Below are positions 1 through 30,364 of a DNA stretch of 30,364 nucleotides, piece after piece; the stretch's first letter is position 1, and every line of letters starts with the position of its first letter. This DNA is from a virus. The notes under the pieces are model-generated. The model worked only from the letters and a program-made list of their open reading frames with translations. It was not told the DNA's origin and did no database searches. The translations under genes were made by a program, and so were the position numbers. The stretch lies in the IMG/VR virus record IMGVR_UViG_3300031576_000234, positions 1 through 30,364 of that record, one strand, 5' to 3'.

Positions 1-89
1 GGAATAACAATCCTGAAAATCTACAAACTCTTTGTGCATATTGCCATGGAGCTAAGCAAAAAATAGATATTGAATTTTGCCCATTATGA
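1..89 (+). CDS. HNH endonuclease, 3' end only (continues from 30042-30326)
   Basis: The frame beginning at base 3 encodes the last 29 residues of the HNH protein whose full copy is at 30042-30326, including the ENLQTLCAYCHGAK segment that holds the second CxxC-H knuckle. It is partial only because the contig is cut here. The TGA stop overlaps the ATG of the following gene as ATGA, so the two are probably translationally coupled on the circular molecule. Confidence 0.9.
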   Translation, partial: NNNPENLQTLCAYCHGAKQKIDIEFCPL

Positions 90-127
90 CCGATGAAAAA
101 GAAAAATCACTCCGCCGAGCGATTAAG
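1..127. repeat. Terminal direct repeat, left copy (contig closure)
   Basis: These 127 bases are identical to 30238-30364. The repeat cuts through the 3' part of an HNH endonuclease gene and the first codons of the next gene, and both reading frames continue intact across the join. That fits a circular molecule, or a circularly permuted one, cut at an arbitrary point. It does not look like a packaged terminal repeat with its own signals. Confidence 0.95.
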
Positions 128-1216
128 GCCGAGCTGCTCCCGCTCGTGGCCGGATTAAGAAATGAATTGAAAGAAGCCAATAATAAACTAGAGACGATTG
201 CGAAAAAAAAAATTGAGATCGAAGTAAATGTCCCGGAGGGGATTGACATTAAAAATCTCCCCGAAATCCAAAAAACGGAGGTGATGAACTTCCCGGAGGC
301 GGTCAAAGAGATGGAGGTCAAAGGATTCGCGGCGCACTGTCTTGATTTTCTGGAGGCAACAAAAGGGCTGGGACATCTCATAGTCGGGGCGATAGGTAAA
401 GCGATGGGGGAGGCCAAGGAGCACATCTTCCGCGTCGAGGTTCAGAATCAAAAAGAGTTTCCGAAAGAGCTCATGGTGCGGGTGGCGAACCCGGAGGATA
501 TGAAACAGGAGTTATCCGAGCCGGTCCGGGAAGTCAAGATTTTGAACAGCCAGCCCGGAGAGGCTGTGCCGGTGGTACTCACGACGCACGACAGGAGAAA
601 GTTTTACGAGAGCATCCAGCAAGTCATCGCCGGAAACGACATCAACCTGGATGGCGTCAAGACGCGGCTCGATGCCATAAAAACCGCGGTGCAGAACATT
701 GACATCGACGCGGACAGCATCAACTTAAACACTGACCAGCTTGAGGCTAAGTTAGATACGTTACACACAGATTTAGATACAGTTGAGGCCAAACTACAGT
801 CAATAATTGATAACACAGACACAGTTGAATCATTGCTAACGAACATTGACACGGATTTAGGAACGAGCACGGATGTGGAAGCAACTGGCAATGGTTCAAT
901 AATAGCTGTTTTGAAAAGAATCAGGACACTTCTTGAAAAAGCGTCATCCTCCTTGGTTACGAGCGTTGCCGCGTCAACCACGGCAGTTACGCTTTTGGCT
1001 TTAAACATGAATCGCAAACATTTTTCGGTGTTTAATGATTCAAACAGCGCCAACTTGTTTCTTAAACTCGGCACTGGTGCATCCAGTACGAGTTTTACGG
1101 TTAAAATTGAGCCAGATGGATTTTACGAGTGGAATAATGGCGGGGTGTACACCGGAATCATTGAGGGCGTGTGGAGCGTAGCGAGTGGCAATGCCAGAAT
1201 AACTGAAATAACCTAA
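86..1216 (+). CDS. Coiled-coil phage structural protein with C-terminal beta domain
   Basis: This 376-residue protein lies between the portal-MuF/HNH genes and the prohead protease, so it is probably a virion protein. The N-terminal half is charged and helical. Residues about 190-270 are a heptad-like coil rich in Leu, Asp and Asn (for example LDTLHTDLDTVEAKLQSI). The last ~65 residues are beta-rich (FNDSNSANLFLKLGTG, then VYTGIIEGVWSVASGNARITE) and resemble a small domain common in phage decoration or fibre proteins. I chose ATG 86 because it overlaps the upstream TGA; an in-frame TTG at 77 is the alternative. A trimeric spike, head fibre or decoration role is inference. Confidence 0.8.
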   Translation: MTDEKEKSLRRAIKAELLPLVAGLRNELKEANNKLETIAKKKIEIEVNVPEGIDIKNLPEIQKTEVMNFPEAVKEMEVKGFAAHCLDFLEATKGLGHLIVGAIGKAMGEAKEHIFRVEVQNQKEFPKELMVRVANPEDMKQELSEPVREVKILNSQPGEAVPVVLTTHDRRKFYESIQQVIAGNDINLDGVKTRLDAIKTAVQNIDIDADSINLNTDQLEAKLDTLHTDLDTVEAKLQSIIDNTDTVESLLTNIDTDLGTSTDVEATGNGSIIAVLKRIRTLLEKASSSLVTSVAASTTAVTLLALNMNRKHFSVFNDSNSANLFLKLGTGASSTSFTVKIEPDGFYEWNNGGVYTGIIEGVWSVASGNARITEIT

Positions 1217-1217
1217 T

Positions 1218-1703
1218 ATGTTGAGCAAAGGCATAATAAGAACCCACGAGCAAAGACGAACCGATGAGGGGCAGGCATTTTTCACGACGACTAATATCAT
1301 TGCGATAATCGGCACGGGCGAAAACGATTTCTTCCTGCTCAAAAATCCGGTAGGGTCGGGAAAAACCTTGCGCGTATATACAATAGTTGGAAACATTGAG
1401 GGCGGAGGAGTGGGGCAAGTATCCACGTTCAGAATCTATAAAAATCCGACCGTCACTGCGAACGGGACGGCGGTGACATTGACAAATAAAAAGTTCACGG
1501 GAGGAAACGCCACGGTCATGCAGGCGTTCTCGGCCCCGACAATATCGGCGAGGGGAACGCTAATCAGGGCGCAAACCGCCGCATCTCCCACGGATTTCAA
1601 GTTCGATATGCTCCTTTCGGAGGGAGACGCAGTACTCGTCACGGTTGACCCAACGCTTAACAATACTCTGCATAGCGTCATGGTCGATTGGGCCGAGGAA
1701 TAA
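1218..1703 (+). CDS. Putative phage structural protein (beta-rich)
   Basis: This 161-residue protein starts 1 nt after the previous stop. After a short charged N-terminus it is almost entirely beta-strand and small-residue sequence (KTLRVYTIVGNIEGGG, HSVMVDWAEE), as in virion decoration or fibre-associated proteins. There is no signal peptide, membrane segment or catalytic motif. I do not recognise the family; the structural role rests on composition and on its place between the portal/MuF gene and the protease. Confidence 0.7.
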   Translation: MLSKGIIRTHEQRRTDEGQAFFTTTNIIAIIGTGENDFFLLKNPVGSGKTLRVYTIVGNIEGGGVGQVSTFRIYKNPTVTANGTAVTLTNKKFTGGNATVMQAFSAPTISARGTLIRAQTAASPTDFKFDMLLSEGDAVLVTVDPTLNNTLHSVMVDWAEE

Positions 1704-1706
1704 TCT

Positions 1707-1985
1707 ATGGCCAACTATCTCTACAAAACTGTTTTATACAAAAGCGGAGCGACAGTGATAAATAAACCGGCGTCGAATGACGCGGACCGGACGGATTTCG
1801 AGACCAATTTCAAAGCGACAGCGCTAAAAGTGGATAATGTTTTGATTTCGGAGACGACGTTCGTCTTGGAGCTGACCTATGCGCAGTTCAAGGCGAAAAT
1901 AATCGCCCCGATTCTCTGGAGCGATGTCAAACACATCGAGGATGAGGCTTACAGGCTCAATCTTTTGAGCGCGACAATTTTATGA
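1707..1985 (+). CDS. Hypothetical protein, virion region
   Basis: This 92-residue protein has a GAGG Shine-Dalgarno-like element 8 nt before ATG 1707 and starts 3 nt after the preceding stop. It is soluble and mixed alpha/beta, with no motif I recognise. Its ATGA overlap with the next small gene suggests coupled translation. Position suggests a minor head-associated role, unproven. Confidence 0.6.
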   Translation: MANYLYKTVLYKSGATVINKPASNDADRTDFETNFKATALKVDNVLISETTFVLELTYAQFKAKIIAPILWSDVKHIEDEAYRLNLLSATIL

Positions 1986-2143
1986 GAATGAAATCAAAAG
2001 TGGTATTGATTTTGCCGACAGTCACGGAAAATCAGATAGAATCGGCGCTCGACAACCATCTCAATAATGGATGGGAATTTGTTGGCATATTCCAGGTTGG
2101 AAGTAATTTTTTTGCCATACTTAAAAAAATAATCGCCCAATGA
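1982..2143 (+). CDS. DUF4177-like small protein
   Basis: This 53-residue ORF begins at an ATG overlapping the previous TGA (ATGA). The core LNNGWEFVGIF...NFFAILKK matches the pattern of the DUF4177 family of small beta proteins (LxxxGWElV...f.aIlkr). The function of that family is unknown. The coding claim rests on the coupled start, the pattern and the tight fit before a promoter-bearing gap. Confidence 0.6.
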   Translation: MRMKSKVVLILPTVTENQIESALDNHLNNGWEFVGIFQVGSNFFAILKKIIAQ

Positions 2144-2147
2144 GATA

Positions 2148-2176
2148 TGCACATCTTGGGCGGTTTGTGCTATAAT
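2148..2176 (+). promoter_or_regulatory. Promoter upstream of the prohead protease gene
   Basis: A perfect -10 box TATAAT (2171-2176) is preceded by TG at 2168-2169, making an extended -10 (TGCTATAAT). A weak -35, TGCACA (2148-2153), sits 17 nt upstream. It lies in the only sizeable gap of this gene cluster, so it probably starts a protease/capsid transcript with a ~20-nt leader. Confidence 0.65.
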
Positions 2177-2203
2177 TTTATTGAAACTTAAAATCTCTCT
2201 CTT

Positions 2204-3325
2204 ATGAAAAAGTTTATAAAGTGCGTTGTAGAGGTCAAGGATACGGATAGGTTCCAGGTCCTTGCCTCAAACTCAGCCATTGATAGAGATGGCGAGAGTA
2301 TCGATCCCAATGGGTGGGACGTGGAAAACTTCAAAAAAAATCCATCAATTTTATGGGCGCATGATTACAGTTCGTTGCCAATTGGCGCGGCTGAGATTAT
2401 TTCCATAGATGAGCGCGGGCTTGTGGTAGAGGGCAGATTTGCTTCAAAAGAAGCCAATCCCCGGGCCGAGCAGGTGCGCTTACTGGTGGCAGAAAAAATT
2501 GTAAATGCCGTGAGTGTTGGCTTTATACCAAAAGAGCGAAACGGCAACATCATCACAAAAGCGGAGCTACTCGAGGTATCGTTCGTGCCGGTTCCGGCTA
2601 ACCCCGAGGCATTGGCACTGGCCATATCAAAAGGGCTCGATATTTCAATTCTCAAGGACGAAAAATCTGATCCTGTGGATAAACCTGAGGATGCCTCTGA
2701 GACCGCAAAAGAAGCTGAGCCCGAAAAAACTCCTGAGAAAACAGCCCCAGTTGAAAGCGAAAAATCAAAACAGGAAGTTACCGAGATTCAAACAATTATT
2801 TTGAGTAAAGAAAAGTTCCCGGCGATTGCCGACGCGGAGAAGTGGGCCGAGGATAACGGATTCCGGCACGACAAGGTGGACGAGACCGAGAGCAGCTGGA
2901 GATTCCGGCAGTTCGAGCCCGGAATGTGCCAGGAGGATTCCTTTCGCACGATAGAGCTGACCGAGGGAGTCTCGGCCGCCATCTGCAAGCCGGAGAAGGG
3001 CAAAACTTGCGGGGGCGTGAAATGCTACGAAGTGGAAAAAATCGGCCCCGTGATGTCGCAGAAGAACAAGGAGATTATCGCGGAGGCCGTCAAACAAATG
3101 TCGCAATCAATCGCCGTCTTGGAGAGGTTGCTTACCGCAACCGAACCGTCCGAAAGGAGCGGCGGAAATTCTCGCGGGGCCGGGGATCAAAAGTCGAAGG
3201 ATGGGGAAGGCTTGATAGAAATCCCTGAGGAGACGCTCAAGGGGCTATTGAGCTCATCCCGAGCTGCGGATAAGCACAATGAGCAGCTCAATGCGATTCT
3301 AAAGCGCATCCTAAGCGGTGCTTGA
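2204..3325 (+). CDS. Prohead (HK97-type, S78/U35 family) protease with extra C-terminal domain
   Basis: This 373-residue protein cleaves scaffold or capsid precursor during head maturation. Residues 1-145 are the protease: His53 in WAHDY, Ser104 in NAVSVGF, and ELLEVSFVPVPANPEA (121-136), the usual signature after the catalytic Ser. An acidic Pro/Glu/Lys linker (150-195) leads to a second domain at about 200-262 (EKFPAIADAEKWAEDNGF, WRFRQFEPG, FRTIELTEGVSAAI), a module often attached to phage head proteins. It is followed by a Cys cluster (CKPEKGKTCGGVKC). The C-terminal ~90 residues are coiled and polar and may be a scaffold-like region. The capsid gene follows directly. No Shine-Dalgarno is evident before ATG 2204. 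Confidence 0.9.
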   Translation: MKKFIKCVVEVKDTDRFQVLASNSAIDRDGESIDPNGWDVENFKKNPSILWAHDYSSLPIGAAEIISIDERGLVVEGRFASKEANPRAEQVRLLVAEKIVNAVSVGFIPKERNGNIITKAELLEVSFVPVPANPEALALAISKGLDISILKDEKSDPVDKPEDASETAKEAEPEKTPEKTAPVESEKSKQEVTEIQTIILSKEKFPAIADAEKWAEDNGFRHDKVDETESSWRFRQFEPGMCQEDSFRTIELTEGVSAAICKPEKGKTCGGVKCYEVEKIGPVMSQKNKEIIAEAVKQMSQSIAVLERLLTATEPSERSGGNSRGAGDQKSKDGEGLIEIPEETLKGLLSSSRAADKHNEQLNAILKRILSGA

Positions 3326-3339
3326 AAAAGATTTTTAGT

Positions 3340-4497
3340 ATGGAACCAACCAAACTAACAGAGGAACAGTTGAAAGCGCTCTTGGGCCAGGCTGTAGAAG
3401 CCCGGATCAAGGAGCTCGGATTGGACCAGATCGACCGCAAATTCGGAATGTACCCGGCTCATCTTATCGGCAAGTCGCAGGAGGATCTTGCGAAGCTCGA
3501 CAAGAAGCAGAGAGTAGCGGCCTTTTTCAAGGCTGTGTACCACAGGGACGCCCCGACTTTGGCGAACTTTAAGGCGATGAATGAGGGCACCGGCTCGGCC
3601 GGAGGCTTTGTTGTCCCGGATGAGTTTGCCGCGGAAGTGAACCGCATCGTGGAGGATTTCGGACTCGTTCCGAAGCTCTCGAAGCCGTATCCGATGGGCA
3701 GCGACACGCTGCGCATCCCGCGGCTCTCGGCTTCGGTGACGGTCAGCTATCCCGGCGAAGGCGCGGCAGCGACGGCTTCACAGCCTACGCTCGCCGAGGT
3801 TCTGCTTAGCTCAAAGACTTTGGTCGGAATCACGCCGCTCACAAACGAGCTGCTTGAGGACGCCAACGTCGACCTCGTCGACTTGCTCACCGAGCTTTTC
3901 GCCGAGGCCATCGCGGGAGAGGCGGACAACCAGGGACTTGCGGGTGTCGGGACCCCTTTCACGGGGATTCTCGGGGACGCGGGGGTCTCGGTTGTTACGG
4001 CGCCGACAGGCAACTCGACTTTCGAGCTTGCCTCGACACCGGACAATCTTCGCGACTTGATCGCGCAGGTGAAGCCTTGGGCTTTGCAGGGAGCGGCTTT
4101 CGTCATGCACAGAACAGTCTGGGCGATCGTACAGAAGAAAAAGAGCTCGACCGGCGGCGACTACTTCGCCTCGGCCGCGACTCCAGTTCTCACGCCGTCC
4201 GGAGTAGTGGGCATGCCGAACGCGGTTGCGGGTACCCTTTGGGGATATCCCGTGTACCTTTCCGACAAGATGCCTTCCACAACGGCAGTTTCCACGAAGT
4301 ATATTATCTTCGGCAACCTCAGACATTTGTACTGGGGCCGCCGCAAGGATATCGGCGTGGACATTGCTCGCGAGGGCACGGTCGGAGCGGACAATCTGTT
4401 CGAGAAGAACATGAGCGCGGTGCGCGTGATGCAACGTCATGCAATCGCGGTCGGTCTTCCGGCGGCGTTTGCCGCGTTGAAAACAAGTGCTACTTGA
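3340..4497 (+). CDS. Major capsid protein, HK97 fold
   Basis: This 385-residue protein builds the icosahedral shell. An N-terminal helical segment (to about residue 75) is the expected scaffold-like delta region removed by the upstream protease. The mature core begins near GGFVVPDEFAAEV and continues with the Phage_capsid pattern SKTLVGITPLTNELLEDANVD and a TPFTGIL turn. Length is typical. I prefer ATG 3340; an in-frame TTG at 3322 overlapping the protease TGA would add six residues. Codon use is strongly GC-ending, in contrast to the AT-rich endonuclease gene that follows. Confidence 0.93.
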   Translation: MEPTKLTEEQLKALLGQAVEARIKELGLDQIDRKFGMYPAHLIGKSQEDLAKLDKKQRVAAFFKAVYHRDAPTLANFKAMNEGTGSAGGFVVPDEFAAEVNRIVEDFGLVPKLSKPYPMGSDTLRIPRLSASVTVSYPGEGAAATASQPTLAEVLLSSKTLVGITPLTNELLEDANVDLVDLLTELFAEAIAGEADNQGLAGVGTPFTGILGDAGVSVVTAPTGNSTFELASTPDNLRDLIAQVKPWALQGAAFVMHRTVWAIVQKKKSSTGGDYFASAATPVLTPSGVVGMPNAVAGTLWGYPVYLSDKMPSTTAVSTKYIIFGNLRHLYWGRRKDIGVDIAREGTVGADNLFEKNMSAVRVMQRHAIAVGLPAAFAALKTSAT

Positions 4498-4509
4498 GTT
4501 GAGTATGTA

Positions 4510-4536
4510 TTGACTCTACGATTAAGAGGGTATAAC
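4510..4536 (+). promoter_or_regulatory. Possible promoter overlapping the endonuclease hairpin
   Basis: TTGACT (4510-4515) and TATAAC (4531-4536) are separated by 15 nt, or 16 if the -35 is read as ATTGAC. The -10 ends exactly 8 nt before the ATG at 4545. RNA started here would lack the 5' arm of the hairpin at 4515-4565 and be leaderless or nearly so. The spacing is shorter than ideal. Confidence 0.4.
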
Positions 4537-4565
4537 ATGGCCCCATGGCTATACCCTCTCGTAGA
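4515..4565 (+). promoter_or_regulatory. Hairpin enclosing the start codon of the HNH gene
   Basis: TCTACGA (4515-4521) pairs with TCGTAGA (4559-4565), and GAGGGTATA (4526-4534) with TATACCCTC (4550-4558). Four unpaired bases (TTAA) bulge on the left arm. The apical region can form a further CATGG/CCATG stem (4536-4540 with 4543-4547) that contains the ATG at 4545. The start would be masked in any transcript reading in from the capsid gene. Confidence 0.7.
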
Positions 4566-5117
4566 TGTAAAATCTGCGGCAAAAGATTTTATAAATTGCT
4601 CAATACTTCAAAAATAGAATGGGAAAAATATAGACGATTTTGCTCGGTAAAATGCGCGAATAAAAATAAACTCGGCCGGATTCCTTGGAACAAAGGAAAA
4701 ATTGGGATAATGGTCGCATGGAACAAGGGCATTCCATTCAGCGAAGAAAGTCGGAGGAAAATGTCCGAAGCAAAGCGTGGAAAAAAATGGACAGAATATC
4801 AGCGCAAATCCATTATTCCTTGCTTGCTAAGAGGAATTGAGCATCCGAATTGGAGAGGAGAAAAGGTTGGCTATATGGCGCTTCATTCATGGGTGAAAAG
4901 AAACTATGGAAAAGCCACGTTTTGCGAGCGGTGCGGGATAAAATCTAAACCGAAAATCACTTCAAGAGGCAAGCCGATGAGAAGTAAAAAAAACTATTTT
5001 GAGTGGGCGAATTTGTCTGGTCAATATAAACGTGAACGAAAAGATTGGGCGCAGCTTTGTGTAAAATGTCATTCTTGGCTGGACCATGGTGGCCATATCG
5101 ATTGGAAAATGAGTTGA
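4545..5117 (+). CDS. NUMOD3/HNH homing-type endonuclease (free-standing)
   Basis: This 190-residue protein probably nicks or cleaves DNA to spread itself between related phages. It has an N-terminal zinc ribbon (C8, C11, C33, C37), NUMOD3 DNA-binding repeats at about 47-80 (PWNKGK, WNKGIPFSEESRRKMSEA), and a C-terminal HNH-like zinc domain (C127, C130, C172, C175, H176). It is AT-rich compared with the capsid genes on either side, as expected of a late arrival. It sits between the capsid gene and the next virion gene. Its ATG lies inside a strong hairpin, a classic way to limit expression of such enzymes. Confidence 0.85.
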   Translation: MAIPSRRCKICGKRFYKLLNTSKIEWEKYRRFCSVKCANKNKLGRIPWNKGKIGIMVAWNKGIPFSEESRRKMSEAKRGKKWTEYQRKSIIPCLLRGIEHPNWRGEKVGYMALHSWVKRNYGKATFCERCGIKSKPKITSRGKPMRSKKNYFEWANLSGQYKRERKDWAQLCVKCHSWLDHGGHIDWKMS

Positions 5118-5128
5118 TTATCCCGACT

Positions 5129-5156
5129 CTCGGCGCAAAGGCGCGTCTGTGCCGAG
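5129..5156 (+). promoter_or_regulatory. Stem-loop between HNH gene and next virion gene
   Basis: CTCGGCGC (5129-5136) can pair with GTGCCGAG (5149-5156): seven Watson-Crick pairs, one G-U, and a 12-nt loop. No T-run follows, so it is not an intrinsic terminator. It may be an RNA-processing or stability element left at the edge of the inserted endonuclease gene. Confidence 0.4.
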
Positions 5157-5182
5157 GATCAAGAGAATTAACAAAAATCGAT

Positions 5183-5380
5183 ATGAGCAAATTAAGAGCA
5201 AAAGTGAATATAATTATTGCAGGTGGGGAACGGATCGAGGCGGGGGAGGTTCGCGACGCAAAGGAGGTCGCGCATCTCGACCAGGCGGATTTCGAGGAGG
5301 TCGGAGAGGATGAAGAAACGGCCGATAAGCCAAAAAAATCAGGGGCGGAGAAGCCCAAATCTAAAGGGGGCAAAAAATAG
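5183..5380 (+). CDS. Small head-region protein
   Basis: This 65-residue protein starts at ATG 5183. A short beta-rich start (KVNIIIAGGERIEAGEVRDA) is followed by an acidic stretch and a Lys-rich tail (KPKKSGAEKPKSKGGKK). Short proteins of this look often lie between the capsid gene and the first head-tail connector in siphoviruses; their role is unclear. Its stop codon lies in the loop of a terminator-like hairpin. Confidence 0.65.
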   Translation: MSKLRAKVNIIIAGGERIEAGEVRDAKEVAHLDQADFEEVGEDEETADKPKKSGAEKPKSKGGKK

Positions 5381-5390
5381 CCCCTTTTTT
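5363..5390 (+). terminator. Intrinsic terminator-like hairpin before the connector genes
   Basis: AAAGGGGGC (5363-5371) pairs with GCCCCTTTT (5380-5388): eight Watson-Crick pairs and one G-U, with an 8-nt A-rich loop. The T-run extends to 5390. Because the gene at 5399 has no obvious promoter of its own, this more likely attenuates the transcript, giving high capsid and lower tail expression, than ends it fully. Confidence 0.6.
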
Positions 5391-5398
5391 GGAAATCT

Positions 5399-6037
5399 AT
5401 GCCTGCACTTGCGCACAATTTAACCACTGTGGATAAAGTGAAAACACTCCTGGGGATAACCGGAAGCACGCACGACTCGGTCATCGAGCTTTTGGTGAAC
5501 CAGGTCACTGATTTCGTCGAGTCTTTTTGTGGAGGGCGCAGGTTCAAGGAGACGACCTATACCAACGAGGAGTATGACGCGCCCGCTGGTGACAAGGTTT
5601 TTTTGCGTCAGCTTCCGGTGACCGGATCGCTCTCGTCCGTCCAATACAGGAGCGGAACAATATCCACGCCGACTTGGAATAACTTTAGCGCGGACGACTA
5701 TCTGCTCTACGGCAAGGAGGGATATATCAAGTTCTTCGCGACGGTCGCGGTCATCGCGACCCGCGAGAAATCGTTGCGGTTCACATATACGGCCGGATAT
5801 AAAATAGCTTTTGCTGACGAGACTGATCCGTTGTTACATACGCTACCGTTCGATCTCACAATGGCGGCGACGCAGATGGCGGCAAAACTTTTTAACCTTA
5901 GGGCATCTCAAGGCATTAAATCTGAGAGCACGGAGGGGCAGAGCGTGACCTATGCGGATCCGGGGCAGGCTCTTGCGCTGGCGCCCGAGGTATCGGCGGT
6001 GCTGGAGAAATATAAAAAGCACACGATAACGCTTTAG
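5399..6037 (+). CDS. Head-tail connector, gp6-like adaptor
   Basis: This 212-residue protein matches the gp6-like head-tail connector pattern. An N-terminal helix (TTVDKVKTLLGITGSTHDS) precedes a helix with FVESFCGGRRF, then a beta insertion (DKVFLRQLPVTGSLSSVQY), then a C-terminal helical region rich in Ala and Met (LTMAATQMAAKLFNLRA). It would form the ring under the portal. It is first in a dense run of connector genes. Confidence 0.8.
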   Translation: MPALAHNLTTVDKVKTLLGITGSTHDSVIELLVNQVTDFVESFCGGRRFKETTYTNEEYDAPAGDKVFLRQLPVTGSLSSVQYRSGTISTPTWNNFSADDYLLYGKEGYIKFFATVAVIATREKSLRFTYTAGYKIAFADETDPLLHTLPFDLTMAATQMAAKLFNLRASQGIKSESTEGQSVTYADPGQALALAPEVSAVLEKYKKHTITL

Positions 6038-6056
6038 TTTACGACAATCAAATTTT

Positions 6057-6371
6057 GTGCGAACTTTCACGAATCAAAAAACAATCTCCGCCATCAAGCG
6101 GCAGACATATGTGGGCAACAAATCGAGCTATGCTTCGGTCGGAACGGCGACCGGCTATCTTCGGCCACTTTCGGAGGAGGCATCCTCAGTGAATGGCGTC
6201 CAGTTCGGATTCGGATTCAATCTGATAGTGGAGACTGACGTCGACATCCGGGAGACGGACAAGGTCACGATTGATTCGGTGGAATACACCGTGCGCGGCG
6301 TCGCCAACCACGATCGTGGAGGGGCGACTAAATATAAGCGTATTTTGATGGTAAAACCTGAGACTCAATAA
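6057..6371 (+). CDS. Head-tail joining/closure protein
   Basis: This 104-residue beta-rich protein starts with GTG at 6057 and ends 1 nt before the next ATG. The pattern (ATGYLRPLSEEAS...DIRETDKVTIDSVEYTVRGVA) is that of small head-closure proteins that set the opening of the head-tail interface. Its place between the adaptor and the gp10-like protein agrees. Confidence 0.7.
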   Translation: MRTFTNQKTISAIKRQTYVGNKSSYASVGTATGYLRPLSEEASSVNGVQFGFGFNLIVETDVDIRETDKVTIDSVEYTVRGVANHDRGGATKYKRILMVKPETQ

Positions 6372-6372
6372 T

Positions 6373-6783
6373 ATGGCAGCAATCACGGTCGAGATTAAAA
6401 ACCTCGACAAACTAAAAAGAACGATCGAGAGATTTCCAGCTATTGCTGAAGGACACATCGGATTAGCGATCGCCAAAAGCCTTGCCGCAATACAGTTTCA
6501 AACTTTCCCAAGGACTCCGGTCAAGACGGGACGGCTCCTGGCCGACTTGCGCGTTCCGAGATTTGCACCTTTTCAGGGTTCGATAAGAAGTGACCTACCT
6601 TATGCGCGATTCGTACATGACAAACTACACGAAGGGACAAGATATAAAAATCCGTCAATGAATAAGCAGGCCGTAGCTGGATTCCTTGCCGTCGGGACAA
6701 AACGCGCGACCGAGAAGATTCAGGGGATATTTTTAGCCGCCGCCAGAAAGATAACGGAAGACGTCGCACGTCTCCGTTCCTGA
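6373..6783 (+). CDS. HK97 gp10-like tail completion protein
   Basis: This 136-residue protein resembles HK97 gp10-type proteins: an N-terminal amphipathic helix (IKNLDKLKRTIERFPAIAEG), then FPRTPVKTGRLLADLRV, a typical conserved stretch, and a basic helical C-terminus. It would act at the head-tail joint. It starts 1 nt after the previous stop and ends 1 nt before the next ATG. Confidence 0.75.
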   Translation: MAAITVEIKNLDKLKRTIERFPAIAEGHIGLAIAKSLAAIQFQTFPRTPVKTGRLLADLRVPRFAPFQGSIRSDLPYARFVHDKLHEGTRYKNPSMNKQAVAGFLAVGTKRATEKIQGIFLAAARKITEDVARLRS

Positions 6784-6784
6784 T

Positions 6785-7210
6785 ATGCCGTATAATCTCG
6801 CGACAATAAGAACGCAGTTAAAGACGCTTCTGCAGACCGTTACGGAGGTCGCTTTCGTCTACGATCGGCGGAACCCGAACATCGAGGGCTATCCGGCCAT
6901 AATTTTCGACGTAACTCGGAGCGAGAATGAGATGCTCACTAATACAGAGAACTTGCGCACGATAATGTTTACGATCTATCTGATCGCCGAAGTTGGGCAA
7001 AGCGGAGCCGCTCAGGCCAACAGCTATCTTGACACGGTCACGAAGAAAGTGGTCGAAGCGCTGGAGGATGTGGATAACATAACCCTCTCCGGCAATGTTG
7101 ACTGGATGATGCCGGTCGAGGGGGACCGGACAGAGCAACAGAGCCCCCAGGGAGATACGGTATGGCAGCAGCTTGATTTGCGTGTCAAGGTGGCATCCTC
7201 TGTGCTATAA
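6785..7210 (+). CDS. Tail terminator-like protein
   Basis: This 141-residue protein has the order of a tail terminator/completion protein (gpU/gp17-like). It starts with a helix (IRTQLKTLLQ), then strands (VAFVYDRRNPNIEGYPAIIFDV), then a pattern capping the tail tube (RTIMFTIYLIAE). The last codons overlap an extended -10 sequence that may serve the next gene. Confidence 0.7.
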   Translation: MPYNLATIRTQLKTLLQTVTEVAFVYDRRNPNIEGYPAIIFDVTRSENEMLTNTENLRTIMFTIYLIAEVGQSGAAQANSYLDTVTKKVVEALEDVDNITLSGNVDWMMPVEGDRTEQQSPQGDTVWQQLDLRVKVASSVL

Positions 7211-7211
7211 T
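7203..7211 (+). promoter_or_regulatory. Extended -10 promoter overlapping the tail terminator stop
   Basis: TG at 7203-7204, one base, then TATAAT at 7206-7211. No good -35 is visible. The box ends 8 nt before ATG 7220, so transcripts would be leaderless or nearly so. The TAA stop of the upstream gene lies inside the -10 box, so part of the match is constrained by coding. Confidence 0.5.
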
Positions 7212-7219
7212 TTATTTAT

Positions 7220-7372
7220 ATGATCAAAGAGGCGAAAAATAAACTGCAAAAAAACGAGGCCGAAAAGGCCGCGATAAAATATACTTTTCCCGATCATGGT
7301 ATAGTTGTAGAGGCGACCTCCCTGGAGGAGGCTAACCAAAAATTAAAAAATCTTTTGAACAATAAGCAATAA
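7220..7372 (+). CDS. Small protein before the major tail gene
   Basis: This 50-residue ORF starts with ATG 7220 and ends 4 nt before the tail tube gene. A basic helical start is followed by KYTFPDHGIVVEATSLEEAN and a Lys/Asn/Leu helix (KLKNLLNNK), a pattern I associate with short phage and plasmid proteins of unknown function. No Shine-Dalgarno is possible if transcription starts at the adjacent -10 box. Confidence 0.6.
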   Translation: MIKEAKNKLQKNEAEKAAIKYTFPDHGIVVEATSLEEANQKLKNLLNNKQ

Positions 7373-7376
7373 TTTT

Positions 7377-8360
7377 ATGGCAAAAATAATCGGCCGAAGA
7401 TTAAGCATCGGAATAGCCAAGGAGGCGGTGAGGGGAACAGCCCTTGATCCCACATATTGGCTTCCAAAGATGGAGCTCACCCAGGACGACAAGATCGAGC
7501 AGATAGTGGACGAAAGTTCGGTCGGGGTCATCGAGGATGCACAAAACGCGGACGTTGTGTTGAAATCAAGCGACGGCGAATTGAAAGGCAGGATAAACGA
7601 CACAAGCTTCGGATTGTGGATTCTCTCGGCGCTCGGAACAGAGGCGGCTCCGGCTCTCGTGGAGACTGGAGTGTACGATCATGCTTTCAGCGTCTCGCAG
7701 TCCGCGCAGCATCCTTCACTCACGGTCTCGGTCTCCGAGGCCAATGCGGGCGTGGGATTGCGCTTCGCCCTCTCGATGGTTGACAGTCTTGAGATGAACG
7801 TCGAGCTTGCGCGCTATGCAGAATACACCGCGAAATTCCGCGGCAATACCAGCGCGGTTGACTCCGTGACGCCGTCTTATACCGCCGAAAATATATTTTT
7901 GCCGCAGCATGGAGAGTTGAAGCTCGCGACATCCCTTGCGGGATTGGATGCGGCTTCTGCCATCTCTATTAAAAAATTCACGCTGACAATCTCGAAGAAC
8001 CTGGAGGACGATCAGGTCATCGGAAACGTCAACGCCAGCGATAGGCTCAATAAGCAGTTTATGGTTGAGGGATCGATGGAGCTTCTCTATGAAGACCGGA
8101 CATTCATCGACACCCTTTTGGTCGGAGACGCGGCGCGCGCATTGAGGATCCGTCTGACCAATTCGGCAGTCACGATCGGGGCGACTTCGAATCCTCGGCT
8201 CACTATCGAGCTTGCCAAGGTCAAGATCAGCGAGGTGGCGCGTTCTCAGGGAAACAATGACATCATCAGACAGACGGTGAACTTCAAGGGATTTTATTCG
8301 CTCACGGATGCGAAGATGATCACGGCCGTATTGCGGAATACTCTCAGTGCCGCTTATTAA
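7377..8360 (+). CDS. Major tail (tube) protein
   Basis: This 327-residue protein is the best candidate for the tail tube. Its opening (GRRLSIGIAKEAVRGTALDPTYWLPK) is the usual start of siphovirus tube proteins, and the body is beta-rich with many Ser, Thr and Ala. It sits between the tail terminator and the G/GT chaperones, exactly where the tube gene is expected. Confidence 0.85.
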   Translation: MAKIIGRRLSIGIAKEAVRGTALDPTYWLPKMELTQDDKIEQIVDESSVGVIEDAQNADVVLKSSDGELKGRINDTSFGLWILSALGTEAAPALVETGVYDHAFSVSQSAQHPSLTVSVSEANAGVGLRFALSMVDSLEMNVELARYAEYTAKFRGNTSAVDSVTPSYTAENIFLPQHGELKLATSLAGLDAASAISIKKFTLTISKNLEDDQVIGNVNASDRLNKQFMVEGSMELLYEDRTFIDTLLVGDAARALRIRLTNSAVTIGATSNPRLTIELAKVKISEVARSQGNNDIIRQTVNFKGFYSLTDAKMITAVLRNTLSAAY

Positions 8361-8399
8361 AAAGTAATTAAAAGATTGCCAACTTAATTTTTTATTTCT

Positions 8400-8744
8400 A
8401 TGGATCGAGAAACAAAAATGGTGGAGACGCCGAGGGGAAATAAGATCGAGATTAAAACATATCTTACGGGCGGGGAGATGCGGAAGCTCCACGCTATTTT
8501 TTTGAAGGGGGCCGAGCTAGACACCTCTAGCGGAGAGGATGGAAAGCCAGGCGTTAAGAATATAAAAGCCGACAGCTTTCTCGAGGCCGAGCGGAAGACA
8601 CTCGAGCTGTCGGTGGTCTCGGTGAACGGATCAAAGGAGAACATCGTTCAGACCTTGCAGGATCTGCCCAATGATGACTATCAATTCGTAATAAACGAGA
8701 TAAACAAGCTCTCCCAGGATTTTTTAGGCAAAGGGAGCGCATAG
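8400..8744 (+). CDS. Tail assembly chaperone, G-like product
   Basis: This 114-residue protein, between the tail tube and tape measure genes, holds the place of the lambda gpG-type chaperone that keeps the tape measure soluble. It is an alpha/beta protein (NKIEIKTYLTGGEMRKLHAI...FLEAERKTLELSVVSVNGS). Near its 3' end lies a U UUU UUA heptamer in frame, and a 83-codon ORF without its own start continues in the -1 frame. ATG 8400 follows an AT-rich leader with no Shine-Dalgarno. Confidence 0.85.
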   Translation: MDRETKMVETPRGNKIEIKTYLTGGEMRKLHAIFLKGAELDTSSGEDGKPGVKNIKADSFLEAERKTLELSVVSVNGSKENIVQTLQDLPNDDYQFVINEINKLSQDFLGKGSA

Positions 8745-8977
8745 TCTACGGCTATCGCTCCCATATTTTCTCAGACCTCGGGGACGGGATTCCCGAGGAG
8801 ATTTTAATTGCGGAAATGTGCGAACGGTTCGGATGGACCTATTATGAGTATCTATCACAGCCCTACTGGTTTATTCAGGTGATAAAAGATAAAATGGAGA
8901 TAGAAGCCGAATACCAGAAAAAGGAGACGGAGAAAAATAATCCCAAATCAAACCAATATGGCATCAATTCCACTTGA
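8400..8977 (+). CDS. Tail assembly chaperone, -1 frameshift GT-like product
   Basis: Slipping back one base at 8720-8726 joins residues 1-109 of the G-like protein to an 83-residue extension read to the TGA at 8975-8977, giving 192 residues. The extension begins RQRERIVYGYRSHIFSD, then FGWTYYEYLSQPYWFIQVIK, then a polar tail. It has no credible start codon of its own and overlaps the tape measure start (8958) by 20 nt, as in lambda-like GT. The alternative, an independent gene, is unlikely. Confidence 0.8.
8720..8726 (+). promoter_or_regulatory. Canonical -1 ribosomal slippery heptamer
   Basis: T TTT TTA in the zero frame of the G-like gene (codons GAT TTT TTA) is an X XXY YYZ heptamer, one of the most slip-prone. 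The -1 frame is open immediately afterwards and stays open for 83 codons. Confidence 0.85.
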
Positions 8978-10676
8978 GATATTGCTTAAAGCTCGCGACG
9001 AGGCCAGCGCGGTGATGAGCCGATTCAAGGAGCAGACCAAGCAGGTGACCAAATCCTTCGGCGCCCTAAATCCGGCGATACAGGGGGCTCTGACGCTCTT
9101 GTCGGCCTACGCGGGCACGCGCGGGCTTCAAGCCGTCATAAGGGCATCGGAACAGGCCGCGCTTTCGCAGGCGCAGGCCAAATTCTTCCTGCGCGGATTC
9201 ATTCAAGGAAGCGGCGGGGTGAACGACGCCACCAAGCAGATTCAGGACTACGCTCGACAGTTGAGCTTCACCACCGGAGTGTCCAACAACGAGTTTCTGG
9301 TGGCCACGGCCAAGCTCGCCAACAGGATCAAGGACACCAACAAGGCGATCGGATTTACTAATACACTTTTCAAACTTCAAAGATTGGGTCTTTTGAATGC
9401 CAGCGACGCATCAAATCTTTTGCTTCGTGCGACGGACGGGAATCGCAGGGCGCTCATATTCCTGCTCGAGCAGCTCGGACTCTCGGTTCCGGCGTTCTCC
9501 AGCTTGGAGAACATAATGGCCATTTTGGAGGCCAGGGTAAAGGGGCTCACTGATGAGCTCAACCCTTTCGCTAAACAGTGGGATCGGATAAAAGCAATCT
9601 TCGACGATATTTTGGAATCGGCCGGGAAGCCTATTTCAACATTTTTTGGGGACATATTGGATGGAATAAACAGGATATTGGTGGCAAGTCCGGCGCTGCG
9701 GAATGTGATCGGACTTATAATCATCGCCGGCGCCTCATTTTTGGCGTTAGCTGGGGCCATTTTTATCATTAAGCCAGTGATAGCATCCTTATTTACACTA
9801 GTTGGAGTTGGAGGAGGAATCGCCTTTGGCGCACTGATCGCTACCATAATTTTTACGATGTTTATCCTCGGGGAGTTCGGGGTGACAGTTAAGGATGTAA
9901 TGGACACTTTTGATCTGGCACTGCGCGATCCGATCAAGTTTGCAAATGAGCTTTTTGCGAGCCTTGTCGATACTTTTGGGACCGGCTGGGCTAGAATAAT
10001 AACAATAACTTCGGCCGCTCTGTTCGCTATGTTCACGGCGTTGGCGCTGGGACTGGGGGGATGGATTGCGCTTGCCGCAGGTATTTTGGGGGCGATAGTC
10101 GCTGTGGTTGCGCTGAATTGGAATGAGATAGTGAGGATCATCAATGAAAATTCAGAGAAAATAAAACTCGGGTTGATTGTACTATTCTCGCTCCTCAGAG
10201 TGGTTTTCGGGGGAGGACTGGTGCTGATATCCACGATGTGGTTCGACGCGTGGGAAGGGTTGCGAGTCTTTTTCTTCGATGTCGCAGATAAAATAGTGAC
10301 AAAGGCGCAGGAGGCTTTTCAAAAAGTTTCTGGTTTTCTCAAAGAGGCATTAAAGAATGTTGCGGAGATAGCGACCATATCGCCGAGCAGAATTCCATCT
10401 ATTGGAGGATTAGTAGGAGGAATAATTAGCGGATTCGGAAAGGTTATGGGTCTTCCATTAAACGCTGAAGGTGGAATTTTCACACGACCAACACCTGGAA
10501 TTATAGGCGAAGCTGGTCCAGAAGCCGTTATTCCGCTTAATCGGTTTGGCCGGGGATTCGGAGGGCTTACGGTCGTGATAACTGGAAATACTTTTATGAG
10601 TGGCGAGCAGGCAGCGATCCGTATCGGAGATATGATCGTCGGTCGGCTAAAGTTGGTATCTAAAATCGGTCTGTAA
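8958..10676 (+). CDS. Tail tape measure protein
   Basis: This 572-residue protein sets tail length. The N-terminus (ILLKARDEASAVMSRFKEQT) is the usual coiled start of tape measures. Several hydrophobic stretches in the middle (about 245-305, 340-385, 400-425) are likely membrane-active segments used in DNA entry. The C-terminus carries the common motif GGIFTRPTPGIIGEAGPEAVIPL. It is short for the family; using the rough rule of 1.5 angstrom per residue, the tail would be only about 85 nm long. Confidence 0.9.
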   Translation: MASIPLEILLKARDEASAVMSRFKEQTKQVTKSFGALNPAIQGALTLLSAYAGTRGLQAVIRASEQAALSQAQAKFFLRGFIQGSGGVNDATKQIQDYARQLSFTTGVSNNEFLVATAKLANRIKDTNKAIGFTNTLFKLQRLGLLNASDASNLLLRATDGNRRALIFLLEQLGLSVPAFSSLENIMAILEARVKGLTDELNPFAKQWDRIKAIFDDILESAGKPISTFFGDILDGINRILVASPALRNVIGLIIIAGASFLALAGAIFIIKPVIASLFTLVGVGGGIAFGALIATIIFTMFILGEFGVTVKDVMDTFDLALRDPIKFANELFASLVDTFGTGWARIITITSAALFAMFTALALGLGGWIALAAGILGAIVAVVALNWNEIVRIINENSEKIKLGLIVLFSLLRVVFGGGLVLISTMWFDAWEGLRVFFFDVADKIVTKAQEAFQKVSGFLKEALKNVAEIATISPSRIPSIGGLVGGIISGFGKVMGLPLNAEGGIFTRPTPGIIGEAGPEAVIPLNRFGRGFGGLTVVITGNTFMSGEQAAIRIGDMIVGRLKLVSKIGL

Positions 10677-10687
10677 ATTCTGTAAAT

Positions 10688-12217
10688 ATGGCCATAATTT
10701 TGAAAGTGAATGCGGTTGACAAAACTGATCAGGTGGATTGGAAAAGCATTGAAAAAATAGAGGTGCTCACAAAAGAACCGGACACGCTCAAGTTTTCAAT
10801 CCGCAATTACGGGACTAAGACATATAGGCCAGTGCTCGGAGACGAGGTCACGCTTTTCGAGGATTCCACCAAAATTTTTGGCGGCGTGGTCATAGAGACC
10901 GAGGACGAGATAATTGCCAACCTCAAATTTTTCGCAGTTCATTGCAAGGATTTCACGCACACGCTGGATCGGAAGCTGGTCACGACTACTTATTCCGATA
11001 CCTCGGCCAACTCGATTATCTCGAGCATCGTCTCGACTTTCGTCGAGGCCGGGTTCACTACTGGGGGAGTGAACGCTCCAACGATCATTAAAAAAATAGT
11101 TTTCAATTATCTGACTGTGTCCCAATCGCTGCAGAAGCTCGCCGAGACGCTCGGGAATTATGATTGGTATGTCGACTACGACAAGGTCATCTTTTTTTTC
11201 CAGGAGGCGGCGATAAGCGCGCCGTTCAATCTTACAGATACGTCCCAGAATTTCGTCTGGAACTCCCTCCATGTCGAGCAGAATACCCACCAGATACGAA
11301 ACCACATCATCATCCGCGGCGGGGACATCCAGGGTGATCAGGTCACGAATAACCAGGTGGCGGACGGCGACCAAAGGGCGTTTTTCGTCGGGTATTCGCT
11401 GGACAATTTTACGTCGCAGAAAGCGCTCGCGGCCACTCCGACCACTTTCGTGACACTGGCCGTGGGAGCGGATGGAAAGGACGATCCGACTCTTTTCGAC
11501 GCGCTCTACAATCCGAACAGGGGCGTGCTGATTTTCAGGGAAAACAATAAGCCGGCCGTAAATGACAGGATCAAGACAACCGGTATTCCGATTTTTCCGC
11601 TTATCGCTGAGAAGTTGGATTTGTCATCGATCGCCCAACACGGGACTTTTCAGTATGTGATCATTGACAAGACAATAAAAAGTCGTGCCGCAGCGTCGCA
11701 GCGGGCTGACGCGGAACTTCAAAAGTATGGGCAGACCGCAAACGAGGGAAGGTTCGAGACCCATACTTCTGGCTTGAGGACGGGGCAAACTATCAATGTA
11801 AATTCCAGCATCCGTGGAATCAACCGCGACTACAAGATTCAAAGGATAATCACGACGCTGCGTACGCCTTCCGCCTTGAGTTACGAAGTTCATCTCCTGG
11901 CCTCGGAGAATGTCGGCATGGTGGATCTACTTAACAAACTGCTTATCAAAGATCCGTCGTCGCAGATCGAGATCGGGCAAAATGAGGTGGTGGACAGGCT
12001 GTTCTCCATATTCGAGGACGTGGCGATCACGGAATCGGTGGCCACGTCGATCTCGCACAATCTTCAAGCCGAAAATCTCACGGCCGTGGAGGCCACGTTT
12101 GAGCAGCCGCTCAATTATGCAACCAAATTCGTCTTCGGGCCGTGGATTCCGACTGTCTCGGTGGGAGGGCCGGACACAAAACGCCAATTTATTTTGAACG
12201 GGTCACCGCTCGGTTAA
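10688..12217 (+). CDS. Tail hub / distal tail protein
   Basis: This 509-residue beta-rich protein directly follows the tape measure. The N-terminal ~90 residues (DQVDWKSIEKIEVLTKEPDTL..., GDEVTLFEDSTKIFGGVV) match the first beta domain of phage hub proteins related to gpD/gp27. The stretch TVSQSLQKLAETLGNYDWYVDYDKVIFFF is the typical second hub domain. It probably caps the tube and carries the baseplate. No peptidase motif is evident. Confidence 0.75.
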   Translation: MAIILKVNAVDKTDQVDWKSIEKIEVLTKEPDTLKFSIRNYGTKTYRPVLGDEVTLFEDSTKIFGGVVIETEDEIIANLKFFAVHCKDFTHTLDRKLVTTTYSDTSANSIISSIVSTFVEAGFTTGGVNAPTIIKKIVFNYLTVSQSLQKLAETLGNYDWYVDYDKVIFFFQEAAISAPFNLTDTSQNFVWNSLHVEQNTHQIRNHIIIRGGDIQGDQVTNNQVADGDQRAFFVGYSLDNFTSQKALAATPTTFVTLAVGADGKDDPTLFDALYNPNRGVLIFRENNKPAVNDRIKTTGIPIFPLIAEKLDLSSIAQHGTFQYVIIDKTIKSRAAASQRADAELQKYGQTANEGRFETHTSGLRTGQTINVNSSIRGINRDYKIQRIITTLRTPSALSYEVHLLASENVGMVDLLNKLLIKDPSSQIEIGQNEVVDRLFSIFEDVAITESVATSISHNLQAENLTAVEATFEQPLNYATKFVFGPWIPTVSVGGPDTKRQFILNGSPLG

Positions 12218-12219
12218 TT

Positions 12220-12228
12220 TGCTATAAT
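12220..12228 (+). promoter_or_regulatory. Extended -10 promoter before tail gene at 12264
   Basis: TG (12220-12221), C, then perfect TATAAT (12223-12228), with no adequate -35. Transcripts would begin near 12235, giving a ~29-nt leader for the ATG at 12264, or a leaderless message for the ATG at 12237. Confidence 0.55.
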
Positions 12229-12263
12229 GATTTTGTATGAAAAATATCAATGAGGGAGTCAAA

Positions 12264-12707
12264 ATGGTCGGCATCTGGAGGTTCACCATAAGGGACGCCG
12301 TGACTGGCAGGATCAAGCGGGTGCAAACTTATAGAAATCTGCTTCCAACCGTGGGGAGAGCGGCGATAGCCAATCATCTTACGAGCGCAACGCCGTCTCC
12401 GGCCGCGCTCCGGATCAACAAGACGGCGCTCGGCACCGGCGTCACTGCGCCGGCGAATGGGGACACGCAGCTACAGACCGAGACGTTCCGCAAGGACACG
12501 GCATCGGCGACCAACTCCAACAACGTCGGATTCGTGACGGCCTTTTATACCGCGCCCGAAGTTTCGGGAACTTTCAGAGAGGCCGGGCTTTTCATAAACG
12601 GCACGGCGACCGTGAATAGCGGGACGCTTTTTTCGAGGGTGGCGATCAACATCACGAAGACGGCGAGCGAGACGCTCACGATCGACTATACCCTCACAAT
12701 TTCTTAA
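12264..12707 (+). CDS. Putative baseplate/tail fibre-associated protein
   Basis: This 147-residue protein has the pattern WRFTIRDAVTGRIKRVQ followed by NLLPTVGRAAIANHL, common at the start of phage baseplate and fibre-associated proteins. The remainder is beta-rich with TREAGLF-like turns. I chose ATG 12264 because GAGGGAG lies 5 nt upstream, one of the best Shine-Dalgarno elements in the window. An in-frame ATG at 12237 would add nine residues and lies exactly 8 nt after a TATAAT box. Confidence 0.7.
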   Translation: MVGIWRFTIRDAVTGRIKRVQTYRNLLPTVGRAAIANHLTSATPSPAALRINKTALGTGVTAPANGDTQLQTETFRKDTASATNSNNVGFVTAFYTAPEVSGTFREAGLFINGTATVNSGTLFSRVAINITKTASETLTIDYTLTIS

Positions 12708-12717
12708 TAAGTAAAAT

Positions 12718-14181
12718 ATGTCCGTAAGAAATAATTTTATCGCAGGGGAGCAGGTTTTGGCGGTTGATATAAATGATTTTGCCTCTGCTATTTTTCAGAA
12801 CGCCCACAACATTTTCGAGCTGTATCTTGAAAATTATTTCGCGAGCCAGATAACACCCTTTCAAGGATTATTTTTTGACGGATTTTCCAATACAACAAAA
12901 ACGGCTTTGCTTACAGATGCCAACATAGATACCGCAAATAGAAAATTGCTTTTAAATTCTGCCGCTTCAATAGATTTAGAGAAGGACAGCTCTCAATATC
13001 TTTCCGCTGTTGATAGTACATCTTTGGATGTTCTTGCTGATGTAACAGTAGAAGTGAATGTTAAATTTGAAAGTTTGCCTACTGTTACTGATGCCGTGAT
13101 TGTCGTAAAGGGAGGTCGTGCTGGTGGAGATAACTCTGGTAATTATTTTATTGAATGGCGACCAGCCGCAGTTGCTGGAACAGATAGATGGAACGCAGGT
13201 TTTAGACAAGCTGGTGTTAACAACGACTTATTTTTTAATGCCACTCCAACTCTTGGTCAGTGGTATCACGTTGCTGTTACAAGGAATGACGCAACTGGAG
13301 AAACTAAATTGTATTTAGATGGCGCATTGGTAACGACCCAAGCTAATACTGCTGGCAACTTATTTAATAATGCGGAAGCCGTAACCATTGGGGCAACTTC
13401 TGGGGCTAATAAATTTCACGATGGTAAAATTGATGATGTCCGAATTTGGAATACAGTAAGAACGCTTACCGAAATAAGCACCAACAGAACAATTGAATTG
13501 GTAGGAACAGAAACAGGATTAAAGGCGTATTGGAAATTGAATAATAGTCTACTTGATAGCACGGTGAACGGGAATACGCTCACAAACAATGGGGCTGCGG
13601 TATTTTCTACTGATATTGCGGTGGGTTCAAATCCAACTTCGGGAACTTACGAAAGCATATTATCGGCTTTCCAGCAGTCGATGGAGACGGCTCGGCTTTG
13701 GGTGGTGCGAAATTTCTCGGCGCGCTTCAATCTGGCGGCCAGCATATCAATCGGGGCGACGACCTTGACCATATCCGGCGACCAGACGGGGAAATTTGCC
13801 AACACCAACACTATTGATATTTATACTTCAACCAATTTGTTGCGCGAGAGAAAAACGCTTACGGCCACGCCCACTTTCGGCGGCGGCGTCACCACCTTGA
13901 CCTTTTCAGCCACGGCCAACGCCTATACTACGACCTCTTTCGTGGAAAGGGTTGACGTCAAACCTCAGGTGTCGCTGGTGAATAGCGGGGCGGCGGCGAG
14001 CTATGCGGACATGACTTTTGTAAAATCCATAGTCGACTTCACAAACAACGAAGTTGAGGACGAGTACACCTACACGTCATCACCGGCGGAGGAAGATTTG
14101 AAAGTGAAGCTGATAGTATCGAGGGTCGATACTGCTTTGACTCCTTACGCAAAAAGATTGGGAGTGTCGCTTAATACATAA
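12718..14181 (+). CDS. Tail protein with central LamG-like domain (candidate receptor binding)
   Basis: This 487-residue protein has three parts. Residues 1-80 are an N-terminal anchoring region. About 80-300 form a LamG/concanavalin-like jelly roll: SIDLEKDSSQYLSA, the conserved GQWYHVAVTRN and TKLYLDGALV, then GKIDDVRIWNTVRT and LKAYWKLNNSLLDST. The rest is a beta-rich C-terminal part with tandem strand motifs. LamG domains often bind carbohydrate, so a host-recognition role is plausible. The DNA to about 13665 is distinctly AT-rich, while the 3' third returns to the GC-rich codon use of its neighbours. Confidence 0.8.
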   Translation: MSVRNNFIAGEQVLAVDINDFASAIFQNAHNIFELYLENYFASQITPFQGLFFDGFSNTTKTALLTDANIDTANRKLLLNSAASIDLEKDSSQYLSAVDSTSLDVLADVTVEVNVKFESLPTVTDAVIVVKGGRAGGDNSGNYFIEWRPAAVAGTDRWNAGFRQAGVNNDLFFNATPTLGQWYHVAVTRNDATGETKLYLDGALVTTQANTAGNLFNNAEAVTIGATSGANKFHDGKIDDVRIWNTVRTLTEISTNRTIELVGTETGLKAYWKLNNSLLDSTVNGNTLTNNGAAVFSTDIAVGSNPTSGTYESILSAFQQSMETARLWVVRNFSARFNLAASISIGATTLTISGDQTGKFANTNTIDIYTSTNLLRERKTLTATPTFGGGVTTLTFSATANAYTTTSFVERVDVKPQVSLVNSGAAASYADMTFVKSIVDFTNNEVEDEYTYTSSPAEEDLKVKLIVSRVDTALTPYAKRLGVSLNT

Positions 14182-14185
14182 TTTT

Positions 14186-14350
14186 ATGAAAACTATAAGA
14201 AGCCAGTCAGGCGCGATTGAAAACTTGCCCGACGAGGAGGAGTTGGCAAGCAGGGACAAATATAAAACGAAAAAGAAAGGGTCTGACTTGTCCGACGCCG
14301 ATATCAAGGACTTGGTGTTTCAGCTGGCAAAAAGAGGAAATCTTATTTAA
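14186..14350 (+). CDS. Hypothetical small charged protein
   Basis: This 54-residue ORF starts 4 nt after the tail gene and ends 2 nt before the next. It is highly charged with a Lys-rich middle (KYKTKKKGSDLSD) and a short C-terminal helix. I do not recognise it. Coding is supported only by tight packing and codon-like composition. Confidence 0.5.
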   Translation: MKTIRSQSGAIENLPDEEELASRDKYKTKKKGSDLSDADIKDLVFQLAKRGNLI

Positions 14351-14352
14351 AT

Positions 14353-14526
14353 ATGGATCTTGTGCAACTCACAATGCAGGCGGGAGGAATAGGAGTCGCG
14401 ATCTACGCGATATCCATTTTGAAGACGCTCGTGTCCAACCATTTAACACATTCTACGACTGCTTTGGAAGAACTAACTCAGGCCATAAAAGATTTGCGGG
14501 AATTTTTGATTAACCATAATGGCTAA
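14353..14526 (+). CDS. Small single-span membrane protein (holin candidate)
   Basis: This 57-residue protein has one hydrophobic segment at about 10-28 (AGGIGVAIYAISILKTLVS) followed by an amphipathic coil (TALEELTQAIKDLREFL). Such architecture is seen among small phage membrane proteins near lysis genes. With the peptidase and transglycosylase downstream, a holin or spanin-like role is possible but not shown. Confidence 0.6.
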   Translation: MDLVQLTMQAGGIGVAIYAISILKTLVSNHLTHSTTALEELTQAIKDLREFLINHNG

Positions 14527-14551
14527 AAAATTCATTCAAGATGAATTTTTT
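14525..14551. terminator. Inverted repeat between convergent genes
   Basis: AAAAAATTCAT (14525-14535) and ATGAATTTTTT (14541-14551) are perfect inverted repeats around a 5-nt loop. They sit where the + strand membrane gene (to 14526) meets the end of the - strand HNH gene (14532). The stem is AT-rich, so it is a weak, possibly bidirectional, terminator. Confidence 0.4.
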
Positions 14552-15056
14552 TATGACCAACCATTCCGCTATGGATTTTATTGTGCTGGCCACGGGTCAG
14601 AAGCTGGAGATTTTCGATCCGATTGTCGGATTTATCATGGTTCTTATGATGAATAATCTCTCCCTTTTTAAGTTTGCGTCCCAAAAATTCTTCCATTTTA
14701 AGGCGATGCTCAAAAGTATATATGCGGGTGATTTTATTGAAGATGAGAATATATCCACCTTGAAAACGCCGACCACCAGACCAAGATGGAGATTTTTCTC
14801 CATGACGAGAGAGGGAATTGCATTTATGGGAGCAAAATTTTCCTAAACTGGATGTTTTATAATATGAGAACTCTTTTTTGCAGGTTAGACATTTTGATTG
14901 AATACGGGATTTTGGATTATAGTTTGGATTTAAGGAACCGGAAAAGCGTTGAACATGATTTGCGCGTCGGCAATTTTTTGAGCAAAATTTGCGATTATCT
15001 GAGAGAAATTTATAAAAAAATTCTTTTTTGCATTGAAAACATTTTGTGGATATCAT
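14532..15056 (-). CDS. HNH homing-type endonuclease with two zinc ribbons (antisense)
   Basis: This 174-residue protein is the only convincing - strand gene. It has two N-terminal Cys4-type ribbons (CFQCKKEF...FCSKNC and CLTCKKEF...FCSHKC) and an HNH_3-type nuclease (EHRLKMEEFLGRKL, IIHHKNHDKSDNRIENLQLL). Its AT-rich DNA and reversed direction inside a + strand lysis cassette mark it as an inserted selfish gene. Its start lies exactly 8 nt downstream of a TATAAT on the - strand, implying its own leaderless promoter. Confidence 0.85.
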   Translation of the reverse strand: MISTKCFQCKKEFFYKFLSDNRKFCSKNCRRANHVQRFSGSLNPNYNPKSRIQSKCLTCKKEFSYYKTSSLGKFCSHKCNSLSRHGEKSPSWSGGRRFQGGYILIFNKITRIYTFEHRLKMEEFLGRKLKKGEIIHHKNHDKSDNRIENLQLLTRGQHNKIHSGMVGHKKIHLE

Positions 15057-15072
15057 ATAGATATATTATAAT
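15044..15072 (+). promoter_or_regulatory. Promoter for peptidase gene (half of a divergent pair)
   Basis: TTGTGG (15044-15049), a 17-nt spacer, then perfect TATAAT (15067-15072). The ATG of the peptidase gene is 26 nt downstream. The -10 lies in the palindrome TATTATAATA, which also serves the opposite strand. Confidence 0.55.
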
Positions 15073-15094
15073 ACAAAAGCTATTAAAGAGTAAA
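15065..15094 (-). promoter_or_regulatory. Promoter for antisense HNH gene (other half of the pair)
   Basis: On the - strand TATAAT occupies 15070 to 15065, with TTTACT (15094-15089) as a partial -35 at 18 nt. The -10 ends 8 nt before the HNH ATG at 15056. Confidence 0.5.
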
Positions 15095-15098
15095 TAGT

Positions 15099-16133
15099 AT
15101 GTTTTTTGATTTTCTGCGCAGGAAAAGAATTGTTACGCTTGGCGGGGCGAATCCGGACCCGATATTGGGGGGACTGCCGTGGCTAAAATTCGGCGGGATG
15201 TTGCCGGAGTCTATGCCGAGGTCGTTCTCGCTGCGGAATCTGATGCCGAAAGCGGGTATCCAAAAAAACTATGATTGCGTGGGATGGGCCGGGGCGTACT
15301 TACGCGAATATCAGGAAACCGTAGAGACCGGGCAATATGAGGATTATTCGGGTATGGGAGTCTACGCGATGGCAAAGCAGATCGACGGGCTTTCGGAGAA
15401 GGGAACGTGGCTTCACATGGCGACGTATGTCCCGATGAAGTTCGGGACGGTCCTTGAATCGGATTATCCGGAGATCCATGTTCCGGCCGATCCGGTCATG
15501 CCGGAGATATCGCGCTCCGCGATGGATAGGGCTGCGAAAAGAAAGACGAAAGACTCGGTGGCGGTGGAGGTCGGCGATATGCACCAGGGGATCAGGCGCG
15601 CGCTCGTCGAGCGCAGGGCGCCTGTCGTGATCGGAATGTACTGGAGAAAATACGCGCAGGTTGAAAAGGACGGGACTCTCATGATGAGCGGACCCATAGT
15701 GTTCGGCCACGCGCTGACCGCGACCGGTTTTGACGACGACAGGGGGGCGATCGAGGTCCTCGACAGCAAGGGGCGCGAATGGGGGGACGAGGGGTACGCC
15801 TGGATCCCATACAGCACGCCGTTGTATGCACAGGGCTGGATCTCCGCGGACCTGCCGAACGAGGAGAAGGAAGTGGAGAAAGTCCCGACGATCGAGAAGC
15901 CACGCAACCTCCAAAGCGAACAGCGCAATGCTATAATGCTAAGGGAGGCCATATACAGGGCTTTCGCGGCCACGGACAGGGCGCGAGCACTCGCCGCCAA
16001 GGACTGGTTTCGGCTAGTGAATGCGGCAACTTATCTCGGTTACTCATTCACAGACTTGGTGAATGACTTATACTCTCGGAGCAGAAATCGCGGGCCGATA
16101 TTCGACCTTGCCGTCCATCGTGTTAACCGTTAA
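15099..16133 (+). CDS. Papain-like (C1 fold) cysteine peptidase
   Basis: This 344-residue protein shows the papain order of catalytic residues. Gln55 and Cys60 lie in QKNYDCVGWAGAYL, corresponding to the CVGFA-type motif of bacterial C1 peptidases. His204 lies in VFGHALTATGF, followed by a beta segment VLDSKGREWGDEGYAWIPY that parallels NSWGxxWGexGY. The usual catalytic Asn is replaced by Asp222. There is no signal peptide or membrane segment; the C-terminal ~90 residues are a separate helical region. The neighbours are small membrane proteins and a transglycosylase, so a role in lysis or in cutting a host surface or crosslink peptide is plausible. A virion or anti-host protease is the alternative. 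Confidence 0.8.
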   Translation: MFFDFLRRKRIVTLGGANPDPILGGLPWLKFGGMLPESMPRSFSLRNLMPKAGIQKNYDCVGWAGAYLREYQETVETGQYEDYSGMGVYAMAKQIDGLSEKGTWLHMATYVPMKFGTVLESDYPEIHVPADPVMPEISRSAMDRAAKRKTKDSVAVEVGDMHQGIRRALVERRAPVVIGMYWRKYAQVEKDGTLMMSGPIVFGHALTATGFDDDRGAIEVLDSKGREWGDEGYAWIPYSTPLYAQGWISADLPNEEKEVEKVPTIEKPRNLQSEQRNAIMLREAIYRAFAATDRARALAAKDWFRLVNAATYLGYSFTDLVNDLYSRSRNRGPIFDLAVHRVNR

Positions 16134-16149
16134 GAGGGAAGTTAACATC

Positions 16150-16185
16150 AAAAATGAGTAGATTTGACTAAAAATGAGTAGATTT
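16150..16185 (+). repeat. Tandem 16-nt repeat forming two mini-ORFs
   Basis: AAAAATGAGTAGATTT occurs at 16150-16165 and again at 16170-16185, with a 20-nt period. Each copy carries an ATG opening a tiny frame, MSRFD-stop and MSRF-stop. It lies in the 59-nt gap between the peptidase and a membrane protein gene. Confidence 0.7.
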
Positions 16186-16192
16186 TAAGAAT

Positions 16193-16369
16193 ATGTACAA
16201 GATTTTGGAAAAATTAAGAGGACGCAAAACTTATCTGCTGGCCGCGGTCACGGTTCTGTATGCCGTATCCGGATTGATTTTGGGGCAGATCGAACAAGAG
16301 AAGGCGATCGAGCTCATCCTCGGGGCGCTCACAGTGTCGGCGTTGCGCAACGGGATGCCTAATTCTTAA
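16193..16369 (+). CDS. Small membrane protein, holin-type
   Basis: This 58-residue protein has the pattern of a widespread family of small phage membrane proteins: basic start (KLRGRKTYLLAAVTVLYAV), first hydrophobic span, a short polar turn (GQIEQEKAI), and a second span ending LTVSALRNGM. Members lie in lysis cassettes and are usually called holins. It directly precedes the transglycosylase. Confidence 0.7.
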   Translation: MYKILEKLRGRKTYLLAAVTVLYAVSGLILGQIEQEKAIELILGALTVSALRNGMPNS

Positions 16370-16413
16370 CCCGCGCTACGGTTACCTTTATAAAAAGGTG
16401 GGCCGGAATTGCG

Positions 16414-16884
16414 GTGGTTTTGGCGATAGGGGCTGGGGGAGCGTTGGCGATTGTCAGGGAGTCGAGATTGACGGTCGAGACGATCGGCGCGTGGGAGATT
16501 CCCGCGATCTCGTATTCGAAAAGGTCCTCGCAAAAGACGAGTGGCTCCTCTTACTGGGGATCGCCGGAGCGGAAGGAGCACTACTTGCCGCTCATAAAAG
16601 ACGCGGCGGAAAGGCATGGAGCTGATGCGGAGCAGATGATGGCCGTGGCGATATGCGAGTCGGGATTGAATCCGGAGGCGCTTAATAAAAATGATCCGGG
16701 GACTGGAAGCAAGGGATTGTTTCAATTCCAAGACGGTACGTTCTATGGACACGCCGCGCAGATGGGAATCGACTTGCCGGATATTTGGAACGACACGCAA
16801 CAGATCGAACTGGCCGCTTGGATGTTCGGTCGGGGATTGCAATTTCATTGGACTTGCGCCCGGATGATCGGGATCATAAAGTAA
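16414..16884 (+). CDS. Lysozyme-like / lytic transglycosylase (endolysin)
   Basis: This 156-residue protein cuts peptidoglycan glycan strands. GTG 16414 is the first usable start codon in the frame. The N-terminus VLAIGAGGALAIV is hydrophobic and may be a signal-anchor. The catalytic domain at about 57-150 has the SLT-type signature: Glu82 in ICESGLNPEA, then GLFQF (101-105), then DTQQIELAAWMF. The frame is open upstream without ATG to 16363, so the true start might use a rarer codon. Confidence 0.8.
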   Translation: MVLAIGAGGALAIVRESRLTVETIGAWEIPAISYSKRSSQKTSGSSYWGSPERKEHYLPLIKDAAERHGADAEQMMAVAICESGLNPEALNKNDPGTGSKGLFQFQDGTFYGHAAQMGIDLPDIWNDTQQIELAAWMFGRGLQFHWTCARMIGIIK

Positions 16885-16886
16885 AT

Positions 16887-17090
16887 ATGGATGGGGACAG
16901 ATCATTAAAGAACGTGCCGGAGAATACGCAGGCGACGATCACGACTGTATATTTGCGCGGAGGTTTCTCGCGTTCCGAGCTCGGCGAGCTCTACGGTTTG
17001 AAAAAAATGACCGTGGACAAGATACTTGCTAAGAGGGCCGGGCTGGGTACGAGAGCTAAAACCGTTCTCGATCTTCCGGAAGACCATTAG
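16887..17090 (+). CDS. Small HTH protein
   Basis: This 67-residue protein starts 2 nt after the transglycosylase gene. Residues about 20-50 (TVYLRGGFSRSELGELYGLKKMTVDKILAK) fit a helix-turn-helix; the repeated xxxLGxLYGLxxxTVxxIL pattern is also seen at 18265 and 18641. It may regulate the switch between the late block and the early region that follows. DNA binding is inferred. Confidence 0.6.
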   Translation: MDGDRSLKNVPENTQATITTVYLRGGFSRSELGELYGLKKMTVDKILAKRAGLGTRAKTVLDLPEDH

Positions 17091-17330
17091 ACCCTGGCAG
17101 GGCCGACCACCGTCTCTAAAGGACGACCTGGGGCTTGCGCTTTGGCGCGGCGTCCGGGCTTGCCGGTTCGGGGAGTCCTGGCGGCGGGATGGCTCCCACG
17201 GGATGAATCCTAATAGGGCGCCAGCGTTGAAATTCGGTGCTAAATAGGGGCGATTCGGGGTTATTGGTAGTCTGGTGCTATACAAAGAGGGGTTTGATCG
17301 GTATTCGGGTACGAAAGTGACCTTTGGCAC
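17091..17330. other. Gene-free GC-rich stretch between late and early regions
   Basis: No convincing ORF in either strand. Several hairpins can be drawn: GGACG (17121-17125) with CGTCC (17151-17155), enclosing GCGC-TTTG-GCGC (17137-17148), then a GGGAG/CTCCC stem a little downstream, and the palindrome GGCGCC. Read as RNA it would be the 3' region of the late transcript. It might be a terminator region or structured RNA, but no T-run follows any stem. Confidence 0.4.
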
Positions 17331-17359
17331 TTGACATAATAGGCGGGATATGGTATGGT
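17331..17359 (+). promoter_or_regulatory. Strong sigma70-like early promoter
   Basis: Perfect -35 TTGACA (17331-17336), exactly 17 nt, and -10 TATGGT (17354-17359, 4 of 6). This is the only full -35/-10 pair of this quality in the window. It precedes the run of small early genes. Transcription should begin at about 17366. Confidence 0.8.
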
Positions 17360-17379
17360 GGTAACGTAAAAATTAAGCA

Positions 17380-17445
17380 GTGACCGATTGCCCGGTTGCG
17401 GATAGTTTGATGATTCCGGGCATTGGCGCCGGAATTTTTTTATGA
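17380..17445 (+). CDS. Possible 21-codon leader peptide
   Basis: GTG at 17380 opens a 21-residue frame (MTDCPVADSLMIPGIGAGIFL) that runs through both leader hairpins and ends in a TGA overlapping the next ATG (ATGA at 17442-17445). It starts about 14 nt after the predicted transcription start. There is no clear Shine-Dalgarno, so it may be a chance frame; if translated it would couple ribosome movement to the attenuator. Confidence 0.3.
   Translation: MTDCPVADSLMIPGIGAGIFL
17389..17422 (+). promoter_or_regulatory. Antiterminator hairpin in early leader
   Basis: TGCCCGG (17389-17395) pairs perfectly with CCGGGCA (17416-17422). Further pairs outside are possible after one mismatch. The right arm shares 17416-17419 with the left arm of the downstream terminator, so the two structures exclude each other. 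Confidence 0.6.
17413..17441 (+). terminator. Leader terminator (attenuator) before the first early gene
   Basis: ATTCCGG (17413-17419) and CCGGAAT (17429-17435) form a perfect 7-bp stem with a 9-nt loop. Seven Ts (17435-17441) run directly into the ATG at 17442. This is a textbook intrinsic terminator placed in a 5' leader. Confidence 0.75.
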
Positions 17446-17570
17446 AATGGAACAGGAAAGAAAAACCATTCATGACCAGCAAAGAGTTTTTCCGCGGGAA
17501 ATGGCAGCGGGTCGGATTTTTCAAGACGAAAAAGGGCATCGTGATTCGACCGTGTGGGAAAGGTTTATGA
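17442..17570 (+). CDS. Small basic early protein
   Basis: This 42-residue ORF is rich in Lys, Arg, Phe and Trp (MKWNRKEKPF, KWQRVGFFKTKKG). It begins right after the leader T-run and ends in an ATGA overlap with the next gene. A longer reading in another frame (from TTG 17423 into the next gene) is possible, but I prefer the coupled arrangement. Function unknown. Confidence 0.5.
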   Translation: MKWNRKEKPFMTSKEFFRGKWQRVGFFKTKKGIVIRPCGKGL

Positions 17571-17815
17571 GCAAGCGGATTATCTATCAAGTGGTCACGG
17601 CCACCGCGGAGCAGAATGAGAGCATGGCACACAAAATCCAGTTTCGGTCGTTCAACTTGGAGAGCGCCAAAAAGTTTGCCGAGGGATATCGCAAGGCGAA
17701 TCCTGGCATGGCTTTTGTTGTGCTCGAGGAGCGGCACGAAGTGGTCGCCGATATTTGCGGTCTTTGGGAAATAGACCATGATGCCGGTGGCGAGAAGGCG
17801 CTGGATTATTTTTGA
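17567..17815 (+). CDS. Small early protein, hypothetical
   Basis: This 82-residue protein starts at the ATGA overlap with GGGAAAGG upstream as Shine-Dalgarno. Pattern: IIYQVVTATAEQ, a helix (SAKKFAEGYRKANPG), then MAFVVLEERHEVV, an alpha/beta layout like a small sandwich. I do not recognise the family. Confidence 0.65.
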   Translation: MSKRIIYQVVTATAEQNESMAHKIQFRSFNLESAKKFAEGYRKANPGMAFVVLEERHEVVADICGLWEIDHDAGGEKALDYF

Positions 17816-17951
17816 GGATCGCGCGCGGGTTCCAAGGCAGGAGGAGCTCGCGCCTTTGGAGGTACATATTGGAGCGAAAAAAGTCAAAGGGGAGAACCCG
17901 CTGCTGGCGGCGTTTTGGGAGGGATTTAATTCAGTTAAGAAATCAATATGA
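17778..17951 (+). CDS. Small early protein overlapping both neighbours
   Basis: This 57-residue ORF overlaps the previous gene by 38 nt and the next by ATGA. Basic start (MMPVARRRWIIFEDRARV), then a segment ending in PLLAAFWEGFNSV, a composition typical of a real short phage protein. The start could also be the second ATG at 17781. No known family. Confidence 0.5.
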   Translation: MMPVARRRWIIFEDRARVPRQEELAPLEVHIGAKKVKGENPLLAAFWEGFNSVKKSI

Positions 17952-18262
17952 GCTGCAGGGAAACGATTGAAAAAAACGACTCTATAAAAAGCGATGAGAC
18001 CTGGATCGTGGAGATCCGGAGCGAGAGGGACGGGCGCATTGTAGTCAGCCACGGGAATGTTCAGGGAGGATTTTTTATCGTGCACAAAAAGGGCGATGGC
18101 GATATGGGAGGTATGGGAGGCACCAATCAGGGCGTGTTCGGCACGGCACCATCGATCGGGGTGTGCCTTTTTAAGGCGCCCGAGCAGTTGGAGCGCATGG
18201 CCATTAAAATCGGAGTACATGATGCGATAAAAAAGACGAGGGAGATGATGGAGAAACTTTGA
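17948..18262 (+). CDS. Hypothetical early protein with Gly/Met-rich loop
   Basis: This 104-residue protein has a beta start (TWIVEIRSERDGRIVVSHG), a GDGDMGGMGGTNQG loop and a C-terminal helix (APEQLERMAIKIGVHDAIKK). Soluble, without known motifs. Its start is coupled to the upstream gene by ATGA. Confidence 0.65.
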   Translation: MSCRETIEKNDSIKSDETWIVEIRSERDGRIVVSHGNVQGGFFIVHKKGDGDMGGMGGTNQGVFGTAPSIGVCLFKAPEQLERMAIKIGVHDAIKKTREMMEKL

Positions 18263-18264
18263 GT

Positions 18265-18657
18265 ATGAGGTACCAAAAAGATTTTTCCGCTCCGATTGAA
18301 AAACGCTTCTATGCGCTGGGAATATCAGTGCGGGCGTTTAGCGATCATTTTGGATTTGGAGATACTTATTTGAGGCTTTTGTTCCGTGGCGGGGCCGTTG
18401 CTTCTCCAAAGTTTTTTTCCAAGCTGATCGCAGCCATATTAAAAGTTGAGCGCTGGCCCTACCTAGCTTCAAAACTCCGTGCAATTACTGCAAAAGACAG
18501 GAGTTTGTGGGCCAGGGGAGAAGCGGCGCGAGTTAGAGATCGGCAGATGATTAAGATGCGGAAAACCGGCGCTAAGCTGCACGAGATTGGAAAGATTTAT
18601 GGCATATCCAAGCAGAGAGTCCAGGCAATAGTTTCCGAATATGAAAAAAACCGATAA
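18265..18657 (+). CDS. HTH-containing early protein
   Basis: This 130-residue basic protein has a C-terminal helix-turn-helix resembling sigma region 4 or resolvase-type HTH (MIKMRKTGAKLHEIGKIYG, then ISKQRVQAIVSEYEK). The N-terminal region (LGISVRAFSDHFGFGDTYLRLLF) might be a second HTH. A TTG at 18259, overlapping the previous stop and better spaced from GGAG, is the alternative start. A transcriptional role is inferred. Confidence 0.7.
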   Translation: MRYQKDFSAPIEKRFYALGISVRAFSDHFGFGDTYLRLLFRGGAVASPKFFSKLIAAILKVERWPYLASKLRAITAKDRSLWARGEAARVRDRQMIKMRKTGAKLHEIGKIYGISKQRVQAIVSEYEKNR

Positions 18658-18844
18658 GCTGACAAAAAGGCAGGTACTTGCGATTCCCGGCCTCGTAAAT
18701 AAGAGGGGCTGGAGCGTCGGCGCCGTGGCGGGATTTTACGGGGTGAGCTGGCAGGCGGTCTGGTACTGGGTAAAGCAGCTGCGGCGGCGCGGTTTTGAAA
18801 TCAGGACCCGGAAAAAAGGGTCTCGGTCTCTGCTGGATTCATGA
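18641..18844 (+). CDS. Small HTH protein (transposase-like fold)
   Basis: This 67-residue basic protein overlaps the previous gene by 17 nt. WSVGAVAGFYGVSWQAVWYW with VKQLRRRGFEI is a helix-turn-helix of the kind seen in transposase N-termini and small regulators. There is no further domain, so it is probably a DNA-binding regulator. Confidence 0.65.
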   Translation: MKKTDKLTKRQVLAIPGLVNKRGWSVGAVAGFYGVSWQAVWYWVKQLRRRGFEIRTRKKGSRSLLDS

Positions 18845-18869
18845 CGGAAATCGGCTATGCTTGGGATGT

Positions 18870-19067
18870 ATGCCGTCTCGAATAAGCCGAACATTCAAGG
18901 CCCCGAAAAACGGGGGATATCACCACCGCGATCATAGGAGCAAAAAGGGCCGGGAGCCGTTGGCGCCGGTTAAAAAGCGCATCCGGGCGCGGTACAAGGG
19001 GCGCATCGAGGAGATGAGGATCGAGGAGGAAGATCGGGAGGCAAGGGATCTTTTCAATCGAATATAA
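18870..19067 (+). CDS. Small basic early protein
   Basis: This protein has 65 residues from ATG 18870: basic start, His/Lys-rich middle (GGYHHRDHRSKKG), charged helix at the end (RIEEMRIEEEDREARDL). The frame is open back to TTG 18795, and that reading adds LCWIHDGNRLCLGC, a possible Cys knuckle; the start is therefore uncertain. It is the last gene before the non-coding region. Confidence 0.55.
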   Translation: MPSRISRTFKAPKNGGYHHRDHRSKKGREPLAPVKKRIRARYKGRIEEMRIEEEDREARDLFNRI

Positions 19068-19096
19068 AAAACCACCGAAGATAATTCGGCGGGTGG
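19065..19096 (-). terminator. Possible terminator for - strand transcripts
   Basis: CCGAA (19075-19079) pairs with TTCGG (19085-19089), and CCACC (19072-19076) can alternatively pair with GGTGG (19092-19096). On the - strand the stem is followed by six Ts. It would stop antisense RNA entering the early genes from the origin region. Confidence 0.35.
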
Positions 19097-19097
19097 G

Positions 19098-19198
19098 AAA
19101 AAATAAAGCTAAATTTTAAATTTTGGTGGGACTTTTATCACCTAGGTTTAATTGGTTGTGGACAGGTCGGGGCATGGATTGTGGACTTGTGGATAACT
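19098..19198. other. Candidate replication origin (DnaA boxes plus AT-rich tract)
   Basis: Three TTGTGGA elements lie within 42 nt of non-coding DNA: TTGTGGACA (19156), TTGTGGACT (19079+100, i.e. 19179) and TTGTGGATAAC (19187). The last contains TGTGGATAA (19188-19196), the exact complement of the bacterial DnaA box TTATCCACA. The first two match at 7 of 9 or so. An A/T-only-rich tract (19098-19124) lies beside them as a possible unwinding element. No phage replication initiator or helicase is seen. Confidence 0.55.
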
Positions 19199-19204
19199 GC
19201 GGCG

Positions 19205-19233
19205 TTGACTTTACTTTTTAGGGCTGGCATGAT
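19205..19233 (+). promoter_or_regulatory. Promoter of the structured RNA
   Basis: TTGACT (19205-19210, 5 of 6), a 17-nt spacer, and an extended -10: TGG (19225-19227) then CATGAT (19228-19233, 4 of 6). The expected start at about 19240 coincides with the first base of the RNA's closing stem. Confidence 0.6.
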
Positions 19234-19239
19234 AGGGTT

Positions 19240-19346
19240 GTTATGTTAAAAGGATTCTCAAAAAGTCGATCGACATTTGGAGAGTACCGTGGAAACACGG
19301 ACTTTTACATAACTCAAATACCGACGGCGTAAGCTGGCGGTTTTTT
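19240..19346 (+). ncRNA. Compact structured small RNA, about 107 nt
   Basis: The transcript folds by eye into a three-way junction. P1: 19240-19252 with 19302-19313, 12 pairs and one bulged T. P2: TCTCAAA (19256-19262) with TTT-G-GAGA (19276-19283), capped by the palindrome GTCGATCGAC. P3: CCGTG-GAAA-CACGG (19287-19300), a perfect stem with a GNRA loop. A terminator hairpin follows. No ORF of any size fits. I recognise no known RNA family. It lies beside the DnaA boxes, so a replication or copy-control role is possible; regulation of host or early mRNAs is the alternative. Confidence 0.65.
19320..19346 (+). terminator. Intrinsic terminator of the small RNA
   Basis: ACCGACGGC (19320-19328), GTAA loop, GCTGGCGGT (19333-19341), then T run to 19346. 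The stem has one A-G mismatch and one G-U pair. This is the clearest stand-alone intrinsic terminator in the window. Confidence 0.8.
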
Positions 19347-19640
19347 GATTGAAAAAAAGGGCAGGATCATGGGGATATTCCACGATGGCCGCGCGCTATG
19401 GGAATTAAGGACGTACGCGGCAACCGCTGACACCTAAAAAATTAAGCGCAAAGCGAAAAGTATCCGGCTCGATGGCCAAGGCTGTCGGCTAGGAGCGCCC
19501 CCGGTAAAGTGTCGCCGTGGCGGGGAAGTAGCCCAGCTCGCTTAAATAGATTCCTTCCGAAAGGAAACCCGAATAAGGGAATGAAGCCGGCCTATTTAAT
19601 TTTTTGTTTTTTTGCCCGATTTCAATCAGGGTTAATGGAA
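19347..19640. other. Second structured, gene-free stretch
   Basis: No convincing gene; the longest sensible frame is 22 codons from ATG 19369. Candidate stems include ATCATGG/CCACGAT (19366-19386, one mismatch), GCCGCG/CGCGGC (19388-19421), GCTC-TGGCC/GGCTA-GAGC (19467-19496), CCCCG/CGGGG (19499-19525) and TTCCTT-CCGA-AAGGAA (19551-19566). A T-rich tract follows at 19598-19613. It could be a second, larger RNA or the leader of the gene at 19646. No clear promoter was seen within it. Confidence 0.4.
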
Positions 19641-19645
19641 TTTCT

Positions 19646-19951
19646 ATGTCAAAAATTGATTTTCCACGAAGGCGAAAACACGGGAGTGAGGCGATAAACT
19701 GGTTGCTTGATTACATGGAGTTTCGATTGGAGCTTCGGCGTCTTGACGACACTGAGAAAACAAACAGACTCTATACTATGCATGCGATAAAAAAGCATGG
19801 GGCGGCGACGGTCAGGCAGATGATAGACGCCGCCGCGGAATCGGAGTTTTGGCGGACGCGCGTCACTTGTATGCGGACGATCTACTACAAGGGCGTTCAA
19901 ATACTTTCCTCCGTGGTTAGGGGCGGAATTAAAAGGGAACGAATATCTTGA
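19646..19951 (+). CDS. Possible replisome-organiser-like protein
   Basis: This 101-residue, basic, helical protein is the first gene after the candidate origin. Its C-terminal part (ATVRQMIDAAAESEFWRTRV followed by YYKGVQILSS) recalls the C-terminal tail of phage replisome organisers, which typically read xxxIxxAxxdxFWrxxilSxxxLxxxfdxL. The match is partial and the usual N-terminal winged helix is absent. A helicase-loader or initiator role fits the position but is inference. ATG 19646 has GGAA 6 nt upstream. Confidence 0.5.
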   Translation: MSKIDFPRRRKHGSEAINWLLDYMEFRLELRRLDDTEKTNRLYTMHAIKKHGAATVRQMIDAAAESEFWRTRVTCMRTIYYKGVQILSSVVRGGIKRERIS

Positions 19952-19952
19952 T

Positions 19953-20411
19953 ATGGATCATGTCGGAGAAATTATAAAAAACGCCGTGAGTAAAAGAATT
20001 TCGGAGGGAATGTTTTTTAAGGATGGTATCAGGGAAATGAAATGCTCCGAATGCGGAGAGAGAGTCGGAACCAGGCAGGCGAAATGCTGGGGACAGGAAG
20101 TCGACGGATTTTTCATGTTCGATTGGCACGACCATGTCTCGCATATTCCGGCCGTTCGGGAATCGTACGGGTTGTCGACGAAGATCCGGAGAGGGGCGGA
20201 TTTTGTCGTGGTGGTTTACGGGAGGCCTTGCTATATCACGGAGATGGAAAAAGAGAAATATCTTGATGCTTTGATGAGGGGGAACAAGATCGTGGAGATA
20301 CGCGGATACGTTTTTGATCGCGTGTATCCGATCATGCCGTACGAGGATTGGGTCGACGAGGAACAGAGAAGAAATAGGCGCGTGGAAGCGGTGCATTTTA
20401 TAGAGGATTGA
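19953..20411 (+). CDS. Hypothetical protein with Cys pairs
   Basis: This 152-residue protein starts 1 nt after the previous stop. It contains CSECGERVGTRQAKCWG, a possible zinc knuckle, an aromatic DWHDHVSHIP stretch, and a beta region (ADFVVVVYGRPCYI). I do not recognise it. Tight linkage to the preceding gene suggests a shared replication or recombination role. Confidence 0.6.
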   Translation: MDHVGEIIKNAVSKRISEGMFFKDGIREMKCSECGERVGTRQAKCWGQEVDGFFMFDWHDHVSHIPAVRESYGLSTKIRRGADFVVVVYGRPCYITEMEKEKYLDALMRGNKIVEIRGYVFDRVYPIMPYEDWVDEEQRRNRRVEAVHFIED

Positions 20412-20412
20412 G

Positions 20413-20508
20413 ATGGGGACAAAGGACTTGCATCGTCCCGGCATCCATGGCAAGATGATCGTGTTCGTGGATTGCCCCGCGTTTTCAAGCTCGTGGGCGC
20501 AACCCTGA
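20413..20508 (+). pseudogene. N-terminal fragment of a small gene split by an HNH gene
   Basis: The frame encodes 31 residues (MGTKDLHRPGIHGKMIVFVD, then CPAFSSSWAQP) before TGA 20506-20508. Its end lies 20 nt before the AP2-HNH gene, and a compatible open C-terminal part resumes after that gene (to 21102). It starts just 1 nt after the preceding stop, as an intact operon gene would. It could instead be a functional microprotein. Confidence 0.45.
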
Positions 20509-20528
20509 CCCAGGAGCTTTTAGTTTTT

Positions 20529-21020
20529 ATGAGAAAGATATATTTATCTAAAGGCAAATATGCGCTCATAGATGATGATGATTTCGAGAGAGTCAGCAAA
20601 TTCAAATGGAGCATGGGTAAAAAATATGCCGTTCGAGGGATTTGGAATGAAAAAATAAAGAAACTTAAAACTGCTTGGATGCATCATTTTGTGCAGGGGA
20701 GATTGCCGCCAGAAGGATTTTGCACCGATCATAAAAATGGAGATCCGTTGGACAACCGGAAAGAAAATCTAAGATTTTGTACAAGATCCCAAAATAATCA
20801 AAATAAAATAAAGAAAAAAGGGAAATCAAAGTTTGTAGGTGTAAGATGGCAAAAAAAAGGAAGTGGATGGGAGGCGCAAATCAATAAAAATGGGAAGCGG
20901 ACATATCTAGGTTATTTTAGGAATGAGATTGAAGCTGCAAGAGCATACGATAAGGCGGCTAAAGAAATTTTTGGGGAGGGTGCGAAAACGAATTTTGATC
21001 TGCGGCGAGATCTACGGTAA
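20529..21020 (+). CDS. AP2-HNH homing endonuclease
   Basis: This 163-residue protein combines an HNH_3-type nuclease (WMHHFVQGRLP at 50-60, CTDHKNGDPLDNRKENLRFC at 65-84) with a C-terminal AP2 DNA-binding domain (about 100-156: FVGVRWQKKGSGWEAQI, YLGYFRNEIEAARAYDKAA). This is the standard layout of phage free-standing homing endonucleases. It is AT-rich relative to both neighbours. The final residues (DLRRDLR) seem to be read from host-gene sequence past the natural AP2 end. Confidence 0.88.
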   Translation: MRKIYLSKGKYALIDDDDFERVSKFKWSMGKKYAVRGIWNEKIKKLKTAWMHHFVQGRLPPEGFCTDHKNGDPLDNRKENLRFCTRSQNNQNKIKKKGKSKFVGVRWQKKGSGWEAQINKNGKRTYLGYFRNEIEAARAYDKAAKEIFGEGAKTNFDLRRDLR

Positions 21021-21102
21021 GGTCTTGCCGGAGCTCAAAAGGGCTTCACTGTCGGGTCGAGCAGTTATTAAAAAATTATTCAATTCAAAGGTTTATGACT
21101 GA
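20989..21102 (+). pseudogene. C-terminal fragment of the gene split by the HNH gene
   Basis: This frame, different from that of the endonuclease, reads RILICGEIYGKVLPELKR, then ASLSGRAVIKKLF and ends at TGA 21100-21102, overlapping the next gene's start at 21095. It has no start codon and looks like the true tail of the fragment at 20413-20508. The left edge is uncertain. Confidence 0.45.
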
Positions 21103-22285
21103 TAAATTCAAGAACGAGATCGACGCGACTGACGGATTTTTCGCGCCGATAGGCAACGCCAAGCCGTGGTTCAAGATGAACCTGTTTGGATTCGCGGGAT
21201 CCGGCAAATCGTACACGGCGGCATTGACGGCCGTAGGATTGCATCAGCGGATCAAATCGCAGAAGCCGGTGATCATGTTCGACACCGAGACGAGCTCTAA
21301 GTTTCTCAAGCCGATGTTCGAGGCGGCGGGGATAGCGGTGCTGGTGAGAGAGAGCCGATCGTTGGCAGATCTCAAGGAGACGATGAAACGATGCCGGGAA
21401 GGGTTATCCGACATCTTGCTCGTCGACTCGCTGTCGCACGTCTGGGAGTCATTCCTGGAGGCCTACAAGCAGGCGCCGACGAAATACGGGAGGGGAGCAA
21501 AGACGCGATTGGAGTTCCAGGATTGGGGAATCATAAAGCCGACATGGAAGGCCGAGTTTTCCGACCCGTTCGTGCGCGATCCGGTGCACATGATAGTCAC
21601 TGGCCGCGCCGGGTATGAGTACGAGAACGAGATCAACAAGGACACCGGCAAGCGTGAGATATTCAAGTCGGGAGTTAAAGAAAAAGTGGAAGGGGAAACT
21701 GCTTACGAATCCGATCTGCTGGTTCTCATGGAGCGATTGCAGGAGATGGAGGGCGGGGAGATCAAGCGGGTCATGCGCAGGGCAGTGGTCATCAAGGACC
21801 GATCGACGCTCCTGGACGGCAAGACGTTCGAGAACCCGGCATTCGAGGATTTCGCCCCTGCGGTGGATATCATCCTCAAAGATCCGATCAAGCGCGAGCA
21901 GACCGCGGAGCTGGATGCAGCCGAGTTGGTCAAAGTTGAGGACGGCAGGCGCGAATGGGTCAGGCGCAAGGACATCGCGTTGGAGAAGATCGAGGCCTAT
22001 CTGGTCGCGGTATGGCCCGGGCAGACCTCCGAGATGAAGCAACTCAAGGTCGGGGCGCTCGAGAGCGCGTTCGGCACGCCGAGCTGGACGGAGATATCCG
22101 GCATGAAACCGGAGACGCTGGAGGCGGGACTCACGAAGCTGCACGAGTTCGTGGAAAAGATCATCGCCTCGAAAAAGGTCGCGGAAGCAGAGGCGGAGGA
22201 ATCACCGGCCAAAAAGGCAATGAAAGCGGGAATAGCCAAGGGCAAGGCGGCTTTCGAGGCCGAAAAGGAAAAGATGAGTGCTTAA
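21095..22285 (+). CDS. RecA/Sak4-like AAA ATPase
   Basis: This 396-residue protein has Walker A GFAGSGKS (32-39), Walker B-like DILLVDS (106-112) and the general layout of phage nucleotide-binding proteins of the Sak4/AAA_24 type, which bind single-stranded DNA and promote annealing or recombination. The C-terminal ~120 residues are helical and charged, ending in an Ala/Lys/Glu tail. AAAGG lies before ATG 21095. It is the only clear recombination or replication ATPase in the genome. Confidence 0.8.
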   Translation: MTDKFKNEIDATDGFFAPIGNAKPWFKMNLFGFAGSGKSYTAALTAVGLHQRIKSQKPVIMFDTETSSKFLKPMFEAAGIAVLVRESRSLADLKETMKRCREGLSDILLVDSLSHVWESFLEAYKQAPTKYGRGAKTRLEFQDWGIIKPTWKAEFSDPFVRDPVHMIVTGRAGYEYENEINKDTGKREIFKSGVKEKVEGETAYESDLLVLMERLQEMEGGEIKRVMRRAVVIKDRSTLLDGKTFENPAFEDFAPAVDIILKDPIKREQTAELDAAELVKVEDGRREWVRRKDIALEKIEAYLVAVWPGQTSEMKQLKVGALESAFGTPSWTEISGMKPETLEAGLTKLHEFVEKIIASKKVAEAEAEESPAKKAMKAGIAKGKAAFEAEKEKMSA

Positions 22286-22300
22286 AAATTAAATGGCGGG

Positions 22301-22323
22301 AGGGCGGGACGTGATCCCGCTCT
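22301..22323 (+). promoter_or_regulatory. Stem-loop in the gap after the ATPase gene
   Basis: GCGGGA-CGTGA-TCCCGC is a perfect 6-bp GC-rich hairpin, extendable by GAG/CTC on the outside. No T-run follows, so it is more likely an RNA-processing or stability element than a terminator. Confidence 0.4.
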
Positions 22324-22346
22324 CACGGCCAGGGGGGAAAATAAAT

Positions 22347-22787
22347 ATGCCGAGGATAACTTTGACAAAAGAGCAGTGGGAAATATACAAAGTGGCGAAC
22401 GATTCGGCGGCGCAGGCCGAAGCGCGGACGCCACTCGGAGACAAAAATGCCGGCGGCCGATTAAAGAGAGCTGGGATATGGCTGTTAAAATGGAAGGAAA
22501 AGCATGATGACGTTATTTTCGGCGCGCTTGCCGGGGTCATGGGGATTTCATTTATTTTTACGCTTCTCGATCGCGAATGGATGGTCGGGATTTTGCAGGC
22601 GATGATCATGCTTTTCATTTGGAGCAATAGGGAACAGGTGAGACTCAGGAAACGCGTGTTTGATCTGCTCGACGAGGTGATCGGCGATAACAAAAGTCTT
22701 CAGAATGTCCTGGGGATACTCGGGGAGGACAACGGGGAGAAGGCGCTGAAGGTGGTTCGCGAGAGCGACGAGGAGGCGGAAAAATAA
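22347..22787 (+). CDS. Membrane protein with two predicted spans
   Basis: This 146-residue protein has a soluble N-terminal ~65 residues, then two hydrophobic segments (FGALAGVMGISFIFTLL and MVGILQAMIMLFIW) separated by a short DREW turn, and a charged C-terminal tail. GGGGGG lies about 9 nt before ATG 22347. An in-frame ATG at 22293 would start inside the hairpin region. Function unknown; superinfection exclusion or replication anchoring are possibilities without evidence. Confidence 0.65.
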   Translation: MPRITLTKEQWEIYKVANDSAAQAEARTPLGDKNAGGRLKRAGIWLLKWKEKHDDVIFGALAGVMGISFIFTLLDREWMVGILQAMIMLFIWSNREQVRLRKRVFDLLDEVIGDNKSLQNVLGILGEDNGEKALKVVRESDEEAEK

Positions 22788-22788
22788 T

Positions 22789-22998
22789 ATGTCCGTGATT
22801 CTGATTATATTGGCGCTTGCAATCGGGTTGGCCATCGGCGCGGACTTAGGGTGGTGCTGGGCGAAAATGGACGATTGGCGCTCGGTCGAGCGCGCCATGA
22901 ACCGATGGAGGAAGCGCGGATCGGCCGACGCGGACAACTTGCTCACGGAGATATTCTACGAGCTGCGCGCGCGCAGATGGCCGTGGTCAAAAATATAA
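22789..22998 (+). CDS. Small single-span membrane protein
   Basis: This 69-residue protein begins 1 nt after the previous stop. The N-terminal hydrophobic span (SVILIILALAIGLAIGADLG) is followed by a basic cytosolic-type segment with many Arg and Trp. No known family. Its neighbour also has membrane spans, so the two may act together. Confidence 0.6.
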   Translation: MSVILIILALAIGLAIGADLGWCWAKMDDWRSVERAMNRWRKRGSADADNLLTEIFYELRARRWPWSKI

Positions 22999-23405
22999 AG
23001 AGTGGCCATAAAAGCATCGGGGGGCTACAATTAAAGCGTCCCTCGGCGACGGGCTTCAATGTTTCAAAGGGGCGCGGTCGGCAATGGCTGCTCTTTGGAG
23101 GGCATCGAGGCCCATCGGCGGGGGACGCAAACGCGCTTATGAGCAGGGGAGAAATTAAAAACGAGGATCTGGCCAGGTTGTTCGAGCTCGATCTTAACGG
23201 TGAGCCGGGGTTCATGGACGATCCGTCGGAGAAGTGCCCGGCCGTCATCGTGAAGGGCGCGCCGTCCGGGCGGGGGCTGGACGCGATGGTCAAGGAGTTC
23301 AACGAGGACATGCAGAAAATCGTCGCGGCCGGATTGAAACCCGACTACTGGCGCAACATCCTGCCGTCCAAGAAGTTCGAGGGGTACGTTATTTTTTTGA
23401 GATGA
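22977..23405 (+). CDS. Hypothetical early protein
   Basis: This 142-residue protein overlaps the previous gene by 22 nt and the next by ATGA. Basic Gly-rich start (GGLQLKRPSATGFNVSKG), then a region of acidic helices (EIKNEDLARLFELDLNG) and AMVKEFNEDMQKIVAAG. Coupling to the NinG-like nuclease downstream hints at recombination, but I recognise no domain. Confidence 0.6.
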   Translation: MAVVKNIKSGHKSIGGLQLKRPSATGFNVSKGRGRQWLLFGGHRGPSAGDANALMSRGEIKNEDLARLFELDLNGEPGFMDDPSEKCPAVIVKGAPSGRGLDAMVKEFNEDMQKIVAAGLKPDYWRNILPSKKFEGYVIFLR

Positions 23406-23770
23406 AAATCAAGATCGATAAAGCCGACAAAGTATTTAGCGAATTCATACGGCGGAGGGATGGACGATGCGTCAAATGCGAAAGCACTGGCGACGGGCCG
23501 CTGGGGATAGTCGGACTCCAATGCTCCCATTATTTCGGGCGGCGCTCGGAATCGACTCGCTTCGATCCGGAAAATTGCGATGCGCTTTGCTTTGGATGCC
23601 ATCAGATATGGGGCTCGGATGATCGGGAGGGATATCGTGCATTCAAAATTAAGCAGCTCGGGGAAAGGGGATTCAAGTTGCTTATGGTCAGGAACAACAC
23701 CTATCAGCGAAAAGACCGGAAGATGTCGCTAATCGTGGCGCAACAGCTTATTAAAACATTGGAAAATTAA
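23402..23770 (+). CDS. NinG-like HNH nuclease
   Basis: This 122-residue protein has paired Cys knuckles and an HNH-like core: C23/C26 (CVKC), LQCSHYFGR (C41, H43), then TRFDPENCDALCFGCHQIWG (C63, C66, H67) and a tail FKIKQLGERGFKLL. This layout is that of the lambda NinG/Rap recombination nucleases, unlike the homing endonucleases elsewhere in the genome; its base composition also matches its neighbours. It would act with the Sak4-like ATPase. Confidence 0.75.
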   Translation: MKIKIDKADKVFSEFIRRRDGRCVKCESTGDGPLGIVGLQCSHYFGRRSESTRFDPENCDALCFGCHQIWGSDDREGYRAFKIKQLGERGFKLLMVRNNTYQRKDRKMSLIVAQQLIKTLEN

Positions 23771-23772
23771 AT

Positions 23773-24015
23773 ATGCACTATCAAAAACTTTTCAACGAGA
23801 ATCGTAATTGCCTGATGCTCTCCGAGTGGGAGTGTCTCGTGGGCGGGTGCGGATATCATTTCCTGACATCCTTAAAATCCGCGGATGCTATTGCGTGCCC
23901 GAAATGCGGCGCCAACATGGACGGCGCGGGGCGGATCGTTCTCTCTCAGGTTGAGTGCAGGCACGAGGCTACAACAGACGGCCACGCGTATCGGCCGGGC
24001 GTTCTGAAGGATTAG
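23773..24015 (+). CDS. Zinc-ribbon microprotein
   Basis: This 80-residue protein has LSEWECLVGGCGYHF and ACPKCGANMDG, a rubredoxin-like arrangement of Cys pairs, and a final Cys-His (VECRHEATT). Such small ribbons are common in phage early regions; partners are unknown. Confidence 0.6.
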   Translation: MHYQKLFNENRNCLMLSEWECLVGGCGYHFLTSLKSADAIACPKCGANMDGAGRIVLSQVECRHEATTDGHAYRPGVLKD

Positions 24016-24033
24016 CCTGCTGATTTTTTGTTT

Positions 24034-24177
24034 ATGATGAACATTCCAAAACCGAATGACGGCATGACGACGGTCGGCATCAAGACGCCGAGAGGTTGGC
24101 GATGCTCCAGGAAAAATTGTGTGGCGCGGTATAAGCACAGACACAATACTTGGGGGGATGAATTAAGAAAAAAATAA
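24034..24177 (+). CDS. Small Cys/His-rich protein
   Basis: This 47-residue ORF has a basic core GWRCSRKNCVARYKHRHN that could bind one metal. It is packed 2 nt before the next gene. It may also start at the second ATG, 24037. Function unknown. Confidence 0.5.
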   Translation: MMNIPKPNDGMTTVGIKTPRGWRCSRKNCVARYKHRHNTWGDELRKK

Positions 24178-24179
24178 TT

Positions 24180-24518
24180 ATGCTCAATGATTTTCAAAAA
24201 AAGATGGCCGTGCTGATTCTCAAAGAAATTATCGCCGAGTTTGAGGGAACAGGAGAAGCGCATGCAGAGCCGTTGCACGCTGGCAAAGCGCGCAAGAAGC
24301 GCGAGCCGGGCCAGCCTTATCCCTGCTGCGGATCGGCCGGGGGCCCGCACAAGCCAGGGTGCGCGAATAAGAGGCAGAAAGTGTCGGCCGGATTGAGGGA
24401 GTCGCGGAATCCCAAGAGTTGGAAATGTGGGGACTGCGGATTCGAGTTTGAGTCGAAATCGCCCCGTATAGATTTGGTTTGCGGCAAATGCAAGGGAGTG
24501 CATATAGAAAAAGTTTGA
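24180..24518 (+). CDS. Zinc-ribbon protein
   Basis: This 112-residue protein has an N-terminal helix (KKMAVLILKEIIAEFEG), a PCCGSAGGPHKPGC knuckle and a C-terminal ribbon (WKCGDCGFEFES ... CGKCKGVHIEKV) with four Cys. This is a typical nucleic-acid or protein-interaction ribbon. No clear relative is recognised. Confidence 0.6.
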   Translation: MLNDFQKKMAVLILKEIIAEFEGTGEAHAEPLHAGKARKKREPGQPYPCCGSAGGPHKPGCANKRQKVSAGLRESRNPKSWKCGDCGFEFESKSPRIDLVCGKCKGVHIEKV

Positions 24519-24519
24519 T

Positions 24520-24780
24520 ATGCAGATAACGGCCGCGCAAAAATGGAGGCTGGGGGAGATAGTCAAGGACTTGGAGAGCGTCGGATCCAGGCCGCAGGAC
24601 AAGGTCATCATCGAGAAGTTCGGCGAGGAGGCCATCGGATGCGCGAATATGTTTTTGAGGGCGATCATGGCTGGCATGGCTTCAAAGGGAAAAAGCGTAG
24701 CAAGCGCGATCATTGGGGACTGGCATGAGGGAGGAATCACGGCGGTGATATTAAATGTAAAGGAGAGAAAATATGGATAA
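24520..24780 (+). CDS. Hypothetical early protein
   Basis: This 86-residue helical protein (AAQKWRLGEIVKDLESVG, ANMFLRAIMAGMASKG) starts 1 nt after the previous stop and overlaps the ParB-domain gene by 8 nt. No motif recognised. Confidence 0.55.
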   Translation: MQITAAQKWRLGEIVKDLESVGSRPQDKVIIEKFGEEAIGCANMFLRAIMAGMASKGKSVASAIIGDWHEGGITAVILNVKERKYG

Positions 24781-25000
24781 ACTTTTTTGGAAAACCGAGA
24801 AGCGGAGGGTGAACGAATTGGTCCCGTTTGAGCAAAATCCTCGCCAAATGGGAACGCGCGAGGCAGAGCTTTTGAAAAAATCGCTGCAGGATTTCGACTT
24901 GGTGGAGATTCCGGCCGTTGACGCCGACAACAAAATCATCGCCGGGCATCAGCGTCTCAAGGCCATGCAGCTTCTGGGCCGGGGCGAGGAGGGGTTTTGA
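24773..25000 (+). CDS. ParB N-terminal domain, truncated
   Basis: This 75-residue protein is a ParB/Srx-type N-terminal domain: VNELVPFEQNPRQM (13-26), VEIPAVDADNKIIAGHQRLK (44-63), then LLGRGEE. In phages this domain usually continues into a DNA methyltransferase. Here it stops right after GRGEEGF. The bases at and beyond the stop read, in a shifted frame, GFEDLRGG, a segment of C5 methyltransferases, so the gene looks cut and joined to the remnant downstream. Confidence 0.75.
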   Translation: MDKLFWKTEKRRVNELVPFEQNPRQMGTREAELLKKSLQDFDLVEIPAVDADNKIIAGHQRLKAMQLLGRGEEGF

Positions 25001-25015
25001 GGACCTGCGCGGAGG

Positions 25016-25636
25016 ATGATTTTCAGGATTGCGAGGATTTTGGAGGCCAAGAGGCCGGAGTTTGCAGTGCTGGAGAATGTCAAAGGGATATTGAACCACG
25101 ATGGTGGAAAGACGGTTAGGAGCGTGTTTGCGCTTCTGACTTCAAAAAAGTATTTCGTCAGGATGGTGCTGCTCAATTCGGCGCATTACGGGTCGGCACA
25201 AAGCCGCGAAAGGGTGTTATTCCTGTGCTCGAGGAGTGATTTTTCGGAAAAAAATCCGGTGGTTGTCGACGATACAAAAAGATTCAGGGACGTCAGGCAA
25301 GATTTTGGGCCGTTCAAGACTATAAAAGACGACGAGAGAAACCGCCTTAAATTGGAGCAAAAAAGGGGCTCGTTTAATTTCGAGCTGGTTGGCGGTTGGG
25401 ACAGGGTCGGAACGCTCACGACGCAGGCGGGTTGCGGGGAGAAGGCGGCGCAGGAGAGGGATGGGACGTGGAGAATGCTGACGCCCCTCGAGTGCGAGAG
25501 GCTGCAGGGGTTTCCCGACGGATGGACGGCGGGAGCCCCGGATTCGGCGAGGTATTTTGCGCTCGGAAACGCGGTTAACTGCAGGATGAGCAGCTATCTG
25601 TTTGGAAACTATCTCAAGGGGGTTTGGTGGAAATAA
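25016..25636 (+). pseudogene. C5-cytosine DNA methyltransferase, C-terminal half only
   Basis: The 206-residue frame holds the later C5-methyltransferase motifs: ENVKG (20-24, motif VI), QSRERV (62-67, motif VIII), a target-recognition stretch (about 100-150), LTPLECERLQGFP (155-167, motif IX) and ALGNAV (182-187, motif X). The cofactor-binding motif I (FxGxG) and the catalytic PC motif are absent. Activity is therefore not expected unless another protein supplies the first half. The reading frame is the same as that of the upstream ParB fragment. Confidence 0.8.
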
Positions 25637-25649
25637 AATTAGACAGTTT

Positions 25650-25838
25650 ATGAAAAAATACGAGACAATCACCTCGCGTAAGAAAATCGCCAAGTTCGTG
25701 CGGCGGCAGATGAGGGGATCTGATGTGATGGCCGGGATGAAAACAGGACGGATCGCCTTGATCAAAGACAGGCCGCGATGGTTGCCGATTTTTTTGTGGA
25801 ATTGGATGGTCAAAATCTTGACCCAAAAACCCTTTTAA
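25650..25838 (+). CDS. Small basic protein
   Basis: This 62-residue ORF is rich in Lys and Arg (YETITSRKKIAKFVRRQMRG) with an aromatic end (WLPIFLWNWMVKIL). It lies between the methyltransferase remnant and the terminase genes. Function unknown. Confidence 0.5.
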   Translation: MKKYETITSRKKIAKFVRRQMRGSDVMAGMKTGRIALIKDRPRWLPIFLWNWMVKILTQKPF

Positions 25839-25847
25839 ACCTGATAT

Positions 25848-26363
25848 ATGCCAGCGCTCGCTATTGAAAAACAGGCAGAACATCTCAATTTTCTCCGGCT
25901 TCTAATGGTAAGCAGGCCGGATATAACATTGCGACAGGCGCAAGACGCGTTTTTGAAAGGCAGAGGACATAAAATAGACTTGGATTATTTAACTAAATTA
26001 AGGCGCAAGATATTGGCGGAAAGAGAGCACAGATACTTCAACCCGAAGCTGGACGCGGAGGTCGCCAAGATAGAGGATACGTTCAACGCGATTTCGAAGG
26101 AGATGTGGAAAATTGTTTTTTCGTCCGCATCGACAAATCAGGAAAAAGCCCGGGCGGCCGAGACGATTCTCAAGGCTCATGACCGGCTGCTGCAGGCCAA
26201 GATGGACGCGGGGATATTCGAGCGTCAGCTTGGCAAGCTCAAAGTGGTGCCGGGACTTTCGGACGAGCAGTCCGCAATACTGGCGCGCGCGATAGACTAT
26301 GGATTTCAGCGAAAAATTGAGGGAGCAGATAAAAAACCCGAACTTCCGTCGGGAGCTGGCTAG
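25848..26363 (+). CDS. Small terminase subunit (candidate)
   Basis: This 171-residue helical protein immediately upstream of, and overlapping by 65 nt, the large terminase. The N-terminal region (PDITLRQAQDAFLKGRGHKI...DYLTKLRRKILAE) fits an HTH DNA-recognition domain; the middle is a coil suited to ring assembly. The call depends mainly on context, since small terminases diverge quickly. Confidence 0.65.
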   Translation: MPALAIEKQAEHLNFLRLLMVSRPDITLRQAQDAFLKGRGHKIDLDYLTKLRRKILAEREHRYFNPKLDAEVAKIEDTFNAISKEMWKIVFSSASTNQEKARAAETILKAHDRLLQAKMDAGIFERQLGKLKVVPGLSDEQSAILARAIDYGFQRKIEGADKKPELPSGAG

Positions 26364-27687
26364 GCGCTCCCTTTTTTGGTTCGCGCACATCTATCTCGGG
26401 AGGCATCTCGGTCTTCCGACCCCGGATTTTCACCGGGAGATTTACGCCGAGCTTGAAGTTCCGCGCGCCGCGCCGACGTTGATTGAGGGATTCCGCGAGA
26501 GCGCCAAAAGTTTTATCGGAACGCTGGCGCTTCCGTTGTGGTCGCTCACGCCCAAGCGCAAAAAGTTCGTCATCATCGCGGGGGAGACCGGCGCGCAATC
26601 CAAGCTCAACATCTCAAACTTGAGGGCGGAGTTGGAGACGAACGATCTTTTGATTTCGGACTTCGGGCCGTTCAAGGATGCCAAGGTGGAGGCGGAATGG
26701 ACGAGCACGAGCTTGGTGCTGGCGGGCGGGCCGCGAGTGCTTTCACGCTCCATCGGGCAGAAGATACGCGGCATGAAGCACCGGGAGGCCAGGCCGGACC
26801 TGGTTATCGCAGACGATATCGAAAGCGCGGAAAGCGTCCGGCATAAGGAGCAGAGGGACAAGACCGAAGAGTGGCTTTTCTCCGAGGTGCTTCCGGCCGT
26901 GGACGCCGTCTCGGGGCGCGTGGTGGTGCTTGGAAACCTGCTGCACGGGGATTCGGTCATCTCTAGGCTGGAGCGCAGGCTCGGCGAGATAGACGGCAAG
27001 GTGCTTAAATATCCGCTGATGAACGATGCGGGAGAGTGCCTGTGGCCGGAGAAGTTCCCACCGAAAATCATCGAGGAGAAAAAGGCGTTTCTGCGCCGGT
27101 ACTTCGAGCGCGAATATATGCTGCGGCTCGTGCCGGACGAGGGGCAGGTGGTCAAAAAAATATCCACGTATGACATACTCCCAAAAATAACTGAGTTGGT
27201 AATCGGCATCGATCTCGCCATCAGCAAAAAACAAACCGCGGACTTCACGGCGATGGAGGCCGTGGCGCGGGGCGAGGACGGGAAGTTCTACGAGGTGGCG
27301 AGGCGCAGGGGACGGTGGGACTTCAATGAGATGCTCAAGGAGACCGAATCGTTTTACACGGCGCTGGCTTTGAGGTTCCCGGGGATTGCGCTTTCATTCG
27401 CCGTCGAGGACGTGGCGTTTCAGCGTGCGGCCATAGAGGAGATCCGGCGGAGATTCGGGTTTCCGGTGGAGCCGATAAAGCAGGGCACGGACAAAAGAGC
27501 GAGGCTGGAAACAATCGCGCCGTACTTCGAAGCGGGTCAGGCGCTCTTTCCGCGCGATTCCGACGGGGAGACGGAAAATGAGCTGCTCAATTTCGGGACC
27601 GAGGCGCACGACGATTTAATCGATGCGCTGGAGATGGCGCTGCGCGTGCTCATCGGCCGGACGAATCCGCACATTGTCTGGATTTAG
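26299..27687 (+). CDS. Large terminase (ATPase/nuclease)
   Basis: This 462-residue packaging motor has a variant Walker A GFRESAKS (64-71), Walker B DLVIADDIE (167-175) with the acidic pair, and an RNase H-like nuclease with Asp305 (IGIDLAISKK), Glu370/Asp371 (FAVEDVAFQ) and HDDLIDALEMAL (437-448). Such variant P-loops are known in some terminase families. Length is normal. The overlap with the small subunit implies coupled translation. Confidence 0.93.
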   Translation: MDFSEKLREQIKNPNFRRELARRSLFWFAHIYLGRHLGLPTPDFHREIYAELEVPRAAPTLIEGFRESAKSFIGTLALPLWSLTPKRKKFVIIAGETGAQSKLNISNLRAELETNDLLISDFGPFKDAKVEAEWTSTSLVLAGGPRVLSRSIGQKIRGMKHREARPDLVIADDIESAESVRHKEQRDKTEEWLFSEVLPAVDAVSGRVVVLGNLLHGDSVISRLERRLGEIDGKVLKYPLMNDAGECLWPEKFPPKIIEEKKAFLRRYFEREYMLRLVPDEGQVVKKISTYDILPKITELVIGIDLAISKKQTADFTAMEAVARGEDGKFYEVARRRGRWDFNEMLKETESFYTALALRFPGIALSFAVEDVAFQRAAIEEIRRRFGFPVEPIKQGTDKRARLETIAPYFEAGQALFPRDSDGETENELLNFGTEAHDDLIDALEMALRVLIGRTNPHIVWI

Positions 27688-27696
27688 TGATATACT
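27688..27696 (+). promoter_or_regulatory. Extended -10 promoter before the portal gene
   Basis: TGA followed by TATACT (27691-27696) overlaps the end of the terminase gene. No good -35. Transcription would begin near 27703, leaving a ~28-nt leader for ATG 27731. Confidence 0.45.
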
Positions 27697-27730
27697 GGAG
27701 ATGAACATTTTTATCTTTCAGCGTCGCAAT

Positions 27731-29770
27731 ATGACCATAAAAGATTTTTTCAAAAGTTTTGGCCGAGGAATTAAGCAGGGATCGGACGCGTTCATTTCGT
27801 CGTTCGGCTCGGCATATAGGCACATGCTGGGCGGGGGAGCCGAGAGAAAATATCTGCAGGAATATAGAAACTGGGTATACGCATGCGTTCAAGCCCGATC
27901 CGAGGAAGTCGGCAACATCCAGCTCCGTCTTCTCAAAGACGGGGAGGAAGTTCCGGAAAGTGAGCTTGTGGACCTGATCCACGGAGTTAATCCGTCGATG
28001 ACAAAGAGCCAGCTTTTTGAAGCCACCCAGGCGTTCCTAGACCTCGACGGTAATGCGTTTTGGTTCCTGGCCAGGGACGCGAAGGGAAAAGGCAAGATAA
28101 GGGAGATCTGGCCGCTTCGGCCGGATCACGTGACGATAATGCAAAGCAAGACAAACCCGCTGCAGGTGGAGGGATACGTTTACCAGTCCGGGGCGAATAA
28201 GGTGGTGCTGGCGCCGAATGAGATCCTGCATTTTAAGAATTTCAATCCATTGGGCGAGCATCCTTTTCCGCATCGCGGGATGGGGATCGTCGAGGCCGCG
28301 AGCTGGTCAATAGACACGGACAATGAGGCGCGGCAATGGAATTTCTCGTTTTTCAAAAACTCGGCCAAGCCGGACGGAGTGCTGGTGAAGGAGGGGGCCG
28401 GAGCGATGTCGCAGGATGAATATCAGAGGCTGAAGGAGCAACTGAATCAGGAGCATCGCGGAACGCTGAACGCGCACAAGACAATGGTGCTTTCCGGGGG
28501 TCTCAAATGGCAGGAGATATCGCGCTCGCAAAAGGAGATGGATTTTGTCGAGCAGAGGCGTTTTTCAAGGGACGAGATTCTCGCCTTGTTTCGCGTACCT
28601 AAATCAGTGCTTGGCATAGTCGAGGACGTGAACCGGGCGAACGCGGAGGCGTCAAATTACATTTTCGCGCTTCGCACCGTGAAGCCGCTCATGGAGCAGA
28701 TAGTGGAAACTTTGAACGAGTTTTTGGTGCCGGAGTTTGGCGAGGGGTTGGAGCTGACGTTTGATTCTCCTGTCCCAGAGGACAGAATCCAGATCGTCGC
28801 GGAATACACGGCGGGACTGGACAAGTGGCTCACGCGGAACGAGATCAGAAAATTGGAGGGGCTGCCTCCGTCGGAGAATGGCGACACCATATTCGGACCA
28901 CTGGCATTCCAGCCGATAGATCATGTTACCGAGGAAAAATCCGCACCGAGGAGCGCGGAAAAAAAATCGGGAACGAAATCGGGAAATGTGATAGCGGAGA
29001 TAGTTTCCAAATTCAATGAGAAAAAAGAGCCGGAGAAAAATCAGCTATCGGAGCTGGCCGTGAAAAACTACGTCGAGATTTGGAAAAAAGCGTTTGAGGT
29101 GGAGACCGAGCCGCTGCGGAAAAAAATCGACATATTTTTGGCGGCGCAGGAAAAAGAAGTGCAGAAAAATATAAGAGAGGAATTGAAAGGCATCGAAGTC
29201 AAAGAGTATCAATTCAAGGCTGCGGAGGACTTTCTTTTTGATGAAGATGAGGCGATCGAGGCGGGGATCAACCTGATTACCCCTAATCTTCGCCGATACG
29301 TCAGGCAGGCCGGAGATCAGGCATTTTTGCTGACCGGAGCGGAAGGAGCATTTGATCCCTCTAATCCGAACACTGAGAAATTCATTAAGGAGAGAGCAAA
29401 GGAATTTTCCGAAACTTTCAATGAAACCACTGCAAAGCGTCTTTTGGATCAAGTTAAAGAGGGATTGGAGAAAAATGAAACTACTGAGGAACTTTCGGAG
29501 AGAGTGTCTCAATTCTATGAAGGAGAGCAGGATTTCAGATCCGAGCGTGCGGCACGCACGGAGGTGTCGGCCAGCTCTAATTTCGCTGCGCAGGAGGCTT
29601 ATCAACAAGCTGGTGCTGAAAAAATGCAATGGATCGTTGTGGACCCGCAGGATGAGGATTGCATCTCAAATGAGGGAGAAATCGTGGACATTGGAGACGA
29701 ATTTCCTAGTGGGGATAAGTTTCCTCCAGTTCATCCTCAATGTGTTTGTACGGTGCTCCCGGTGTTTTAG
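27731..29770 (+). CDS. Portal protein fused to MuF-type minor head protein
   Basis: This protein has 679 residues from ATG 27731. About 1-400 is a portal of the HK97 type (YRNWVYACVQARSEEVGNIQ, FLDLDGNAFWFLARD, the FRVPKSVLGIVEDVNRANAEA motif). After a polar linker (about 400-440) and helical region, the last ~150 residues are a MuF/gp7 domain (RAARTEVSASSNFAAQEAY, then DPQDEDC...PPVHPQCVCTVLPV) that is normally a separate protein. The frame is open upstream, so ATG 27701 (with GGAG just before it) is another possible start. Confidence 0.9.
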   Translation: MTIKDFFKSFGRGIKQGSDAFISSFGSAYRHMLGGGAERKYLQEYRNWVYACVQARSEEVGNIQLRLLKDGEEVPESELVDLIHGVNPSMTKSQLFEATQAFLDLDGNAFWFLARDAKGKGKIREIWPLRPDHVTIMQSKTNPLQVEGYVYQSGANKVVLAPNEILHFKNFNPLGEHPFPHRGMGIVEAASWSIDTDNEARQWNFSFFKNSAKPDGVLVKEGAGAMSQDEYQRLKEQLNQEHRGTLNAHKTMVLSGGLKWQEISRSQKEMDFVEQRRFSRDEILALFRVPKSVLGIVEDVNRANAEASNYIFALRTVKPLMEQIVETLNEFLVPEFGEGLELTFDSPVPEDRIQIVAEYTAGLDKWLTRNEIRKLEGLPPSENGDTIFGPLAFQPIDHVTEEKSAPRSAEKKSGTKSGNVIAEIVSKFNEKKEPEKNQLSELAVKNYVEIWKKAFEVETEPLRKKIDIFLAAQEKEVQKNIREELKGIEVKEYQFKAAEDFLFDEDEAIEAGINLITPNLRRYVRQAGDQAFLLTGAEGAFDPSNPNTEKFIKERAKEFSETFNETTAKRLLDQVKEGLEKNETTEELSERVSQFYEGEQDFRSERAARTEVSASSNFAAQEAYQQAGAEKMQWIVVDPQDEDCISNEGEIVDIGDEFPSGDKFPPVHPQCVCTVLPVF

Positions 29771-29771
29771 T

Positions 29772-29978
29772 ATGAAAACGAACTGCGCTCATTGTGGGGA
29801 AAAAATCGAAGTCAAAAAATGCAGACTTAAGGAGCGAAATTATTGCTCGCAAAATCATCATCTTTTGTATGCCTATAAGCACGGACTGGTTGATGGCAAA
29901 AAAATAACCGAGAAAGCACATGAAACTTTACGCAAAAAGGGCCACTATAAACGGGACAATAACTATCTGATATTATAA
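29772..29978 (+). CDS. Zinc-ribbon N-terminal part of a broken HNH endonuclease
   Basis: This 68-residue protein has a Cys4/His-type ribbon (C5, C8, C17, C25, H29 or H30), as at the N-terminus of the other endonucleases in this genome. It ends with TAA 29976-29978. The same frame continues past the stop without interruption into ARKKISDAKLK, a NUMOD3-like motif, and then the HNH domain at 30042. The whole reads as one endonuclease gene with an in-frame stop. Confidence 0.6.
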   Translation: MKTNCAHCGEKIEVKKCRLKERNYCSQNHHLLYAYKHGLVDGKKITEKAHETLRKKGHYKRDNNYLIL

Positions 29979-30041
29979 AATCCCGCAACTCAACTCGGTG
30001 CAAGAAAAAAAATCAGCGATGCGAAATTGAAAAAAAATTGG

Positions 30042-30326
30042 ATGAGCGGACGTTTCAAAGGAGAAAAAAGAAAAAGGACACCATGTTATCGAGGATGGCG
30101 CTGGGATGAGACCAAAAAAGAAATCATAAAGAGAGACGGTTTGCGGTGCGTGGAGTGCGGGATGAACCAAACCGAGCATTTGATTAAAACAGGGCAACCG
30201 CTTCAGGTTGATCACATACTTGCTTACAATGTTTCTCGGAATAACAATCCTGAAAATCTACAAACTCTTTGTGCATATTGCCATGGAGCTAAGCAAAAAA
30301 TAGATATTGAATTTTGCCCATTATGA
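30042..30326 (+). CDS. HNH endonuclease domain (C-terminal part of broken gene)
   Basis: This 94-residue HNH protein has C36/C39 (CVEC), LQVDHI (His58), NNPENLQTLCAYCHGAK (C77, C80, H81). ATG 30042 is the first ATG; TTG 30027 in the same frame is possible. Alone it would be a minimal HNH nuclease lacking the usual DNA-binding modules. The end overlaps the next gene as ATGA (30323-30326, equal to 86-89). Confidence 0.8.
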   Translation: MSGRFKGEKRKRTPCYRGWRWDETKKEIIKRDGLRCVECGMNQTEHLIKTGQPLQVDHILAYNVSRNNNPENLQTLCAYCHGAKQKIDIEFCPL

Positions 30327-30364
30327 CCGATGAAAAAGAAAAATCACTCCGCCGAGCGATTAAG
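30238..30364. repeat. Terminal direct repeat, right copy (contig closure)
   Basis: Identical to bases 1-127. It contains the 3' end of the HNH gene and the first 14 codons of the structural gene that continues at 86. Confidence 0.95.

Follow-up and report, generated by a model that had tools for sequence, protein, structure and literature searches.

In bacteriophage lambda, ori is activated by transcription, and DnaA binds to sites next to pO, the promoter proximal to ori (PMC3985674). The put RNAs of HK022, about 70 nt in length with two stem-loops and with putL located just downstream of PL, allow early-gene terminators to be read through (PMC9378689). Here we analyzed a viral DNA of 30,364 nt (the window), for which an original prediction had proposed a replication origin using host DnaA.

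An exact 127-bp repeat is present at the termini (1-127 = 30238-30364), and the window therefore represents a complete genome of 30,237 bp, either circular or circularly permuted. Nearly all genes are on the + strand, encoding terminase, portal, protease, capsid, tail and tape-measure proteins, complemented by a Sak4-like AAA_24 ATPase, a NinG-like nuclease and several HNH nucleases. HNH homing-type endonuclease genes are found at 4545, 14532 (- strand), 20532 (with an AP2 domain) and 30027, and at 24773-25636 a ParB-like domain ORF is separate from a DNA methyltransferase ORF, the two being fused in relatives. The expected lack of a polymerase, primase or replicative helicase held for every ORF scanned (a few small ORFs were left out), and no tyrosine integrase was found in the complete genome.

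Relatives of the ATPase were recovered at 23 genome loci, and all loci with a named group belong to Patescibacteria, Uhrbacteria being closest with 68-71% identity, thereby placing the virus among the phages of these ultra-small bacteria. A dnaA gene with a box-binding domain is present in four CPR (Patescibacteria) genomes examined, with DnaA boxes near dnaA. Related prophages adjoin the ends of host genes for GAPDH (L014), secA (L112 and L129) and tRNA-Lys (L018), with names read from sequence; these gene ends are apparent attachment sites, suggesting that the relatives are temperate phages.

The proposed origin resides in a gap of 578 nt (19068-19645), the largest non-coding gap in the genome and devoid of a credible ORF. 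The features of the gap and its surroundings are the following:

18259-18657, + strand: regulator-like protein with a C-terminal HTH (HTH_23 2.6e-5 and Sigma70_r4 3e-4, both just under the curated cut-offs)
18641-18844, + strand: small HTH protein with a weak match (E 0.0038) to phrog_19658, a phage replication initiation family
19072-19092, - strand: terminator-like hairpin with a TTTTTT tail at the end of the upstream ORF, from sequence pattern
19098-19150, strand not applicable: AT-rich tract, candidate DNA unwinding element, from composition
19156-19162, + strand: element 1, TTGTGGA, a partial DnaA box with the TCCACA core on the - strand
19179-19185, + strand: element 2, TTGTGGA, a partial DnaA box
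19187-19196, + strand: element 3, TTGTGGATAA, holding the exact box TTATCCACA on the - strand (19196-19188)
19205-19233, + strand: sigma70-like promoter, TTGACT-17-CATGAT with TG before the -10, a consensus match only
19240-19346, + strand: candidate structured RNA of ~107 nt, from its predicted fold
19321-19346, + strand: intrinsic terminator CCGACGGC-GUAA-GCUGGCGG UUUUUU closing the RNA, from sequence and fold
19355-19645, strand not applicable: remaining non-coding stretch, with no Rfam match
19646-19951, + strand: 101-aa ORF likened in the original prediction to replisome organisers, with no homologue found
21095-22285, + strand: AAA_24 / Sak4-like ATPase, the marker used for finding relatives

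Congruent with the original prediction, three TTGTGGA copies are present in non-coding DNA (19156-19162, 19179-19185 and 19187-19193, all + strand), and one coincides with an exact DnaA box, as the 9-mer TTATCCACA on the - strand at 19188-19196 includes part of the third copy. The cluster is indeed tight, with a span of 38-41 nt depending on counting rather than the 42 nt given. The full box is confined to one of the three elements, the other two (CTGTCCACA and AAGTCCACA, - strand) sharing the TCCACA core alone, and all three face the same way at uneven spacings of 23 and 8 nt. Exact DnaA 9-mers are also found at 2674, 5428 and 7069, each within coding sequence.

Three TTGTGGA within 45 nt were recovered in 0 of 300 dinucleotide shuffles of the whole genome, and at least three copies in 1 of 20,000 shuffles of the 19068-19645 gap. 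Moreover, the sole 7-mers with three copies in 40 nt genome-wide are AAAATAA, which is simple, and TTGTGGA/TCCACAA. Because of the shuffle tests and the all-7-mer test, the cluster of one exact and two partial boxes is beyond chance expectation; a functionless chance cluster, for which the single full box and the relatives without boxes at this position would speak, is contradicted by these tests and very improbable. The doublet TTGTGGA-NN-TGTGGATAA was detected in 77 viral contigs, 35 of which carry it in non-coding DNA, while a control search with the pattern reversed gave 11; thus, such DnaA doublets recur in phages.

Alternatively, a phage protein, such as the HTH protein encoded at 18641, may use the repeats as iterons, with the DnaA-box likeness arising by chance. 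Elements 1 and 2 do match over 13 nt (ATTGGTTGTGGAC / ATGGATTGTGGAC), and the small HTH protein with its weak initiator match is encoded 0.3 kb upstream. One copy is however an exact DnaA box, and three unevenly spaced copies are few for such an array, leaving this explanation with little credence. Iterons, as in the lambda-type O origin, were not found at the box region.

On their left, the boxes adjoin the AT-rich tract that had been predicted beside them, with the 30-nt segment at 19098 reaching 87% AT, among the highest in the genome, and the tract is a candidate for unwinding. In the E. coli oriC, the DNA unwinding element lies on that same side relative to the TGTGGATAA boxes.

Two checks put forward with the original prediction, a GC-skew minimum at the boxes and conservation of the boxes in relatives, did not point to this site. 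The detrended skew minimum is located at 14.8 kb; the skew mainly reflects gene direction and module, the third-codon skew merely splits the structural from the early block, and the test has little power since nearly all genes are on the + strand. Boxes are absent at this position in relatives, among which no close relative of the region was found, and the box pair of relatives instead sits after the ATPase gene. Similarly, blastn searches with the gap sequence yielded only short chance-level matches in phages and CPR genomes, and the nearest Uhrbacteria prophages are without a matching region. DnaA-like clusters upstream of the ATPase in three relatives (L122, L125 and L129) were considered as support and dropped, because two coincide with, or lie close to, terminator hairpins that follow ribosomal protein genes of the host, the third being located at a host/phage junction.

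The suggested replisome-organiser resemblance of the 19646 ORF gained no support, without being refuted: no match was obtained in PHROGs, Pfam, NCBIfam, PDB sequences, phage tblastn or 379 CPR genomes, including to replisome organiser or DnaD-like loader families. Alignment by hhalign to the C-terminal domain of the long O proteins of relatives gave a probability of 0.4%, and the alignment-free AF2 model (pLDDT 51) is too weak to judge.

Directly downstream of the boxes, the original prediction missed a promoter, a structured RNA and a terminator. The gap between the final box and the -35 of the 19205 promoter is 8 nt, and transcription is predicted to start at about 19240, where base pairing in the RNA begins. 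The predicted layout of the RNA is a three-way junction with two hairpins followed by the intrinsic terminator: a closing helix (GUUAUGU-AAAAG/CUUUUACAUAAC) encloses a long hairpin with the palindromic GUCGAUCGAC and then the hairpin CCGUG-GAAA-CACGG. The fold of 19235-19355 reaches -40.3 kcal/mol (z -5.3), with 0 of 200 shuffles as stable, and the region ranks fifth of 1096 windows in a coarse genome-wide fold scan. Rfam covariance models gave no match to the gap or the RNA, the RNA model (R1) returned no homologue in relatives or the 379 CPR genomes, and for pairing with gene starts the energies are alike for many genes, so that no target stands out. The stretch 19355-19645 was rejected as a second RNA, its fold being no better than shuffles (z 0.35).

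Further elements are found elsewhere. At 17331-17441, a TTGACA-17-TATGGT promoter with TG, an RNA of about 75 nt and a strong terminator (TTCCGGGCATTGGCGCCGGAATTTTTTT) form a second promoter/short RNA/terminator module, which precedes the 17.4-kb genes. At 16150-16189, a 20-nt direct tandem repeat (AAAAATGAGTAGATTT) occupies a non-coding gap with a promoter-like site, and no local fold in the genome is more stable, on either strand, than that at 4456-4620, right after the capsid gene. In the relative L010, a very stable hairpin RNA/terminator (950-1046, z -7.1) occupies a non-coding gap that precedes a GAPDH-like attachment sequence, with an HTH gene on one side and the ATPase on the other.

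The proximity of boxes and promoter raises the question of transcriptional control. Here, the boxes would be an operator through which host DnaA controls the 19205 promoter, driving either the 107-nt RNA or a read-through leader of the downstream replication/packaging genes, while replication would start at another place, through recombination or an unrecognised initiator, for instance. The 8-nt distance to the -35, the coincidence of predicted start and first paired base, and the module of the same layout ahead of the 17.4-kb genes are all congruent with such a role, as are the lambdoid early-gene terminators read through by HK022 put RNAs (PMC9378689); by analogy, the latter would be the nearest known case for a DnaA-regulated, attenuated leader. 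An operator however needs no AT-rich tract, no put-like sequence similarity is apparent and Rfam is without a match, and the phage group clearly appears to use DnaA boxes at origins. We consider the operator possible, yet rather unlikely.

The structured RNA may instead itself prime or control replication without an initiator protein, perhaps together with a leftward transcript, as in ColE1 or cluster A mycobacteriophages, and the phage may then persist as a plasmid. The - strand hairpin at 19092-19072 hints at a leftward transcript ending there. The complete genome without a recognised initiator or tyrosine integrase, and the short folded RNA and opposite-strand terminator sharing one gap, are in agreement with such an origin, and repA-less prophages replicate via a region expressing a non-coding RNA (PMC7157519). 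Of the opposing RNA pair, however, the - strand terminator is present while the promoter scan found no leftward promoter, at least no convincing one reaching over the RNA, and a partition system is missing besides the ParB-like domain, which is methyltransferase-linked in relatives. Such systems, moreover, do not require DnaA boxes, and we judge an RNA-based origin to be unlikely.

Relatives shed further light on the use of DnaA in this group. In many, a lambda O-type initiator gene directly follows the ATPase; PF04492 (Phage_rep_O) scores above cut-off in three of them (L012, L133 and L143), 'replication initiation O-like' PHROGs also match, and an O-family profile identified 31 distinct proteins in relatives. 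Searching the window with this profile recovered no Phage_rep_O member; the O gene is absent, and the box cluster is upstream of the ATPase rather than after it. Counted in 500-nt bins from the ATPase start, strict DnaA boxes in relatives amount to 1.16 per kb at 1.5-2.0 kb, compared to about 0.05 in most other bins. In four relatives (L012, L128, L133 and L150), two TGTGGATAA boxes are separated by 135-147 nt inside the O gene, with about four imperfect palindromic iteron-like repeats and an A-rich stretch between them. L118 and others also carry an O gene with iteron-like palindromes between two DnaA boxes.

The box codons in the O genes encode VDK and PVDN. Within these genes, VD[KN] is spelled GTG GAT AA in 32 of 34 instances, as opposed to 15 of 69 elsewhere (P = 6e-13, a value that overstates the significance since related sequences are not independent). 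This bias goes beyond the demands of the protein, and the boxes in the O genes are therefore kept at the DNA level, which in turn makes host-DnaA use a trait of the group. The relatives thereby support a use of DnaA boxes at the origins of this group.

Aggregated, we tentatively favor, at close to even confidence, a reading of 19098-19346 as a control region to which DnaA binds and as the likeliest site for replication of this Patescibacteria phage to begin. The non-random cluster is located in non-coding DNA next to an AT-rich tract, and is followed by a predicted stable fold with a terminator. We infer that host DnaA, anchored at the exact box, would occupy all three same-facing boxes including the two weak ones alongside, and that bound DnaA would open the AT-rich stretch on their left. 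The promoter on the right would fire the short, terminated, structured RNA, and initiation would thereby be coupled to transcription, which may aid opening, as at the lambda ori. Of the original prediction, dependence on host DnaA is supported by the box cluster and the phage group, and an origin at this very place is plausible. Speaking against an origin, the boxes are not at the same place as in relatives, two of the three are partial, iterons are lacking and the skew minimum is remote; boxes directly upstream of a promoter would be just as likely if DnaA served as a transcription factor, and no homologue was found for either the RNA or the neighboring 19646 ORF. It is also conceivable, although unlikely, that the O-type initiator of the group was lost in this phage, which starts with host DnaA alone and a dedicated structured RNA of a new family, acting in initiation or copy control from a promoter abutting the boxes.

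To our knowledge, replication studies on Patescibacteria phages are few. DnaA is unmentioned in the Patescibacteria-phage papers PMC12911398 and PMC13059738. With a conserved pair of DnaA boxes enclosing lambda-type iterons, the O genes provide many uncultured phages with a direct origin model that can be tested, and the window illustrates how a group member may manage without the O gene. Should the RNA take part in initiation, it would add a second case, unrelated to the first, of a phage origin linked to RNA.

How does the locus compare with known systems? Cluster A mycobacteriophage prophages (RedRock, Alma and LadyBird) resemble the window in having no recognised initiator, no integrase found and a non-coding RNA region, but there the need for the region was shown by RNA-seq and deletion (PMC7157519), whereas the RNA of the window is predicted and parABS is missing. 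The HK022 put leader similarly has a short stem-loop RNA right after a promoter with terminators downstream; the RNA of the window however forms a three-way junction met at once by a terminator, with no sequence relation shown. In common with an E. coli-type oriC, the candidate has non-coding DnaA boxes next to an AT-rich tract, which lies to the left of TGTGGATAA, yet it has one exact box only and no dnaA gene. The O-gene origins of relatives (L012, L133, L150, L128 and others) share with the window the phage group, a syntenic ATPase, exact TGTGGATAA boxes and an expected use of host machinery, but their boxes flank iteron-like palindromes inside a Phage_rep_O gene, while those of the window are upstream of the ATPase; their layout corresponds to that of the lambda ori with DnaA boxes added. 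In lambda itself, oop runs opposite to the genes, whereas the RNA of the window points the same way as the genes, and the window has neither an O gene nor iterons. Both nevertheless have regulators upstream and replication genes downstream, and in both, DnaA-box-like sites are positioned by a promoter near replication genes, together with a short non-coding RNA (oop in lambda) (PMC3985674).

What the first reader, a model, noticed from the sequence alone, without database searches (positions are those of the whole stretch)
19205..19346. Promoter-to-terminator unit for an unrecognised folded small RNA
Seen in sequence: TTGACT-N17-extended CATGAT, a predicted start exactly at the first base of a 12-bp closing stem, two internal stems (one a perfect GNRA hairpin), then an intrinsic terminator. 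The unit is about 107 nt, has no ORF and is complete in itself. Inference: a phage regulatory RNA. Its position next to DnaA boxes recalls copy-control RNAs of plasmids, but it could act on host or early mRNAs.
Basis: partly seen in the sequence, partly recalled or inferred. Interest (0 to 1): 0.85.

Follow-up and report, generated by a model that had tools for sequence, protein, structure and literature searches.

The report
Orphan structured phage RNA before replication genes
A virus that probably infects ultra-small Patescibacteria carries a compact, strongly folded RNA gene with its own start and stop signals just before its DNA-handling genes; the structure is convincing on paper, but it has no known relatives, so its role (most likely controlling the genes behind it) remains inferred.

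Summary
The anatomy is real. A promoter at 19205-19233 (fifth best on the + strand) is followed seven bases later by a 74-nt three-way junction: a 12-bp closing stem, a 12-bp palindromic arm and a GAAA-capped arm. An intrinsic terminator ends at 19346. The fold beats all 200 shuffles (z -5.5) and nearly all of the genome. One stated fact is wrong: a 29-codon ATG ORF (19243-19332) runs through the unit.

The RNA matches nothing in Rfam, in about 137 related viral or prophage records and genomes, in 380 genomes of the likely host phylum (Patescibacteria), or in phage and plasmid collections. Covariation, the decisive test, therefore cannot be done.

A second promoter, short RNA and terminator unit lies at 17331-17442, and its promoter region resembles this one (29/44 bases). 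Hfq and ProQ were found in none of 96 sampled Patescibacteria genomes.

My best reading is a prematurely terminated leader of the operon holding replication and packaging genes, controlled at the terminator (0.4). A stand-alone protein-binding small RNA is nearly as likely (0.35). An origin-linked role has only positional support. It is a new, orphan member of a known kind of thing.

The parts
19188..19196 (+). DnaA box TGTGGATAA (perfect), ending just before the -35; partial copies TTGTGGAC just upstream
19205..19233 (+). Promoter: -35 TTGACT, 17-nt spacer, extended -10 TGG-CATGAT
   Evidence: rank 5 of 30,333 + strand positions
19208..19251 (+). 44-nt promoter/start-region element similar (29/44, ungapped) to 17329-17372
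   Evidence: 0.9% of random 44-mers, 2.1% of AT-matched ones, have a partner this good
19240..19313 (+). Three-way-junction domain of the RNA, 74 nt, predicted start at 19240; P1 closing stem 19240-19252 with 19302-19313 (12 bp, one bulged U)
19254..19285 (+). P2 arm, 12 bp with two mismatches, loop GAUC within palindrome GTCGATCGAC
19287..19300 (+). P3 arm, perfect 5-bp hairpin with GAAA (GNRA) loop
19320..19346 (+). Intrinsic terminator: ACCG-A-CGGC-GTAA-GCTG-G-CGGT followed by a T tract; does not share strands with P1
19243..19332 (+). 29-codon ATG ORF inside the RNA, stop codon in the terminator loop; coding signal undecided
17331..17442 (+). Second unit: promoter TTGACA-17-TATGGT (17331-17359), ~80-nt RNA with one hairpin, terminator ending in T7 (17412-17442)
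18259..18841 (+). Two small helix-turn-helix genes between the two units, candidate regulators of the two similar promoters
19646..22282 (+). Start of the co-directional gene block behind the RNA: two unknown genes, HNH-AP2 endonuclease, AAA_24/Sak4-like ATPase (21095-22282); it continues to terminase, portal and capsid
19072..19092 (-). Terminator-like hairpin on the minus strand; no minus-strand gene that it would serve was found nearby

Best explanation
The unit is one of two similarly built phage promoters that each make a short, prematurely terminated transcript in front of a gene block. The 19205 promoter starts RNA at 19240. The first 74 nt fold into a three-way junction and most polymerases stop at 19346, leaving a stable ~107-nt RNA. 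Expression of the block from 19646 onward (small genes, HNH, ATPase, then terminase and capsid genes) from this promoter needs read-through of that terminator, so the junction, or a factor that binds it or the polymerase, most likely acts in cis to set read-through, as in phage leader antitermination. SHOWN by computation: promoter match, fold, terminator, the second unit, co-directional genes. INFERRED: the start site, transcription itself, that the terminator is regulated, and the role of the junction.
For: The promoter is the best + strand match in the 19000-19700 region (11.7 bits); the next best downstream of the terminator scores 8.0. All nearby genes run in the same direction. A second unit with a similar promoter region (29/44 bases) also ends in a terminator directly before genes. 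The closing stem starts exactly at the predicted first base, which suits a domain that folds as it leaves the polymerase. Position and size resemble HK022 putL RNA, ~70 nt with two stem-loops just downstream of an early promoter (PMC9378689). Small HTH genes lie between the two units; one weakly matches a late transcriptional activator family (E 0.0064).
Against: The three-way junction and the terminator do not compete for the same strands, so a classical switch is not visible. The next gene starts 300 nt beyond the terminator. No antiterminator protein was identified. No relative shows the same layout; in L071 the strong promoter sits directly before its gene with no terminator between. The promoter similarity is modest (2% chance in AT-matched controls), and its register differs from the best -10 call of the second unit by 5 nt.
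Confidence: 0.4

Rival explanations
1. Stand-alone small RNA acting in trans, most likely by binding a protein of phage or host (a decoy or scaffold), rather than by base-pairing to mRNAs. The closing stem and terminator protect it.
For: The whole RNA from first base to terminator is one highly stable structure with paired ends, like known stable RNAs. It has its own promoter and terminator and lies in a 578-nt gap. Hfq and ProQ are absent in 96 of 96 sampled Patescibacteria and no phage mRNA start pairs unusually well, which favours protein binding if it acts in trans.
Against: No homologue in any relative, unusual for an important trans-acting RNA. A similar promoter and terminator unit sits in front of another gene block. 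No binding partner known.
Confidence: 0.35
2. Origin-linked RNA: the gap is the replication origin (AT-rich stretch, DnaA boxes) and the RNA controls initiation or primes it, as copy-control RNAs do.
For: Perfect DnaA box just before the -35; exact boxes also lie near the ATPase gene in the two closest ATPase relatives, both Uhrbacteria prophages (L043, L059). A minus-strand terminator at 19092-19072 would suit an antisense transcript.
Against: No GC-skew switch marks an origin here. The other exact boxes are inside genes. No iterons, no initiator gene adjacent, no convincing minus-strand promoter beyond one that would give a ~35-nt RNA. No antisense partner.
Confidence: 0.1
3. The unit is a short mRNA for a 29-aa peptide, read almost leaderless, perhaps a leader peptide whose translation opens the terminator.
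For: ATG ORF 19243-19332 ends in the terminator loop. Codon score lies between coding and off-frame values, with only 7% of off-frame segments as high.
Against: 12% of real coding segments score as low or lower, so the score does not decide. An open frame of this length is common by chance. No Shine-Dalgarno lies inside the predicted transcript, the start codon is buried in P1, and no phage record has a match.
Confidence: 0.07
4. Chance or DNA-level structure: inverted repeats serving as protein binding sites or hairpins in single-stranded DNA, with no functional RNA.
For: P2 contains a perfect 10-bp DNA palindrome; no homologue or covariation supports an RNA.
Against: Promoter, fold and terminator coincide in register; no second copy of the palindrome in the genome within one mismatch; fold ranks in the top 0.07% of the genome.
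Confidence: 0.08

Closest known systems
HK022 put RNAs (putL/putR), cis-acting antitermination RNAs of a lambdoid phage
   Same: Phage-encoded, ~70-nt folded domain just downstream of an early promoter, ahead of genes that need terminator read-through (PMC9378689)
   Different: put is two adjacent stem-loops without a closing stem; here the arms are enclosed by a 12-bp stem and a terminator follows within a few bases. No sequence relation tested; action on polymerase unknown
Lambda late leader (pR'-tR', '6S' RNA) released by Q antitermination
   Same: Promoter, short terminated RNA, then a long co-directional gene block (comparison from general knowledge)
   Different: No Q-like protein identified; the lambda leader is longer and is not a compact three-way junction
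Lambda oop and ColE1/R1-type copy-control RNAs
   Same: Short terminated RNA near a possible origin (from general knowledge)
   Different: Those act by antisense pairing with an overlapping opposite transcript; no such partner was shown here
phi29 packaging RNA (pRNA)
   Same: Phage three-way junction with paired ends (from general knowledge)
   Different: Known from phi29-group phages; no Rfam hit here

Membership tests
Any Rfam 15 family | Covariance-model score at or above the family's gathering threshold | tested here: not met
   No hit at gathering threshold in the window; permissive search of 18850-19700 gave only two chance-level hits outside the RNA
HK022 put-type antitermination RNA | Located just downstream of a phage early promoter, ahead of co-directional genes | tested here: met
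   Promoter 19205-19233, RNA from 19240, genes from 19646; 'early' is inferred
HK022 put-type antitermination RNA | ~70 nt made of two stem-loops with the put fold | tested here: not met
   74-nt domain with two arms, but enclosed by a 12-bp closing stem
HK022 put-type antitermination RNA | Binds RNA polymerase and suppresses termination | not testable with these tools
   Needs in vitro transcription
Riboswitch-type attenuator | Terminator strand mutually exclusive with an alternative helix of the leader | tested here: not met
   The 5' domain alone is -24.5 and the terminator alone -11.4 kcal/mol; they do not share strands and no competing fold is favoured
Hfq- or ProQ-dependent base-pairing sRNA | Host chaperone present | tested here: not met
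   Hfq 0 of 96 and ProQ 0 of 96 Patescibacteria genomes, controls positive; the host itself is inferred
Hfq- or ProQ-dependent base-pairing sRNA | Pairing with a translation start above background | tested here: inconclusive
   Best net interaction -8.7 kcal/mol among 47 starts, not distinguished from chance; host mRNAs not tested
Plasmid/phage copy-control antisense RNA | Overlapping transcript on the opposite strand | tested here: inconclusive
   Minus-strand terminator at 19092-19072, but the only minus promoter matching the consensus scan nearby would give ~35 nt
Type III toxin-antitoxin RNA | Tandem RNA repeats ahead of a ToxN-like gene | tested here: not met
   No tandem repeat; no Pfam or PHROG match for the next gene
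Conserved structured RNA of this phage group | Covarying homologues in related phages | tested here: inconclusive
   No homologue found, so covariation cannot be counted

The most novel reading that the evidence does not exclude
The first example of a new structured RNA class in phages of Patescibacteria: a three-way-junction RNA that binds RNA polymerase or a phage protein and controls read-through into the replication block, in hosts that lack the usual small-RNA chaperones.
Probability: 0.15. Interest if true: 0.75.

Novelty: new member of a known kind. Interest (0 to 1): 0.42.

Why it matters
Very little is known about how phages of ultra-small Patescibacteria control their genes, and these hosts appear to lack Hfq and ProQ. 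A compact, testable control RNA with a paired second unit gives a concrete entry point. If it is a cis-acting antitermination RNA it would extend a mechanism best known from lambdoid phages to a very distant host group.

Tried and rejected
Exact core pattern in viral contigs: no hit. blastn, nhmmer and a single-sequence covariance model (R1) in ATPase, TerL, MCP and portal relatives, including records with MCP 62-72% identical: nothing above chance. R1 in 380 Patescibacteria genomes: three at E <= 0.01, about what chance gives. The best raw scores (L062, L063) come largely from an ordinary terminator with similar letters. L004's promoter-hairpin-terminator looked analogous, but is one long hairpin plus a small one, without a junction. 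Descriptor scan of 3.0 Mb for other junction-plus-terminator RNAs: only loose look-alikes. Antisense to the start of gene 19646 (24 nt, 71% complementary): not better than background. P2 palindrome as a repeated operator: single copy. Structured RNA in 19347-19645, which is GC-rich: fold not better than shuffles (z -0.05) and no Rfam match. Hammerhead core: CTGANGA is absent by eye. HEARO/omega RNA: no Rfam match; the neighbouring HNH protein is an AP2-HNH endonuclease. Single-strand origin or mobile-repeat explanations: no second copy found. Not pursued: structure predictions of the HTH proteins, since too few homologues were found for an alignment.

Full report
SETTING. The window is a virus record from IMG/VR with an exact 127-bp terminal repeat (1-127 = 30238-30364), so it is most simply a complete circular genome of 30,237 bp, GC 50%. 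The capsid gene is HK97-like. Nearly all genes run on the + strand. The closest ATPase relatives (68-71% identical) are prophages sitting directly after secA in two Uhrbacteria genomes (L043, L059), and most other genome relatives are from Patescibacteria. The gene order ATPase, methyltransferase, terminase, portal, protease, capsid is shared. I infer a patescibacterial host; the exact host is unknown. No cultivated phage is close (terminase and capsid best matches under 30% identity).

THE OBSERVATION. The fold is -37.1 kcal/mol with z -5.5 and no shuffle of 200 as good. Most pairs have probability 0.9 or more; the pairs beside the bulge and the P2 mismatches are weaker, 0.5-0.75. After GC correction the unit ranks with the top 0.07% of 3,026 windows over both strands. 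The promoter ranks 5th of 30,333 + strand positions; a site that good falling in a given five-base slot has a chance of about 0.0008. The agreement of start site, closing stem and terminator is therefore unlikely to be accidental. A looser scan of 3.0 Mb finds 182 windows of the broad junction-plus-terminator shape, so the case rests on the combination of signals, not on the shape alone.

CORRECTIONS. The unit does contain an ORF: ATG at 19243, 29 codons, stop in the terminator loop. Its codon usage is undecided (12% of real coding segments are as low, 7% of off-frame segments as high), it has no match in phage records and its start codon is buried in P1. I regard it as probably incidental. 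The GAAA loop of P3 is a GNRA loop, and so is the terminator loop GUAA; the P2 loop GAUC is not.

SEARCH FOR RELATIVES. Rfam gave nothing. I used all eight viral-collection scans: one exact-pattern scan, one neighbour-gene scan that found nothing and six that gathered relatives by ATPase, terminase, capsid and portal; one genome scan was also used. A single-sequence covariance model searched in the fetched loci and in about 137 whole records and genomes, and in 380 Patescibacteria genomes, found nothing above chance. blastn and nhmmer agree, as do the phage and plasmid collections. The closest relatives by capsid (72%, L071) have a different gene content in the corresponding region. The RNA is thus an orphan in a variable region, and its base pairs cannot be tested by covariation.

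SURROUNDINGS. The RNA sits in a 578-nt gap (19068-19645). Upstream lie an AT-rich stretch, two partial DnaA-like sites and a perfect box at 19188. Exact boxes also lie near the ATPase in L043 and L059, but no GC-skew switch is seen. A minus-strand terminator at 19092-19072 is unexplained. The best + strand promoter of the genome lies at 17331-17359 and is followed by an ~80-nt RNA ending in a strong terminator at 17412-17442, just before the next genes. A 44-nt ungapped stretch covering promoter and start region matches between the two units at 29 of 44 bases; 0.9% of random and 2.1% of AT-matched 44-mers have so good a partner. The pattern searches used patterns derived from these two sites, so their low chance expectation is circular and I do not count it. 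The similarity is suggestive rather than strong, and the matching register is 5 nt off the best -10 call of the second unit. Two small helix-turn-helix genes lie between the units.

HOW IT MOST LIKELY WORKS. Two models fit. In the first, the RNA is the terminated leader of the gene block from 19646 and its junction, or a factor, sets read-through; position and size recall HK022 putL (PMC9378689), and a second unit of similar design precedes another gene block. Against it, junction and terminator do not share strands, so it is not a riboswitch-type switch, and no antiterminator was identified. In the second, it is a stand-alone RNA that binds a protein. Base-pairing control is less likely: Hfq and ProQ are absent in 96 of 96 sampled Patescibacteria genomes with positive controls, the RNA has few unpaired bases, and pairing with phage gene starts is unremarkable. 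I give the leader model 0.4 and the stand-alone model 0.35. An origin role (0.1), a peptide (0.07) and a DNA-level or chance origin (0.08) remain.

VERDICT. The feature is a convincing, uncharacterised phage RNA unit in an understudied host group, but an orphan without expression data. It is a new member of a known kind (phage leader or small RNA), not a demonstrated new class.

Noticed in passing
window 17331-17442: Second promoter, short RNA and terminator unit; its promoter is the best + strand sigma-70 match in the genome and resembles the 19205 promoter region over 44 nt.
   Followed up: partly
window 1-127 and 30238-30364: Exact 127-bp terminal repeat: the genome is most simply complete and circular (30,237 bp).
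   Followed up: yes
L071 124; L076 5136 and 8892; L026 13424; upstream of the ATPase gene in L003, L005, L007, L043, L045, L059: A short motif AAGGTCG recurs ahead of phage genes in Patescibacteria phages, in several cases 6-15 nt downstream of a good -10 box (5 of 26 non-coding sites score 9 bits or more, against 2.4% of random sites); perhaps a start-site or operator element.
   Followed up: partly
window 19072-19092, minus strand: Strong minus-strand terminator-like hairpin with no minus-strand gene to serve; may end an antisense transcript of the RNA region.
   Followed up: no
window 19347-19645: 300-nt GC-rich gap with two short open stretches (22 and ~35 codons, the second without a start codon) and no family match; function unknown.
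   Followed up: partly
window 2674, 5428, 7069, 19188: Four exact TGTGGATAA DnaA boxes, all on the + strand, against 0.19 expected.
   Followed up: partly
L043, L059 (secA); L005, L007 (gap); L011 (after a tRNA): Related prophages of Patescibacteria sit directly after secA, gap or a tRNA gene with the ATPase gene near that end.
   Followed up: partly
window 4461-4607: Another strongly folding stretch between the capsid gene and an HNH gene, comparable in rank to the RNA.
   Followed up: no
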